From Pseudomonas lopnurensis (lineage in GTDB: Bacteria > Pseudomonadota > Gammaproteobacteria > Pseudomonadales > Pseudomonadaceae): DNA of 64,000 nucleotides. The position numbers were made by a program, and so were the translations under genes. The stretch is taken from assembly GCF_015070855.1 (NCBI RefSeq), contig NZ_JADDIX010000077.1, forward strand, positions 135,155 through 199,154, given 5' to 3'. The notes below the pieces were generated by a model. That model searched no databases. It was not told where the DNA came from and was given only the letters and a program-made list of their open reading frames with translations. Shown one piece after another: positions 1-64,000 of the stretch (its first letter is position 1; every line of letters begins with the position of its first letter).

Positions 1-49
1 GCCGGCTCCTACATTGCCAGGCATCGAAGCTGACGAGCGCAGCGGCATC

Positions 50-631
50 TTACAGGGTGATACGCGTACCTAGCACCTGCACAAAGGCAGCGAGCCAGGC
101 CGGATGCGCCGGCCACGCCGGGGCGCTGACCAGATTGCCGTCGGTATGCGCCTGGTCCACCGCGATATCCACATAGTCGCCACCGGCCAGCTTCACCTCC
201 GGGGCGCAGGCCGGATAGGCACTGCATGCGCGCCCTTTCAAGACGCCGGCGGCCGCGAGCAGTTGCGCACCATGGCAGACCGCGGCGATCGGCTTGTTCG
301 CCTCGTCGAAGGCACGGACCAGCGCCAGCACCTGCTCGTTCAGGCGCAGATATTCCGGCGCGCGGCCGCCGGGGATCACCAGCGCGTCGTAGTCCTCGGC
401 GCGCACCGCGGCGAAGTCGAAGTTCAGCGCGAAATTGTGCCCCGGCTTCTCGCTGTAGGTCTGGTCGCCCTCGAAATCGTGGATCGCCGTGCGCACGGTG
501 TCGCCGGCCTTCTTCTCGGGGCACACCGCATGCACGCGATGGCCAACCATCTGCAGCGCCTGGAATGGCACCATGGTCTCGTAGTCTTCGGCGTAGTCGC
601 CGACCAGCATCAGAATATTCTTCGCCGCCAT
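50..631 (-). CDS. DJ-1/PfpI family protein (class I amidotransferase-like)
   Basis: The 193-residue protein has the DJ-1/PfpI fold signature. An acidic cluster lies at residues 15-18, a VIPGGRAPE loop near 85-93, and the nucleophile elbow is AAVCHGAQ with Cys119-His120. Family members act as small stress-associated hydrolases or chaperone-like proteins (PfpI protease, YhbO/DJ-1 glyoxalase or deglycase); substrates are debated, so the exact reaction cannot be named. The start is supported by AAGGAG six or seven bases upstream of ATG. It stands alone, with the cardiolipin synthase gene upstream on the same strand. There is no signal peptide, so it is cytoplasmic. Confidence 0.9.
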
Positions 632-730
632 GATCGCTCTCCTTCTCGACTGTGGAGCATCGCTCCGGGCGCGATGGCTTCAAGGCCGCGCCCGTTTCGC
701 CGCACACCGCGAACGAACCGGAGACGACTT

Positions 731-1891
731 CTAGCCACCACGATTGAAAATGTTCACTAGCAGCCGGTCGAGCCAGCCCCACATGCGCTGATACAGCCGC
801 AGATGGAGCGGCCGTGCATACCACCGCTGCAGATCGATCTCGACGCTCTGCTCGAAGTCCCGCTCGAAACTCTGCCGCACCTGCGCACTCAAGGAAGCAT
901 CGATCGCTTCGAGATTCGCTTCGAGATTCCAGCGTAGATTCCAGTGGTCGAAGTTGCACGAGCCGATGCTGACCCAATCGTCCACCAGCACCATTTTCAG
1001 GTGGGAGAAGTGTGGCTGATATTCGTGAATGCGCACGCCGGCGCGCAACAGCCGCGGGTAGAAACGCTGCCCGGCATAGCGTACCGGTGGATGGTCGGTA
1101 TTGCGGCTGGTCAGCAGCAGGCGCACCTCCACGCCGCGCCGCGCCGCGCGGATCAGCGCCCGGCGTACCTTGCCGGTGGGTAGAAAGTAAGGCGTCGCCA
1201 GCCAGATGCGCTTTTGCGCGTAGCGCAGATTGCGCAGCAGGCTGTGCAGAATGTCGCGATGCTGGCGTGCCGCGGCGTAGGCGACACGACCCAGGCCGGT
1301 GCCCGCGGGCAGCAGCGGAATGCGCGGCGCCCGCTGTGGCAATGGCAACTGCCAGATGCGCCGCTTGAGGCAGTGCACCCACTGGCTGTCGAACAGGGCC
1401 TGCCAGTCCTGCAGCAGCGGACCGGACATCTCGACCATCGCTTCGTGCCAGTGCCCGTCGGCTTTACCGGGATTCCAGAATTCGTCGGTCGCGCCCGCCC
1501 CGCCGACATATCCCGTGCAGCCATCGACCAGCAGGATCTTGCGATGATCGCGGTGCAGGTTGCGCAACCTGAGCCGTAGCGACAGCGGGTTGTACAGGCG
1601 CAGTTCGATTCCCCCCTCGGCCATCCGCTCGCGGTTGGCCTGGCTCATCTTCAGGCAGCCGAATCCGTCGAACAGGCAGCGCACCCGCACGCCGCGCGCG
1701 GCGGCTTGCAGCAAGGACTCGAGCAAGCGATCGAGACACTGCCCGTCCTCTACCAGATAGAGTTCGAGATCGACACGCCGCTCGGCCCGCCCGATGGCCT
1801 CGAGCATGGACGGAAAGAACTGCGGGCCGTCGATGAGCAGCCGAAAGCGGTTTTCGCTGCGCCAGGGAAATACGGCCCCGGCCAGCATCAT
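731..1891 (-). CDS. clsB: Cardiolipin synthase ClsB-type (phospholipase D superfamily)
   Basis: Two HKD phospholipase D motifs are visible in 386 residues: HRK at 116-118 followed by Asp123, and HLK at 297-299 followed by Asp304. The pair forms one active site that transfers a phosphatidyl group to make cardiolipin. The protein lacks the two N-terminal membrane helices of ClsA, and its length fits ClsB-type enzymes (about 390-415 residues). It probably acts at the inner face of the cytoplasmic membrane. It is divergent from olsBA, placing two membrane-lipid functions side by side. Assignment to ClsB rather than another PLD-type transferase is by length and motif spacing. Confidence 0.85.
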   Translation of the reverse strand: MMLAGAVFPWRSENRFRLLIDGPQFFPSMLEAIGRAERRVDLELYLVEDGQCLDRLLESLLQAAARGVRVRCLFDGFGCLKMSQANRERMAEGGIELRLYNPLSLRLRLRNLHRDHRKILLVDGCTGYVGGAGATDEFWNPGKADGHWHEAMVEMSGPLLQDWQALFDSQWVHCLKRRIWQLPLPQRAPRIPLLPAGTGLGRVAYAAARQHRDILHSLLRNLRYAQKRIWLATPYFLPTGKVRRALIRAARRGVEVRLLLTSRNTDHPPVRYAGQRFYPRLLRAGVRIHEYQPHFSHLKMVLVDDWVSIGSCNFDHWNLRWNLEANLEAIDASLSAQVRQSFERDFEQSVEIDLQRWYARPLHLRLYQRMWGWLDRLLVNIFNRGG

Positions 1892-2303
1892 CGGGCGACA
1901 CCCATGGCGTACGACGAACAGCGAAGCGAAGGTTCAGCTAGACAGCGCAATGAGAAATCCTTTTTCCGTTGGCATCCCGAGCCGCAGCGGGACCCTGGCA
2001 TCGCCCGCCCGGCTCGCCAGCGAAGGCGACGTGGATGATCGGAGGTAGCTTACCCAGTCTCCTCGGCAAGACAAGGCGACCGGGCACTCGCGACCCACTT
2101 CGACCATCCAGGCTGCCCTACCCCGAACCGCAAAGTGGGACGCCAGCGCCTCGGACCAGACCTGGGAGCCGTCCGATATAGGTCAGCGCCGCCGGGCAGA
2201 GTTCCCCAGCCGCTGGCGTTTGCCGCAATGGCATCCAGGCCGGTCCGGCGGGCGCACCCAGTCCCTGCGCGTTCCTCCCCATCGACCCGCGGATCGGGCG
2301 GGA
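1892..2303. other. Gene-free spacer upstream of olsB
   Basis: About 410 bases separate clsB from the candidate Pho box. Reading frames here lack a convincing start or conserved motif, and I recognise no RNA or repeat. It probably carries the divergent promoters of clsB and olsB. Confidence 0.5.
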
Positions 2304-2343
2304 CAGTCATTCAAGCATCATCGATTCGTCACAGCGGCGACAT
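2304..2343 (+). promoter_or_regulatory. Candidate tandem Pho box upstream of olsBA
   Basis: Four heptamers resembling the PhoB half-site CTGTCAT follow each other with exact 11 bp periodicity: CAGTCAT at 2304, GCATCAT at 2315, TCGTCAC at 2326 and GCGACAT at 2337. They match 6, 4, 5 and 4 of 7 positions. The arrangement lies about 115 bases upstream of the olsB start. In P. aeruginosa the olsBA genes are induced by phosphate limitation through PhoB, which makes the match meaningful although single units are weak. Confidence 0.5.
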
Positions 2344-2456
2344 GCCTCGCCCCTAGCCTGAGCCGGCAACCAGATAACCGGGCGCAACCATAACAACCAG
2401 GTGCTCGCGTTGCATTTGCCAACCCGCCACTGCCACGGCGGAACAGGAGACAGAGC

Positions 2457-3203
2457 ATGAATGCTATTGCCGATCCACGCAGCACGCGTCAACTGCAAGC
2501 CGAACGCCTGGATGGCGAACAGGCCCTGCGCGAAGCCCAGGCCCTGCGCTATCGGGTATTCAGCGGTGAATTCGATGCCCGCCTGCAGGGCGCGGAGCTG
2601 GGCCTGGATATGGACGATTTCGACATTCACTGCCGCCATATCGGCGTACGCGACCTCATGACCGGCGAACTGGTCGCCACCACCCGCCTGCTGGATCACC
2701 TCACCGCGCGCCGGCTGGGCCGCTTCTACAGCGAAGAGGAATTCGCCCTGCACGGGCTGGCCGAGCTCGACGCGCCGGTGCTGGAGATCGGCCGCACCTG
2801 CGTCGATCCGGCCTACCGCAATGGCGCCACCATCGCGGTGCTCTGGAGCGAGCTGGCGGAGGTGCTCAACCAGGGCGGCTATCGCTACCTGATGGGCTGC
2901 GCCAGCATCCCGATGCGCGACGGCGGCATCCAGGCCCGGGCGATCATGCATCGCCTGCGCGAGGCGCACCTGAGTACCGAGCTGCTGCACGCGGAGCCCA
3001 GGATGCCCCTGCCCGAGCTGGAACTCGCGGATAACGTCACCGCCCAGTTGCCGCCCCTGCTCAAGGCCTACATGCGCCTCGGCGCGAAGATTTGCGGCGA
3101 GCCCTGCTGGGACCCCGACTTCCAGGTGGCGGACGTCTTCATCCTGCTCAAGCGCGAGGAGCTTTGCCCGCGCTACGCCCGCCACTTCAAGGCCGCGGTA
3201 TAG
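2457..3203 (+). CDS. olsB: L-ornithine N-alpha-acyltransferase OlsB
   Basis: OlsB transfers a 3-hydroxyacyl chain from acyl-ACP to ornithine, the first step of ornithine-lipid synthesis. The 248-residue protein is a GNAT-fold member of the OlsB/hemolysin-like family. Visible hallmarks are the N-terminal [16 protein letters not shown] stretch, the [15 protein letters not shown] acyl-donor loop around residues 115-130, and [13 protein letters not shown]. An AGGAGA ribosome binding site precedes the ATG. The TAG stop is followed immediately by the ATG of olsA, so the two genes form a tightly coupled operon. A Pho-box-like array upstream suggests induction under phosphate starvation. Confidence 0.95.
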
Positions 3204-3977
3204 ATGGCGCGGCTACGCCTTTACGGGCGCCTGCTGCGCGTCGCCGCAGTGGTCCTGCTGGGGTTGCTGCTGGCCGCCGGCCTTGGCCTCGGCGCATATT
3301 GCGGGGTGCGGGCTTCGCCGTTGCGCAAACAACGGCTGACCCGCTGGCTCCTGGCCCGCCTGGCCGATGCCCTGCCCTTTCGTGTACGCGTCATCGGCGA
3401 ACGGCCGTCGCAACCGATGCTCTGGGTCGCCAACCATGTTTCCTGGTGCGACATCCCGTTGCTGGGGATGCTGCTGCCGATCTCGTTCCTCGCCAAATAC
3501 GAGGTTCGCGCCTGGCCCGCGCTCGGCTGGCTCGCCCAACAGGCCGGTACGCTCTTTATCCGCCGCGGCGCGGGCGATGCGCCGCAGATCAACCGGGAAC
3601 TGGCGATGCACCTCGAACAGGGTCGGCACCTGCTGATCTTCCCGGAAGGCACCTCGACCGACGGCACCCGGCTGCGCAGATTCCATGCGCGCTTGTTCGC
3701 CTGCGTGATAGAGGCCGGTTGTGCGGTCCAGCCCGTCGCCATTCGCTATCTGCGCAACGGCGAGATAGACCCCGTCGCACCCTTCGTTGGAGACGACGAA
3801 TTGCCGTCGCATCTGCGAAAGCTACTGGCCAGCGAAGTGGCACAGGTGGAAATTCGCCTGTTGCCCCCCATCCACCTTACGGCGCCTGGCCGCAACGCCC
3901 TTGCCGAGCAGGCGCATCGTGCGATCGAGGGCGCGCTGTTCGCCGACCGGCACGAACCCGAAAAAGCCGCCGCCTGA
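3204..3977 (+). CDS. olsA: Lyso-ornithine lipid acyltransferase OlsA
   Basis: OlsA adds the second acyl chain to lyso-ornithine lipid, completing the phosphorus-free membrane lipid. The 257-residue protein has an N-terminal membrane segment (about 10-35) and the PlsC motifs: NHVSWCD with H78 and D83 (HX4D) and FPEGT at 146-150. It starts at the base after the olsB stop codon. PlsC-family enzymes with the same motifs can also acylate lysophosphatidate; adjacency to olsB decides the call. Confidence 0.93.
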   Translation: MARLRLYGRLLRVAAVVLLGLLLAAGLGLGAYCGVRASPLRKQRLTRWLLARLADALPFRVRVIGERPSQPMLWVANHVSWCDIPLLGMLLPISFLAKYEVRAWPALGWLAQQAGTLFIRRGAGDAPQINRELAMHLEQGRHLLIFPEGTSTDGTRLRRFHARLFACVIEAGCAVQPVAIRYLRNGEIDPVAPFVGDDELPSHLRKLLASEVAQVEIRLLPPIHLTAPGRNALAEQAHRAIEGALFADRHEPEKAAA

Positions 3978-4025
3978 TTCCGCAGCAGAGGCGCCTGAAC
4001 CCGGCTGCTGGGTTAAGCTCGACGC

Positions 4026-4598
4026 ATGAACTATCTCGCACACCTCCACCTGGGCGGCCCACGCCCCGCCGACATGCTTGGCAGCCTCTACGGCGATTTC
4101 GTCAAAGGGCCGCTGCAAGGCCGCTGGCCTGCCGATATCGAGGCCGGCATTCGCTTGCACCGGCAAATCGACGCATTTACCGACAGCCATCCGCTGGTGC
4201 TGCAGGCCAAGGCGCGCTTTGCCGCGCAGCGGCGGCGCTATGCCGGCATCCTGCTGGATCTGTTCTTCGATCACTGCCTGGCGGCCAACTGGTCGGACTA
4301 TTCCCCCGAGCCGCTGGATCGGTTCACCCAGCGAGCCTACCGGGTACTCGCGAACGAACCCGAACTGCCCGGCAAGCTCGCCGTGATCGCGCCGCGCATG
4401 GCCGCCCAGGACTGGCTGGGCAGCTACCGCGACTTCGCGGTGCTGGACAGGGTGCTGAGCAACATGAGCCGCCGCCTTTCCCGTCCGGAGGGCCTGGCGG
4501 GCGGCCTGGTGGAGCTGGAGCGGCTGTACGCGCCGCTCCTCGATGATTTCCGTCTTTTCTATCCGCAGCTGCAGCGGTTCGCCAGCGACGCGGCGTAA
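4026..4598 (+). CDS. acpH: ACP phosphodiesterase
   Basis: The 190-residue protein opens with MNYLAHLHL and has GSLYGDFVKGPL near residue 18, both characteristic of the AcpH family (HD-like fold). AcpH hydrolyses the 4'-phosphopantetheine arm from holo-acyl carrier protein, giving apo-ACP. Length matches the family (about 190-195). It lies 48 bases after olsA in the same direction, so it may be co-transcribed with the ornithine-lipid genes, which use acyl-ACP donors. Whether this reflects functional coupling is inference. Confidence 0.88.
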   Translation: MNYLAHLHLGGPRPADMLGSLYGDFVKGPLQGRWPADIEAGIRLHRQIDAFTDSHPLVLQAKARFAAQRRRYAGILLDLFFDHCLAANWSDYSPEPLDRFTQRAYRVLANEPELPGKLAVIAPRMAAQDWLGSYRDFAVLDRVLSNMSRRLSRPEGLAGGLVELERLYAPLLDDFRLFYPQLQRFASDAA

Positions 4599-4735
4599 CG
4601 CGGCCCCCGTGGGGCCTGTCGAAATCCACCGCTAAATGTCGGCGACCGTAGGAGGCGCCTGCGCGTCTTCGATGCAGCGCTGTCGGGCAGCAAACAGGTG
4701 CAGCCCCGAGAAAGCCGCATGTGCACACCGCGCCC

Positions 4736-4820
4736 GTAGGAGCCCGGGGGGACGCCGAGTCCTTGCCGGCGATCGGCGCTCACGAACAGCGTCGCCAGCA
4801 GGCTGGCTCCAACAAGCGTG
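4736..4820. repeat. REP-like palindromic element
   Basis: The segment starts GTAGGAGCC and ends GGCTCCAAC, an inverted pair about 70 bases apart of the type scattered through Pseudomonas intergenic DNA. It lies between the convergent acpH and flavodoxin genes. Confidence 0.45.
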
Positions 4821-4829
4821 CGTTCCCGC

Positions 4830-5282
4830 TCAGCCGCGCAGGGCCGTGGCGAAGGCGTCCAGCCAGGGCTCGGCGTCGCTTTCCGGGGTGACCGTTTCGC
4901 TGGCGTCCAGGCGCAGCATCTCCTGCACTTCACGCACGCCGAGTTCGGCGAACAGTTCACGAATCAGTTCGCCGCCCCCGCAGAAGGTGTCGCCGTAGCT
5001 GGCGTCGCCGAGGGCGATGACGCCGCCGGGCAGTCCGCTCCAGGCCGGGAACCGGTCACGGATGGCCGAGTACAGGGGTATGAAGTTGTCCGGCAGCTCG
5101 CCCATGCCAGTGGTCGAGGTCACGACCAGCAGCGCCTCGGGCGCGAACTCGAGGATCTGCGGCAACGCTGCGCGGGGATCATGCCAGGCATCGAAACCGG
5201 CGGCCTTGAGCTTGCTTTCGGCGTGACGGGCGACGTCTTCGGCGGTGCCGTAGACGGTGCCGGAAAGAATGGCGACTTTCAT
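4830..5282 (-). CDS. Flavodoxin (MioC-like)
   Basis: The 150-residue protein begins MKVAILSGTVYGTAEDVA, a flavodoxin phosphate-binding loop, and carries TSTTGMGELPDNF and GDASYGDTFCGGG, which cradle the FMN isoalloxazine ring. It is a soluble one-electron carrier, similar in size to MioC and the short flavodoxin beside the PilZ-like gene in other pseudomonads. The open frame extends 11 codons upstream, but the MKVAILSG start at 5282 fits the family best. No reductase partner is encoded nearby. Confidence 0.9.
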   Translation of the reverse strand: MKVAILSGTVYGTAEDVARHAESKLKAAGFDAWHDPRAALPQILEFAPEALLVVTSTTGMGELPDNFIPLYSAIRDRFPAWSGLPGGVIALGDASYGDTFCGGGELIRELFAELGVREVQEMLRLDASETVTPESDAEPWLDAFATALRG

Positions 5283-5509
5283 GGTGCGGCTCCGAGGCGG
5301 ATCAAAGCCGCACATTATGCCGCAATCGCCGCCCCTCGGCGCCCGGACGAGCGGCCGGCCCGACGGTGACCGCCCCCCGCGTCGTTCGGCGGCGCCCCCG
5401 GCGCGGCGGAACTAAACGCTCGGCAGCCGGTCACAGCGCCGACAGCCCCCTGCAGCCAACCGGCCGCAGCGCTACCAATGAAGGGCACCGTCCTTCCGAG
5501 GGTATCCGC

Positions 5510-6136
5510 ATGGCGGACCAGACGATCCTGAGCAAAGACGAGCTCACCTTCATCAACAAGCTGATGCAGCGCAATGGCAACGGCACTGCCGAACGCGCGA
5601 CGGGTTTTCGCCTCGATGGCGGTCCGCAGTCCAACGAGCTGCTGATGCAACTGGCCGCCCACGCCGAGCTCTCGCTACAGGCCGAGTTCGATGATTTCCG
5701 CATGACCTTCCCCCTGCAGCTCAAGGAAGACGAACTGCACAGCCTGGACCTTCAGCTCGCGCCGCCGGCGATCTACGAGCGCGGGCCGGTGACCCGCGCC
5801 TGGCGCCTGCATCTGGAGCAGCCGCTGCCCCTGCTGGAAACCGACGGCGGCAAGAGCTCGCTCAGCGTGCATGAACTGTCCTCACACGGCGTGCTGGTGG
5901 ATGCCGGCAAGCGCCGCAAGCCGCCCAAGCACTTCCACCTGCGCCTGGCCCTGCCGGACGACACGCCCTTGGAAATCGACGCCCATCGGGTCCGCGAGCT
6001 GGACGACGGCCTGGCCGCCTATGAAGTCGAATTCAGGCAGGAAAAGGACGCCGAACGCATCCGCTCGTTCCTCTATCGACAACACCAGCGGCTGCACCCG
6101 GAACTGCAGCCTGAGTTGCCCGTCGATCTGGTGTAA
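5510..6136 (+). CDS. PilZ-like domain protein
   Basis: The 208-residue protein has an unassigned N-terminal part and a C-terminal half resembling PilZ. TRAWR near residue 90 could serve as the RxxxR motif, and HELSSHGVLVDA near 120 resembles D/NxSxxG, with Glu in place of Asp/Asn. If it binds c-di-GMP it would be a cytoplasmic effector, but the altered motif makes binding uncertain. The start is set by GAGGG seven bases upstream of ATG; the open frame extends further without a better start. It is divergent from the flavodoxin gene, an arrangement I recall from other Pseudomonas genomes. Confidence 0.65.
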   Translation: MADQTILSKDELTFINKLMQRNGNGTAERATGFRLDGGPQSNELLMQLAAHAELSLQAEFDDFRMTFPLQLKEDELHSLDLQLAPPAIYERGPVTRAWRLHLEQPLPLLETDGGKSSLSVHELSSHGVLVDAGKRRKPPKHFHLRLALPDDTPLEIDAHRVRELDDGLAAYEVEFRQEKDAERIRSFLYRQHQRLHPELQPELPVDLV

Positions 6137-6161
6137 GCTGTCGGGTCCGCGGCGCGAAGCG

Positions 6162-6322
6162 TAGCAGGCCGTTGAAAACGTAGGCGAGGCAGCCAGCGCC
6201 AGCGAATCAAACAGGCGAAAAACGCAGTTTACGAGTTGTAAATGAGCATTCTGATCGGACTCGCGCCCGAGCCTGTTTTTAACGCCGCGATGGCAACGCA
6301 GGCAGTTTTCAACGGCCTGCTA
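6162..6322. mobile_element. MITE-like element with 18 bp perfect terminal inverted repeats
   Basis: The outer 18 bases, beginning TAGCAGGCCGTTG at 6162, are repeated exactly in inverted orientation ending at 6322. Both ends begin with TA, fitting a TA target duplication. The 161 bp element encodes nothing and sits between the PilZ-like gene and folM. Its internal GCCTGTTTTT block resembles the elements at 29713 and 63716. Confidence 0.7.
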
Positions 6323-6356
6323 GCGCTCGCCGCCCATTCACAAACGACAAAAGCCC

Positions 6357-7061
6357 ATGACCCAGGCCCCGATCCTCATCACCGGAGCCGGCCAGCGGAT
6401 CGGACTGCATTGCGCCGAACGCCTGCTGGACGACGGCCACACGGTAATCGTCAGCTACCGCCGCGAGCGTGACGGCGTCGCCCGCCTGCGCGAGCGCGGA
6501 GCCATCGTCCTGCAGGCCGACTTCGCCGACGAGGCCGGCATCATGGCCTTCATCGCGGCACTCAAGGAGCGGACCGGGCAACTGCGGGCGATCGTTCACA
6601 ACGCCTCGGAATGGCGCTCCGACGCCCCGGGGCAGGAAGCCGAGGCCTTTCGCCAGCTGTTCCAGGTGCACATGCTGGCGCCCTACCTGATCAACCTGCA
6701 TTGCGCCGACCTGCTGCGCCACGGCGGCCCGGCGGATATCGTCCATATCGGCGACGATGTCACCCGCAAGGGCAGCAGCAAGCACATCGCCTATGCCGCG
6801 AGCAAGGCCGGCCTGGACAACCTGACCCTGTCCTTCGCCGCCAGCCTGGCGCCGGCGATCAAGGTCAACGGCATCGCCCCGGCGCTGATCCAGTTCAACC
6901 CGGACGACGATGCCGCCTACCGCAGCAAGGCATTGGCCAAGTCGGCGCTGGGCATCGAACCCGGCGCCGAGGTGATCTACCAAAGCCTGCGCTACCTGTT
7001 CGACAATCCTTACGTCACCGGCACCACACTGACCGTGAACGGCGGCCGCCACCTGATCTGA
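6357..7061 (+). CDS. folM: Dihydromonapterin reductase FolM
   Basis: A 234-residue short-chain dehydrogenase. The NADPH loop is TGAGQRIG near residue 10 and the catalytic YAASK lies near 145. The divergent TGxxxRIG glycine motif, the length, and the adjacent folX identify FolM, which reduces dihydromonapterin to tetrahydromonapterin, the pterin cofactor of phenylalanine hydroxylase in pseudomonads. It also has weak dihydrofolate reductase activity in characterised relatives. folX follows after 19 bases, so the two are probably one transcript. A MITE-like element ends 34 bases upstream of the start. Confidence 0.9.
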
Positions 7062-7080
7062 ACGACAACAAGGAGACGAC

Positions 7081-7455
7081 ATGCCCCGACTGGAACCCGC
7101 AATGGCACGCATCCGCGTCAAGGACCTGCGGCTGCGCACCTACATCGGCATCAAGGAAGAAGAGATCCTCAACAGGCAGGATGTGCTGATCAACCTGACC
7201 ATGCTCTACCCCGCCGCCGCCGCGGTGCGCGGCAACGACATCGAGCAGGCGCTGAACTACCGCACCATCACCAAGGCGATCATCCAGCACGTCGAGGACA
7301 ATCGCTTCGCCCTGCTCGAACGGCTGACCCAGGAGATCCTCGACCTGGTCATGCAGTACCCGCAGGTGCGCTATGCCGAAGTCGAGGTCGACAAGCCCCA
7401 TGCCCTGCGTTTCGCCGAGTCCGTCTCCATCACCCTGGCAGCGCATCGGGATTGA
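7081..7455 (+). CDS. folX: Dihydroneopterin triphosphate 2'-epimerase FolX
   Basis: A 124-residue FolB/FolX-fold protein. The sequence [23 protein letters not shown] and the YRTITKAI segment match FolX, which epimerises dihydroneopterin triphosphate to the monapterin form used by FolM. It is preceded by AAGGAGA and lies 19 bases after folM. In P. aeruginosa, as I recall, a GTP cyclohydrolase gene (folE) sits between these two; here it is absent. FolB (aldolase) is the alternative, but pairing with folM supports FolX. Confidence 0.88.
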
Positions 7456-7530
7456 CGCTGCGCAGGCTGGCCCGTCCAACGGCGCGAGGTTATGATCCCG
7501 CCGACTCAGCCAAACGCCGAGACCCTACAG

Positions 7531-7820
<290 letters not shown>

Positions 7821-7824
<4 letters not shown>

Positions 7825-8159
7825 AAGACCTGAAGGATTTTCGCGCGAGCCTGCGCAACCGCAACCAGCCGTTCAGCGAAACGCTGGCGTTCATCGAAAG
7901 CGCCTACGAATACCAGCCCAGCCGTTTCGTCAATGGCAGCCTGGAAAACGCCGCCGGCGAGAACGAAGGTTCCTGCAAGACGCTGGGCATGGCACTGCTG
8001 GAAGGTTTCACCACCGAAGAAGCCCTGCTCGCCTTCGGCGAACACTACCAGGCCGTGCTGGCCAACCCGAGCGGCAGTGATCACCGCAATATCCGCGCGC
8101 TGATGGAAACCGGCCTGCCGGGCGTACGCTTCGACACGCCCCCGCTCGAACGAAAATAA
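7821..8159 (+). CDS. HopJ-family protein (type III effector HopJ-like)
   Basis: A 112-residue protein matching the HopJ family: LAFIESAYEYQPSRFVNG, NEGSCKTLGMALL and ALLAFGEHYQAVL. The family name comes from a Pseudomonas syringae effector, but close relatives occur in many bacteria without a type III system, and none is visible here. A housekeeping role is more likely than secretion, though the function is unknown. It overlaps the DUF1244 stop by four bases (ATGA), so they share an operon. Confidence 0.85.
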
Positions 8160-8517
8160 GCGGACCGGCTGGCCTGTGCCCGTACGGGGCGGGTAGGTTG
8201 GGTTGAGCCTGCGAAGCCCAACGGACGGACTATCGGGCCGGCGCTTGAGCGACAGGGCGCGTGTGAGCGTCGCCCGCCTCATCGACCAACGAACAGCCCC
8301 TGCCGGGGATTCGCTCGGCACCGAAGCTGCGAATAAAAAGGGATCACCCCAGACACTTTAGGGGAAGGCTGAAGGAGCGGATGACCCCGGAAACCATTGA
8401 TGCGTACCTTACGCCGCCATGGTCCGCGGGGGAAATTCAGAGCCTGCATGCCCATCATAGGCATTGCCTATTCATCGGCCTCCTGCCCAGCAGAACATTT
8501 TCAATCTGGAGTCGCTC
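8160..8517. repeat. Intergenic region with a partial GTAGGTTGGG-type repeat
   Basis: At 8192-8224 lies one arm of the repeat seen in fuller form near 16.5, 31.3, 37.2 and 50.7 kb: GTAGGTTGGGTTGAGC followed by GCGAAGCCCAACGG. The rest of the region shows no gene or recognisable RNA. The cysZ promoter should lie in its right part. Confidence 0.5.
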
Positions 8518-9276
8518 ATGCCCGTATCCGCCCTTTCCGGCCCGCAGTACCTGCGCGAAGGCCTGCGGCTGGTGCTCAGCCCAGGGTTGCGGCTGTTCGT
8601 GATCCTGCCGCTGACGGTCAATGTACTGCTGTTCTTCGGCCTCGTCTGGCTCGCCATCCGCCAGTTCGGCATCTGGGTCGATGCGCTCATGCCCAGCCTG
8701 CCGGACTGGCTGGCCTTCCTCGAATACGTGCTCTGGCCGCTGTTCGTGGCACTGGTGCTACTGATGGTGTTCTTCACCTTCACCCTGCTCGCCAACATCA
8801 TCGCCGCGCCGTTCAACGGCTTTCTGGCGGAAAAGGTCGAGGTCGTGGTACGTGGCGACGATGCCTCCCCGCCATTCAGCTGGGCCGAATTGCTGGCCAT
8901 GCTGCCACGCACCATCGGCCGCGAACTGCGCAAGCTCGCCTACTTCGCGCCGCGCGCCCTGGCGCTGCTGGTGCTGTCTTTCATTCCGGTGCTGAACCTC
9001 GCCGCCGCACCCTTGTGGCTGCTGTTCGGCGTGTGGATGATGGCGGTGCAGTACATCGACTATCCGGCGGACAACAACAAGATGAGCTGGGCCGAGATGA
9101 TGGCCTGGCTGCGCCAGCGTCGCTGGCAGAGCCTGAGCTTGGGCGCGGTGACCTATGCCGCGTTGCTGGTGCCGGTGCTGAACCTGCTGATCATGCCGGC
9201 GGCGGTGGCCGCGGCCACGCTGTTCTGGGTACGCGAGGGCGGGCCGAATCGGCAGCTCGATCGGCAACAAGGGTGA
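8518..9276 (+). CDS. cysZ: Sulfate transporter CysZ
   Basis: A 252-residue inner-membrane protein of the CysZ/EI24 family. Hydrophobic segments lie near residues 25-50, 68-95, 140-165 and 205-235, with the conserved N-terminal [19 protein letters not shown]. CysZ mediates high-affinity sulfate (and sulfite) uptake for cysteine synthesis. Start 8518 was chosen because the conserved sequence begins there; an in-frame ATG lies 54 bases upstream. It is followed by a long gene-free segment, so it is likely monocistronic. Confidence 0.9.
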
Positions 9277-9315
9277 GCCTTGCCTGGCGGCATGCGTCGT
9301 TGCCGGACGTGAGCT

Positions 9316-10039
9316 TTGATGCCGGACTGGCAAGATTGGATGGTGGTGCCATTTGGTTTGGACTTGGACCTCGGCGATCAGGGCGCTTACCGAGTGTGCT
9401 GATAGTCTTGGTTTTCGGCCCCCCGGGCCGAGTCACTTTCTCTTTGCTCCGGATCGCCGGCCGGCGCGAAAGAGAAAGCGCGCCCGGCATCCGGGTCTGT
9501 CCGCTATGCGGCCAGACTTCCCTCGTTCCGGTGCCGCTCCGGGGGTCGTCACGATGGGACGTCCCTGTCCCATCGCTCCTCGCTCGGCGTCCTGCCTCGC
9601 GTTCCCCTGCGCGACACCTCCACTCGGCCTCCTGGCGGGAACGGGGTCCGAGTTGCCTGGAAGATCGTTGACGTTTGCTTTGGCTTGGCTTTTTCTTTCT
9701 GCACGAACCATCAGGCGACACCCAACGCCCCTTCAGGAGGGTGAACGGAATCGTTGCGTAGGGGGTTGAGCCGCAGGGATGCGGCGAAAGGACTCGGCGT
9801 CCCCGCTTATAGGGCCAGGGATGGCCCTTGTAAGCCGACCCCTGGAGCGGCGATGGAGCGAACGAACCCCGGCGCAGCCGGGGCCGTATGCAGGGGCAAG
9901 CGTTTTTGCTTACTTTTTTCGCGACTGAAAAAAGTGAGTCGCCCAGCAGGGCTAAACCAATCTCTCAAGCAGCTCGCTAAACGCCCCATGAAAGCAAAAC
10001 TTTCATTCGATACACACTAACTTGCCAGTCTGGTATCAA
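9316..10039. mobile_element. Gene-free 724 bp segment bounded by imperfect inverted repeats
   Basis: TTGATGCCGGACTGGCAAG at 9316-9334 recurs inverted at 10021-10039 with 17 of 19 positions identical. Inside are strong dyads: CTTTCTCTTT and AAAGAGAAAG around 9430-9480, and ACTTTTTTC with GAAAAAAGT around 9914-9937. All frames give low-complexity Arg/Pro/Ala translations with no domain, so I do not call a gene. No clear target duplication flanks it. It may be a non-autonomous element or a structured non-coding repeat. Confidence 0.45.
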
Positions 10040-10110
10040 GCCAACCTCGCGAAGGGGCAGGACGAGAAGCCAGGGTCTGGCGCAGAACAGCCTCTGCTGC
10101 CTCACACCCA

Positions 10111-11220
10111 TCACGCCAGCGTCTTCAACGCCTCGCGACTGAACGGCAGGATATCCTCCATCCGCCCTTCCCGGACTTTCACTGCCCAGTCGGGATCGAC
10201 CAGCAGCGCCCTTCCCACGGCCACCAGGTCGAACTCCGCCCGGTTCAATCGCGCCAGCAAGCCCTCGATATTGGCTGGCTGGGCCACCTTGTCGGTCTTG
10301 ACCATGAACTGCAGGAACTCATCGTCCAGGCCGACGCTACCGACGGTGATGGTCGGCTTGCCGGTCAAGCGGCGGGTCCAGCCCGCCAGGTTGAGCTCGG
10401 AACCTTCGAACTCCGGCTCCCAGAAACGCCGTGTCGAGCAATGGAAGATATCCACCCCGGCCGCCGACAGCGGCCCGAGGAATTCACCCAGTTCCTCGGG
10501 CGTCCGCACCAGCCGCGCGCTGTAGTCCTGCTGCTTCCACTGCGAGAAGCGGAAGATGATCGGGAACCCCGGCCCTACCGCGGCACGCACCGCCTGGACC
10601 AACTCGATGGCCAAGCGCGAGCGATCGGCCAGGCTGCCGCCGTATTCATCAGTACGCTGGTTACTGCCTTCCCAGAAGAACTGGTCGATCAGATAGCCGT
10701 GGGCGCCATGGATCTCCACGCCGTCCATACCGATCGCCTTGGCATCGCGCGCGGCCTGGGCGAAGGCGCCGATCACATCCTGGATGTCCTGCCGGGTCAT
10801 GCCATGGACGATGACCTGGCCATCCTTGCGCTTTTCCATCGGCCCGTAGCCCGGCACCTCGGGCTGCGGTTCGGTGCCCTTGCGCCGCACGTTGCCGACG
10901 TGCCAGAGCTGCGGGACGATCTTGCCGCCAGCCGTATGCACCGCCTCGACCACCGCCTTCCAGCCGGCCAGCGCATCACCGCCGTAGAAGCGCGGCACAT
11001 GCGGATAACCGTTGGCCGCGGCATGGCCGACCGTGGTGCCCTCGGTGATGATCAGGCCGACACCGGAAGCGGCGCGGCGACGGTAATACTCGACCACCTC
11101 GGCGGTCGGCACGCCATTGGGCGAGAACGAGCGGGTCATCGGCGCCATGACCACGCGGGTCGGCAATCGCAGGGCGCCCAGTTCGAAGGGCTGGAACAGG
11201 GCTTGTACGCTGGCGGTCAT
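10111..11220 (-). CDS. NADH:flavin oxidoreductase, old yellow enzyme family
   Basis: A 369-residue FMN-dependent TIM-barrel ene-reductase. Visible motifs are LPTRVVMAPMTRSF near residue 20, QLWHVGNV around 105, the substrate-binding pair in GVEIHGAHGYLIDQFF near 170-185, and the FMN phosphate loop ending AVGRALLVDPDW. Such enzymes reduce activated C=C bonds of unsaturated carbonyls and nitro compounds; the natural substrate is unknown. I recall the same neighbourhood (OYE, glutathione peroxidase, slyD, ackA, pta) in P. aeruginosa, where a transcriptional regulator gene lies next to the OYE gene; none is present here. Confidence 0.92.
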   Translation of the reverse strand: MTASVQALFQPFELGALRLPTRVVMAPMTRSFSPNGVPTAEVVEYYRRRAASGVGLIITEGTTVGHAAANGYPHVPRFYGGDALAGWKAVVEAVHTAGGKIVPQLWHVGNVRRKGTEPQPEVPGYGPMEKRKDGQVIVHGMTRQDIQDVIGAFAQAARDAKAIGMDGVEIHGAHGYLIDQFFWEGSNQRTDEYGGSLADRSRLAIELVQAVRAAVGPGFPIIFRFSQWKQQDYSARLVRTPEELGEFLGPLSAAGVDIFHCSTRRFWEPEFEGSELNLAGWTRRLTGKPTITVGSVGLDDEFLQFMVKTDKVAQPANIEGLLARLNRAEFDLVAVGRALLVDPDWAVKVREGRMEDILPFSREALKTLA

Positions 11221-11536
11221 CTATCGGCTCCTGGGCAATTGATCGAGGCGGCCGGGCGCATGCCGTCCGGCGAACAAGCGGATGCCTCTGGCTGCTCGGG
11301 CTGGCTTCCGAGTGCCTGGCAGGCTTGCAGGGTGCTCACTCAGCGAGCATATGGCCGCTCGTCTCGCCCGCCCAGCATCATCCATGCGGCTTATCGTGCG
11401 GCAACCAGCGGGACGATGGCCTGGCTTCGGCGGTATCTGCGGAGAAATGCGACGGGCATGGCCCGGGCTGGCCGGCCGGCGAGGGGAACGACAGGGCGAC
11501 TGCCAGGAGCAGCCGCTGCTGTCGCGCGGCCAGGGA
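11221..11536. other. Gene-free spacer between OYE and glutathione peroxidase genes
   Basis: About 316 bases without a supported gene. A short dyad, TGCTC with GAGCA separated by seven bases, lies around 11334-11350 upstream of the OYE start and could be an operator; this is weak. Confidence 0.35.
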
Positions 11537-12019
11537 TCAGCTCAGTGCGTTCTCGATGGCCTGGATCAGGGCTGGGTCATCCGGCGTGGTGCGCGGCGAG
11601 AAACGCGCCAGCACGCGGCCGTCCTTGCCGACCAGGAATTTCTCGAAATTCCAGGTGATGTCGCCGGGGAAGTCGGCGCCCTCGCCGGCCAGCAGACGAT
11701 ACAGCGGATGCCGTTGCGGCCCGTTGACCTCGAGCTTGCCGGTCAGTGGAAAGCTGACCCCATAGTTGAGGCTGCAGAACGCGCGAATCTCGTCGTCGTT
11801 GCCCGGCTCCTGCCCGGCGAACTGGTTGCAGGGCACGCCGAGCACGCTGAATCCCCGCCCCTGGTACTGCTGGTGCAGTTGCTCCAGGCCCGCGTACTGG
11901 GGCGTCAGCCCGCACTGCGAGGCGACGTTGACCACCAACGTGATCCGCTCGCCGAACTCCGCCAACGGCAGTTCCCCACCGCCCAGACCTGGCAGAACCA
12001 ACTGGTGGAATGCGCTCAT
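11537..12019 (-). CDS. Glutathione peroxidase-family thiol peroxidase
   Basis: A 160-residue GPx-fold protein. The peroxidatic Cys36 sits in NVASQCGLTPQY, followed by CNQFAGQEPG (Gln70) and TWNFEKFL (Trp123, Asn124), giving the catalytic tetrad. It reduces hydroperoxides; bacterial Cys-type members usually take electrons from thioredoxin rather than glutathione. The start at 12019 follows AGGAGA and omits a 36-codon upstream extension, which is repeat DNA. It is downstream of slyD, but two terminator-like hairpins intervene, so it probably has its own promoter or is attenuated. Confidence 0.92.
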   Translation of the reverse strand: MSAFHQLVLPGLGGGELPLAEFGERITLVVNVASQCGLTPQYAGLEQLHQQYQGRGFSVLGVPCNQFAGQEPGNDDEIRAFCSLNYGVSFPLTGKLEVNGPQRHPLYRLLAGEGADFPGDITWNFEKFLVGKDGRVLARFSPRTTPDDPALIQAIENALS

Positions 12020-12034
12020 GACATCTCTCCTAAC

Positions 12035-12109
12035 AAAAAACTTCCCGGAGAAGTTTTCGACGCCGCGTAGCGACGGCCCGAAGAGTGACCGCCAGCGATG
12101 GCAGGCCAC
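12035..12109 (-). repeat. 75 bp triple-hairpin repeat, copy 1 (between slyD and gpx)
   Basis: Read on the minus strand it carries three dyads. The last is AACTTC-TCCGG-GAAGTT followed by a T run, which is terminator-like. The unit matches the two tandem copies at 42133-42280, sharing CGACGGCCCGAAG and GATGGCAGG blocks. It starts directly after the slyD terminator and ends about 15 bases before the peroxidase start. Confidence 0.65.
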
Positions 12110-12138
12110 AAAAAAACGCCCCGGCAACGGCCGGAGCG
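12110..12138 (-). terminator. Rho-independent terminator of slyD
   Basis: On the minus strand CGCTCCGGC-CGTT-GCCGGGGCG forms a nine-pair stem with one G-U pair, followed by seven T. It lies about 60 bases after the slyD stop. Confidence 0.85.
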
Positions 12139-12196
12139 CTCTTCCTGACGGTCAGCACGGCGACCTCTCGAGCCGCCGTGAATCCGGACGCCGACA

Positions 12197-12682
12197 TCAG
12201 TGGTGGTGGCCACCCTCGCCGTGAACGTGACCATGGGCCACTTCTTCTTCGCTGGCGTCACGCACGTTGACGACCTTGACGTCGAAGTTCAGGCGCTGGC
12301 CGGCCAGCGGATGGTTGCCGTCGACGATCACGTCGTCGCCTTCCACATCGCGAATGGTGACGATCTGCATGCCGCCATCAGGGCCGGAGGCGTGGAACTG
12401 CATGCCGACTTCCAGCTCGTCGACGCCTTCGAACATGGCGCGGTTCAGCGTCGCGACGAGCTCCGCGCTGTACTCGCCGTAGGCATCCTGAGGCTCGATG
12501 GTGACCTGGATCTGGTCGCCGCCCTGCTTGCCTTCGAGGGCTTTTTCCAGACCGGAAATGATGTTGCCTGCACCGTGCAGGTAGACCAGCGGCGCGCCGC
12601 CGGCCGAACTGTCGATCACCTCACCGGCGTCGTTGGTGAGGGTGTAGTCGATGGAGACAGCCTTGTTAGCGGCAATCAGCAT
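12197..12682 (-). CDS. slyD: FKBP-type peptidyl-prolyl isomerase SlyD
   Basis: A 161-residue SlyD-type isomerase. The FKBP half lies at residues 1-70 (IDYTLTNDAGEVIDSS, GLEKALEGKQGGD), interrupted by the insert-in-flap chaperone domain (about 70-130). The tail is His-rich (HGHVHGEGGHHH), a nickel and zinc ligand region. It catalyses proline isomerisation, assists folding and may help metal delivery. It is divergent from ackA with about 240 bases between them, and followed by a strong terminator. Confidence 0.93.
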   Translation of the reverse strand: MLIAANKAVSIDYTLTNDAGEVIDSSAGGAPLVYLHGAGNIISGLEKALEGKQGGDQIQVTIEPQDAYGEYSAELVATLNRAMFEGVDELEVGMQFHASGPDGGMQIVTIRDVEGDDVIVDGNHPLAGQRLNFDVKVVNVRDASEEEVAHGHVHGEGGHHH

Positions 12683-12920
12683 GGGGCAAAACCTTTGCTT
12701 GAGAGGATGGATGCCAAAGTTTAACCGCCCATAGCGACGAATGCGAACCGAGGCCGGATAAACGGGGCGCTCTCGCCACTTGACAGCCCCCGCATGTAGT
12801 GTCTTGGAGAGCCGGACTACAACCTTTGGATGGCATCCCTTTCGCGGCGTATGTGCAAGAATCCGCGCAGATTTCTTTGGCAGCCCATTTCAATAACATT
12901 CAGCAAACCAAGGAGCACCG

Positions 12921-14108
12921 ATGTCGGCTCGTAACATCCTGGTGATTAACTGCGGCAGCTCGTCGATCAAGTTCGCACTGGTCAACGAAGCGCAAGCGAC
13001 TTTCCCCCTGCAAGGCCTGGCCGAATGCATCGGCAGCCCGGAGGCTGTCATCCACTTCGAGAGCGCCGCCGGCAAGGAAAGCGTCAAGGTGCCGAATGCC
13101 GATCACCAGGCTGCCCTCGCCCAGATCCTGCCACGCGTGGAAGATGCCGCCGGCGGCCACCTGGACGGCATCGGTCACCGCGTGGTGCATGGTGGTGAAA
13201 AGTTCTTCGCCTCGTCGCTGCTGAACGACGAAACCCTGGCCGGCATCGAAGCCAACATTCAACTGGCTCCGCTGCACAACCCGGCCAACCTCAGCGGCAT
13301 CCACGCCGCCATCAACCTGTTCCCGAAACTGCCTCAGGTCGGCGTGTTCGACACCGCCTTCCACCAGAGCATGCCGGAGCACGCCTACCGCTACGCCGTG
13401 CCTGACGTGCTTTACAAGGAACATGGCGTGCGCCGCTACGGTTTTCACGGCACCAGCCATCGCTATGTCAGCAAACGCGCCGCCGAACTGGTCGGCGTGC
13501 CGGTGGAGAACAGCAGCTGGCTGGTCGCCCACCTGGGCAATGGCTGTTCCACCTGCGCCGTGGTCAACGGCGAGAGCCGCGACACCAGCATGGGCCTGAC
13601 GCCGCTCGAAGGCCTGGTGATGGGTACTCGCAGCGGTGACGTCGACCCGAGCCTGCACAACTTCCTCTACAAGACCCTGGGCTGGGACCTGACCAAGATC
13701 GACAACATGCTCAACAAGGAAAGCGGCCTGAAGGGTCTGTCCGGCCTGTCCAACGACATGCGCACCCTGGCCGAAGCTCGCCAGGCGGGCCATCCGGGCG
13801 CCGTGCTGGCCTTCGAGGTGTTCTGCTACCGCCTGGCCAAGTCGCTGGCGGCCATGTCCTGCGCCCTGCCGCAACTGGACGGGCTGCTGTTCACCGGCGG
13901 CATCGGCGAGAACTCCGCAGCGGTGCGCGAGCGCACGCTGGAACACCTCAAGCTGTTCGGCTTCAAGCTCGATGCCGAAGCCAACGCCCGCTGCACCCGC
14001 GGCGTCGCTGGCGAGATCCAGGCCGAGGGCAGTCCGCGCGTGATGGTGGTACCGACCAACGAGGAGCGTCAGATCGCCCTCGACACGCTGGCCCTGCTGG
14101 ACGCCTGA
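12921..14108 (+). CDS. ackA: Acetate kinase
   Basis: A 395-residue acetate kinase with all the ASKHA motifs: [10 protein letters not shown] at residues 9-18, [10 protein letters not shown] near 175, HLGNGCS near 205, [10 protein letters not shown] near 235 and FTGGIGENS near 325. It makes acetate and ATP from acetyl phosphate and runs in reverse for acetate activation. AAGGAG precedes the ATG. pta follows after about 175 bases; together they form the substrate-level phosphorylation pathway, used by pseudomonads in pyruvate survival under oxygen limitation. I saw no clear Anr box upstream. Confidence 0.97.
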
Positions 14109-14282
14109 GCGCGCCAGGCGCGCCAGGCGCGCTGCGATGATCGCGACCCGACCGCGCAAGCCGTCGGGTCTCTGTCCATACGGGCCGCGGCAAACAGGCA
14201 GTTTCCGGATGCGCGCCATTCGCCTAGCCTGGCCGGCGCCCCAGCCCCGTTACCACGAGCACCTGCTTCTCATGGAGATGCC

Positions 14283-16379
14283 ATGCACACACTCTTCCTC
14301 GCCCCTAGCGGTTTCGGCGGCGGCCTCAACTCCATCAGCCTCGGCCTGATTCGCGCCCTCGAGCGCGCGGGCCTGAAGGTCGGCTTCTTCAAACCGATCG
14401 CCCAGCCCTTCCCCGTCGACCAGGGCCGCGAGCGTTCCTGCATCCTGGTCGAACGCACGCTGCAGCTGTCCTCGCCCGAGCCGCTGCCGCTGGAGCAGGT
14501 CGAACGGCAACTGGCCGACGGTGAACTCGATCTGCTGCTCGAAGACGTGGTGAGCCGCTACCAGCAGGTCGCGGCCGGCAAGGACGTGGTCATCGTCGAA
14601 GGCATGGTGCCGACCCGCGAATCCAACTACACCCAGCGCATCAACACCCACCTCGCCAAGAGCCTGGATGCCGAAGTCATCCTGATCGCCGCCCAGGGCA
14701 ACGACAGCCTCAAGCGCCTGGCCGAACGCATCGAGATCCAGGCGCAGCTGTACGGCGGCGCCAAGGACCCCAAGGTGCTCGGCGTGATCCTCAACAAGGT
14801 CAAGAGCGAGGAAGGCGTCCCGGCGTTCGTCGACAGCCTCAAGCAGCACCTGCCGCTGCTGGGTGGCGCGGACTTCCAGTTGCTCGGCGCGATCCCCTTC
14901 GCCGAAGAACTCAACGCCCTGCGCACCCGCGACATCGCCGAACTGCTCGGCGCCCAGGTGCTCAATGCCGGCGAAGCCGAACAGCGCCGCGTCAACAAGA
15001 TCGTGCTCTGCGCCCGTGCGGTGCCGAACACCGTGCAGTTGCTGCGCTCCGGCGTGCTGGTGGTGACTCCGGGCGATCGCGACGACATCATCCTCGCCGC
15101 CAGCCTGGCCTCGCTCAACGGCGAGAAGCTCGCCGGCCTGCTGCTGTGCAGCGACTTCGCGCCGGACCCGCGCATCCTCGAGCTGTGCAAGGCGGCGCTG
15201 GACGGCGGCCTGCCGCTGATGACCGTCGAAACCAACTCCTACGACACGGCCAACAACCTGTTCGGCCTGAACAAGGAAACCCCGTCGGACGACATCGAGC
15301 GCGCCACCCGGGTGACCGAATTCATCGCCCAGCACCTGCGCCCCGAATTTCTTCACACCCGCTGCAGCGTGCCGCGCGGCGAACCGCGCATGTCGCCGGC
15401 GGCGTTCCGCTACCAGTTGGTCAAGCGCGCCCAGGACGCCGACAAGCGCATCGTCCTGCCGGAAGGCAACGAGCCGCGCACCATCCGCGCCGCCGCCATC
15501 AGCCAGGAGCGCGGCATCGCCCGCTGCGTACTGCTGGCCAGGCCGGAGGAGGTTCAGCAGGTCGCCCGCGAGCAGGGCATCACGCTGCCGGCGAGCCTGG
15601 AAATCCTCGACCCGGACGCCATCGCCAACCGCTACGTCGAGCCGATGTGCGAGATGCGCAAGGCCAAGGGCCTGACGCCCGATGACGCCCGCGAGCAGCT
15701 GAAGGACACCGTGGTGCTGGGCACCATGATGCTCGCCCTGGACGAAGTGGACGGCCTGGTTTCCGGCGCCGTGCACACCACCGCCAACACCATTCGCCCC
15801 GCCCTGCAGCTGATCAAGACCGCGCCGGGCTACAGCCTGGTGTCCTCGGTGTTCTTCATGCTGCTGCCGGACCAGGTGCTGGTCTACGGCGATTGCGCGG
15901 TGAACCCCAACCCGAACGCCACCGAGCTGGCCGAGATCGCCCTGCAGAGCGCCGAGTCCGCCGTGGCCCTGGGCGTCAATCCGCGCGTGGCGATGATCAG
16001 CTATTCCACCGGCAGCTCCGGCAGCGGCGCGGAAGTCGAGAAAGTGGCCGAAGCCACGCGCATCGCCCAGGAACGCGCCCCCGACCTGCCGATCGACGGC
16101 CCACTGCAGTACGACGCCGCCTCAGTGCTCAGCGTCGGCCGCCAGAAGGCGCCGAACAGCAAGGTCGCCGGCCAGGCCACGGTGTTCATCTTCCCCGACC
16201 TGAACACCGGCAACACCACCTACAAGGCAGTCCAGCGCAACGCCAACTGCCTCAGCGTCGGCCCGATGCTGCAGGGCCTGGCCAAGCCGGTCAACGACCT
16301 GTCCCGTGGTGCCCTGGTGGACGATATCGTCTTCACCATCGCCCTGACCGCGCTGCAGGCCGCCAACCAGAAGGGCTGA
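14283..16379 (+). CDS. pta: Phosphate acetyltransferase (long form)
   Basis: A 698-residue two-part enzyme. The N-terminal half (to about 350) is the BioD-like and DRTGG regulatory portion. The C-terminal PTA domain (about 370-695) holds the catalytic core, with RIVLPEGNEPRTIRAA, MISYSTGSSGSG and FPDLNTGNTTYKAVQR. It interconverts acetyl-CoA and acetyl phosphate, feeding AckA. The start follows GGAG-like sequence and encodes the family MHTLFLAPS opening. Length matches the 690-715-residue class. Confidence 0.96.
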   Translation: MHTLFLAPSGFGGGLNSISLGLIRALERAGLKVGFFKPIAQPFPVDQGRERSCILVERTLQLSSPEPLPLEQVERQLADGELDLLLEDVVSRYQQVAAGKDVVIVEGMVPTRESNYTQRINTHLAKSLDAEVILIAAQGNDSLKRLAERIEIQAQLYGGAKDPKVLGVILNKVKSEEGVPAFVDSLKQHLPLLGGADFQLLGAIPFAEELNALRTRDIAELLGAQVLNAGEAEQRRVNKIVLCARAVPNTVQLLRSGVLVVTPGDRDDIILAASLASLNGEKLAGLLLCSDFAPDPRILELCKAALDGGLPLMTVETNSYDTANNLFGLNKETPSDDIERATRVTEFIAQHLRPEFLHTRCSVPRGEPRMSPAAFRYQLVKRAQDADKRIVLPEGNEPRTIRAAAISQERGIARCVLLARPEEVQQVAREQGITLPASLEILDPDAIANRYVEPMCEMRKAKGLTPDDAREQLKDTVVLGTMMLALDEVDGLVSGAVHTTANTIRPALQLIKTAPGYSLVSSVFFMLLPDQVLVYGDCAVNPNPNATELAEIALQSAESAVALGVNPRVAMISYSTGSSGSGAEVEKVAEATRIAQERAPDLPIDGPLQYDAASVLSVGRQKAPNSKVAGQATVFIFPDLNTGNTTYKAVQRNANCLSVGPMLQGLAKPVNDLSRGALVDDIVFTIALTALQAANQKG

Positions 16380-16772
16380 TCGCAATCCTCGAAAAGAGCG
16401 TGAGCGAGCGGCAGGGACGCCGCGAATAGCGGGACGCGTCGCCTCAGGCAATCGGCATATCGACGCGGTTGAGGCGTGTGGCGCCGAAGCCCAACGCACA
16501 GCAGGGTGTCGCCTGTCGCACCGCCCGTTGGGCTTCGCTTCGCTCAACCCAACCTACGCCCTCCCATAGGCACGGGGTGCACACGTAGGTTGCGGTTGAG
16601 GCGCGTAGCGCCGAAGCCCAACACACGCCGATGCGTCGCCGGTCACATCGCCCGTTGGGCTTCGCTCCGCTCAACCCGACCTGCCTGGCGAGCCGTTGCG
16701 CTCGACAGTTGCAGTTCGGCGCGCAATCGCTACCCTTGGCGCCTCGAATCAGCCGTATCGACGAGACGACCC
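16380..16772. repeat. Two palindromic GTAGGTTGGG-type repeat units
   Basis: Two units of about 90-100 bases lie at 16468-16558 and 16585-16683. Each runs from GAGGCG...GCGCCGAAGCCCAAC through a variable loop to CCCGTTGGGCTTCGCT...CTCAACCC. They share GAAGCCCAAC and its complement GTTGGGCTTC, so each can fold into a hairpin. They separate pta from the acyltransferase gene. No gene is seen. Confidence 0.65.
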
Positions 16773-17681
16773 ATGCTGAACTTCCTTCCCTCGCCCCTGC
16801 GAGGCACCCTCGCCGCGCTGATCCTGGCGCTCAACACGCTGTTCTGGTGCTGGCCGCTGTTCGCGCTTTCGCTGCTCAAGCTGTTGTTGCCCGTTCCCGC
16901 GATACAACGCACCCTGCGTTTCGGCATGCACTGGATCGCCGAGTCCTGGATGGCGGTCAACAGTTTCTGGATGGACCTGGTGCAGCCCATCCGCTGGGAC
17001 GTGCGGGGCCTCGAACAGGTCGACATGCGGCATTCCTACCTGGTCACCAGCAACCACCAGAGCTGGGCGGACATTCTGGTGCTGCAGTATCAGCTCAACC
17101 GGCGCATGCCGATCCTCAAGTTCTTCCTCAAGCAGGAACTGATCTGGGTCCCAGTGATCGGCCTGTGCTGGTGGGCGCTGGAGTTTCCCTTCATGAAGCG
17201 CTTCAGCAAGGAATACCTGGCCAAGCACCCGGAGAAACGCGGCCAGGACCTGATCACCACACGCAAGGCCTGCGAACGTTACCGGACCAATCCGGTATCG
17301 GTGTTCAACTTCCTCGAAGGCACGCGCTTCACGCCGACCAAGCACGATCAGCAGCAGTCGCCGTTCACCCACCTGCTCAAGCCCAGGGCCGGCGGCATCG
17401 CCTTCGTCATCGATGCCATGGGCGAGCAACTGACCGCGCTGATCAATGTCACCATCCACTACCCCGACGGCCGTCCGAGCTTCTGGGACCTGCTCGCCGG
17501 GCACATCCGCCAGGTGGTGCTGCGGATCGAGTCACAGCCGATCCCCGCCGAGTTGCTCGGCAAGAACTACGATCAGGACGAGGCCTATCGGCTGGCCGTC
17601 CAGCAGTGGGTCAACCAGCTCTGGACCACCAAGGACGCGCAGCTGGAGCAGCTGCACCGGCAGTTCCCGGTAACACGCTGA
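16773..17681 (+). CDS. PlsC-type acyltransferase (YihG-like)
   Basis: A 302-residue membrane acyltransferase with one N-terminal hydrophobic segment (about 12-40). The motifs are NHQSWAD (HX4D) near residue 92 and NFLEGTRFT near 180, matching the YihG/LPLAT branch. Relatives transfer acyl groups to lysophosphatidate or other lysophospholipids and influence phospholipid composition. The start at 16773 is preferred because the open frame upstream lies in the repeat region. It follows pta, an order I recall in P. aeruginosa, though the repeats suggest separate transcription. Confidence 0.88.
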   Translation: MLNFLPSPLRGTLAALILALNTLFWCWPLFALSLLKLLLPVPAIQRTLRFGMHWIAESWMAVNSFWMDLVQPIRWDVRGLEQVDMRHSYLVTSNHQSWADILVLQYQLNRRMPILKFFLKQELIWVPVIGLCWWALEFPFMKRFSKEYLAKHPEKRGQDLITTRKACERYRTNPVSVFNFLEGTRFTPTKHDQQQSPFTHLLKPRAGGIAFVIDAMGEQLTALINVTIHYPDGRPSFWDLLAGHIRQVVLRIESQPIPAELLGKNYDQDEAYRLAVQQWVNQLWTTKDAQLEQLHRQFPVTR

Positions 17682-17693
17682 GCGCTGAATGCT

Positions 17694-19817
17694 TCAGCGC
17701 CCGTCCCACTCCACCTGGGCGGGAAACGCGCTGGCCCGCTCCGCCGATACCGCCGGGGAGACGAGGAACCCCTGCATCACATCGCAGCCGTTGTCGACCA
17801 GCCAGTTGCGCTGCGCCAGGTTCTCCACGCCCTCGGCCACCACTTCCAGGCCGAGGTTGCGCCCCAGGTCGATGATGGTGCTGACCACGGCCGCATCGCG
17901 CGGCGAATCCAGCATGTTGGCGATGAACAGCCGGTCGATCTTCAGCGTATCCAGCTCGAAATGGCGCAGATAGGCCAGGGACGAATAGCCGGTACCGAAA
18001 TCATCGATGGCCACCCGCACGCCCAGCTTGCGTAGCTGGCGGAGCTTGTCGCAACTCTGCTCGAGATCCTGCATCAGGGTCCCTTCGGTGACCTCCAGCT
18101 CCAGTTGTGCCGGATCGAGGCGGTACTCGTCGAGCAATCGCCGCAGCGAGTCGAGCAGCCCGGCACGGCTGAACTGCACCGGGCTGACGTTCAGGCTGAG
18201 GATCAGCTCGTTGCCGAAAGCCGGCAGCCACTGGCAGTGCTGGTTCATCCCCTCGCGCAGTACCCAGTCGCCCACCCGCTCGATCAGCCGGGTTTCCTCC
18301 AGCAGCGGAATGAACACGCCGGGCTGGTTCTGGCCGACTTCGCCGCGCGGCCAGCGCAGCAGGCCCTCGAACCCCCTGAGCTTGCCGCTGGCGAGCATGA
18401 CCTGCGGCTGGTAGAGCAACTCGAAGTCATTGCGCTCGGTGGCGCTGCGCAGGTTCTCCTCCATCATCAGCCGGGCGTGCGCCCGCTCGTTCATGTCGCT
18501 GGAGAAGAAGCGGTACTGCCTGCGCCCGGCACGCTTGGCCTCGTACATCGCCATGTCCGCCGAGCGCAACAGCTGATCGACGCTCACACCGCAATCGGGG
18601 AAATGCGCGATGCCGATACTGGCGCCGAGCGTCACTTCGGTGCCATCGACCTTGTGCCGGACCGAGATCAGCTCGATGAGCTTCTCCGCCACCCGCGCGG
18701 CGTCTTCCGGCTGGTCCAGGGAATCCAGCAGCGCGGTGAACTCGTCGCCACCCATGCGCGCGATGATGTCGTAGGGGCGCATGCAGGTTTCCAGCAGACG
18801 GGCCACCTTGCAGAGGATCTCGTCACCGGCGTCGTGGCCGAGCGAATCGTTGATGCGCTTGAAGCCGTCGAGGTCGATGTAGAGGATCGCCATGCGCTTG
18901 CCGTTGCGGTCGACCCGCGCCAGCGACGATTCAAGTGCCTGGTGAAAGCCACGCCGGTTCAGCAGGCCGGTCAGCGAATCGGTGACCGCCTGGGTTTCCA
19001 GCTGGACGTGCAGGTTGCGTACCACCGACATGTCCAGCGCGATCACCACCATCGAGCGCTGCTGGCGCGGCAGCGGCGAGCTGGACAGCGCCACGGGCAG
19101 CGTCGCGCCGTTGGCCGTGTGCAACTGCGCTTCGTGCAGGCGATAGGTCGAGCCGCTGCACCAGTACTGGTAGAAGTCCGACTCGCGCCAGTTGCTCGGC
19201 ATCTCCGGCGTCGCCAGGTGCGACAGCAGCGGCGTGCCCTGCAGGTCGTCGACGCGCGTGTGCAGCATGCCGGCGATGGCCGGATTGGCGAAGCTGATGT
19301 AGCCGTCCTCGCCGACCACCAGAATGCCTTCGGCGGCATTGCTGAGCACCGAGGCATTGAACGCGCGGGCACTGTCCAGTTGCTGAGTGAGCAGTTGCAG
19401 ATCGCGGCGATTGTGCTCATGGGCCAGCAGGGTGTTGATCTTGTGCTTGAGCACCTGCGGATCGAACGGCTTGAGGATGAAGTCCACCGCGCCGGTGGCG
19501 TAGCCGCGCAGCACCGAATCGCGGGTGTGCGCGATGGCCGAGACGAAGATGATCGGCGTGTAGCGCGTGTGCGGGCTGCCGCGCATCAGGCGCGCCACCT
19601 CGAAGCCGTCCATGCCGGGCATCTGCACGTCCAGCAGCACCAGCTCGACGTCCAGTTCGAGCAGCGCCTTGAGCGCCGCTTCGCCGGAATTGACGCTGTG
19701 CACCTGCCAATCACCATCGCCGAGCAGCGCTTCCATGGCCACCAGGTTCGCCTCGCGGTCGTCGACCACCAGCAGCGTGCGGCTGCGCGGCTTCGACTTA
19801 AGCTGCGTCTGTGCCAT
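17694..19817 (-). CDS. Response regulator with REC-PAS-GGDEF-EAL domains
   Basis: The 707 residues comprise REC (10-130, acceptor Asp63 in LLDVQMPGMDGFE), PAS (about 150-265), GGDEF (275-435) and EAL (450-700). The cyclase motif GGDEF is intact at 356-360, and an RxxD inhibitory site (RPYD, 347-350) lies five residues before it, so it should make c-di-GMP under product inhibition. In the EAL domain the signature reads EGL (484-486); Glu is retained, and EVTEG, DDFGTGYSSL and the AEGVE loop are intact, so phosphodiesterase activity is plausible. The hybrid kinase gene lies 122 bases upstream on the same strand and is the likely phosphodonor. Confidence 0.92.
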   Translation of the reverse strand: MAQTQLKSKPRSRTLLVVDDREANLVAMEALLGDGDWQVHSVNSGEAALKALLELDVELVLLDVQMPGMDGFEVARLMRGSPHTRYTPIIFVSAIAHTRDSVLRGYATGAVDFILKPFDPQVLKHKINTLLAHEHNRRDLQLLTQQLDSARAFNASVLSNAAEGILVVGEDGYISFANPAIAGMLHTRVDDLQGTPLLSHLATPEMPSNWRESDFYQYWCSGSTYRLHEAQLHTANGATLPVALSSSPLPRQQRSMVVIALDMSVVRNLHVQLETQAVTDSLTGLLNRRGFHQALESSLARVDRNGKRMAILYIDLDGFKRINDSLGHDAGDEILCKVARLLETCMRPYDIIARMGGDEFTALLDSLDQPEDAARVAEKLIELISVRHKVDGTEVTLGASIGIAHFPDCGVSVDQLLRSADMAMYEAKRAGRRQYRFFSSDMNERAHARLMMEENLRSATERNDFELLYQPQVMLASGKLRGFEGLLRWPRGEVGQNQPGVFIPLLEETRLIERVGDWVLREGMNQHCQWLPAFGNELILSLNVSPVQFSRAGLLDSLRRLLDEYRLDPAQLELEVTEGTLMQDLEQSCDKLRQLRKLGVRVAIDDFGTGYSSLAYLRHFELDTLKIDRLFIANMLDSPRDAAVVSTIIDLGRNLGLEVVAEGVENLAQRNWLVDNGCDVMQGFLVSPAVSAERASAFPAQVEWDGR

Positions 19818-19939
19818 GAGCGGCCTCCCTGTGAGCTGTACCGGACTGGCAACCAGCGCGCCTCATGGCCGGCGTGCCCCCGGCAGGTGGCTGGCTGATC
19901 GTTGCTCTGCGTCCGGGATATTCGACGTATGCCAACTCG

Positions 19940-22900
19940 CTACTCCTCTTCAGCATCGGCCGAATCCGCTTCCAGCCCCAGCCAGTGCCGCAACATCTCG
20001 CGCAGCGCCGCGGCCTCGACCGGCTTGACCAGCACCTCGTCGGCCCCGGCGGCGGCACAGCGTTCGCGCTCCTCGGCGCCGGCTTCGGTCGCCAGCGCAA
20101 TGATCGGTGCCTGCAGGCCGTACTCGTGCCTGAGTCGCCGGGCCAACTCCGGACCTTCCACACCGGGCCGGCTCATGTCCAGCAGTACCAGATCGAAGGC
20201 ATCCTCCTCGAAGCGTTGCCGGGCGTCGCCGGCATTGGTCACCGGCACCACCTGCAGCCCCAGTTCGTCGAGCTGGGCGGTCAGCGAATAGATCAGCCGC
20301 ATGTCCTCGGCCACCAGCAGGACCCGCTGCCCCGGCAATGACAGCTGCAGCGCCGCGGCCGGCCCCGGCATCTCGGCGGCTGGCTCCGGGCGCAACAGGG
20401 CGCCCATGCGTTCCAGCCCGTCCTGATCGGACAACGCCACCCCCGAATGGCGGCGCAGGCGTTGCAGATCCACCTCCGACAACGGCTCGCGGCTGCTGAG
20501 GATCACCGTCGCGCCCCGCAGCGGGCGCAGCCGTTCCAGGGCGTCGAGCAGATCCAGGCCGCTGTCGCCGGACAGCTCGTGGCCGACCACCAGCACACTG
20601 AACGGCTGTCCGGCATAGGCCAGGCGCGCCGCCTCGACGGTCGCGGCCAGGCTGACGCTGTAACCCAGGCGCTCGAAATAGTCGCGGACCTGCGCCCGCC
20701 GCCACGAATCGCTCTCCACCAGCAGCAGGCGCAGCGGGTTGTGTTCGTGCCGCGCCAGTTCGATGAAGATCAGCTCCAGCTCCGCCTGCGGCACCGGTTT
20801 GAGCAGGTAGCGCGAGTTGTCGTCGTGCCAGTCCTGCGGCTGTGGCACGCAGGAAAGGATGATTGCCGGCGTGCCATGGTGGCGCTCGGCGGCCCGCAGC
20901 TCGCGATAGACCTGCCAGCCGCTGATGTCGGGCAGCAGGATATCCAGGATCAGCGCGGCGAAACGCTCGTGTTCGATGGCTTCGAGCCCTTGCTGACCGG
21001 TGCTGCAGATCATGCTGGCGAAGCCATGCCTCTGCCCCACCTCGGCGACCACCGAAGCGAAATCCGCATCGTCCTCGACGATCAACAGGCCCAGGCCATG
21101 GCCACGCGACTGCAGTTGCGGCTGGCGCTGCGGTCGCGGCAGGGACGGCGCGCTCGAGGCGACGGGCAGCTCGACGGTGAAGGTCGAACCGCGCCCCAGT
21201 TCGCTGTCCACGGTGACCTGGCCGCCCAGCACCTCGGCCAGTTGCCGGGTGATTGCCAGCCCGAGGCCGGTGCCACCGTAGCGCCGGCTGATGGAACCGT
21301 CGATCTGCTGGAAGGCCTGGAATATCCGCTCCTGCTGGTCCTGGGCGATACCGATGCCACTGTCGCGCACCTGGATCTGCAGCGTTCGGCAGGCTTCGCC
21401 GTCGGGCAGGCAGCGCACCGACACCTCGACCTCGCCCTGCTCGGTGAATTTCAGCGCATTGGTCAGCAGGTTGCGCAGGATCTGCTGCAGGCGCGCACGG
21501 TCGGTGCTCAGCGTCGCCGGTACATCCGGCTCGATGCCGATCTTCAGGACCAGGCCCTTCTGCTCGGCCATGGGCCCGAGCGCGCCCTCGAGCTCGCTCA
21601 GCAGCTCAGGCAGGTTCAGCGGCTCCAGCTTGAGCTGCATGCGCCCGGATTCGATCTTGGCGAGGTCCAGCACATCGTTGATCAACTGCAGCAGCTCGTG
21701 GCCGGCATGGTGAATGATGTCGGCATGGCGCACCTGCTTGTCGTTGAGATTGCCGGTGCCGTTCTGCCGCAGCTGGTCGCTGAGGATCAGAATGCTATTG
21801 AGCGGCGTGCGCAGTTCGTGGGACATGTTGGCAAGGAATTCCGACTTGTAGCGGTTGGCCATCGCCAGCTGATCCGCCTGTTCGCGCAGGCGGCGCTCGG
21901 CCTCCTTGCGGTGGCTGATATCGATGATCACCGCCTGGACCAGGTGCTCGTCGCCGCTGCGCAACGGCGACAGCCCGATTTCCACCGGCAGCGCATTGCC
22001 ATCGCGATGGCGGCCGAAGAGCTCGCGGCTGCCCCCCATGCGCCGCGGCTCCGGATGCTCGGTATAGCCCTCGCGCAAACCGCGATGTGCCTCGCGCAGC
22101 GCCTCGGGCAAGAGCAATTCCACCGGCTGGCCGAGCAGTTCCTGGCGGCTGTAGCCGAACAGCAACTCGGTCTGGCGGTTGACCATGACGATGGTGCCGT
22201 TGACGTCGACCAGCACGAAGGCGTTGGGCGAAGCCTCGACGACGTTGCGGAAGCGTTCCTCGTCGCGCTTGCGCGGCTGCAGGTCGAGCAGGTTGAGCAA
22301 GTGGTACAGCGCATCGTCATGCCGGAAGCTGGTCAGGCTGGCCGCGACCGGAACCGGACGGCCGTCCTCGCGTTGCGCCAGGAGCTCCAGCTGGCTGGTC
22401 TCGCGCAACTGCTGCAGGGTCTGCTCGCTGAGTACACCCGGCACGTAGCGGCTGACCCGCTCGCCCGCCAGCAGCTCGGTGCTGCTGACGAGCAACTGCC
22501 CGGCGCTCTGGTTGGCCAGCTCGATACGGCCGCTGGCATTGCACAGCAGCGTAGCCACCGGCAGTTGCTCGATCAACTGGCGGAAACGCGCCTCACGTTC
22601 CTGCAACTGCAGGCTGATGGCCTGACTGCTGCGCAGGGCACGCTCGCGCAGATAGAGATAGCCGCCCACCAGCAGGGAGAGCAACGCCGCGGCGGTCAGC
22701 GCCACCACCAGGCTGAACGCGCGACTCCTGTCGCGCAGGATCGCCTCGTATTCGGGCGTGCTGGCCACCTGCAGCTGCCAGCTGCGGCCGTACATGTAGA
22801 TATTGCGGACCCGCTGGAACGCGGCATCGGCACTGACCGGCGCGCGCCCCGCCAACAGCGGCGAGTCGGGATTGGCGGCATCGAACAACTGCAGTTGCAG

Positions 22901-23656
22901 CAACCGGCTGCGCGAACCGAGGATGCCCTCCATCAGGTCGGTCAGGCGGAAGGCGCCGTGCAGCGTACCGACGAAGGCGCGCTGGCGTTCCTCCTCGGTG
23001 GTCACCGGCGCGGCCGGCGCATAGACTGGCAGGAACAGCAAGACGCCGGTCTGGATGTTCTGCTCGGTTTCCTGCTTGAGCCGCAGCGGCCCGGTGAGCA
23101 CCGGGTTGCCGCTATTGCGCGCGCTGATGATGGCTTCGCGACGGGTTTCCTCGCTGAACAGGTCGAAGCCCAGCACCCGGCGGTTACGCCAGTCGGTCGG
23201 GTGGATGTAGTCGACGACGACATACTCGTCGCGCTCGCCCGGCGGGTACATGCGAAAGCGCTCGCGGCCGGAACGGCGGATCTGCTCGATCATCGCCGGC
23301 AGGCTGGCGAGGGTGGCGTAACGCGCCAGCGCGACGCCCTGGATACCGGGATAGAAGTCCTGCAGCTGCAGCTGGTCCGCGGCCCTCGTCCAGTCTTCCA
23401 CATGCACGTCTTCGCTACCGGCCACCAGCCCGGCGAGGCCGCGCAACACCATCTCGTAGGCGCGCATCCGTTCGCGAAGGGTGTGTTCGATATCATCGAC
23501 GGCGAAGGTGAAGCGCTGCTCGTGCTCGACCTGGCCACGCATTTCCTGAACGTGCCACTGCCAGCCGATCCATCCTCCCAGCCCCGCCAACAAAGCCAGT
23601 GCGACCAGCAATGGCAGCCAGGGCCTGCGGGAATGGAGAGCGGGACGATCATCCAT
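19940..23656 (-). CDS. Hybrid sensor histidine kinase with CHASE, PAS and three receiver-like domains
   Basis: A 1238-residue membrane kinase. It has TM1 (14-34), a periplasmic CHASE domain (about 60-290), TM2 (315-337), PAS1 (355-460), PAS2 (470-585), HisKA with His613 in FLANMSHELRTPLN, and HATPase_c (715-835, with GTGLGLAI). REC1 (855-965) has Asp905 and REC3 (1110-1225) has Asp1160. The middle receiver (975-1090) lacks the phospho-acceptor: the position is Gly1025 in VLVVGHELSG. No Hpt domain is visible. The 3' neighbour encodes a REC-GGDEF-EAL regulator, so the pair probably links an external ligand to c-di-GMP. Confidence 0.93.
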   Translation of the reverse strand: MDDRPALHSRRPWLPLLVALALLAGLGGWIGWQWHVQEMRGQVEHEQRFTFAVDDIEHTLRERMRAYEMVLRGLAGLVAGSEDVHVEDWTRAADQLQLQDFYPGIQGVALARYATLASLPAMIEQIRRSGRERFRMYPPGERDEYVVVDYIHPTDWRNRRVLGFDLFSEETRREAIISARNSGNPVLTGPLRLKQETEQNIQTGVLLFLPVYAPAAPVTTEEERQRAFVGTLHGAFRLTDLMEGILGSRSRLLQLQLFDAANPDSPLLAGRAPVSADAAFQRVRNIYMYGRSWQLQVASTPEYEAILRDRSRAFSLVVALTAAALLSLLVGGYLYLRERALRSSQAISLQLQEREARFRQLIEQLPVATLLCNASGRIELANQSAGQLLVSSTELLAGERVSRYVPGVLSEQTLQQLRETSQLELLAQREDGRPVPVAASLTSFRHDDALYHLLNLLDLQPRKRDEERFRNVVEASPNAFVLVDVNGTIVMVNRQTELLFGYSRQELLGQPVELLLPEALREAHRGLREGYTEHPEPRRMGGSRELFGRHRDGNALPVEIGLSPLRSGDEHLVQAVIIDISHRKEAERRLREQADQLAMANRYKSEFLANMSHELRTPLNSILILSDQLRQNGTGNLNDKQVRHADIIHHAGHELLQLINDVLDLAKIESGRMQLKLEPLNLPELLSELEGALGPMAEQKGLVLKIGIEPDVPATLSTDRARLQQILRNLLTNALKFTEQGEVEVSVRCLPDGEACRTLQIQVRDSGIGIAQDQQERIFQAFQQIDGSISRRYGGTGLGLAITRQLAEVLGGQVTVDSELGRGSTFTVELPVASSAPSLPRPQRQPQLQSRGHGLGLLIVEDDADFASVVAEVGQRHGFASMICSTGQQGLEAIEHERFAALILDILLPDISGWQVYRELRAAERHHGTPAIILSCVPQPQDWHDDNSRYLLKPVPQAELELIFIELARHEHNPLRLLLVESDSWRRAQVRDYFERLGYSVSLAATVEAARLAYAGQPFSVLVVGHELSGDSGLDLLDALERLRPLRGATVILSSREPLSEVDLQRLRRHSGVALSDQDGLERMGALLRPEPAAEMPGPAAALQLSLPGQRVLLVAEDMRLIYSLTAQLDELGLQVVPVTNAGDARQRFEEDAFDLVLLDMSRPGVEGPELARRLRHEYGLQAPIIALATEAGAEERERCAAAGADEVLVKPVEAAALREMLRHWLGLEADSADAEEE

Positions 23657-23806
23657 TCGACCTCCTCTGTGCCACTACTGGCGTGCTATCGAATTTCAGA
23701 TTCGCGAAGCGCAGAGAGGTTCAATTGCAGGAGGAAATCAGCGGGTCCATGGCGCCGGCATTACGGCACGCGCGAAGCCGTTGCAGCTCCGCGCGCTATG
23801 ACTGCG

Positions 23807-24460
23807 TTACAACGGACGCAGGTTGATTTCCACGCGGCGGTTCTGTGCCCGGCCGGCGGTCGTGTCGTTGCTGGCGATCGGCTGGCTGGGCCCGGCGCCG
23901 TAGGAGGAAATGCGCGACGCGGCCACGCCATTGGACACCAGGTAGGAGGCGACGCTTTGCGCGCGGCGGTTGGACAGATCCTGGTTCAGTTGCAGCGAGC
24001 CGGTGCTGTCGGTATGACCGACGATGTCCACGCCGTTCTTGTTGAACTCCTTGAAGACCTGCACCAGCGAATTCAGGGTCGGGTAGAAGCTGCTGGAGAT
24101 GTCGGCCGAGTTGCTGGCGAAGGTGATGTTGCCCGGCATGATCAGGGTCAGGTTGTCGCCGTCGCGCTGGACCTGAACGCCGGTGCCCTGCAGGGTCTGG
24201 CGCAGCTTGGCTTCCTGGGTGTCGACGTAGTAGCCGTAGCCGCCGCCAGCCGCGCCACCGACCGCCGCGCCGATCAGCGCGCCCTTGGCGCGGTCCTTCT
24301 TGCTCGACGTCGCGGCGCCGATGACCGCGCCACTGACGGCACCGATGCCACCGTAGACCCCGGCCTTGCCGGCCTGCTGCTCGCCGGTATAGGGGTTGGT
24401 GGTGCAGCCGACCAGCAGGGCGACACTCGCGGCGAGGGCGGTCAAGTTCAGCATTCTCAT
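23807..24460 (-). CDS. OmpA-family lipoprotein with glycine zipper
   Basis: The 217-residue protein has a signal peptide and lipobox (VALLVGC, Cys19). A glycine-rich zipper follows (about 30-80, GGIGAVSGAVIGAAT and GAAVGGAAGGGYGYY), then a C-terminal OmpA peptidoglycan-binding domain (about 105-217) with VDIVGHTDSTGS and LSNRRAQSVASYL. It probably anchors the outer membrane to peptidoglycan, like YiaD. A homologous gene lies near ackA-pta in P. aeruginosa as I recall. It is transcribed alone. Confidence 0.93.
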   Translation of the reverse strand: MRMLNLTALAASVALLVGCTTNPYTGEQQAGKAGVYGGIGAVSGAVIGAATSSKKDRAKGALIGAAVGGAAGGGYGYYVDTQEAKLRQTLQGTGVQVQRDGDNLTLIMPGNITFASNSADISSSFYPTLNSLVQVFKEFNKNGVDIVGHTDSTGSLQLNQDLSNRRAQSVASYLVSNGVAASRISSYGAGPSQPIASNDTTAGRAQNRRVEINLRPL

Positions 24461-24582
24461 AAACGTACTTCCTTCATCTCGTCAGTTATCAGCGGCCGCC
24501 GTCCTTCCGAACACAGGCCTGAAAAAAAGCGCTAGGTTACCATCGGCCCCGGGAAAGAATCAGGAACGAAACGACAGAACCA

Positions 24583-25227
24583 TCAGGCGCGGACGAATGG
24601 GTTTTCGCGCATCTCGTCCCCCAGCCGCGTGTCCGGACCGTGGCCGGTCACCACCGTGGCGTCCTCGTCCAGGCGGTAGAGCCTGCCCCTGATGGAGCGC
24701 TCGATGCTGGCCTGATCACCGCCCCACAGATCGGTGCGGCCGATTCCCCGACGGAACAGGGTGTCACCGGCAATCAGCAGCTTGGCCTCGGGAAACCAGA
24801 AGCTCATCGAACCAGGCGTATGCCCGGGCGTGTGCAGCGCCACGCCGCAGCCGCAGGCCAGCGCCTCGTCGTCGGCCAGCCACTGGTCCGGTGCCGGTAC
24901 CGGGACATAGCGCACGCCGAACAGGCGGCACTGCATTTCCAGGTTGTCCCAGAGGAAGCGGTCGTCCTTGTGCAGGTGCAGCGTGGCCCCGGTCTTCTCC
25001 TTCATCTGCCCGGAGGCGAGGAAGTGATCGAGATGCGCGTGGGTGTGGATGATGCTGACCACCTGCAACCCCAACGCTTCGACACGGGCAAGAATTCTTT
25101 CGTGATCGCCGCCCGGGTCGACCACAATGGCCTTGCCTGTCAACGGATCGCCGATGATGGTGCAGTTGCACTGCAAGGGCCCGACGGGGAAGGTTTCGCG
25201 GATCAGTGGCGGGGCGGGCGAATCCAA
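24583..25227 (-). CDS. MBL-fold metallo-hydrolase (glyoxalase II-like)
   Basis: A 214-residue metallo-beta-lactamase-fold hydrolase with the metal motif HTHAHLDH (THxHxDH) near residue 63, then HTPGHTPGS, AGDTLFRRGIGRTD and VTGHGPDT. Small proteins of this type hydrolyse thioesters such as S-D-lactoylglutathione, or persulfides. I start it at TTG 25227 because GAGGAG sits six bases upstream and the family sequence begins there. The open frame continues 28 codons upstream, but that part does not look conserved. TTG initiation suggests modest translation. Confidence 0.85.
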   Translation of the reverse strand: MDSPAPPLIRETFPVGPLQCNCTIIGDPLTGKAIVVDPGGDHERILARVEALGLQVVSIIHTHAHLDHFLASGQMKEKTGATLHLHKDDRFLWDNLEMQCRLFGVRYVPVPAPDQWLADDEALACGCGVALHTPGHTPGSMSFWFPEAKLLIAGDTLFRRGIGRTDLWGGDQASIERSIRGRLYRLDEDATVVTGHGPDTRLGDEMRENPFVRA

Positions 25228-25363
25228 GGCAGGCTCCTCAAAAATGATAAATTCCAGCAAGCAGCGGCTTCGCTGAGCCGACATACACAACCGCACGGGA
25301 GTTCGAATCATCGTTACCCGAGATCTGCAGGCGATCTTCGATGCGCTGCCAGGCGTCTACCTG

Positions 25364-27346
25364 GTGCTGACGGCGGATGAAGCCTACACCATGGTCGCCA
25401 TCAGCGAGGAGCGCCTGCGCGTCACCATGACCCGCCGCGACGAAGTCATCGGCAAGCGCCTGTTCGAGGTCTACACCGACGATCCGTCCCACCCCGACGC
25501 CCAGGGTGTCGCAGCGCTGCGCGCCTCGCTGCAAGAGGTCGTCGCCAGCGGCCGGACCCAGCGCATGAGCAATGTGCGCTATTCGCTGAAACGGCCCGAC
25601 GAGGACGGGGGTGGCTTCGCCGAGCATTACTGGGACGTGATCAACGCACCGGTGCTCGGCGCGGACGGCAAGGTGCGATACATCATTCACCGCGCCGAGG
25701 ACGTCACCCAGCTGCTGCAGAGCCAGGAACACACGCGCAATCGCCTGCGGCAGAGCGACGAGCGCCTGAATGCGGCGCTGCTCGCCTCCGGCACCGGCAC
25801 CTTCTACTGGGAGCTGGCCAGCAACCGGCTGGACATGGATGTGGCCATGCAGCGCCTGGTCGGCCTGCAGGGTGCGGCCGAACTGACCCTGGATGCGCTG
25901 CTGCAACGGGTACATCGCGACGACCGTCCGGGCATCATCGCCCAGTGCGAGCGCTGCGCCGACCTCGGCGAAGATTTCGAGATGCAGTTCCGCGTGCAGC
26001 TCTCCAGGGCCGGCCTGCGCTGGCTGTTCGTCAAGGCGCAGACCTTCCACGATACGGATGGCAGGCAGTCCTACCTGGTCGGCGCCTGCATGGACATCAC
26101 CAGCCACAAACGCACCGAGCAGGCCCTGCATCGCCTCAACGAGACCCTGGAACAGCGCGTCAACGAAGAAGTGGCGGCGCGGGCTTCGGCCGAGGCCGCG
26201 CTACGCCAGTCACAGAAGATGGAAGCGGTCGGGCAGCTCACCGGCGGCCTGGCACACGACTTCAACAACCTGCTGGCGGGCATCATCGGTTCGCTGGAAC
26301 TGATCGATCTGCGCGTGCAGCAGGGACGCACCGGCGAACTCGCGCGCTATCTCGAGGCGGCCCTCGGCTCCGCCAGCCGCGCCACCGCACTGACCCATCG
26401 ACTGCTGGCCTTCGCCCGCCAGCAGACCCTCGACCCCAGCCCCACCGACGTCAACGGTCTGGTGGCCGGAATGATGGAGCTGCTGCAGCGCACCACCGGC
26501 CCGCTGGTGGAATTCCACAACGAGGCCGATGCACGCCTCTGGCTGACGCTCTGCGATGCCAATCAACTGGAAAACGCCCTGCTCAACCTCACCCTCAACG
26601 CCCGCGATGCGATGCCCCATGGCGGACGACTGACCCTGGCGACCGGCAACGAGAGCCTCGAGCAGAACGCGGCCAGCCGTTTCGGCCTGGCGCCCGGCGA
26701 TTATGTGACGCTACGCGTCAGCGACACCGGTACGGGCATCGCACCGGAAAAGCTGAGCTACGTCTTCGATCCGTTCTTCACCACCAAACCGCTGGGCGAA
26801 GGCACCGGTCTCGGCCTGTCGATGGTCTACGGCTTCGCCAAACAGTCCGGCGGCGGCGTGCATATCGAAAGCAGTCCGGGCGGGACCACGGTCAGGCTGT
26901 TCCTGCCGCGCCATTTCGGCGAGATCCGCACCTCGATCGTGCAGAATGAGGCCCCCTGCATACCGGAACGGCGACAAGGCCGCACGGTATTGGTGGTCGA
27001 TGACGAGCCCAACGTGCGCATGCTGGTGGTGGAGGTCATGCAGGAGCTCGGCCACCAGGTCCTCGCTGCCGCATGCGGGGCCGGTGCCCTGGAGCGGCTG
27101 GGCGAGGCACGTGAGGTCGATCTGCTGATTTCGGATATCGGCCTGGCCGGCGGCATGAATGGCCGTCAGCTCGCCGACGCGGCGCGCCGGGCCCGCCCCG
27201 AGTTGAAGGTGCTGTTCATCACCGGCTATGCCGAGGAAGCGGTGCTCGAGCGTAGCGGCCTGCACCTGGATTACGAGGTACTGGTGAAGCCGTTCAGCAT
27301 CCAGGCGCTGGAAGACAAGGTGCAGGCGATGTTCGAGGTCAATTGA
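25364..27346 (+). CDS. PAS-PAS sensor histidine kinase with C-terminal receiver
   Basis: A soluble hybrid kinase of about 660 residues. PAS1 lies at the N-terminus, PAS2 around 125-245, HisKA with His in LTGGLAHDFNNLLAG near 300, HATPase_c to about 520, and a receiver with the acceptor in LLISDIGLAGG near 590. The nearest conventional start is GTG 25364, but it truncates the first PAS helix: the frame stays open back to 25277 and encodes RDLQAIFDALPGVYLVL, expected of this family. The true start may be a rare codon near 25307-25310, where GGGAG lies just upstream. It has no transmembrane segment and no cognate output gene adjacent. Confidence 0.85.
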   Translation: MLTADEAYTMVAISEERLRVTMTRRDEVIGKRLFEVYTDDPSHPDAQGVAALRASLQEVVASGRTQRMSNVRYSLKRPDEDGGGFAEHYWDVINAPVLGADGKVRYIIHRAEDVTQLLQSQEHTRNRLRQSDERLNAALLASGTGTFYWELASNRLDMDVAMQRLVGLQGAAELTLDALLQRVHRDDRPGIIAQCERCADLGEDFEMQFRVQLSRAGLRWLFVKAQTFHDTDGRQSYLVGACMDITSHKRTEQALHRLNETLEQRVNEEVAARASAEAALRQSQKMEAVGQLTGGLAHDFNNLLAGIIGSLELIDLRVQQGRTGELARYLEAALGSASRATALTHRLLAFARQQTLDPSPTDVNGLVAGMMELLQRTTGPLVEFHNEADARLWLTLCDANQLENALLNLTLNARDAMPHGGRLTLATGNESLEQNAASRFGLAPGDYVTLRVSDTGTGIAPEKLSYVFDPFFTTKPLGEGTGLGLSMVYGFAKQSGGGVHIESSPGGTTVRLFLPRHFGEIRTSIVQNEAPCIPERRQGRTVLVVDDEPNVRMLVVEVMQELGHQVLAAACGAGALERLGEAREVDLLISDIGLAGGMNGRQLADAARRARPELKVLFITGYAEEAVLERSGLHLDYEVLVKPFSIQALEDKVQAMFEVN

Positions 27347-27349
27347 CCC

Positions 27350-29032
27350 TCAGAGCGCGGATACTGTGTCGCTGCCCTCCTCCAGCCAGCGGGCGACCTC
27401 CACGCGAATGCGCTTCTTGTCCAGCTTGCCGACGCTGGTCTTGGGAATCGCCTCCACCACGGCGATCTGCTGCGGAATCGCCCATTTGTTTATGTGCCCC
27501 TCGGCTACCGCGGGTTCGAGGAAATCCCGCAGCCCGCGCGCATCGAGCCGCTGGTCGTCGGCGAGCACCAGCAGGGCGAACGGCCGCTCGCCCCAGCGTT
27601 CGTCCGGCACCCCGACCACGGCCACGTCGCGCACGGCCTGGTGACGGCTGATCAGCCCCTCCAGCTCCAGCGAAGACAGCCATTCCCCACCGGTCTTGAT
27701 CACGTCCTTGATCCGATCGCGAATCTCGATATTGCTCATCTCGTCGATGACCGCCACATCGCCGGTGTGCAGCCAACCGCCGGCCCAGAGTTCTTCGCTC
27801 TTTTCCGGCTCGTTGCAGTAGCCCTGGGTCAGCCAGGGGGCGCGCAGCACCAGTTCGCCCTGCGACGAGCCGTCGGCGGGCAGGAGGCTGCCGTCCGGCG
27901 CCTGGATCGCCGCATCCACCAGCACCACCGGGACCCCGGCCTTGAGGTGATGGATGCTGCGGGTCTCGTCATCCGCCCGCAGCAGTTCGTCGTTGATGTG
28001 CGCACCGGAGATCAGCGGACAGGTCTCGGACATGCCATAGGCGGCGATCAGGTCCATCCCGCGCGCCCGGGCGACGTCGTAGAGACCGCGGGTCAGCGCA
28101 CTGCCGCCGATGGTGATCTTCCAGCCCTTGAAATCCGTGCCTTGCGCAGCCTTGGCGTTGAGCAGCATCTGCACGATGGTCGGCACGCAATGGGAGAAGG
28201 TCACCTGCTCGCGGCGCCACAGCTCGATGAGGAAGTCCGGATCGTAGCGCCCGGGGTAGACCTGCTTCAGGCCGAGCATGGTGGCGACGTACGGCAGGCC
28301 CCAGGCGTGCACGTGGAACATCGGGGTGATCGGCATGTAGACGTCGCCCGAGCCCATCAGACGTGGATTCTCCCGCGCACTGACGGTGACCGCGGCGGCC
28401 AGGGTATGCAGCACCAGCTGGCGGTGGGTGAAATAGACGCCCTTGGGATTGCCCGTGGTGCCAGTGGTGTAGAAGGTGGTGGCGACCGAGTCCTCGTCGA
28501 AATCCGGGAAGTCGTAGTTCGGCTCGGCGGCGGCGAGCAGGCGCTCGTATTCGCCGATGCAGTCCGGCAGGCCGCCCTCCTGCTCGGCCGCATCGGTGAG
28601 CAGCAGGGTCTTCTGCACCGTCGTCAGTTGCCCGGCGATCGCCTGGTACAGCGGCGCGAATTCGCTGTTGACCAGCACGAAGCGGTCCTCGGCGTGGTTC
28701 ATGGTGTAGAGGATCTGATCCGGCGACAGGCGCACGTTGATGGTGTGCACCACCGCGCCGATCATCGGAATGGCGAACATGCATTCGAGGTAGCGGTGGC
28801 TGTCCCAGTCCATCACCGCCACGGTGTCGCCCGCTTTGACGCCAGCTTCGGTCAGCACGTTGGCCAGCCGTGCGATGCGCTGGTTGAGGGTGCGGTAGTC
28901 GTAGCGCAGCCGGTCGCGATAGACGATCTCGCGGCTGCGCTCGTAGCGCACACCGGACAACAGCAGGCGCTTGATCAACAGGGGGTACTGATAGGCGTTC
29001 GCCGCGGGCTTGATCACACGGGTCTGCAACAT
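27350..29032 (-). CDS. Fatty-acid--CoA ligase (AlkK-like acyl-CoA synthetase)
   Basis: A 560-residue adenylate-forming enzyme. It has the P-loop TFYTTGTTGNPKGVYFTHRQ around residue 190, YGMSETCP near 340, GWLHTGDVAVID near 420 and the catalytic lysine region TSVGKLDKKRIR near 535. It activates a carboxylic acid, most likely a medium-chain fatty acid, to acyl-CoA. The opening MLQTRVIKPAANAYQYPLLIKRLL resembles AlkK-type enzymes. Its stop lies 4 bases from that of the PAS kinase gene (convergent), so the two transcripts may overlap. Confidence 0.92.
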   Translation of the reverse strand: MLQTRVIKPAANAYQYPLLIKRLLLSGVRYERSREIVYRDRLRYDYRTLNQRIARLANVLTEAGVKAGDTVAVMDWDSHRYLECMFAIPMIGAVVHTINVRLSPDQILYTMNHAEDRFVLVNSEFAPLYQAIAGQLTTVQKTLLLTDAAEQEGGLPDCIGEYERLLAAAEPNYDFPDFDEDSVATTFYTTGTTGNPKGVYFTHRQLVLHTLAAAVTVSARENPRLMGSGDVYMPITPMFHVHAWGLPYVATMLGLKQVYPGRYDPDFLIELWRREQVTFSHCVPTIVQMLLNAKAAQGTDFKGWKITIGGSALTRGLYDVARARGMDLIAAYGMSETCPLISGAHINDELLRADDETRSIHHLKAGVPVVLVDAAIQAPDGSLLPADGSSQGELVLRAPWLTQGYCNEPEKSEELWAGGWLHTGDVAVIDEMSNIEIRDRIKDVIKTGGEWLSSLELEGLISRHQAVRDVAVVGVPDERWGERPFALLVLADDQRLDARGLRDFLEPAVAEGHINKWAIPQQIAVVEAIPKTSVGKLDKKRIRVEVARWLEEGSDTVSAL

Positions 29033-29137
29033 GCGGGCATCCTGTCTTTTCTTGGAGTTGTAAGCTGCACTCTAGAGCGTCCAGGGCCGCGCAAAATCAG
29101 TCCAAAGGATTATTTTCTTTCGAGACATTTCGGCCGG

Positions 29138-30038
29138 CTAGCCGATCTCGCTCAGCGCCAGGCGCGCGCCCAGGCCGATCAGCACCGCGCCGGTCAGGCG
29201 ATCGAACCAGTGCCCCATGCGGGAGAAGCCAGCACGCACGCGGCCTCGGCTGAACAGCCAGGCCACCAGACAGAACCAGAGCGCCGTGGCGCAGGCCAGG
29301 TAGAGCCCGTAGCCGGCCTGCACCGGCAGCGGGGTATGGGGGCTTATCACCACCGCGAATCATGACAGGAAGAACAGCGTCGCCTTGGGATTCAGGCCGT
29401 TGGTGACGAACCCGACGACGAACGCGCGCCACGCCGAATGCCGTGCGGGCGCCGGCGCATCGGCCTGCAGGTCCAGCTTCATAGGCCGCGCCTGCAACGC
29501 ACGCCAGCCCAGGTAGAACAGATAACCGGCCGCCAGCCATTTGAAGAGGTTGAACAGCACAATCGACTGCGAGACGATCAGGCCGATGCCCAACAATGAA
29601 TAACCGACGTGCAGGAAGATCCCACAGCCGATACCCAGCGCGGTCCAGTTGCCCGCCCGCCGGCCCCGGGTGACGCTCTCGCGCACCGCCACCGCGAAAT
29701 CCGGTCCTGGGCTAGGGTCTGTTCTCGTTTCATTCGCGGCCGCGCCGGAGCCTGTTTTTGCGCGAGGCAAGGCGCGAGATGCGAAGTTTGGTCGCCCAAA
29801 TGAGCCATCGAGTAACGCAGCATCGCGCAAAAACAGGCCCGGCCCGAAGGGTTGCGCGGCAAATGACGCCATGCGGCGTTGCGGGACTTGGCAAGGGATC
29901 ACCATTCCCTGCGTCCCGCGCCTTGCCTGGTGTCATTTGGCGCAGCAACGCGGCTCGCGATGAAACGAGAACAGACCCTAACACCGCGAGCAGATGCACC
30001 AGCGCCACGGTCGTAAACTCCATCCAATACACGATCAT
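29138..30038 (-). pseudogene. LysE/RhtB-family exporter, disrupted by a MITE and a nonsense codon
   Basis: Three fragments of one LysE-type amino-acid exporter are visible. The N-terminus (MEFTTVALVHLLAVL, starting at 30023 or 30038) is cut by the MITE at 29713-29980. The next part resumes at PGPDFAVAVRESVTRG and runs to NPKATLFFLS, where an in-frame TGA at 29360-29362 replaces an expected Leu codon. The last part continues in the same frame (FAVVISPHTPLPVQ) to 29138. Collapsing the TA duplication leaves the frame one base short, so excision alone would not repair it. The gene is therefore inactive. Confidence 0.9.
29713..29980. mobile_element. MITE of 268 bp inserted in lysE
   Basis: The ends are perfect inverted repeats for 21 bases, beginning TAGGGTCTGTTCTCG and ending with the complement at 29980; TA flanks both ends. 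The interior contains GTTTGGTCGCCCAAATGAGC and CTTGGCAAGG blocks shared with the element at 63716-63949. There is no transposase. The TA target and long terminal repeats suggest mobilisation in trans by an IS630/Tc1-type transposase (inference). Confidence 0.8.
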
Positions 30039-30102
30039 TTCTCCGCCATGCGTGTCAGGCGGCATTGTCCGCCCGCCCCGGCCCCATCGAAAGGTACAGT
30101 TG

Positions 30103-31062
30103 ATGTCCAATCGCGCCGTTTTCCTCGATCTCTCTCCCCTCGACCAGGGCGACCTCGATCTTGCCCCGCTGCGGGCGACCTTCGACGAGCTCGTCTGCCA
30201 TCCCCAGAGCACAGCGGAACAGGTGAGCGAACGCCTGCGCGGCGCCCGGGTGGCCATCGTCAACAAGATCGCATTGAGCGCCGACACCCTCGCCGCCTGC
30301 CCCGAGCTGAAACTGATTCTGGTCGCCGCCACCGGCGTCAATAACATCGACCTGCAGGCCGCCCGTGAGCGTGGCATCACCGTCTGCAACTGCCAGGCCT
30401 ACGGCTCCGCCACGGTGGCCCAGCACACCCTGATGCTGCTGCTGGCGCTGGCCACCCGCCTGCCCGACTACCAGGCCGCCGTGGCCCGTGGCCGCTGGCA
30501 GGAGAGCGGCCAGTTCTGCCTGCTGGACTTCCCCATCGTCGAACTGGCCGGCAAGACCCTCGGCCTGCTCGGCCATGGCGAGCTGGGCAGCGCGGTGGCG
30601 CGCCTGGCCGAGGCGTTCGGCATGCGCGTGCTGGTCGGCAACCTGCCGGGCCGGCCACCACGCCCGGAACGTCTGGATCTGGACGAACTGCTGCCGCAGG
30701 TGGATGCGCTGACCCTGCACTGCCCGCTGACCGAGCAAACCCGCAACCTCATCGGCGCGCGTGAACTGCAATTGATGAAACCGACCGCCTTTCTCGTCAA
30801 CGCCGCCCGTGGCGGCCTGGTCGACGAACAGGCCCTGGCCGATGCCCTGCGCCGCGGCCACCTGGGCGGCGCCGCCACCGACGTACTGACCAGCGAACCG
30901 CCGCGCGACGACAACCCGCTGCTGGCCCCGGGCCTGCCACGGCTGATCATCACCCCGCACAGCGCCTGGGGCAGCCGCGAGGCGCGCCAACGCATCGTCG
31001 GCCAGTTGGCGGAGAACGCCAAGGCCTTTTTCGCGGGCACGCCGACACGCCAGGTGAACTGA
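30103..31062 (+). CDS. D-2-hydroxyacid dehydrogenase (glycerate dehydrogenase-like)
   Basis: A 319-residue NAD(P)-dependent dehydrogenase. The Rossmann motif GHGELG lies near residue 150. The catalytic Arg is in VNAARGGLVDE (about 233), Glu in TDVLTSEPP (about 262) and His in ITPHSAWGS (about 286). It reduces 2-oxoacids to D-2-hydroxyacids; hydroxypyruvate or glyoxylate is the likely substrate by similarity to HprA. The ATG is preceded by AAAGG at eight bases; the open frame upstream runs through the MITE and is not coding. It is divergent from the broken lysE. Confidence 0.9.
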   Translation: MSNRAVFLDLSPLDQGDLDLAPLRATFDELVCHPQSTAEQVSERLRGARVAIVNKIALSADTLAACPELKLILVAATGVNNIDLQAARERGITVCNCQAYGSATVAQHTLMLLLALATRLPDYQAAVARGRWQESGQFCLLDFPIVELAGKTLGLLGHGELGSAVARLAEAFGMRVLVGNLPGRPPRPERLDLDELLPQVDALTLHCPLTEQTRNLIGARELQLMKPTAFLVNAARGGLVDEQALADALRRGHLGGAATDVLTSEPPRDDNPLLAPGLPRLIITPHSAWGSREARQRIVGQLAENAKAFFAGTPTRQVN

Positions 31063-31442
31063 ACAGCGAGCGATAGCGGCTCCATTGGCCATTCACGACA
31101 GCCATTCGATAGAAGCGCTGGAAGCCTGAAGCTGAAAAGCATCGCCCCGGGGGCGGGCAATCCACGGGGATGTGGTGAATGCCGCAAGCCCGTCGGGAAC
31201 GGGCGCGGCCTTCCACAAGAATAGCCTGTGCCCACCGAGCGCCTGTGGGAGGTGCGCCCTCGCGGCGATGCAGCGCGTTGGATGGGGCCGCCGAAGCCCA
31301 ACACCACACCGAAGCAATGAGTGACGCCTTGCCCGTTGGGCTTCGCGGCGCTCAACTCAACGGCGCGCCAGACAGCCCTATCCGCGGCTTGCGACGAAAC
31401 GCCAACTGCCCCTAAGCTCCCCGACTTTTTCAGGAGACGCCC
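31063..31442. repeat. Intergenic region with two repeat types
   Basis: A BIME-like segment at 31120-31275 (GAAGCCTGAAGC..., AAAGCATCGCCCCGGGG, later CCTGTGGGAGG and CGCGGCGATG) resembles 55566-55672. A GTAGGTTGGG-type unit follows at 31276-31361 (GCCGAAGCCCAAC to GTTGGGCTTCGCGGCGCTCAA). No gene is seen; the rsmC promoter should be in the last 80 bases. Confidence 0.55.
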
Positions 31443-32441
31443 ATGGATCCTCGAAGCGAAGTACTGCTGCGCCAGGCCGAGCTGTTCGGCGGCAAGCTGC
31501 TGTTGGCCGGCCTGCCCGCCGACGACCTGCTGGGCCATCTGCCAGGGGCTGTCGGCTGGAGCTGGCACGCCGGCGAACAGCAGTTGCTGGAACGGCGTTT
31601 TTCCGGACGTTGCAGCTTCGGCGTCAGCGCTCCGCAGGCGGACTTCGAAGCCGCCGTGCTGTTCCTGCCGAAATCCCGCGAACTGACCGAGTACCTGCTC
31701 CAGGCCCTGGCGGCCAAACTCGAGGGCCGCCCGCTGTACCTGGTCGGCGAGAAACGCGCCGGGGTCGAACGCGCCGCCAGGCAACTGACCGGCTACGGGC
31801 GCGCATGCAAGCTCGACAGTGCGCGCCATTGCCAGCTGTGGCAGGTGCGGGTCGAGCAGGCCCCGGCCATGCCGGACCTGCAGGCGCTGGCCCAGCATTT
31901 CAGCCTGCAACTGGCGGACGGTCCACTCGAGGTGGTCAGCCTGCCCGGGGTGTTCAGCCATGGCCGGCTCGATCGCGGCAGCGCCCTGCTGCTGGAACAC
32001 CTCGACGATCTGCCGAAGGGGCGCCTGCTCGACTTCGGCTGCGGCGCCGGCATCCTCGGCGCCGTGCTGAAGCGGCGCCACCCGCAGAGCGAGGTGGTGC
32101 TGCTCGACGTCGACGCCTTCGCCGTCGAGAGCAGCCGCATGACGCTGGCCGCCAACGGACTGGCGGGCGAGGTGATCGCCGGCGATGGCATCGCTGCCGC
32201 GCCGCGGCAACTGGCCGCGATCATCAGCAACCCACCGTTCCACCAGGGCGTGCATACCAGCTACGAAGCCAGCGAGGCGCTGATCGAGCACGCCGCCGAA
32301 CACCTGCTCGGCGGCGGCGAACTGCGTCTGGTGGCCAACGCATTCCTCCGCTACCCACCGCTGATCGAGCGCCACCTCGGCACCTGCCGGACCCTCGCCG
32401 AGCGCGACGGCTTTCGCATCTACCGCGCCTCGCGCGCCTGA
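31443..32441 (+). CDS. rsmC: 16S rRNA (guanine1207-N2)-methyltransferase RsmC
   Basis: A 332-residue tandem-domain methyltransferase. The N-terminal domain is degenerate. The C-terminal domain has the SAM loop [15 protein letters not shown] near residue 198 and the catalytic [12 protein letters not shown] near 262, typical of N2-guanine methylation by RsmC. It modifies G1207 of assembled 30S subunits. Length matches E. coli RsmC (about 343). It is transcribed alone, ahead of the riboswitch-controlled gene. Confidence 0.94.
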
Positions 32442-32495
32442 TCCACCCGCGCCAGGCGGTTGCACGACGGGGCGGCTTGCGGCAAACTCGCCGCC

Positions 32496-32680
32496 GTCCT
32501 TGGGGGAGTAGTCTCCGACGAGCGCCCCGCTCGTCCGGCATGCGTCAACACACTTGGTCCGCAGACCATGGCGCATGCGACCGGCCAGAGCGTAGCCATA
32601 CGCCCGGCCCCGGTTTGACAAGACCCATGACATGTACACCTGACCCGGGCGGGCAGGTTGCGCATGTCATGGAGAACTGT
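32496..32680 (+). promoter_or_regulatory. yybP-ykoY (Mn2+-sensing) riboswitch leader
   Basis: The leader holds the conserved loop signature CTTGGGGGAGTAG at 32499-32511, then GCATGCGTCAACACACTTGG with its pairing partner CCATGGCGCATGC, a CGGCC...GGCCGG stem, and a terminal CATGACATGT...GCATGTCATG helix. This matches the Pseudomonas form of the yybP-ykoY aptamer as I know it. The aptamer binds Mn2+ and turns on Mn exporters; the gene immediately downstream belongs to such a family. Boundaries are approximate. Confidence 0.88.
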
Positions 32681-32704
32681 CGACCCGCCCTTAAGGAATC
32701 TCGT

Positions 32705-33292
32705 TTGGAAGCTTTCTTCGTTCCCACCCTGATCGTTGCCCTGGCCGAAATCGGCGACAAGACCCAATTGCTCGCGCTGCTGCTGGCGGCCCGTTATCGG
32801 CGCCCCTGGCCGATCATCTGGGGCATCGTCGTCGCCACCCTGGCCAACCATGCGGCCGCCGGTGCGGTCGGCAACTGGGTGTCGAGCCTGCTCTCGCCGG
32901 TGATGCTGAGCTGGATACTGGCGTTCAGCTTCGCTGCCGTCGCCGCGTGGACGCTGGTGCCCGACAAGCTGGACGACGACGATGCCCGCCTCGGCCGTCC
33001 CTACGGTCCCTTCGTCGCCACCACCGTGGCCTTCTTCATCGCCGAGATGGGCGACAAGACGCAGATCGCCACGGTGATGCTCGCCGCGCAGTATCCCGAA
33101 TTCATCCTGGTCATCCTCGGCACCACGCTCGGCATGCTGCTCGCCAACGTCCCGGTGGTGCTCGCCAGCCACTTCGCCGCCGACCGTCTGCCCTTGGCGC
33201 TGATTCGTCGGGTCGCTGCTGCAGGTTTCGCCGCGCTGGCGCTTTATGCCGGTTACGAAGCGTTGAACATGGGCCCGATTGTCTCAGGCTGA
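32705..33292 (+). CDS. GDT1/UPF0016-family manganese exporter
   Basis: A 195-residue membrane protein of six predicted helices in two halves. Each half has the family signature E-x-G-D-K-T: EIGDKTQ near residue 14 and EMGDKTQ near 112. Bacterial GDT1/MneA-type proteins export Mn2+. Translation most likely begins at TTG 32705, with AAGGAA six bases upstream; no ATG is in frame near the conserved LEAFFVPTLIVALAEIGD opening. The preceding yybP-ykoY riboswitch supports induction by excess Mn2+. Confidence 0.93.
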   Translation: MEAFFVPTLIVALAEIGDKTQLLALLLAARYRRPWPIIWGIVVATLANHAAAGAVGNWVSSLLSPVMLSWILAFSFAAVAAWTLVPDKLDDDDARLGRPYGPFVATTVAFFIAEMGDKTQIATVMLAAQYPEFILVILGTTLGMLLANVPVVLASHFAADRLPLALIRRVAAAGFAALALYAGYEALNMGPIVSG

Positions 33293-33377
33293 TACCCAGC
33301 GCAAATCCGCAACACCGGGCAGCTGATAGAGTGCACAGCCGCAGCGCACCGTCAGCGCCCCGAGGAGACCAGGCTGC

Positions 33378-33821
33378 ATGTCAGCGGATGGACGCAAGAA
33401 ACGAGTCTGCAACCATATCGACCTGAGTTGGAACAAGGGCCGCCTGGCCCTTTCCGAGCAGATGCAGAGCAAATATTTCAGCTACAAGGGCTCGTTCATC
33501 AGCCGGCCGCTGAACAGCGCCGGCTTCGCCGAGCTGGTGCGCACCGTGCGCAGCGCCATGCCGGACCTGGAAGTCGTGGTGGACGAGTGCGTCTGCGAAG
33601 GCCACAAGGTGGTCACCTCCAGCACGGCGATGGGCACGCTGGCGACGCCGCTGCTCGGCTATCCTGCCAGCGACAAGATCCTCGCCATCGCCGCGATGAG
33701 CGTCTGGACGCTGAACCCGGCCGGCGACATCGAAGAGGTCACCACCCTGGTCGATCTCGAAGGCATGCGCCTGCAGCTGGGCATCGACACGCCTCTCGCC
33801 GCATTGCTGCCATCGACCTGA
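33378..33821 (+). CDS. SnoaL-like (ester cyclase/NTF2-fold) protein
   Basis: A 147-residue protein resembling the SnoaL/NTF2-like fold: CNHIDLSWNKGRLALSEQM at the N-terminus, AGFAELVRTVRSAMPDLEVVVDECVCEGHKVV in the middle, then a strand-rich end. Fold members include polyketide ester cyclases and many uncharacterised proteins, so no reaction is assigned. GAGGAG lies about ten bases before the chosen ATG; Met29 is a less likely alternative. Confidence 0.7.
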   Translation: MSADGRKKRVCNHIDLSWNKGRLALSEQMQSKYFSYKGSFISRPLNSAGFAELVRTVRSAMPDLEVVVDECVCEGHKVVTSSTAMGTLATPLLGYPASDKILAIAAMSVWTLNPAGDIEEVTTLVDLEGMRLQLGIDTPLAALLPST

Positions 33822-33844
33822 ACGATCGATGGCGGGCGGCCGGG

Positions 33845-34663
33845 TCAGCGGCCGCTACGGGCCTGCTGGTAGAGCGGCATGACTTTCGGGATATTGGCTT
33901 TCAGCGCCGCGGTACGGGTGCTGGAAGACGGGTGCGTGCTCATGAACTCCGGCGGCGCCGAACCGCCGGCCGACGCCATTTTCTCCCACAGGGTGAGCGC
34001 CGCATTCGGGTCGTAGCCGGCACGCGCCGCCAGCTCGAGGCCGATCAGGTCCGCCTCGTTCTCGTTGCTGCGGCTGTTGGGCAGGGTCATCAGGTACTCC
34101 ACCCCCATGTTCGCCAGCTGCAGGCCACCGGTACCGACGCCCATGGCCGAACCCAGCTGGGTGGCCATCTGCACGCCATAGGCCTTGGACATGGCCTCAC
34201 GGCCGTGCTCGCGCAGCGCATGGGCAATCTCGTGGCCCATGACGGCGGCGATCTCGTCGTCGGTGAGTTTCAGCTGTTCGATCAAGCCGGTGTAGAAAAT
34301 GATCTTGCCGCCCGGGCCGCAGTTGGCGTTGAGCTCGGGGCTGTCGATCACGTTGACCTCCCAGGCCCACTGCGCCGCATCCGGACGGAACACCGAGACG
34401 TTGGCGATCAGCCGCTGGGCGATGGCGTTGACACGCTTGTTCACCGCGCCGCTCTTCTCCAGCGCGCCCTTGCTCGAGGCTTCGCTGAGCGTCTCCTGGT
34501 AGGACTGGGCATACATCTGGTTGACCTGTTCGGTCGACAGCATGCTGAACATGTACTGCTTGCGGTCGATACCCACGGCACCACCGCTGGTGGTGTTGAC
34601 CGCCTGGCAGCCCGCCAGCAACGCGGCGGCAATCAGCAAGGACAATGGTTGCGGCTTGAACAT
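33845..34663 (-). CDS. M48-family metalloprotease lipoprotein (LoiP/YcaL-like)
   Basis: A 272-residue lipoprotein (lipobox LLAGC near residue 19) with an M48 peptidase domain. The zinc motif HEIAH occurs in AAVMGHEIAHALREHG, and the third ligand is in NENEADLIGLELAARAGYDP. It is expected in the periplasm at the outer membrane, where LoiP- and BepA-like proteases clear damaged or misassembled envelope proteins. The gene diverges from the chemoreceptor gene, with a MITE between them. Confidence 0.93.
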   Translation of the reverse strand: MFKPQPLSLLIAAALLAGCQAVNTTSGGAVGIDRKQYMFSMLSTEQVNQMYAQSYQETLSEASSKGALEKSGAVNKRVNAIAQRLIANVSVFRPDAAQWAWEVNVIDSPELNANCGPGGKIIFYTGLIEQLKLTDDEIAAVMGHEIAHALREHGREAMSKAYGVQMATQLGSAMGVGTGGLQLANMGVEYLMTLPNSRSNENEADLIGLELAARAGYDPNAALTLWEKMASAGGSAPPEFMSTHPSSSTRTAALKANIPKVMPLYQQARSGR

Positions 34664-34694
34664 GGAGCTTCTCCGAGGAATCTGCGCCGTATGC

Positions 34695-34877
34695 TAGGGC
34701 CTGTTCCCGTTTCGTCGCAAGCCGCGTTGCTGCGCCGGATGGCGCCAGGCCGGGCGGCGATCCGCATGGCGCGGGGCGCAGCCAATGGTCATCCTTGGCA
34801 AGTCCGGCAACGACGCATGACGCCGTGCAACCCGCAGGGCCCCGGCGCGGCCGCGAACGAAACGGGAACAGCCGCTA
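34695..34877. mobile_element. MITE of 183 bp, same family as the lysE insertion
   Basis: The left end TAGGGCCTGTTCCCGTTTCG (34695) is matched by the inverted right end, TAGCGGCTGTTCCCGTTTCG read from 34877, with 18 of 20 identical and TA at both ends. It shares GCCGCGTTGCTGCGCC and TGACGCC blocks with the element at 29713. It lies in the divergent promoter region of the M48 protease and chemoreceptor genes. Confidence 0.75.
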
Positions 34878-34976
34878 AAGCGAGCCCAACGCTCAGACAA
34901 CCGACGGCGTGACTGCAGCAACGGCGGGGCCTGCCGATAGGTTCTTACCAGCCATAACAACAAGAGTGGCCACACC

Positions 34977-37106
34977 ATGTTCAGATCGATCCAGACCTCC
35001 TTTGCAGCGCTTGCCGGCGCCTGCACGCTCGCCATCATCGCCGCCCTGCTGCTCTACGCGCTGATATCCGGCATGCGCACCCAGGAACTGCTGGAAAGCC
35101 GCACCCGCGCGCTGATCGACGACATGGTCGAGCAGCGCGTGACCGCCCTGGCGCAATGGCAGGTCAGCCATATCCAGGCGCAGCTGCAGGAGCCGCTGCA
35201 GATCGCCATCGGCCTCGCGCGGGTCAATGCCCTGCCCGGCCTGACCGATGAGCAGGGCATGCCCATGGCCAACCTCACCCGCGAGGAATTGATCAACCTG
35301 GCACGCGAAACGCTGCTGCAGAACCCGTCGCTGAACAGCATCTCCATCGCCTGGGAACCCAACGGCGTGGATGCCAACGACGTGATGTACCGCGGCGACG
35401 CACCCGGCATGCTCAATGGCCGTTTCGCCAGTTGGCTGTATCGCGACAACAGCGGCAGCGTCGTGCTGGACAGGCTCACCGACTTCGAAGACACCCGCAT
35501 GCTCGAAACCGGCGTGCGCGCCGGCGAGCCCTACCTGTGCGCACGCGAACGACTGAAACCCTGCGTGGGCGATCCGGCCCCCTACGCAATGAATGGCGAG
35601 AAGGCGCTGCTGTCCTCGTTCAGCGCACCGATCATCATCGACGGCGAATTTCACGGCATCGTCGGCAGCGACATCCGCGTCGACTTCATCCAGCAGTTGC
35701 TCAACGGCGTCAATGAGCAACTCTATGGCGGCGTCGGCGAGATTGCGCTGATCTCCGACAATGGCCGCCTGGCCGCCTACAGCAAGGACGCCGGGCTGCT
35801 CGGCAAGCCGGCGGTGCAGATTCTCGATGCCCAGGACCAGGAACTGGTCAAGCAACTGCCGGTTGGCCAGGTCCACTATCAGGCCGACGAAGCGCTGGGC
35901 CATATCGCGATGATCCTGCCCTTCTCCTTCGCCGGCACCGACGCGCGCTGGGTGTTGATGCTGGAGCTGCCACTGGCCGTGGTCATGCAGGACCAGGAAC
36001 AGCTCATCGCCGCCCTGGCCGAGGAAAACCGCAGCAGCCTCGGCGCCATGCTGCTGATCGGCCTGCTGGTCGCCGTGGTCGGACTGACCGTCATCTGGCT
36101 GATCAGCCAGCGCATCACCCGCCCCTTGCGGGTCATGGTGGCCATGCTCGAGGACATCGGCCAGGGCGAAGGCGACCTCACCCAGCGCCTGAACATCGAC
36201 AGCCGCAACGAGTTGGGGCAGATCGCCGCCGGCTTCAATGCATTCCTCGCGCGCCTGCAAAGCATGATCGGCGAGGTGATCGGCTCGGTACAGAAGGTCA
36301 GCGATGCCTCGGAGCACACCGCCGACATTGCCATCCGCACCGACAAGGGCGTGCAGAACCAGCTGGCCGAGATCGAACAGGTCGCCACCGCGGTGCACCA
36401 GATGACCGCCACCGCGCAGGATGTCGCGCACAACGCCAGCCAGGCCGCCGAAGCGGCGAACAACGCGGACCGCGCCGCCAACCAGGGGCGTCATATCGTC
36501 CAGGACACCGGTTCGGCCATCACCGAACTGGCCAGCGAGATCGGCCGCGCGATGGACGTGGTGCAGACCCTGGCCCGCGACAGCGAAAACATCGACGCCA
36601 TCCTGGTGACGATTCGCAGCATCGCCGAGCAGACCAACCTGCTCGCTCTCAACGCGGCGATCGAGGCTGCGCGCGCCGGCGAACAGGGCCGCGGTTTCGC
36701 CGTCGTGGCCGACGAGGTGCGCAACCTCGCGCAGAAGACCCAGCAGGCCACCGGCGAGATTCAGCACATGATCCAGCAACTGCAGAACGGCACGCGGGAC
36801 GTCGTCAGCGTGATGGAGCAAAGCCAGAGCCGCACGCGACATAGCGTCGAGCAGGCCAGCGCCGCCGCGCAGGCGCTGCAGGCGATCACTCAGGCGGTCT
36901 CGCAGATCAATGACATGAACAACCAGATCGCCAGCGCCGCCGAAGAACAGAGCGCCGTCGCCGAGGACATCAACCGCAACGTCGCCAATATCGGCCTGGT
37001 GGCCCAGCAGGTCGCCGGTGGCGCCGAGGAAGCCAGCCAGGCCAGCGCCGACCTGACGCGCCTGGCCGAACAGCAGCGTCGGCTGATCAACCAGTTCAGG
37101 GTCTGA
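34977..37106 (+). CDS. Methyl-accepting chemotaxis protein with dCache sensor
   Basis: A 709-residue chemoreceptor. It has TM1 (about 12-32), a large periplasmic dCache-type domain (about 35-350), TM2 (about 355-378), HAMP ([20 protein letters not shown]), and a cytoplasmic signalling domain whose tip is [32 protein letters not shown]. It relays ligand binding to CheA/CheW to bias the flagellar motor. The sensor resembles the amino-acid/organic-acid dCache group, but the ligand cannot be named from sequence. I saw no CheR-binding pentapeptide at the C-terminus. Confidence 0.93.
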
Positions 37107-37171
37107 AACGCATGCAGGAAAGCGCCGCAAGCCTGCCGTATCGCCTGTATGCGCTACGTATCCGGCTTGCA

Positions 37172-37261
37172 TGTTGGGTTGAGCGCAGCGAAGCCCAACG
37201 GGCAAGACGTCCCCTCATCGCTTCGGTGTGCTGTCGGGCTTCGGCGCCACACGCCTCAACC
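37172..37261. repeat. GTAGGTTGGG-type palindromic repeat
   Basis: GTTGGGTTGAGCGCAGCGAAGCCCAACGGG is followed by a variable stretch and CGGGCTTCGGCGCCACACGCCTCAACC, a unit oriented opposite to those near 16.5 kb. It separates the convergent chemoreceptor and SRAP genes. Confidence 0.6.
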
Positions 37262-37280
37262 TCGGCGGTCCCACCCCGGC

Positions 37281-37898
37281 CTACGCCGGCGTCAGGCACT
37301 CCGGCGCGTCGAGCTTGGGATCGTTCACCAGCGTCGCCAGCGGGCGCTCGCGCAGCGGCGGCTGTGGCTGGTCGAGCAATGCCTGCAGGGCATCCGGCGG
37401 GGTCGCCGGGTCGAGCCAGGCGGCCCGCCCCGCCTCATCGAGCAGCAGCGGCCGGCGCAGATTCGCCGCCGGCAGGGTCACCACCGCGGTGCTCAGGTAG
37501 GTATGGCCCTGTACCGGATAGGCTTCCCACAACGCCGCGAACCAGCTCAGCGAGCCTTCGCCGGTCATCCAGTAGGGCCGCTTGCGTGCCGCGCCACGCC
37601 ACTCGTAGAAACCATTGGCCGGCAGCAGGCCACGACGCAGGCGAAAGGCGTCGCGAAACATCGGCTGTTCGGCCAGGGTTTCGGCGCGCGCCTGCGCAGG
37701 GGTGCGGGTCAGATCGGTGAGCCAGGCGGGCGTCAGGCCCCAACGCACCCGACTCAGTTGTAGCTGGTCGTCGACCTGGCGCAGCAACAGCACCGAGGCG
37801 CCGGGCGCCAGGCTCCAATGCGGCGGCTGGTCGGCGGGAAAGCCGGGCAAGGCGGCGAAGTCCTGGCTCCAGCGAAAAAGGGCGTAGCGGCCACACAT
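37281..37898 (-). CDS. SOS response-associated peptidase (SRAP/YedK/HMCES) family protein, atypical active site
   Basis: A 205-residue SRAP-domain protein. YedK/HMCES forms a thiazolidine link between Cys2 and abasic sites in single-stranded DNA, shielding them. Here Cys2 (MCGRYA) and the Glu of GFYEW (Glu99) are present. The expected Asn of NARxE is Gln69 (AQARAET), and the expected His of IHxRMP is Asn146 (AANLRRP), with Met of RMP also changed to Arg. DNA linkage may survive through Cys2, but the lyase-like steps attributed to His and Asn could be altered. The gene is solitary and convergent to the chemoreceptor gene. Confidence 0.88.
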   Translation of the reverse strand: MCGRYALFRWSQDFAALPGFPADQPPHWSLAPGASVLLLRQVDDQLQLSRVRWGLTPAWLTDLTRTPAQARAETLAEQPMFRDAFRLRRGLLPANGFYEWRGAARKRPYWMTGEGSLSWFAALWEAYPVQGHTYLSTAVVTLPAANLRRPLLLDEAGRAAWLDPATPPDALQALLDQPQPPLRERPLATLVNDPKLDAPECLTPA

Positions 37899-37909
37899 AG
37901 AAAAACTCG

Positions 37910-38170
37910 TCAGCAGATCAGTTCGCCGGGGTAGCTCTCCGGTTCATCGCCCGGCAACGGCTCGGCGCCATTGTACGCGGCGATCAGCTCACGTGCCCGT
38001 TCGGCATCCTCGTCAGGCACCATCAGGCCCAGCAGCCCCACCGCCGGCAGTTCGCCCATGGCCCCGATCAGGTGGCTGCCGGCAAGAAAGGCATCGATGC
38101 CTTCCCCCATCAGCATGCCGCTGAGCATTTGCGCCTCCAGCAGGTCGCGCGGCTCGTAGATGCGCTGCAT
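37910..38170 (-). CDS. DUF2007 (putative signal-transducing) protein
   Basis: An 86-residue protein with the DUF2007 pattern: RIYEPRDLLEAQMLSGMLMGEGIDAFLAGSHL, then a GLLGLMVPDEDAERARELI helix. The fold resembles PII/ACT-like small domains; function is unknown. Its ATG follows the stop of the upstream CPXCG gene directly (TGA-ATG), so the two are coupled. Confidence 0.85.
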   Translation of the reverse strand: MQRIYEPRDLLEAQMLSGMLMGEGIDAFLAGSHLIGAMGELPAVGLLGLMVPDEDAERARELIAAYNGAEPLPGDEPESYPGELIC

Positions 38171-38353
38171 TCAGTCGTCCTCCCTGAAGGTTTCGAGTTG
38201 CCATTCGATGCCGTCGGTACGCAGGTCGAACACGACCGGCCGGCAGCACACCGCGCAATCCTCGATGTAGCGCTGGTCACCGCCACTGAGATCGAGCGTG
38301 GTCTCGACCGGCTCGCCGCAGTACGGGCATTGATAGACCTGTATCTCCAGCAT
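38171..38353 (-). CDS. CPXCG-motif zinc-ribbon protein
   Basis: A 60-residue protein with two cysteine pairs, CPYCGE and CAVC, spaced for a zinc ribbon; it matches the CPXCG cysteine-rich family. The role is unknown. The start at 38353 gives [12 protein letters not shown]; the frame is open further upstream without support. It heads a two-gene unit with the DUF2007 gene. Confidence 0.88.
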
Positions 38354-38629
38354 CCGTCCTCCACGTGACTTGTCGCTATAATCGCCGTCTATAGGGTCTC
38401 TGTTTTTCATCGCAAGCGCGCCGAAAAGCCGACAGACCTCAAGAACTGACCAGGGTGCGCCTCGCAGGAGGTGCGCCGGCCGCATGCCGGAACATGGCGG
38501 GCGATCAGGCAGACAAAGCGGCCGCTGTGCTCCGAGTATGGGCCAGACGGCCCCGGCCCGTTCTGCAAATTACCCGCTGCGTTCGCTGCACAGGCCCCGT
38601 TTCTCGCCGTTTCCTTTACAGAGAGCATG

Positions 38630-39793
38630 ATGGACGAATTCGAAGCCATCCGACCCTATGCCGACGCCGAAGTCCCGGTCGTCATGGCCCGCCTGTTCGC
38701 CGATCGGGAGTTCCTCGACATTCTGGCGCATTTTCGCTTTCCGCGACTGGCCGACGCCATGGGCTGGCTGATCAAGCCCTTCATCGCCCGCAGGCTGCGC
38801 CGCGAGTTCGCCAGCATCCATACCGTGGACGCCCTGCAGCACAAGATCGAAGCCTATGTCGACCGCACCATCGAACGCGCCACCGACGGCGTGACCTATT
38901 CCGGCCTCGAACGGCTGCAGCAAGGCCGCGCCTACCTGTTCCTGGCCAACCACCGCGACATCGTGATGGACCCGGCTTTCGTCAACTACGCGGTCTACCA
39001 GGCGGGCATTCGCACCCCGCGCATCGCCATCGGCGACAACCTCCTGCAGCGCCCTTTCGTCAGTGACCTGATGCGCCTGAACAAGAGCTTCATCGTCCGC
39101 CGCTCGATTACCGGCCGCCGCGAGAAACTGGCGGCCTACCAGATGCTTTCGGCCTATATCAACCATTCGATCCGCAACGACGGCGAATCGGTGTGGATCG
39201 CCCAGGCCGAAGGCCGCGCCAAGGACGGCGATGACCGCACCGACTCGGCGATCCTCAAGATGCTGCACATGAGCCGCAAGGACGAATCGTTCGCCGACGC
39301 GCTCGCCGCGTTGCGGCCGATTCCGGTGGCGATCAGCTACGAATACGATCCCTGCGACCAGGCCAAGGCGCGCGAGCTGTATATCCGCGCCACCACGGGC
39401 AGCTATTGCAAGGCGCCGGGCGAGGACGATGCCAGCATCGCGCTGGGCATCACCGGCTACAAGGGCCGGGTTCACGTGGCCTTCGGCACGCCGATGGACA
39501 GCGTTCCCGAGGATGCCAAGCAGATGGCCGCGGCCGTCGACCGCCAGATCCTCGGCGGTTACCGCCTGTTCCCCGTGCACTACCTGGCCTATCGGCTGTG
39601 GGATGGCCGCGATCCGGAGATCGAGGTGCCCAGCGCGGCCGAGCTGTTCAGCCGCGAGGAAGTGGAGCGCGCCGAGGCCGAGTGGGCCAGGCGCCTGGCG
39701 GCCTGCCCCAGCGTGCAACAGCCCTACCTGATCCAGCAGTACGCCACGCCGGTGCGCAATCAGTACCGGCTCGATGCCGGGCTGGAACCATAG
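38630..39793 (+). CDS. Large PlsC-type acyltransferase (1-acyl-glycerol-3-phosphate acyltransferase-like)
   Basis: A 387-residue acyltransferase. LFLANHRDIVMDPAFVN supplies the HX4D motif near residue 105, and WIAQAEGRAKDGDD near 190 the second block (EGR in place of EGT). It has no obvious membrane helix and is larger than PlsC. It may act on glycerophosphate or lysophospholipid acceptors at the membrane surface; the substrate is not decided by sequence. Two adjacent ATG codons (38627, 38630) are possible starts. Confidence 0.85.
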   Translation: MDEFEAIRPYADAEVPVVMARLFADREFLDILAHFRFPRLADAMGWLIKPFIARRLRREFASIHTVDALQHKIEAYVDRTIERATDGVTYSGLERLQQGRAYLFLANHRDIVMDPAFVNYAVYQAGIRTPRIAIGDNLLQRPFVSDLMRLNKSFIVRRSITGRREKLAAYQMLSAYINHSIRNDGESVWIAQAEGRAKDGDDRTDSAILKMLHMSRKDESFADALAALRPIPVAISYEYDPCDQAKARELYIRATTGSYCKAPGEDDASIALGITGYKGRVHVAFGTPMDSVPEDAKQMAAAVDRQILGGYRLFPVHYLAYRLWDGRDPEIEVPSAAELFSREEVERAEAEWARRLAACPSVQQPYLIQQYATPVRNQYRLDAGLEP

Positions 39794-39847
39794 CCGCCTG
39801 CCGCGCGCACGCAGCGGCAGTGGCGGGCCCTCCGGGTGCGGCTGCGC

Positions 39848-40117
39848 TCAGAGCAGCCGGCCGCCCCAGGAAAACGCCAGGGCCAGCGCCAGCCCGGCGA
39901 AACCGACCCGATAGAACAGCCGATTGAGTCGAATCGTCGCAGCCTGTTCGGCATCCGCTGCGCCAGTGGTGACATTCGTCGCCAATAGCCGTGTCGCCGC
40001 GCGCTGCTCGCGCCAGCGGGTGGCCAGCAGCAACCAGCCACCGCACAGGGCGCAGAGCAACGCCACGCCGTGGAGTAGAAAAGACGGGGCTATGACCAGG
40101 TGCGCCTGCAGCGACAT
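39848..40117 (-). CDS. Small hypothetical membrane protein
   Basis: An 89-residue protein with two predicted membrane helices (about 10-32 and 70-88) separated by a polar stretch containing WREQRAATRLLATNV. I do not recognise a family. Codon usage and third-position GC resemble neighbouring genes. It is convergent to the acyltransferase gene and ends 54 bases from its stop. Confidence 0.65.
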   Translation of the reverse strand: MSLQAHLVIAPSFLLHGVALLCALCGGWLLLATRWREQRAATRLLATNVTTGAADAEQAATIRLNRLFYRVGFAGLALALAFSWGGRLL

Positions 40118-40508
40118 CCAGACCTCCGCTCAGGTGTAAATCGAGGTACCCGGCGCGGCCGAATACAGCCGCGCAGTGTACCCGGGCGATACGCTGCCAC
40201 TGGATTTTTCCGACGGAACGGCGAGCCGGAGCCGAGCATTATCAAGCCGGCTTATGACGCCATGTTCATCGTTCAATATTGACTGTGGCACCGCCCACCT
40301 TCACCCTCGAAACACCTCGAAGCAGCAAGCTAGAGCGTGCGCAGCCAGGCGGGGCGGCGGGACGCATTCGGGCTGGGTGGCTGACTGTCGCGCCCCAGCG
40401 ACGCGAGCAATCCCTCGAAGCCCGATCAGGACGTCGCATCACTCGGCGCCCTGACGATACGCCCAGCGCTGCGGGGCACCAGCTATTCAGGACCACAGGA
40501 ATCAGATC
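40118..40508. other. Gene-free region upstream of the DUF1329 gene
   Basis: About 390 bases with no supported gene. TTGACT occurs at 40276 and might be a -35 element, but no convincing -10 follows. The region should hold the DUF1329 promoter; AGGAA precedes that start by seven bases. Confidence 0.4.
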
Positions 40509-41870
40509 ATGACAAAAACAATATTCACAACCGGGGCCCTCACATTGTCGCTACTGACCAGTAGCACCATGGCGGCCGTATCCGAATCCGAAGCGGCCAG
40601 GCTCGGCAACGCGCTCACGCCGATCGGCGCCGACAGGGCCGGCAACGCCGCCGGCACCATCCCCGCCTGGAGCGGCGGGCTGCCACAGGACGCCGCACCG
40701 GTATCGCCGGACGGTTTCGTCGGCGATCCCTACGCCAGCGACGAGCCGAAATTCACCATCACCGCGCAGAACTACGAGCAGTACCAGGACAACCTGAGCC
40801 CCGGGCAGATCGCCATGCTCAAGCGTTACCCGCAGACCTACCGCCTGCCGGTCTTCGAAACCCGCCGCAGCGCCGCCATGCCGCAGCATATCTACGACGC
40901 GGCCGCGCGCAATGCCCGCCAGGCCAGCATGGTGCGCGGCGGCAACGGCCTGGAGAACTTCGAGACCGCCATCGCCTTTCCGATTCCCAAGGATGGCCTG
41001 GAAGTCATCTGGAACCACATCACCCGTTACCGCGGCAGCTCGGCCCGCCGCGTCGTCGTCCAGGCCACGCCACAGGTCAACGGCAGCTATAGCCTGGTCA
41101 AGTTCATCGACGAGGTGGTCTACACCGACACCCTGACCGACTACAGCCCGGAAAAGCACGGCAACGTACTGTTCTACTTCAAGCAGCAGGTGACCGAACC
41201 GTCCCGCCTGGCGGGCAACGTGCTGCTGGTGCATGAAACGCTGGACCAGGTGAAGGAACCGCGCATGGCGTGGATCTACAACGCCGGCCAGCGCCGCGTG
41301 CGCCGCGCCCCGCAGGTTGCCTATGACGGCCCGGGCACCGCCGCCGACGGCCTGCGCACGTCCGACAACCTGGACATGTTCAACGGCGCGCCGGATCGCT
41401 ACGACTGGAAGCTGGTGGGCAAGAAGGAACTGTACATCCCCTACAACGCCTACCGTCTGGACTCGCCGGAACTCAAGTACGGCGACATCCTCAAGGCCGG
41501 CCACATCAACCAGGACCTGACACGCTACGAGCTGCACCGTGTCTGGGAAGTCGAAGCGACGCTGAAGTCGGGCGAACGCCACATCTACGCCAAGCGCCAC
41601 TTCTTCATCGACGAGGACACCTGGCAGGCCGCGGTCATCGACCACTACGACGGCCGCAACCAGCTGTGGCGCGTGGCCGAGGCGCACAGCACCTACATCT
41701 ACAATGTGCAGGTCCCGCTGTATGCGATGGAAACGCTCTACGACCTCGTTTCCGGCCGCTATCTGGTCATGGGCATGAAGAACGAAGAGAAGAACCCCTA
41801 CACCTACAACTACAAGGCCAACTCCAACCAGTACACCCCGGCGGCCCTGCGCAACTCCGGCGTGCGCTGA
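40509..41870 (+). CDS. DUF1329 family exported protein
   Basis: A 453-residue protein with a signal peptide (about residues 1-23, ending STMAAV) and the DUF1329 fold: AGTIPAWSGG near residue 55, YRLPVFETRRSAAMP, ARNARQASMVRGGNGL and AWIYNAGQRRVRRAPQVAYDGPG. DUF1329 proteins resemble LolB/LppX-type lipid-carrying envelope proteins and often accompany lipid or aromatic degradation genes; the function is not established. It is probably periplasmic or outer-membrane associated and transcribed alone. Confidence 0.88.
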   Translation: MTKTIFTTGALTLSLLTSSTMAAVSESEAARLGNALTPIGADRAGNAAGTIPAWSGGLPQDAAPVSPDGFVGDPYASDEPKFTITAQNYEQYQDNLSPGQIAMLKRYPQTYRLPVFETRRSAAMPQHIYDAAARNARQASMVRGGNGLENFETAIAFPIPKDGLEVIWNHITRYRGSSARRVVVQATPQVNGSYSLVKFIDEVVYTDTLTDYSPEKHGNVLFYFKQQVTEPSRLAGNVLLVHETLDQVKEPRMAWIYNAGQRRVRRAPQVAYDGPGTAADGLRTSDNLDMFNGAPDRYDWKLVGKKELYIPYNAYRLDSPELKYGDILKAGHINQDLTRYELHRVWEVEATLKSGERHIYAKRHFFIDEDTWQAAVIDHYDGRNQLWRVAEAHSTYIYNVQVPLYAMETLYDLVSGRYLVMGMKNEEKNPYTYNYKANSNQYTPAALRNSGVR

Positions 41871-41940
41871 GCCCGGCCTCCCCGCCACCAGCGGAGGCCC
41901 CGCCCGGTGCGTAATGCCGTTCAGATAAGCACAGAACACT

Positions 41941-41987
41941 GTAGGAGCGCGCCATGCGCACGAATCGCGGGCGCGGCCCGCTCCTAC
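41941..41987. repeat. REP-type palindrome
   Basis: GTAGGAGCGCGCC at the left pairs with GGCCCGCTCCTAC at the right over 47 bases, the common Pseudomonas GTAGGAGCG hairpin. It lies about 70 bases after the DUF1329 stop. Confidence 0.8.
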
Positions 41988-42132
41988 ATTTTCCCCAGCA
42001 TCCAGCTCGTGGGAGATGTCGGCGTGAAGTGAACAGCATTGCGCCCTGTGCGAGGCGTCTGCGTTTCAATAGACAGCCTCAGGTCCTCCTCCCTGGAATG
42101 TGGATGGAATACCTATCCCATAACCAGCAAAC

Positions 42133-42206
42133 AAAAACGTACGGGAGACGTTTTTGACGTCGCCCCGCGACGGCCCGAAGGGTGACAACCAGAGATGGCA
42201 GGTCAC
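42133..42206 (-). repeat. 74 bp triple-hairpin repeat, copy 2
   Basis: First of two exactly tandem 74 bp units. On the minus strand the unit reads GTGAC...GTCAC, then a GTCGC...GCGAC dyad, then AACGT...ACGTT with a T run. It lies downstream of yajG. Confidence 0.7.
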
Positions 42207-42280
42207 AAAAAACGTCCGGGAGACGTTTTGACGTCGCGCAGCGACGGCCCGAAGGGTGACAGCTAAGGATGGCAGGTCAC
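42207..42280 (-). repeat. 74 bp triple-hairpin repeat, copy 3
   Basis: This unit abuts copy 2 and shares most of its sequence (CGACGGCCCGAAGGGTGACA, GGATGGCAGGTCAC region). On the minus strand its last hairpin is AACGTC-TCCCG-GACGTT plus T run. It begins immediately after the yajG terminator. Confidence 0.7.
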
Positions 42281-42307
42281 AAAAAACCCGCCTCGATAAG
42301 ACGGGTT
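42281..42307 (-). terminator. Rho-independent terminator of yajG
   Basis: On the minus strand AACCCGTCT-TATCG-AGGCGGGTT forms a stem with one T-G pair, followed by a T run. It lies about 30 bases after the yajG stop and is followed by two further terminator-like repeat units. Confidence 0.85.
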
Positions 42308-42336
42308 CGTTGTGACGTCCGGGGAACGGGGCGACG

Positions 42337-42921
42337 CTACTCGGCCAGCAGTCGACCGATATTCTCGTCACGAAACACGCGGGTCAGCGCATCGCTCAGA
42401 ACGTCGCTGACCAGCTTGGTGTTGGTCTGCTCGTTGGGCGCCATGCCGAAACGCTGATTCAGCGAAGCACCATAACGACCGTTGTAGCGCTTGCCGGCAT
42501 TCTGCACCTCGACCTTCAGGGTCGCGCCGATATTGGCCTCGGTGACATAGAGGCCTTCCTTGGGCGACTGGTACTTCAGCTCGGCCAGCGTCAGGGTCAG
42601 CTGCGGGGCGTTGTAGGCATTCGGCGACGGCGTGAAGCCAAGCAGTCGCACCGCCGCTTCCGTCTGCGCCTGCAGCTTGGGGATGACCTTGGCACTCGGC
42701 ACGATCACCGCGCTGGTTTCCGGATAGAGGCCGCCGCGGGTGCCCAGGGTGGGCGAAGGCCTCGCATCGACGACCCGCACCACCACGGGCTGGCCCTGCC
42801 CGACAGGGTTGATGGTGCCGTTGAGTTTGGGATTCGGATCGAGCTGCTGCGGGCTGTGGGCACAGCCGACCAGGCTCATTCCAAGGACAGTGACAAGACC
42901 GAACAACAGGCGTTGCAGCAT
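42337..42921 (-). CDS. yajG: YajG-family lipoprotein
   Basis: A 194-residue lipoprotein with lipobox SLVGC (Cys20) and the YajG-family body: VVVRVVDARPSPTLGTRGGLY near residue 50, then alternating strands and helices and the terminal DVLSDALTRVFRDENIGRLLA. It is expected in the outer membrane facing the periplasm; the precise role is unknown. It is followed by a strong terminator and two terminator-like repeats. Confidence 0.85.
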   Translation of the reverse strand: MLQRLLFGLVTVLGMSLVGCAHSPQQLDPNPKLNGTINPVGQGQPVVVRVVDARPSPTLGTRGGLYPETSAVIVPSAKVIPKLQAQTEAAVRLLGFTPSPNAYNAPQLTLTLAELKYQSPKEGLYVTEANIGATLKVEVQNAGKRYNGRYGASLNQRFGMAPNEQTNTKLVSDVLSDALTRVFRDENIGRLLAE

Positions 42922-43092
42922 GCTGTTTTCTCCAGGGTTAGGGGCGACGAATGCCGCGCAGTATACCCAGCGCCGCCACGGGCCGACAGTGATGAGATTC
43001 AGACCGGGCGTAACACCGGCACGTTCCTTTCATACGATTGTCACAGCCGTTTGCGATAACCAGCGCATCCCCGATCGCGACGAGCAAGTCCC

Positions 43093-43284
43093 ATGCTGAA
43101 ACTCCTGACACGCCTGCGTCGACGCACACCTCGCCACTATGCGCTGCTCGACGAGCATGGACGCTGCCGCATGCTGTTCAGCGGCGCCAGCCGCCCCGAA
43201 GGCGCCAACTGGGTCGAGGTACAGGAGGCGCGCCTGAGCTGGATAGGCCGTCCGCTACCCACCGAAAGCCTGCGCGCAGCCTGA
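43093..43284 (+). CDS. Small basic protein of unknown function
   Basis: A 63-residue protein: an Arg-rich N-terminus (LLTRLRRRTPRHY) followed by YALLDEHGRCRMLFSGASRPEGANWVEVQEARLSWIGRPLP. I do not recognise a named domain, but the alternating strand pattern and codon usage look genuine. It ends 40 bases before a bidirectional terminator. Confidence 0.6.
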   Translation: MLKLLTRLRRRTPRHYALLDEHGRCRMLFSGASRPEGANWVEVQEARLSWIGRPLPTESLRAA

Positions 43285-43324
43285 ACGGCATAGAGCAATC
43301 GCGATTTCCATGGCCCGCGAATAT

Positions 43325-43358
43325 AAAAAAGCCCCGTACCATCCGTACGGGGCTTCTT
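43325..43358. terminator. Bidirectional rho-independent terminator
   Basis: AGCCCCGTAC-CATCC-GTACGGGGCT forms a perfect ten-pair stem. It has A-run/T-run on the left for the minus-strand mqo transcript, and TTCTTGTT on the right for the plus-strand small gene. Confidence 0.9.
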
Positions 43359-43385
43359 GTTCAGCCGCAAAGCGAGTGACTGGAC

Positions 43386-44876
43386 TCAGTACTCCAGCCC
43401 TAGACGCTTGTCAGCCATCTCGCTGATTTCACGATAGGCCGCCGCATCCTGCTGCAGTACGGTCTCGCGCGCCGGGAACATCTCCTGCAGCTTGCTCGTC
43501 CAGGCCTGGGAGCGGTACCGCTCGGGGAAGCAGCGCTCGAGCAGGTCGAGCATGATCGACACGGTGACCGAAGCACCCGGCGAAGCACCGAGCAGTGCGG
43601 CGATGGTGCCGTCCTTCGCCGCCACCAGTTCCGTGCCGAACTGCAGGATGCCACCCTTCTTCGGGTCCTTCTTGATGATCTGCACACGCTGGCCGGCCAC
43701 TTCCAGACGCCAGTCCTCGGCCTTGGCCTCGGGATAGAAGCCGCGCAGGGTTTCCAGGCGATCCTCCATGGATTGCATCACTTCCTTGATCAGGTAGCGG
43801 GTCAGATCCATGTTGTCGCGGGCCACGGCCATCATCGGGCCGATGTTGCTCGGACGGATCGACAGCGGCAGGTCCATGAACGAACCGCGCTTGAGGAACT
43901 TGGTGGTGAAGCCGGCGTAGGGTCCGAACAGCAGGGATTTCTTGCCGTCGACGACACGGGTGTCCAGATGCGGCACCGACATCGGCGGCGCGCCGACCGC
44001 CGCCAGGCTGTAGACCTTGGCCTGATGCTGCTTGACGATCTCGGGGTTGTCGCAGCGCAGCCACTGTCCGCTGACCGGGAAGCCGCCGAAGCCCTTGCCC
44101 TCATCGATACCGGACATCTGCAGCAGCGGCAGCGCCGCACCACCGGCGCCAAGGAAGACGAAACCGGCCTGTACTTCGCGCGAATCGCCGCTGCGGGTGT
44201 TCTTGATGTCGACCTTCCAGCCGGAAGCGGTGCGGGCGAGACCGGTAACCTTCTGGTTGTAGGAGACCTTGACGCCGGCACTGCGCGACAGATAGGCGAG
44301 CAACTGGCTGGTCACCGCGCCGAAGTTGATGTCGGTACCGTTCATGGCGCGAGTCGCGGCGATCGGCTCGTCGGCGGCGCGGCCCGGCATCATCAGCGGC
44401 ATCCACTCGGCCAGGGTCGCACGGTCTTCGGTGTAGACCATGTCGGCGAAGGCGTGGTGGGTCTTCAGCGCGTCGAAGCGGCGCTTGAGGTAATCGATGT
44501 TCTTGCTGCCCCGCACGAAGCTCAGGTGCGGCACCGCGTTGATGAAATCACGGGGAGAGCCGAAGCCTTCGCGGTCGGCCAGGTAGGCCCAGAACTGCTT
44601 GGAGACTTCGAACTGGGTATTGATGAGGACGGCCTTCTTGATGTCGATCGTGCCGTCTTTGCTGTCAGGGGTGTAGTTCAGCTCGCAGAGGCCCGCGTGA
44701 CCGGTACCGGCATTGTTCCAGGGATTGGAGCTTTCGATGGCTCCGGACTCCTGCAGTTCGACGATTTCCAGCTTGATATCGGGATCGAGTTCCTTGAGCA
44801 GTACCGCCAGGGTCGCACTCATGATGCCGGCTCCCACCAGCACCATATCCACTGCTTCGCTATCGTGTTGCGTCAT
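43386..44876 (-). CDS. mqo: Malate:quinone oxidoreductase
   Basis: A 496-residue FAD-dependent peripheral membrane enzyme oxidising malate to oxaloacetate and passing electrons to quinone. It opens with the FAD-binding [22 protein letters not shown] and contains [32 protein letters not shown] and [17 protein letters not shown], typical of Mqo. Start 44876 (MTQHDSEAV) is chosen over an in-frame codon 21 bases upstream because GGAGAA is well placed. In P. aeruginosa mqoB is close to a PA4642-type gene, as here. It is terminated by a bidirectional hairpin. Confidence 0.96.
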
Positions 44877-45231
44877 CAACGCGTTCTCCAGAATCACAGC
44901 ATTAAACTGTCGTGACCGCAGTACGCGGCCGCGTAATACCCACCAGCCAGACGGTCGGGAACGGAGCCTGGTCCCATACCGCTGCTCGGGAGCATGTGCC
45001 CGAGAACAGGCGTCGAAACACTGCCTGCCAGCTGTCGGAAGGGCGGCTTTTGGCCTCCTTCCCCTCGCTGCGATTCATCCGGAGCGGGCTTGACCCAAGG
45101 CTCTACGGACGACGCTGCGAGAAAAACGATTGCGAATCCTGCTTGCCGAGCCCGGCCGCATGCACGCGCTTCGTACCCCGCGCGCTGGCGACTATGCCCG
45201 ATGCTTCGATACGAAGCGGCGACCCTTCGAA
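44877..45231. other. Gene-free region between mqo and the PA4642-type gene
   Basis: About 355 bases with no supported ORF, repeat or RNA. It must carry the mqo promoter near its left end and lies after the stop of the PA4642-type gene. Confidence 0.4.
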
Positions 45232-45519
45232 TCAGCCGCGCATGGCCTCGATCAATTCGATGTAGGGCCTGGCATGGCGCTGGTCGGCGACTAGATCGAT
45301 GAAGTCCTGCCCCTTGGCATTCCGGGCGTCGAGGTCGTAGCCGGCCGCCACGAAGAAGCCGAGAAAACGCTCGAAGTCATCGAGGCGCAGACCGCGATAG
45401 GCCTTGACCAGCTTGTGCAACGATGGGGGCGTGTCGTCGGCCGGCTCAGGCTGTAGAAACAGCTTGATCGACTCGTCCGCGATCTCGTCGCCAATCACCT
45501 GTTTCTTGTCTTTACGCAT
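45232..45519 (-). CDS. PA4642-family protein
   Basis: A 95-residue acidic protein: MRKDKKQVIGDEIADESIKLFLQPEPADDTPPSLHKLVKAYRGLR, then a helical C-terminus FERFLGFFVAAGYDLDARN. It matches the PA4642 family of unknown function, found near mqo in Pseudomonas. GGAGG lies four or five bases upstream of ATG 45519; the longer open frame is not favoured. Confidence 0.85.
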   Translation of the reverse strand: MRKDKKQVIGDEIADESIKLFLQPEPADDTPPSLHKLVKAYRGLRLDDFERFLGFFVAAGYDLDARNAKGQDFIDLVADQRHARPYIELIEAMRG

Positions 45520-45709
45520 GCCGCCTCCGCTCCACCGGGTCTCACGGGGGCGGCAGTTTACTCCTCGGAGCCGGCGCACTCAACGCGCCAGGGACGCTTG
45601 CGACCAAGGTCGTACATCGCCACCCCGCATACCGAGCGATCTTTCGGTACGAATAACAAGATGGTTTCAGCGCCTATAATGGCGCTTTGCGAACAAGGAG
45701 CGTCCCGGC

Positions 45710-47440
45710 ATGAAGTTTCCCCCGCTGTTTGCCGCCTGGCGCCAGGCCCTGCGCCTGGGATACGGAGCCAGCGCCCTGCGCGGCGACATCGGCGCCGGGC
45801 TGACCGTCGGCATCATCGCCATTCCGCTGGCCATGGCGCTGGCCATCGCGGTGGGTGTCGCACCGCAGCACGGGCTCTATACCGTGCTGGTCGCCGCCCC
45901 GCTGATCGCCCTGACGGGGGGATCACGCTTCAACGTCACCGGGCCGACCGCCGCCTTCGTGGTGATCCTGCTGCCGATCACCCAGCAGTTCGGCCTCGGC
46001 GGGCTGCTGCTGTGTACCATGCTCGCCGGCCTCATCCTGATCACTCTCGGCCTGCTGCGCGCGGGGCGCCTGATCGCCTTCATTCCCTACCCTGTCACCC
46101 TCGGCTTCACCGCGGGCATCGGCATCGTCATCGCCACGCTGCAGATCAAGGACCTGTTCGGTCTGACCCTGCTGGAGCAACCGCAGCACTACGTCGAGCA
46201 GGTCGGCCTGCTGGTGCGCTCGCTGCCGGGCGCCCAGCTCGGCGACGCGCTGGTGGCGGCGATCTGCCTGGGCGTGCTGATCCTCTGGCCACGCTGGGTG
46301 CCGAAGGTGCCCGGACATCTGGTGGCGCTGACCGTCGGCGCCCTGGCGGGGCTGGCGCTGGAATCGTCCGGCCTGCCGGTGGCCACGCTCGGCGAGCGCT
46401 TCAGCTATACCCTCGACGGCGTGACCCATCCGGGGATTCCGCCGTTCCTGCCGAACTTCGCCTGGCCATGGCTGCTGCCCGGCCCGGACGGCCAGCCGTT
46501 GCAGCTGACCTACGAGCTGTTTCACCAACTGCTGGCACCGGCTTTCGCCATCGCCATGCTCGGCGCCATCGAGTCGCTGCTCTGCGCCGTGGTCGCCGAC
46601 GGCATGACCGGCAGCAACCATGAACCGAACGGCGAACTGATCGGCCAGGGCCTGGGCAATCTGGTCGCCCCGCTGTTCGGCGGCATCACCGCCACCGCGG
46701 CCATCGCGCGGACTGCGGCGAACGTGCGCGCCGGGGCATTCTCGCCGCTGGCGGCGATCATTCATGCCGGCGTGGTGCTGGTGGCGATCCTCTGGCTGGC
46801 CCCGCTGTTCAGCTACCTGCCGATGGCCGCGCTGGCGGCGCTGCTGCTGATGGTGGCGTGGAACATGAGCGAGGCGCCGCACGTCATGCACGTGCTGCGC
46901 ATCGCGCCGCGCAGCGATGTGCTGGTGCTGCTGACCTGCCTGGTGCTGACCGTGCTGTTCGACATGGTGCTGGCGGTGGGTGTCGGCCTGCTGCTGGCAG
47001 CGGGCCTGTTCATCAAGCGCATGAGCGAGCTGACCGACACCACCGTGCTGTCGCGCGAACAGCGCAGGATCCTTCGGGACATGCCCGAGCACGTCGCCAC
47101 CTATGCGATTCGCGGCCCGCTGTTCTTCGGCGCGGCGGAAAAGGCGCTGGGTGCGCTGCGCCGTTTCAATCCGGAGGTCAAGGTGGTGATCGTCGACATC
47201 AGCGCGGTGCCGATGCTCGACATGACCGCCCTGGCGGCACTGGAAAACGTGCTGGTGGACTACCGCAAGCTGGGCGTCACGCTCATCCTCAGCGGCAGCA
47301 ATGCACAGGTCCGCCTGAAACTGCGCCGCGCCGGCATCCACCGGCTGGAGGGGCACCTGCTGTATGTGCGCGACCTCAGCCAGGCCCGCGAAAAGGCCCT
47401 GCGCCTGCTGCAGCCGGACATGCTGGCGGCGCCGGTCTGA
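45710..47440 (+). CDS. SulP-family inorganic anion transporter with STAS domain
   Basis: A 576-residue transporter. The N-terminal region has GDIGAGLTVGIIAIPLAMALAIAVGV, the SLC26/SulP signature. About 12-14 membrane segments extend to residue 430, followed by a cytoplasmic STAS domain (about 450-560, KVVIVDISAVPMLDMTALAAL). Substrates of bacterial SulP proteins include sulfate, bicarbonate and dicarboxylates; the sequence does not decide. AAGGAG precedes the ATG. It is transcribed alone, and no carbonic anhydrase is adjacent. Confidence 0.93.
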   Translation: MKFPPLFAAWRQALRLGYGASALRGDIGAGLTVGIIAIPLAMALAIAVGVAPQHGLYTVLVAAPLIALTGGSRFNVTGPTAAFVVILLPITQQFGLGGLLLCTMLAGLILITLGLLRAGRLIAFIPYPVTLGFTAGIGIVIATLQIKDLFGLTLLEQPQHYVEQVGLLVRSLPGAQLGDALVAAICLGVLILWPRWVPKVPGHLVALTVGALAGLALESSGLPVATLGERFSYTLDGVTHPGIPPFLPNFAWPWLLPGPDGQPLQLTYELFHQLLAPAFAIAMLGAIESLLCAVVADGMTGSNHEPNGELIGQGLGNLVAPLFGGITATAAIARTAANVRAGAFSPLAAIIHAGVVLVAILWLAPLFSYLPMAALAALLLMVAWNMSEAPHVMHVLRIAPRSDVLVLLTCLVLTVLFDMVLAVGVGLLLAAGLFIKRMSELTDTTVLSREQRRILRDMPEHVATYAIRGPLFFGAAEKALGALRRFNPEVKVVIVDISAVPMLDMTALAALENVLVDYRKLGVTLILSGSNAQVRLKLRRAGIHRLEGHLLYVRDLSQAREKALRLLQPDMLAAPV

Positions 47441-47461
47441 ACCGCGCAGGCCAGCGCAGCC

Positions 47462-48373
47462 TCAGCCGGCGTGCTTCTGCAGGTTGGCCATCATCTCCCT
47501 GAGCGCCTCGATGTTGTCCGCCGGATGCGCGGCATTCTCGAAGTCGCAGATCCGCTGCCAGTGAGCGGCGACGTCCTCGGCATCGAAACCGGATTTCGGG
47601 TCGAAGCCCATGCCCAGGCTGCGCTCCCAGCGCACCTTGCCCATCCAGCCGCCACCGACCTCGAACAGGCCGGCGGTTTCCTGGCAGCGCTCGCTGGCCA
47701 GGTACACCACCAGCGGGCTGACCAGCTCCGGCTTGAGCTGCTCGAACACCTGCGGCGGGATCAGCCCTTCGGTCATGCGCGTGCCGCCGGTGGGGGCGAT
47801 CGCATTCACCAGGACGTTGTTCTTGCGGCCTTCCAGCGCCAGGGTACGGGTCAGCCCATAGAGGCCGAGCTTGGCCATGCCGTAGTTGGACTGGCCGAAA
47901 TTACCGTAGATGCCGGACGTCGAGGCGGTGAAGATCACCCGGCCGTAGCCCTGCTCGCGCATGTGCGGCCAGGCGGCATGGGTGACCTTGTAGGCGCCTT
48001 CGACGTGCACGCGATAGACCAGGTCCCAGTCGGCATCCTCCATCTTGTGAAAGGTCTTGTCGCGCAGGATGCCGGCATTGTTGACCACCACATCGACGCG
48101 GCCGAAGGCGTCCAGCGCCTGCTGCACGATCCTGCCGCCATCGGTCACCGAGTCATGGCTGGCCACCGCGGTGCCGCCCGCCTGGCGAATCTCTTCCACC
48201 ACGCGATCGGCGGCCGAGTTATTCGCCCCCTCGCCCTGGGCACTGCCGCCCAGATCGTTGACTACCACCCGTGCGCCGTGACGGGCGAACAGCAGCGCGT
48301 GGGCACGGCCGAGGCCGCCACCGGCTCCGGTCACGATCACTACCTTGTCTTCGAAGCGGATGGCTTCACTCAT
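47462..48373 (-). CDS. SDR oxidoreductase, (3R)-hydroxyacyl-CoA dehydrogenase type
   Basis: A 303-residue short-chain dehydrogenase. The cofactor loop TGAGGGLGRAHA lies near residue 15 and the active site SNYGMAKLGL near 165. The C-terminal extension (about 245-303, GGGWMGKVRWERSLGMGFDP...) is that of the multifunctional-enzyme type 2/HSD17B4 dehydrogenase domain. It probably oxidises (3R)-hydroxyacyl-CoA or a related substrate. The start at 48373 follows GGAG by six bases; the 56-codon upstream extension is not conserved. Confidence 0.88.
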   Translation of the reverse strand: MSEAIRFEDKVVIVTGAGGGLGRAHALLFARHGARVVVNDLGGSAQGEGANNSAADRVVEEIRQAGGTAVASHDSVTDGGRIVQQALDAFGRVDVVVNNAGILRDKTFHKMEDADWDLVYRVHVEGAYKVTHAAWPHMREQGYGRVIFTASTSGIYGNFGQSNYGMAKLGLYGLTRTLALEGRKNNVLVNAIAPTGGTRMTEGLIPPQVFEQLKPELVSPLVVYLASERCQETAGLFEVGGGWMGKVRWERSLGMGFDPKSGFDAEDVAAHWQRICDFENAAHPADNIEALREMMANLQKHAG

Positions 48374-48632
48374 TCGGGGCTCCTTCAGCGGGTTGCCATT
48401 GGCGGTTTCGTCGATGGATCGAGTGTCGGCGAGGCCCAGGCCTCCCACAACCAACCGGCCGCGAATGAATGCCCGGGCATAAGGCAGCGGGATGATCGCG
48501 GCGCCACGGCCGTACGGGCGATGCCACAGCCGGTTGGCCACTACGCCAGGTCATGAACAATTTTCAGCCAACAGGGTCTCAGGCCGCGCCGAAACAGCCC
48601 CTCGGGCATCTGCACCCAAACAACCCACAGAG

Positions 48633-48655
48633 TTTTCCACAGCTTTCGTGGATAA
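48633..48655. promoter_or_regulatory. DnaA-box module 1
   Basis: TTTTCCACA (48633-48641, plus; fits TTWTNCACA) faces CGTGGATAA (48647-48655), an inverted TTATCCACG with one mismatch, across a five-base gap. Confidence 0.55.
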
Positions 48656-48823
48656 GCCTCGACAACCTTCGCCGGCCATTTGGCACCCCTCGAAAGCACG
48701 TCAAGAAAGCGGCTAAACCAGCGCCAGTGCGGCGCTCAGCCGCACGCACAGCATTGCTGGACAAAAAATGTACGCACCACGCCAGCCCCGATGCGGCCTC
48801 GCCTGCAGCCGCTATTCCCAAGC

Positions 48824-48858
48824 TTATCCACAGATCGCTGCACAGACTTGGGGGATAA
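48824..48858. promoter_or_regulatory. DnaA-box module 2
   Basis: A perfect TTATCCACA (48824-48832) is followed by 17 bases and a weaker inverted box GGGGGATAA (48850-48858). A central CACA lies at 48841-48844. Confidence 0.6.
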
Positions 48859-48970
48859 GCCAGACGCTTGGAAATAGCCTTGGTCCTATCACATCGATGC
48901 TCATAATCAACGGGTCGGCAGGTCACGACGCCCATAAGATGGCTGCGTCAATCGCCGAAGGAGTCTGATC

Positions 48971-49048
48971 ATGTTCAATCGCAACCTGCTCGAACGCCTG
49001 TTCGCCAACTACGCCTCGGCGGCCGGCGGCGCCTGGATCGACGCATGA
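48971..49048 (+). CDS. Possible 25-residue small protein
   Basis: A 26-codon ORF, MFNRNLLERLFANYASAAGG followed by AWIDA and TGA. It is preceded by GAAGGAG seven bases before ATG and by a sigma70-like TTGGTC-N16-CATAAT about 70-90 bases upstream. The peptide could form an amphipathic helix. I know no family; it may be a genuine small protein, a leader peptide for the LOG gene 75 bases downstream, or the remnant of a longer gene. The strong ribosome binding site is the main support. Confidence 0.4.
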   Translation: MFNRNLLERLFANYASAAGGAWIDA

Positions 49049-49123
49049 CCCTGCCGGAGCGTCGCTTGGCCCCGGCGGCTGCCCGGCGTAACCTGCGCGC
49101 AGTTCCATTCAGCGGAGTCGACG

Positions 49124-49711
49124 ATGTCCCTGCGTTCCATTTGCGTTTTTTGTGGCGCCAGCACCGGTGCCAACCCGATCTATGAACAGGCCGCCACCGA
49201 ACTCGGCCACACCCTGGCGGCCAACGGCATCACCCTGGTCTATGGCGGCGGTGCCGTAGGCCTGATGGGTGTGGTGGCCGATGCCACGATGGCCGCTGGC
49301 GGCGAGGTCATCGGCATCATCCCCCAGAGTTTGAAGGATGCCGAGGTTGGCCATACCGGCCTCACACGCCTTGAGGTGGTCGACGGCATGCACGCGCGCA
49401 AGGCCCGGATGGCCGAACTGTCGGATGCCTTCATCGCGTTGCCCGGCGGCCTGGGGACCCTGGAAGAGCTGTTCGAAGTCTGGACCTGGGGCCAGCTCGG
49501 TTACCACAGCAAGCCGCTCGGCCTGCTCGACGTCAATCACTTCTACAGCAAACTCAGCCACTTCCTCGACCATCTGGTCGAGGAGCGTTTCGTGCGCCCC
49601 GCGCATCGCGACATGCTGCAGCGCAGCGACTCGGCGCAAACGCTGCTGCGGCTGCTCAACGACTGGCAGCCCACCGTACATGCCAGATGGGAAAAAACCG
49701 CACCGGCGTGA
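49124..49711 (+). CDS. LOG-family protein (cytokinin riboside 5'-monophosphate phosphoribohydrolase-like)
   Basis: A 195-residue LOG-fold protein with [15 protein letters not shown] near residue 8, [15 protein letters not shown] near 45 and the catalytic [20 protein letters not shown] near 107-126. Family members hydrolyse nucleoside 5'-monophosphates such as AMP or cytokinin nucleotides, releasing the base; PPnN-type relatives are nucleosidases. Length matches the short bacterial class. The gene is flanked on both sides by DnaA-box modules. Confidence 0.92.
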
Positions 49712-49834
49712 CCGCCGCGAGGTTCGGTAATACGGTCATCGCCCGTGTCCAACGGGCGATGCACGAGCTGAGCAAAATTCAACCAGCAATGCGAACGTGG
49801 CGAACGACGCGGCCTGGCGCCGCCTTTGCCCATG

Positions 49835-49869
49835 TTATCCACAGCAGCGTCCACAATAAGCGGGGATAA
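49835..49869. promoter_or_regulatory. DnaA-box module 3
   Basis: A perfect TTATCCACA (49835-49843), 17 bases, then a weaker inverted box CGGGGATAA (49861-49869). CACA lies centrally at 49852-49855, the same offset as in modules 2 and 4. Confidence 0.6.
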
Positions 49870-50016
49870 CCGAGCGCAAGCTCGCCAGCCTCGCCTCGCA
49901 TTTGCCCGAATTCACCCGTCTCGACGTTTTTTCCTTGGGACACAAGGTATTGAGCAAAGTTTGAACAAGCCGCACCAGGCCTGGCAGTGCAAGGCCTGGC
50001 GCGAGTCCTCCCAAGC

Positions 50017-50051
50017 TTATCCACAGAATGCTACACAGCTGAAGTGGATAA
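50017..50051. promoter_or_regulatory. DnaA-box module 4
   Basis: A perfect TTATCCACA (50017-50025), 17 bases, then the inverted AGTGGATAA (50043-50051, one mismatch). CACA lies at 50034-50037. The left flank CCCAAGC is shared with module 2. Confidence 0.62.
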
Positions 50052-50183
50052 CAAGGGAAACCATTTACGCGCCGCGTACTCCACTGTTCGACGACCCGCT
50101 ATGCAACCAGACGGAGGCAGCATGATCGGATGCTTCATCAAGCCAGGCGCACCTGCGCTGCCAGCCGGGCGAGGCCGTGACGG

Positions 50184-50663
50184 ATGAACTGGCTCATCCT
50201 GACCCTGGTCGCCTTCGTCTGCTTCGCGCTGGTGTTCTTCATCAAGAACAGACAGCTCAGCCATCCGGCGCTGCAGTTTCCCTATCGCCTCAAGGAGCCG
50301 CTGTTCGAACCCGCGGAACGCGAGCTGCTGGACATGCTGCAGCGCACCGTCAACGACGAATACCTGATCCTGGCCAAGGTTCGCGTCGCCGATGTCGTCG
50401 AGATCACGGCCATCCCGCGGCGGACGCCCTGGTACCATGCGACCAACCGGATCGCCAATGCGCGCTTCGACTTCCTCCTGTGCCGCAAGAGCGATCTGGC
50501 AGCCGTCTGCGCGATCAACCTGGACGATCCGGAAACGGCGGACGACTTCGTCGACCAGTTGTGCCGGACCATCGATCTGCCGCAGGTCCGCCTCTCGGCC
50601 GAGGCAGCCCGCTCTTACAGCGAAGTCCGCGAAGCGGTGGAACAGGCGCTGCTTCGGGAGTAG
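50184..50663 (+). CDS. DUF2726 domain membrane-anchored protein
   Basis: A 159-residue protein with one N-terminal membrane helix (about 3-20) and a DUF2726 domain: PYRLKEPLFEPAERELLDMLQRTVNDEYLILAKVRVADVV, then NRIANARFDFLLCRKSDLAAVCAINLDD. DUF2726 is related to nuclease/topoisomerase-associated folds, but function is unknown. Its TAG stop lies at the start of a GTAGGTTGGG-type repeat. Confidence 0.82.
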   Translation: MNWLILTLVAFVCFALVFFIKNRQLSHPALQFPYRLKEPLFEPAERELLDMLQRTVNDEYLILAKVRVADVVEITAIPRRTPWYHATNRIANARFDFLLCRKSDLAAVCAINLDDPETADDFVDQLCRTIDLPQVRLSAEAARSYSEVREAVEQALLRE

Positions 50664-50756
50664 GTTGGGGCGGGGGGGCGTAGCGCCGAGGCCGATTCAC
50701 GCCGCCGCGTTGCCTGACACCTCGCTCGTTGGGCTTCGTGGCTCAGCCCAACCTGT
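50660..50756. repeat. GTAGGTTGGG-type palindromic repeat
   Basis: GTAGGTTGGGGCG...GCGTAGCGCCGAGGCC at the left and CGTTGGGCTTCG...CAGCCCAACCTG at the right form an inverted unit of about 97 bases. The stop codon of the DUF2726 gene lies inside its first bases. Confidence 0.6.
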
Positions 50757-50780
50757 AGCCGTATCCGGAACGACACCGTC

Positions 50781-51803
50781 ATGCACCTCAAGCCCCTGCT
50801 GTCACGCCTGTTCGACCTGGGCAGCCGCCTGGTTGGCCGCTACCCGGGAACCGTCGCGCTGTTCGGCTTCTGCTCCGGCGTGGCGAGCTTCCTGCTGGTC
50901 GAACGCCAGGCCGGCCTGGCCAAGGTGGTGGCGCTGGTCATGCTGGTCAGTTGGCTCTGGCTGGTGCTCGAATCCAGCCTGCACCGCAGCCTGCATCGCT
51001 GGTTCGGCTGGCAGGTGCCGCCACCGCTGCTGCGCTACGCGACGCAGATGGTGCACCAGGAAAGCCTGTTCTTCATCATCCCGTTCTTCGCCATCACCAC
51101 GACCTGGAACAGCGGCCAGGCCCTGTTCACCGGCCTGCTCGGCGTGGCGGCGCTGGTCTCGCTGATCGACCCGCTGTATTACAAGTGGTTGGCACCGCGG
51201 CGCTGGATTTACCTGGGTTTCCATACCCTGACGCTGTTCGCGGTGCTGCTCACCGCCCTGCCGATCATTCTCCATCTTTCCACGCCGCAGAGTTACCAGC
51301 TGGCGCTGGCGGTCGCCGTGGTGCTGGCGCTGCCAAGCCTCAGCGGCCTGTTCCCGCGCTGGAGCTGGCGCAATGTGCCGGGCATCGTGCTGCTGGCCGT
51401 GGCGCTTGGCGGCGCGGGCTGGCTGGGACGCACCTGGGTGCCGCCGGCTACGCTCTGGCTGGCCGACGTCGCGGTGACCATGAACCTCGACAACCGCCAG
51501 CGCAGGCCGGGCCAGGGCCTGCGCCAGTTGAGCAGCGCCGAACTGAAGAGCAATGGGCTGTATGCCTATACCGCGATCAATGCGCCGCGTGGCCTCAAGG
51601 AGCGCATCTACCACGAGTGGCTGCACAACGGCCGGCGAGTCGACCGTATCGCGCTGGATATCAGCGGCGGCCGCGAGGCGGGCTATCGCGCCTGGACGCA
51701 CAAGCGCAACTTTCCAGCCGACCCCGTCGGCCGCTGGCGCGTACGGGTGGTCACCGAGGCCGGGCAGATGATCGGCATGCTGCGTTTCCAGGTGACCGAA
51801 TAG
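50781..51803 (+). CDS. DUF5924/DUF2914 membrane protein
   Basis: A 340-residue protein with about seven or eight hydrophobic segments in the first 230 residues (DUF5924-like). A soluble C-terminal DUF2914 domain follows (about 240-340, TAINAPRGLKERIYHEWLHNGRRVDRIALDISGG and GRWRVRVVTEAGQMIGMLRFQV). It is an inner-membrane protein with an exposed beta domain; function is unknown. The TAG stop is formed by the first bases of a 44 bp MITE remnant. Confidence 0.85.
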   Translation: MHLKPLLSRLFDLGSRLVGRYPGTVALFGFCSGVASFLLVERQAGLAKVVALVMLVSWLWLVLESSLHRSLHRWFGWQVPPPLLRYATQMVHQESLFFIIPFFAITTTWNSGQALFTGLLGVAALVSLIDPLYYKWLAPRRWIYLGFHTLTLFAVLLTALPIILHLSTPQSYQLALAVAVVLALPSLSGLFPRWSWRNVPGIVLLAVALGGAGWLGRTWVPPATLWLADVAVTMNLDNRQRRPGQGLRQLSSAELKSNGLYAYTAINAPRGLKERIYHEWLHNGRRVDRIALDISGGREAGYRAWTHKRNFPADPVGRWRVRVVTEAGQMIGMLRFQVTE

Positions 51804-51844
51804 GTCTATCCCGTTTCAGCGCGAGCCGCGAATGAAACGGGCCT
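51801..51844. mobile_element. 44 bp MITE remnant or minimal derivative
   Basis: TAGGTCTATCCCGTTTCA is followed by GCGCGAGCCGCGAA and TGAAACGGGCCTA. The outer arms CCCGTTTCA and TGAAACGGG pair perfectly and TA lies at both ends, as in the elements at 29713 and 34695. Almost the whole interior is missing. Confidence 0.6.
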
Positions 51845-51905
51845 AGCGAACCCACTCCGTTCCTGCGACTCAATACAGTCAGAGCCTGGCGGACTGGAGA
51901 AGAAC

Positions 51906-52415
51906 ATGGAGTGGTGGTCGATCATCACCAGCACCATCGCTTCGGAATTTTCCGACATTCCCGACCTGGAGGAAGCGACGCGGGTCGGCTGTCGCCTGCT
52001 GATCGCCGCGACCCTGGGTGGCCTGCTCGGCTACGAGCGCGAGCGCAAACGCAAGGCCGCCGGGCTGCGCACCCACATGCTGGTGGCGCTGGGCGCCGCC
52101 CTGCTCGTACTGGTGCCGATTCAGGTCGGCATGGGTGGCGACGACATCTCGCGGGTGATCCAGGGCATCGTCACCGGCATCGGCTTCCTCGGTGCCGGGA
52201 CCATCCTCAAGGGCGCCTCCATCGAGGACGTCAAAGGCCTGACCACCGCTGCGGGCATCTGGCTCACCGCGGCCATCGGCATCGCCGTCGGCATGGGCCA
52301 TGAGGCCACGGCCGTGCTGAGCACGCTACTGGCGCTGGCGATATTCGTACTGATGCCGCGGCTGGAACGGCACGCCGCGCTACGCGCACGCAAGCGCCGG
52401 AAAGCAAACGAGTGA
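51906..52415 (+). CDS. MgtC/SapB family inner-membrane protein
   Basis: A 169-residue protein with four hydrophobic segments and the MgtC signature RLLIAATLGGLLGYERERKRKAAGLRTHMLVALGAALL. IVTGIGFLGAGTILKGASIEDVKGLTTAAGIWLTAAIGIAVGMG follows. MgtC-type proteins support growth at low Mg2+ and modulate the F-type ATPase in pathogens; here a general envelope or Mg2+ role is inferred. It lacks the C-terminal ACT-like domain of full-length MgtC. Confidence 0.9.
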   Translation: MEWWSIITSTIASEFSDIPDLEEATRVGCRLLIAATLGGLLGYERERKRKAAGLRTHMLVALGAALLVLVPIQVGMGGDDISRVIQGIVTGIGFLGAGTILKGASIEDVKGLTTAAGIWLTAAIGIAVGMGHEATAVLSTLLALAIFVLMPRLERHAALRARKRRKANE

Positions 52416-52475
52416 AGCAGATCGCGCAGGCCGAACGATCGACGGCCCGGCCACCACCGACTCGAGAACGTCCCC

Positions 52476-53792
52476 ATGCACAATCCCCGCATCACCCTGC
52501 TGATCGCCACCGGTCTGCTGGCCCTCGCCGGTTGCAGCGAAATGGCCAAGGTGCCGGTCGAATCCGGTTATGGCCCCAACCCGACGCTGCCGGAACCGAA
52601 CAAGACCCTGTTGCCGACGGTGAACATCGCGCCCGCCAAGGGCTGGCCGGACGGCGTCAAGCCCCAGGCCGCGGCGGGCCTGCGGGTCGATGCTTTCGCC
52701 GGCGACCTCGAGCATCCGCGCTGGGTCTACGTATTGCCCAATGGCGACGTGCTGGTGGCCGAAAGCGATGCGCCGCCCAAGGAAAACCGACAGGGCATCC
52801 GCGGCTGGATCATGAAGAAGCTCATGGCGCGCGCCGGCTCCGGCGGCCCCAGCGCCAACCGCATCACGTTGCTACGCGACGCCGATGGCGACGGTACGCC
52901 CGAGCAACGCACGACGTTCCTGGAAAACCTCGATTCGCCGTTCGGCATGGCGCTGGTGGGCAACGATTTCTACGTCGCCAACACCGATGCGCTGCTGCGC
53001 TTCCCCTATGAGCAGGGCATGACCCGCATCGACGCCGAGGGCGAGAAGGTGGTGGACCTGCCGGCCGGTCCGATCAACCACCACTGGACCAAGAACGTCA
53101 TCGCCAGCCCGGACGGCAGATACCTGTACGTCACCAGCGGATCGAACAGCAACGTGGCCGAGAACGGCATGGAGGCCGAGCAGAATCGTGCCGCGATCCT
53201 CGAAGTCGATCCCCAGGCCAAGACCTTGCGGCTGTTCGCCTCGGGACTGCGCAATCCCAACGGGCTGGCCTGGCAGCCCGACAGCGGCGCGCTCTGGACC
53301 GCCGTCAACGAACGCGACGAGATCGGCAGCGACCTGGTCCCCGACTATATGACCTCGGTGCGTGATGGCGGCTTCTATGGCTGGCCCTACAGCTACTTCG
53401 GTCAGCACGTCGATGTGCGGGTCGAACCACAGCGGCCGGATCTGGTAGAACGCGCCATCGTCCCCGACTATGCCCTGGGGGCACATACATCCTCGCTCGG
53501 CCTGGCCTTCTACGAGGGCTCGCTGCTGCCGCAGCGCTACGCCAAAGGCGCCTTCGTCGGCCAGCACGGCTCCTGGAACCGCAAGCCGCGCAGCGGCTAC
53601 AAGGTCGTATTCATCCCCTTCCGCGACGGCATGCCGGCCGGCGAGCCGGAGGCTGTGCTCAGCGGCTTCGTCAACGACAAGGACGAGGCCATGGGCCGCC
53701 CGGTCGGCGTCGCGGTGGACGCGACCGGTGCCCTGCTGGTGGCCGACGATGTCGGCAACGTCATCTGGCGTATCACGCCCAGCGGTCGCTGA
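52476..53792 (+). CDS. PQQ-dependent sugar dehydrogenase-like (sorbosone dehydrogenase family) lipoprotein
   Basis: A 438-residue lipoprotein (lipobox LALAGC near residue 20) with a six-bladed propeller of the soluble glucose/sorbosone dehydrogenase type. Blocks include [20 protein letters not shown] near 90, [23 protein letters not shown] near 200, [27 protein letters not shown] near 260 and [17 protein letters not shown] near 365. It is predicted periplasmic, possibly oxidising aldoses with PQQ. PQQ use is inferred from the family; no pqq genes are in the window. Confidence 0.88.
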
Positions 53793-53884
53793 ACGAAGCT
53801 CACCGCAGACGCAAAGTGGCGCTGCGCTGAAACTCCCGGGCCGCTCGGAGGCCGAAAGAGAACCATCCCATGCGAGGACTTCCC

Positions 53885-54226
53885 ATGTTCAAGCACGCCA
53901 CCTTCCCCATCGCCGCCGTGATGCTGCTCGCCGGTTGCGCCAGCAACGTGCAGAACCCCGTCGACCGGATCACCTACCGTGATGAACCGCTGGTGCGGGA
54001 CGTCGAGGACGGCATGACCCAGGAGCGGGTGCTGGCGATCGGCGGCAAGCCCTCCAACGCCAGCGCGCGCACTGTCGTCCCGGGGCTGTGCCACGACTAC
54101 ATTCTCAGTCATGAAGGCAAGCGACAGCCCTACTACGTCAGCTTCGATGCCTCCGGGCGCGTGGATGGTCAAGGCTTCCTGACCTGTCGGCAGTTGGAAG
54201 AGAACCAGCGCAATCGGCGGCCCTGA
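53885..54226 (+). CDS. osmE: OsmE/SmpA-type outer-membrane lipoprotein
   Basis: A 113-residue lipoprotein with lipobox LLAGC near residue 17. The BamE/OsmE-like fold shows LVRDVEDGMTQERVLAIGGKPSN and CHDYILSHEGKRQPYYVSFDASGRVDGQGFLTCRQ. This order of motifs matches OsmE, an osmotically and stationary-phase induced lipoprotein in enteric bacteria, better than BamE. ATG 53885 is preferred over one 15 bases upstream because the signal peptide starts there. Confidence 0.85.
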   Translation: MFKHATFPIAAVMLLAGCASNVQNPVDRITYRDEPLVRDVEDGMTQERVLAIGGKPSNASARTVVPGLCHDYILSHEGKRQPYYVSFDASGRVDGQGFLTCRQLEENQRNRRP

Positions 54227-54252
54227 GCCGAACCAGGCGGCACCCACCGGCC

Positions 54253-54313
54253 TAGGGTCTGGCGCCATTTGGCGCAGCAACGCGGCTCGCGACGAAACGG
54301 CAACAGACCCCTA
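54253..54313. mobile_element. 61 bp deletion derivative of the MITE family
   Basis: The left end TAGGGTCTG (54253) and right end CAGACCCCTA (54313) are inverted. Between them GCGCCATTTGGCGCAGCAACGC and GGCTCGCGACGAAACGG match only the right part of the element at 29713. It lies just after osmE. Confidence 0.65.
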
Positions 54314-54355
54314 GCACCGCCGACCATACCCAGACTATGACCAAGGAGGCCCTCG

Positions 54356-54754
54356 ATGCCCCGCGGAGACAAATCCAAATACACCGACAAGCAGCAGCGA
54401 AAAGCCGAGCACATCGAAGAAAGCTATGAAGAGCGTGGCGTTTCGGAGAAGGAGGCCGAAGCACGTGCCTGGGCGACGGTCAACAAGCAGTCCGGTGGCG
54501 GCGAGCGCAAAAGCGGCTCGGGCAGCAAGAAAAGCGAAACCGCCAAGCGCGCCGAACGCAAGGATTCCGCTCACCGGGCGGCGCAGACGCGCCAAGGCGA
54601 CTCGCCGAACAAGGGCTCGGCCCGCCGATCGAAATCCGCCAGCACCGCGCTGGCCGACATGACCCGCGACGAGTTGATGGACAAGGCGCGCGAGCGCGAT
54701 ATCCGTGGCCGTTCGAAGATGCGCAAGGACGAATTGCTGCGGGCCTTGAGTTGA
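54356..54754 (+). CDS. Hydrophilic stress-type protein with C-terminal Rho_N-like domain
   Basis: A 132-residue, very hydrophilic protein. An N-terminal region (KYTDKQQRKAEHIEESYEERGVSEKEAEARAWATVNK) occurs in the so-called plasmid stabilization family. A Lys/Ser/Gly-rich disordered linker follows (about 45-98), then a Rho termination factor N-terminal-like motif (MTRDELMDKARERDIRGRSKMRKDELLRAL). The Rho_N part may bind nucleic acid. The neighbours (osmE, ferritin-like) suggest a stationary-phase or stress role; this is inference. Confidence 0.8.
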   Translation: MPRGDKSKYTDKQQRKAEHIEESYEERGVSEKEAEARAWATVNKQSGGGERKSGSGSKKSETAKRAERKDSAHRAAQTRQGDSPNKGSARRSKSASTALADMTRDELMDKARERDIRGRSKMRKDELLRALS

Positions 54755-54771
54755 GCCGACGAGGTCCCGCG

Positions 54772-54915
54772 ATGCAGCGTCCGGAGCCAGACGACCCACC
54801 GGTGCCGGAGCGCAACCCCAAGCGCGAGGAGCCGGGCGAGCCACTGCCGATCGGCGAGCCGGGCCAACCGCCGGGCGGGCCTGAGCCCGGACAGGAAGAT
54901 GGCCGCGGCGCCTAA
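54772..54915 (+). CDS. Small Pro/Glu/Gly-rich protein
   Basis: A 47-residue ORF, MQRPEPDDPPVPERNPKREE onward, almost entirely Pro, Glu, Gly, Arg and Asp. It starts 17 bases after the Rho_N-type gene, with GAGG seven bases before the ATG, so it is probably co-transcribed. No domain is expected in such a disordered sequence. Confidence 0.5.
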   Translation: MQRPEPDDPPVPERNPKREEPGEPLPIGEPGQPPGGPEPGQEDGRGA

Positions 54916-55002
54916 ACTTTCCGCCCCGGCTCCGATCTCAATTGGCGAACCGTGAATTCGCCGCAGCATCGTCGTGGCGAAACAGAAGCCGAGGAGACCG
55001 TG

Positions 55003-55536
55003 ATGAGTTACGTACAACTGAGCGACAAACAGAGTCTGCGCGAGCGTGCCCGCCAGCACGTGGAAAACGGCGCGGTGACCGAAAGCTACTCCGCCGATCG
55101 CGAAATGGTGCTCAACCTGCTCAACGATGCCCTGGCCACCGAACTGGTCTGCTACCTGCGCTACAAGCGCCACTACTACATGGCGACCGGGTTGAAATCC
55201 AGCGTCGCCGCCGACGAGTTCCTCGAACACGCCAACGAGGAGCAGGAGCACGCGGATCGCCTCGCCGAACGTATCGTGCAACTGGGTGGCGAACCGGACT
55301 ACAACCCCGACAGCCTGACCGAGCGTGCGCACGCCCAGTATGCCGAGGGCAACGGGTTACGCGACATGGTCTTCGAGAATCTGGTGGCCGAGCGCATCGC
55401 CATCGACAGCTATCGCGAGATCGTCCAGTACCTGGGCGACAAGGACCCGACCACCCGGCGCATCTTCGAGGACATTCTCGCCCAGGAAGAGGAGCACGCC
55501 GATGATCTGGCGGGGCTGCTGGATGGCATGAATTGA
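55003..55536 (+). CDS. Ferritin-like/bacterioferritin-family protein
   Basis: A 177-residue four-helix ferritin-like protein. The di-iron ligands are recognisable in LLNDALATELVCYLRYKRHYY (Glu) and EHANEEQEHADRLAERI (ExxH), then VAERIAIDSYREIV and EDILAQEEEHADDLAGLL. It resembles the bacterioferritin relative PA4880 of P. aeruginosa. It probably stores or oxidises iron, possibly with DNA-protective or stress roles. GAGGAG lies six bases before the ATG; an upstream in-frame ATG is less likely. Confidence 0.9.
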   Translation: MSYVQLSDKQSLRERARQHVENGAVTESYSADREMVLNLLNDALATELVCYLRYKRHYYMATGLKSSVAADEFLEHANEEQEHADRLAERIVQLGGEPDYNPDSLTERAHAQYAEGNGLRDMVFENLVAERIAIDSYREIVQYLGDKDPTTRRIFEDILAQEEEHADDLAGLLDGMN

Positions 55537-55537
55537 A

Positions 55538-55680
55538 GCGGCAAGCGGCAAGCGGCAAGCGGCAAGCAAGCTTGAAGCTTGAAGCCCAAAAAGCATCGCC
55601 CCGAAGGTGGGCCTCCCATAAGAACCAGCCCACACCGCCCCCTGTGGGAGGCGCGACCCGCGGCGATCACAGGCCACAGA
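55538..55680. repeat. Heptamer tandem repeat followed by a BIME-like segment
   Basis: GCGGCAA is repeated four times in tandem (55538-55565), then GCAA, then GCTTGAA twice (55570-55583). A segment like that at 31.1 kb follows (AAAAGCATCGCCCC..., CCTGTGGGAGG, CGCGGCGATCA). The array starts one base after the ferritin-like stop codon. The remaining bases to 55816 hold no gene I can support. Confidence 0.75.
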
Positions 55681-55816
55681 CCTGCCCAAAGCGATCGCGA
55701 GGTTTCACCCGCCCTACGACCTGTATCTCGGTTCGGTACGATGTAGGGCGGGTTGCAACCCGCCGAACGAGGTTCGCAACCACGCCAAGCCATCCCCGAA
55801 TCGATGAGACTGGAAT

Positions 55817-55842
55817 AAAAAAAAGCCACCCGTAGGTGGCTC
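55817..55842 (-). terminator. Rho-independent terminator of lpxC
   Basis: On the minus strand AGCCACC-TACG-GGTGGCT forms a seven-pair stem with a stable TACG loop, followed by eight T. It lies about 22 bases after the lpxC stop and probably ends the dcw transcripts. Confidence 0.93.
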
Positions 55843-55863
55843 AATCAGGAAGAGAGGTACTGC

Positions 55864-56818
<955 letters not shown>

Positions 56819-56890
56819 TAATTGGCGGCGATAATAGCAGATGCCAACTTTGCTGAATACCAATCACAACAATACTCCTGATAAGCTCAA

Positions 56891-58075
56891 TCAATCGGCC
56901 TGACGACGCAGAAACGCGGGAATGTCCAGGTAATCCAGATCCTCTTGCGGGTTCAACTTGGCGGCTGTCGCGGCGGCATGCGCCTGGTTGCGCATCACGG
57001 TCGGACGCTCCAGGTCACGATAGTTGACCGCGGCCTGCTCCTGACGCGGAGCCTGTGCCGGCGCTGCGGCGACAGTGGTCTGCACGGTATTGTTCACGAC
57101 CTTGACCGGCTTTTCATTGCGCGGTCCCAGACCGGTCGCCACGACGGTGACGTGCAGTTCGTCGGCCATCTCCGGATCGATCACGGCGCCGACCTTGACG
57201 GTGGCTTCGTCGGAGGCGAAGGCTTCGATGATCTCGCCCACCGCGGCGTATTCGCCGAGGGACAGGTCCAGGCCGGCGGTGATGTTCACCAGGATGCCGC
57301 GCGCGCCCTGCAGGTTGACGTCTTCCAGCAGCGGGTTGCGGATGGCCGCCTCGGTCGCTTCGCGCGCGCGGTTCGGGCCGGTGGAGCTGCCGGTGCCCAT
57401 CATCGCCATGCCCATCTCGCCCATGACGGTCTTGACGTCGGCGAAGTCGACGTTCATCAGGCCCGGACGCTGCATGATGTCGGAAATGCCGCGCACCGCG
57501 CCGGTCAGCACGTCGTCGGCCTTGGCGAAGGCGGCCAGCAGGCTGGCGTCCTTGCCGAGGATGGTCAGCAGCTTCTCGTTGGGGATGGTGATCAGCGAGT
57601 CGACGCACTCGGACAGCGCACGGATGCCCTCGTCGGCGACCTGCATGCGGCGACGGCCCTCGAAGGGGAACGGACGGGTGACCACGGCGACGGTGAGGAT
57701 GCCCATTTCCTTGGCCACCGAAGCGATGATCGGCGCGGCGCCGGTACCGGTGCCGCCGCCCATGCCGGTGGTGATGAAGACCATGTCGGCGCCTTCTAGC
57801 ACTTCGGCGATGCGCTCACGGTCTTCCATTGCCGCCTGCCGGCCGATATCGGGATTGGTACCCGCGCCCAGTCCCTTGGTGATGGACGAGCCGAGTTGCA
57901 GCACGGTACGCGCTTCGATCTTCTTCAGCGCTTGCGCATCGGTGTTGGCACAGACGAATTCGACGCCCTCGACGTTGTTGCGGATCATGTGATTGACGGC
58001 ATTGCCGCCACCACCGCCGACGCCGATGACCTTGATGACTGCACTTTGCGGGGTATGATCTACGAGTTCGAACAT
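56891..58075 (-). CDS. ftsZ: Cell division protein FtsZ
   Basis: The 394-residue tubulin homologue that forms the Z ring. The GTP-binding loop GGGTGTG is at 106-112, KVIGVGGGGGNAVNHM opens the nucleotide-binding fold, and the synergy region NADFADVKTVM-type segment (VDFADVKTVMGEMG) is present. The C-terminal peptide LDYLDIPAFLRRQAD binds FtsA/ZipA. The open frame extends upstream through antisense ftsA sequence; MFELVDHTP is the family start. It lies 47 bases after ftsA. Confidence 0.98.
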   Translation of the reverse strand: MFELVDHTPQSAVIKVIGVGGGGGNAVNHMIRNNVEGVEFVCANTDAQALKKIEARTVLQLGSSITKGLGAGTNPDIGRQAAMEDRERIAEVLEGADMVFITTGMGGGTGTGAAPIIASVAKEMGILTVAVVTRPFPFEGRRRMQVADEGIRALSECVDSLITIPNEKLLTILGKDASLLAAFAKADDVLTGAVRGISDIMQRPGLMNVDFADVKTVMGEMGMAMMGTGSSTGPNRAREATEAAIRNPLLEDVNLQGARGILVNITAGLDLSLGEYAAVGEIIEAFASDEATVKVGAVIDPEMADELHVTVVATGLGPRNEKPVKVVNNTVQTTVAAAPAQAPRQEQAAVNYRDLERPTVMRNQAHAAATAAKLNPQEDLDYLDIPAFLRRQAD

Positions 58076-58122
58076 TTCCCTCTCTCCTTCCAGCTTTCTA
58101 GTTTTGGTGTCACGCACACTGC

Positions 58123-59370
58123 TCAGAAATTGCCCTGGATCCAGCCTTTGAGCCGGTCCAGAACAGATGTCTTGGTGTCTTCGGCGAAATTGCCGAGGCC
58201 GGACATGGGGATGCCGTCGGCTTGCTTGCGCAGTCCGTACAGCAACAGGCCCACGCCCGTCGAATAGATGGGGTTGCGTACCACGTCGGCCAGTCCCTTG
58301 ACGCTGTGCGGCACGCCCAGGCGCACCGGCATGTGAAAGATTTCCTCGGCCAGGTCGACGGCTCCTTCCATCTTCGCTGTACCGCCTGTGAGGACGATCC
58401 CGGCGGGGACCAGATCCTCGTAGCCGCTGCGCCTCAGTTCGGCCTGGATCAGGGTGAAAAGCTCGTCGTAACGCGGCTCCACCACTTCGGCCAGGGCCTG
58501 CCGGGAGAGTTCCCGCGGCGGGCGGTCGCCGACGCTGGGGACCTTGATGGTCTCGCCGGCACCGGCCAGCTTGGCCAACGCGCAAGCATAGCGAATCTTG
58601 ATCTCCTCGGCATACTGCGTTGGCGTGCGCAGGGCCATGGCGATGTCGTTGGTAACCTGGTCGCCGGCGATCGGGATGACCGCCGTGTGGCGAATCGCGC
58701 CTTCGGTGAAGATGCAGATATCGGTGGTGCCACCGCCGATGTCCACCAGGCATACGCCCAGTTCCTTCTCGTCGTCGGTGAGCACGGCATGGGCCGAGGC
58801 CAGTTGCTCGAGGATGATGTCGTCCACCTCGAGGCCGCAGCGGCGCACGCATTTCTCGACGTTCTGCGCCGCGTTCACCGCACAGGTGACCACGTGCACC
58901 TTGGCTTCCAGACGCACGCCGGACATGCCCAGCGGCTCGCGGACGCCTTCCTGGTTGTCGATCACGTAGTCCTGCGGCAGGGTATGCAGCACGCGCTGGT
59001 CCGCCGGAATCGCCACGGCCTGCGCGGCATCGAGCACGCGCTCGAGGTCCGCCGTGCTGACTTCGCGATCGCGGATCGCCACGATGCCATGGGAGTTCAG
59101 GCTGCGGATGTGGTTGCCGGCCAGGCCGACGAAAGCCGAATGGATGCGGCAGCCGGCCATCAACTGGGCTTCCTCGATGGCGCGCTGGATCGACTGCACG
59201 GTGGATTCGATATTGACCACCACGCCTTTCTTCAGCCCACGCGAGGGATGGGTCCCAATTCCGACGATTTCCAGCTCGCCATCGGCGGTTACCTCGCCCA
59301 CCAGCGCCACCACCTTGGAGGTGCCGATGTCCAGGCCGACGATCATCTTGCCGCTTTGCACGCTCGACAT
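58123..59370 (-). CDS. ftsA: Cell division protein FtsA
   Basis: A 415-residue actin-like protein that tethers FtsZ to the membrane. GLDIGTSKVVALVGEV gives the phosphate-1 loop, VCLVDIGGGTTDICIF the phosphate-2 loop and GIVLTGGTAKMEG the adenosine motif. The C-terminal amphipathic helix (VLDRLKGWIQGNF) is the membrane anchor. ATG 59370 (MSSVQSGKM) is better spaced from GAGGA than the in-frame ATG nine bases upstream. It starts about 12 bases after ftsQ. Confidence 0.97.
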   Translation of the reverse strand: MSSVQSGKMIVGLDIGTSKVVALVGEVTADGELEIVGIGTHPSRGLKKGVVVNIESTVQSIQRAIEEAQLMAGCRIHSAFVGLAGNHIRSLNSHGIVAIRDREVSTADLERVLDAAQAVAIPADQRVLHTLPQDYVIDNQEGVREPLGMSGVRLEAKVHVVTCAVNAAQNVEKCVRRCGLEVDDIILEQLASAHAVLTDDEKELGVCLVDIGGGTTDICIFTEGAIRHTAVIPIAGDQVTNDIAMALRTPTQYAEEIKIRYACALAKLAGAGETIKVPSVGDRPPRELSRQALAEVVEPRYDELFTLIQAELRRSGYEDLVPAGIVLTGGTAKMEGAVDLAEEIFHMPVRLGVPHSVKGLADVVRNPIYSTGVGLLLYGLRKQADGIPMSGLGNFAEDTKTSVLDRLKGWIQGNF

Positions 59371-59382
59371 GTGTTTCATTCC

Positions 59383-60240
59383 TCAATTCTTCACAGCGAC
59401 GGTCGTATCCGTCGCGGTCGGGATCGGCTCATGCCAGGCGACGGCCAGGCCGTTCGCATAGCGCAGATCGATCCGTGCGATTTTCTCGCTTTCCTGCTCC
59501 AGTGCCTTTTGATAGATGGCAGTGAAACGACGCATTTTTTCCACGATCTGGTCCCGCCCCAGCAGTAGCTCGATGCCCTGGTTGGTGGTCAGGAACCAGC
59601 TTCCGCGTTCACGCAGCTCCAGGCGGGCGATGGAGAATCCCAGTGGGCGCAGCATCTGGCTGAGCATCTGGTATTGCTGCATGACCCGCTGTTGGGCCCG
59701 CTTCGGACCATGCAAGTGCGGCAAGTGTTCATAACGGCTCAGGTCATCCGGCGCAAAAGCCTGGCCTTTATTGTTAAGCAATGCTTCGCCCCCCCAGCGG
59801 GCAATCGGCAATTGCTCATCCAGGCGCACCAGCACCTGGTCCGGCCAGACGCGGCGGACTTCGACGTGGGCGATCCATGGCATCCGTTCGAGTTGGTGGC
59901 GCATGCCGCTCAGATCAACCTTGAAGAAGCTCTGCTCGACGAAAGGTGCGATGCGCTGCTGCACGGCCTCACGGCTGACATAGCCCAGTTCGCCCTGCAC
60001 GCTGACCTTGGCGATCGGCCGGTCGGCATAGGGCAGCAGGCGCTGGCCGAGTTCGTAGAGGCCGACCACCAGGCCGACCAGCAATACCGGCCAGACGACG
60101 CGCTTCAGCCCGGCCAGGCTCGGTTTCGGCAGGCGCGCCGACAGCGGCTGCGGTTTCACCAGGCGACTCGCACCGCGCGGCACCGGCTTGCGCGAGGCGC
60201 GGCCGCTTCCGGGTTGCGAATGACGCAGCGTGGTGATCAT
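59383..60240 (-). CDS. ftsQ: Cell division protein FtsQ
   Basis: A 285-residue bitopic divisome protein. It has a basic cytoplasmic N-terminus ([14 protein letters not shown]), one membrane helix (about 49-66, [18 protein letters not shown]), a POTRA domain (about 75-145) and a beta domain beginning with [17 protein letters not shown]. It scaffolds FtsB and FtsL. The start is three bases after the ddlB stop, so they are coupled. Confidence 0.96.
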
Positions 60241-60243
60241 GGC

Positions 60244-62637
<2,394 letters not shown>

Positions 62638-62645
<8 letters not shown>

Positions 62646-63711
62646 TGGCCACCTCCAGGCAGATATCGACCACGCTGCGGGTGGCGTCGGGCCGGGCCAG
62701 CCGGCGCGCGGTGGCCCCCATGGCCTTGAGTTTTTCCGGCTGCATCATTACCTCGGTCAGCTGCGCGGCGAGCGTGGCCGCGTCAGTCTTGGCTTGCGGC
62801 AGAAGGACGGCGGCGCCCTCCTTCGCCAGATAGTCGGCATTGCGGGTCTGGTGATCGTCGATCGCATGCGGCAGCGGCACCAGGAACGACGGCAGCCCGG
62901 CGGCGGCCAGTTCGCAGACGGTCAGCGCCCCGGCGCGGCAGATCACCAGATCGGCCCAGGCGTAGGCACGCGCCATGTCCTTGATGAACGGCGCCACCTC
63001 GGCGACCACGCCGGCCTCGGCGTAACGCTGCGTGGTGATCTCGGCGTGCTGCTTGCCAGCCTGGTGGAAGACCTCGGGGCGCAGTTCCGCCGGCACCTGC
63101 GCCAGCGCGGCAGGCAACAGCTTGTTCAGCGGCTCGGCGCCGAGGCTGCCGCCCAGCACCAGCAGGCGCGGCCGGCGATCGACCAGCGAGTCGCGCGGTG
63201 TTTCCAGGAACAGCTCCTCGCGCACCGGATTGCCGGTGGTGCGGCGCTTGTCGCTCGCCGCGAAGGTATTCGGGAAGGCCTCGCAGACACGACGCGACAG
63301 CGGCGCGAGGCTGCGATTGGCGGTCCCGGCCACGGCGTTCTGCTCGTGAATCACCAGCGGCACGCCGGCCAGCTTCGCCGCCAGCCCGCCGGGGCCGGTC
63401 ACGTAGCCGCCCAGGCCGAGCACGCAGACCGGGCGCAGTTCGCGGATGATGCGGCGCGCCTGGAACAGCGAGCGGATCAGCTGCAGCGGCGCCTTGATCA
63501 GCGAGACCAGGCCCTTGCCACGCAGCCCGCTGACCTGGATCAGGTGCAGCGGCAGCCCGGCCGCGGGCACCAGTTCGTTCTCGATGCCGCGCGGCGTCCC
63601 GAGCCAGTGCACCGCATAGCCGCGCGCCTGGAACTCGCGGGCGCAGGCCAGCGCCGGGAATACGTGGCCGCCGGTGCCGCCGGCCATGATCAACACGTTA
63701 GGGCGGGTCAT
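62638..63711 (-). CDS. murG: Undecaprenyldiphospho-muramoylpentapeptide beta-N-acetylglucosaminyltransferase MurG
   Basis: A 357-residue GT28 enzyme that converts lipid I to lipid II at the inner membrane. [16 protein letters not shown] gives the first glycine loop, [17 protein letters not shown] the second, and [16 protein letters not shown] the third; [22 protein letters not shown] binds UDP-GlcNAc. Its ATG is only five bases from a MITE, whose terminal repeat provides the nearest Shine-Dalgarno-like sequence (GGGGA eight bases upstream). In most pseudomonads it is closely coupled to ftsW. Confidence 0.97.
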
Positions 63712-63715
63712 TGAC

Positions 63716-63949
63716 TATTTCCCCGCTGCGTTGCCGCCAGAAATGCGGCCAGGCTAGGCGCCAGTCGCAGGCAATGGCGTCCCCTTGGCAAGACTGGCAA
63801 CAACGCATGGCCGCATTTCTGGCGCAACCCGAAGGGCCGGGCCTGGTTTCGCCCGGCGCAGCGTTGCTCGTCGCTCATTTGGGCGACCAAACCACGCTCC
63901 TCGCGCCTTGCTCCGCGCGAAACCAGGCTCCGGCGCAGCTCGGGAAATA
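63716..63949. mobile_element. MITE-like element (234 bp) between ftsW and murG
   Basis: The ends TATTTCCC(C/GA)GCTGCG are inverted (63716 and 63949), with TA at both ends. The interior, read on the minus strand, shares about 200 bases of recognisable blocks with the element in lysE: GCAAGGCGCGAG, TTTGGTCGCCCAAATGAGC, CAGGCCCGGCCC and CTTGGCAAGG. It encodes nothing. Confidence 0.75.
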
Positions 63950-63963
63950 GCCAATGCCCCGCC

Positions 63964-64000
63964 CTAGACATGGGCACCCCCCTTGGCCGGCGGCGTTTCG
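63964..64000 (-). CDS. ftsW: FtsW C-terminal end (partial)
   Basis: The last eleven complete codons before TAG at 63964 read ETPPAKGGAHV on the minus strand. Their position directly before murG and the Pro/Ala/Lys-rich tail fit the cytoplasmic C-terminus of FtsW, the septal SEDS glycosyltransferase. The rest lies beyond the window edge, so the call rests mainly on the conserved gene order. Confidence 0.6.
   Translation of the reverse strand, partial: ETPPAKGGAHV

Follow-up and report, generated by a model that had tools for sequence, protein, structure and literature searches.

Layout of the locus

The analysed stretch of Pseudomonas lopnurensis DNA (64 kb; hereafter the window) carries a cluster of DnaA boxes whose neighbours are the mqo, PA4642, SulP, SDR, LOG, DUF2726 and DUF5924 genes. 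The boxes form four modules, all of them intergenic, and the LOG-family gene lies between modules 2 and 3. Within the window, TTATCCACA occurs exactly three times (48824, 49835 and 50017), and 17 bases after each copy an inverted GGATAA box follows, with CACA at a constant internal offset; the first-pass annotation had described both this arrangement and the lack of any further copy, and our search reproduced them. It had also set apart the module at 48633, in which TTTTCCACA stands opposite CGTGGATAA across a gap of 5 bases, as a type 12 bases shorter than the others. The facing boxes are there, but the reading of two module types one helical turn apart was dropped because one three-box geometry explains all four modules: box III (9 bases) is followed after three bases by box II in the same orientation and, after five more, by an inverted box I (boxIII-N3-boxII-N5-inverted boxI). 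The modules span 48621-48655, 48824-48858, 49835-49869 and 50017-50051. Modules 2-4 have TTATCCACA as box III and a weak box II (xxxxxCACA, with TTAT lost and CACA kept); in module 1, box II is strong (TTTTCCACA) and the weak box III (CAACCCACA, 48621-48629) lies three bases upstream. The array totals 12 boxes within 1.4 kb, three of them perfect. All four modules exactly match the pattern CACA-N8-CACA-N8-GGATAA, for which the window holds five matches at up to two mismatches (four exact), against 0.13 expected by chance. The features are as follows.

48555..48569, + strand: Fis-like dyad of module 1, GAACAATTTTCAGCC, one mismatch to GnnYAnnnnnTRnnC, at -66 from box III
48621..48629, + strand: box III of module 1, CAACCCACA, weak
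48633..48641, + strand: box II of module 1, TTTTCCACA
48647..48655, - strand: inverted box I of module 1, TTATCCACG
48759..48773, + strand: Fis-like dyad of module 2, GGACAAAAAATGTAC, perfect consensus, at -65
48824..48832, + strand: box III of module 2, TTATCCACA
48836..48844, + strand: box II of module 2, CGCTGCACA, weak, CACA kept
48850..48858, - strand: inverted box I of module 2, TTATCCCCC
49124..49711, + strand: LOG-family gene (TIGR00730), between modules 2 and 3
49770..49784, + strand: Fis-like dyad of module 3, GAGCAAAATTCAACC, one mismatch, at -65
49835..49843, + strand: box III of module 3, TTATCCACA
49847..49855, + strand: box II of module 3, GCGTCCACA, weak
49861..49869, - strand: inverted box I of module 3, TTATCCCCG
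49952..49966, + strand: Fis-like dyad of module 4, GAGCAAAGTTTGAAC, perfect consensus, at -65
50017..50025, + strand: box III of module 4, TTATCCACA
50029..50037, + strand: box II of module 4, TGCTACACA, weak
50043..50051, - strand: inverted box I of module 4, TTATCCACT

Upstream of the LOG gene, an ORF of 25 codons (48971-49048) is partly conserved among relatives at the DNA level and may encode a small protein.

Constraint on the boxes and on a Fis-like dyad

Pairs of TTATCC and GGATAA with start-to-start distances of 6-70 bp were picked, blind to the middle box, from 33 array regions. They occurred at a spacing of 29 (93 pairs) or 17 (9 pairs) and at no other spacing in that range, and among the 77 distinct pairs at spacing 29 the four letters of the internal CACA were conserved at 96, 100, 100 and 99%. 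When 85 distinct modules (from 117; exact cores only) were stacked, information was high in the boxes and in a block from -66 to -50, and there was almost none downstream from +37.

This upstream block fits the Fis consensus GnnYAnnnnnTRnnC (PMC8682772), which we scored at up to one mismatch. A match at -66/-65 was found in 52 of 62 distinct array modules with a weak box II and in 35 of 61 elements of the family with a strong box II, a set that includes first modules of arrays. Control offset pairs outside -85 to +40 gave at most nine matches in the array modules and seven in the strong-box-II elements; single offsets that overlap the boxes (-9, -2 and +2) give up to 23 matches too, a result of the boxes' own resemblance to the loose Fis consensus. 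Since perfect consensus matches are common in the window (77 against 45.5 expected), the evidence is the fixed offset and not the match itself. The genome encodes a Fis homologue with 58% identity to E. coli Fis. Thus, at the level of sequence matches, a Fis-like site stands at a set distance from the core, as in DARS2, but on the box III side, unlike in E. coli.

The IHF-like core at 48905 that had been proposed as part of the element fared otherwise: the one-mismatch match is present, but the consensus of the relatives departs from it, the array modules share no IHF offset, and it was rejected as a component since it is not conserved. The IHF consensus stood at -100 to -97 in just one of 60 array modules, so that no conserved IHF site of the DARS2 type was found in them. 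In the strong-box-II elements of Pseudomonadaceae, it was found at these offsets in 19 of 59 (control maximum 1), with IHF and Fis sites together in only seven.

Occurrence in the genome, genus and family

The genome itself (4.9 Mb, 100 contigs) holds five exact matches to the pattern, four in the array and one at a distance of 151 kb from it on the same contig, and none to a reversed control pattern. The scattered repeat family that the first-pass annotation had named as its own counter-explanation is therefore rejected: the genome-wide scan that it had called for revealed no random scatter. At one mismatch, three more matches appear, of which only the one on contig C64 resembles DnaA boxes (the others are on C14 and C69). 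In the genus (Stutzerimonas), all 41 genomes, this one included, have matches (197 in total, control 0); G008 and G009 have a single match each, and all the others at least one. In the family sample, 61 of 99 genomes have a match, and the control pattern gave four matches.

Several further cores were seen along the way. The fifth exact match (G000:C76:336172-336201) is a DARS-like core, with a Fis-like dyad, beside a gene for a 905-aa protein; this protein matched nothing in Pfam (1e-3) or NCBIfam (1e-15). The one-mismatch core on C64 (G000:C64:46948-46977) lies in a flagellar gene region near fliD. In other Pseudomonadaceae genera (L204, L207 and L208; L205, L206 and L209), cores are paired 508-519 bp apart and adjoin either a LonB-protease-like gene (a weak assignment, far below the NCBIfam cut-off) or a gene related to that for the 905-aa protein, which would fit a second conserved locus with paired cores. 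One core (L202, G037:C1:2032757) is found downstream of an error-prone DNA polymerase gene, at a distance of about 300 bp, and in one genus of the family (g18; L084, L086 and L215) two cores on opposite strands overlap with a 7-bp offset, giving a near-palindromic site.

The array is retained without the LOG gene

Synteny was followed at named loci around the DUF5924 gene (the best 80 of 266). At all 33 Stutzerimonas-type loci (L120-L152), the DUF5924 gene is preceded by at least two modules (up to one mismatch), which bears out the expectation that the array would be present at this locus in relatives. The one exception is Stutzerimonas kirkiae (L175), where the LOG and DUF5924 genes are present and no module was found at up to two mismatches. 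Azomonas (L153) retains two modules, and SulP, SDR and LOG were all unfound there. The other 46 DUF5924 loci (L154-L199) have zero modules, and the other 11 proteins of the window were not found near them, save for LOG in S. kirkiae.

The LOG gene is absent (tblastn, 1e-8) from eight of the 33 module-bearing loci and from seven of 20 genus loci, a set that overlaps the 33 in some genomes. Since the modules are kept in these eight loci, the LOG gene is a passenger, and the tie between array and LOG gene that the first-pass annotation had drawn was not borne out. All matches in a plasmid search with the LOG protein were below 60% identity.

Position on the chromosome

In nine Stutzerimonas genomes with a chromosome-length contig, the array and a dif-like site, dnaA and the array are separated by 21.7-25.9% of the chromosome. 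The array occupies either arm and falls at 0.43-0.55 of its replichore; for comparison, E. coli DARS2 lies 20.6% and DARS1 32.9% from oriC. The intergenic placement and conserved oriC distance that characterise DARS were thus both found in these nine genomes. A constant class-wide position was looked for in seven genomes of the class and not found: single elements lie approximately 1-35% from dnaA (some lengths rounded), and position is therefore conserved in the genus, not in the class.

Distribution across Gammaproteobacteria

The exact core occurs in 99 of 232 sampled genomes of the class (one control match). Outside the class, it was found in eight of 75 genomes of the phylum sample, in families f165 and f169, five of the eight in genus g234; the control gave two matches in all 100 genomes of that sample. 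From the class we took 39 loci of 34 genomes, chosen by contig room, with 41 modules in 31 families; dnaA was not found in any of these loci, which span 3.3-6.4 kb (tblastn, 1e-20). A Fis-like dyad stands at -67 to -65 in 29 of the 41 modules (control windows: mean 1.3, maximum 6) and in 23 of the 31 families, with a perfect dyad in 15 modules (control maximum 1). The IHF consensus, in a fixed orientation, lies at -100 to -97 in 26 modules (control mean 0.14, maximum 2), and both sites occur together in 23.

Match to the E. coli DARS cores

DARS is defined by three DnaA boxes at a common spacing, with box I opposed to boxes II and III (PMC5742627), of which boxes I and II act head-to-head (PMC8682772). 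The array modules have all three boxes, the opposed box I and the DARS1/DARS2 spacing. E. coli DARS1 (MG1655), TAATACACA-tgg-TTATCCACA-ggaat-AGTGGATAA, matches our pattern exactly, and DARS2, TCTTACACC-atg-TTATCCACA-gaaag-CTGGGATAA, matches it with one mismatch; the III-II spacing of DARS2, given as 2 bp in PMC11317965, is counted here as 3. The E. coli oriC/mioC, datA, purH, polA and nrdA regions gave no match at up to two mismatches. These five control regions are all DnaA-bound by ChIP-seq (PMC11317965, where rne, rpoH, dnaN, dnaA and nrdD are further bound regions), and the tandem III-II pair is present in several of them. Of the earlier suggestion of datA and DARS likeness, the DARS half thus held and the datA half did not. 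The DARS2 region at L032 contains a second one-mismatch three-box match (3136-3165), 316 bp from the core.

Neither E. coli element has a matching Fis-like dyad at -67. DARS2 has a one-mismatch IHF match at -97, with three more elsewhere in the scanned stretch.

A putative array of DARS-type elements

Geometry, conservation and position make a DnaA-regulating locus distinct from oriC a well supported reading of this sequence. That much of the first-pass proposal stands, as does its remark that no oriC genes are linked (dnaA is on another contig, C25); the LOG link, the IHF site and the module anatomy do not. Specifically, we propose, with a probability of about 0.62, that the locus is an array of four putative DARS-type DnaA nucleotide-exchange elements. 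In E. coli, DnaA at DARS loses ADP through the contact of boxes II and I, is released and rebinds ATP (PMC4245941, PMC8682772). By analogy, DnaA would assemble on the three boxes, the tandem III and II facing the inverted I, in intergenic DNA, with a Fis dimer bound approximately 50 bp upstream of the core; DnaA-ADP bound head-to-head at boxes II and I would give up its ADP, and the apo-DnaA would leave and take up ATP again, increasing DnaA-ATP ahead of the next initiation. Dose, and its timing once the fork has passed, would depend on the copy number of four and the mid-replichore position. Occupancy by DnaA and Fis, ADP release and the effect on initiation are all predictions from this analogy.

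Several observations count against the DARS reading. Modules 2-4 have a weak box II, one partner of the head-to-head pair; the array has no conserved IHF site, and the E. coli elements have no dyad at -67. S. kirkiae is without a module, and G008 and G009 have one match each. Distances from dnaA vary in the class, and the core also occurs in the eight genomes outside it. Because box II is weak and the IHF site is lacking, the array modules would represent a variant of DARS, and they may have lower activity or be adjusted to abundant DnaA or Fis.

The main rival, which we consider improbable though worth weighing, is a titration or inactivation site like datA, which would bind DnaA and so leave less of it free or ATP-bound once the fork has passed. 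So dense a cluster, 12 boxes in 1.4 kb with three perfect, would suit such a role, and in E. coli ChIP-seq DnaA prefers tandem double boxes spaced by 2 or 3 bp (PMC11317965). However, the constraint falls on an inverted box I whose 5-bp distance is fixed, something that titration would not demand; E. coli datA itself fails the three-box pattern at two mismatches, and the minimal datA includes an IHF site (PMC5742627), for which the array has no conserved counterpart. The weak box II and the missing IHF site, which set the array modules apart from E. coli DARS, could equally belong to a DnaA-binding element whose function is not yet named, for example in mid-replichore chromosome organisation; as the core geometry and the Fis-like site are already DARS features, we regard this as unlikely. 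At slightly longer odds stands a promoter region under DnaA and Fis control, through which the LOG gene or its neighbours would be regulated with the cell cycle. Some promoters are regulated by DnaA (PMC11317965) and the modules are intergenic, but they are kept in the LOG-free loci (8/33, and 7/20 in the genus), in loci where the upstream genes were unfound (L107, L108, L115 and L118) and in Azomonas, with its two modules and SulP, SDR and LOG unfound, and the composite recurs next to unrelated genes; regulation of LOG was rejected on the first of these grounds. A secondary or ancestral replication origin is very improbable: the boxes are clustered, and the title of a work cited in PMC4285127 refers to two putative Pseudomonas aeruginosa origins, but dnaA lies on contig C25 and 21.7-25.9% of the chromosome away in the nine relatives, E. 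coli oriC has no pattern match, and no AT-rich unwinding region is visible by eye.

Beyond the locus, the DARS reading leads to a wider proposal, for and against which we see even odds: that Gammaproteobacteria share an ancestral, phased DARS element composed of an IHF-like site (approximately -98), a Fis-like dyad (-66) and a DnaA core (0 to +34). E. coli DARS1 and DARS2 would be rearranged derivatives of this element and the Stutzerimonas locus a four-copy, IHF-free, mid-replichore array made from it, so that DnaA reactivation would be a class-wide replication control with a lineage-specific dosage.

The DARS elements of E. coli are well characterised, and DARS outside its close relatives is already in print. 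The DARS2 core with its IHF and Fis sites is conserved in gamma-proteobacteria related to E. coli (PMC4245941, PMC8682772), DARS is reported for a number of Gammaproteobacteria (PMC4451416, citing a 2009 paper), and DARS-like sequences are reported in V. cholerae (PMC6090056, citing the 2009 paper). Our literature search, whose coverage did not extend to the 2009 DARS discovery paper, found no paper on DARS in Pseudomonas. The available parts of PMC4245941, PMC4451416 and PMC6090056 name neither Pseudomonas nor a multi-copy array nor a fixed IHF-Fis-core spacing, and in the papers examined that contain both DARS and Pseudomonas, the latter is mentioned, in the parts available, solely in other contexts. 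The search thus agrees with the earlier statement that such a locus had not been described in this lineage, and, as far as we have seen, the Pseudomonadaceae elements, the four-copy array and the phased IHF-Fis-core architecture are new. A phased element in Pseudomonadaceae and at least 23 other families would offer concrete sites for asking class-wide whether replication is timed by DnaA reactivation, and the arrays, with two to four modules, are a natural dosage series. Their conservation in relatives points to a candidate conserved control of chromosome copying.

Comparison with known systems

An oriC would lie next to dnaA, which is on C25. Like the array, datA is an intergenic cluster of DnaA boxes that includes a tandem pair with 3-bp spacing, but it is without the inverted box I at 5 bp and carries an IHF site; the combination of DnaA boxes with an essential IHF site that marks datA was not found in the array. 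An orthologue of DARS1 or DARS2 would sit beside uvrB or mutH, the positions of the DARS-like sequences of Vibrio cholerae (PMC6090056), and the array adjoins neither.

With DARS1 (bioD-uvrB intergenic), the array shares the boxIII-N3-boxII-N5-inverted boxI core; DARS1 differs in having a single core, no Fis-like dyad at -67, other neighbours and a distance of 32.9% from oriC. DARS2, between rppH and mutH, resembles the array in its core (one mismatch) and in its distance from oriC (20.6% of the chromosome). In E. coli, DARS2 uses Fis (PMC4245941), and IHF is essential there (PMC5742627). Its order appears to be core, IHF sites, Fis sites (inferred from PMC4245941), and its one perfect Fis match is on the box I side at +191, whereas the array has its Fis-like dyad on the box III side at -65, no IHF site and four cores. 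Finally, boxes III and II form a tandem pair of the kind described as the double DnaA box (Stringer et al., PMC11317965), to which the array adds the inverted box I and the Fis-like dyad.
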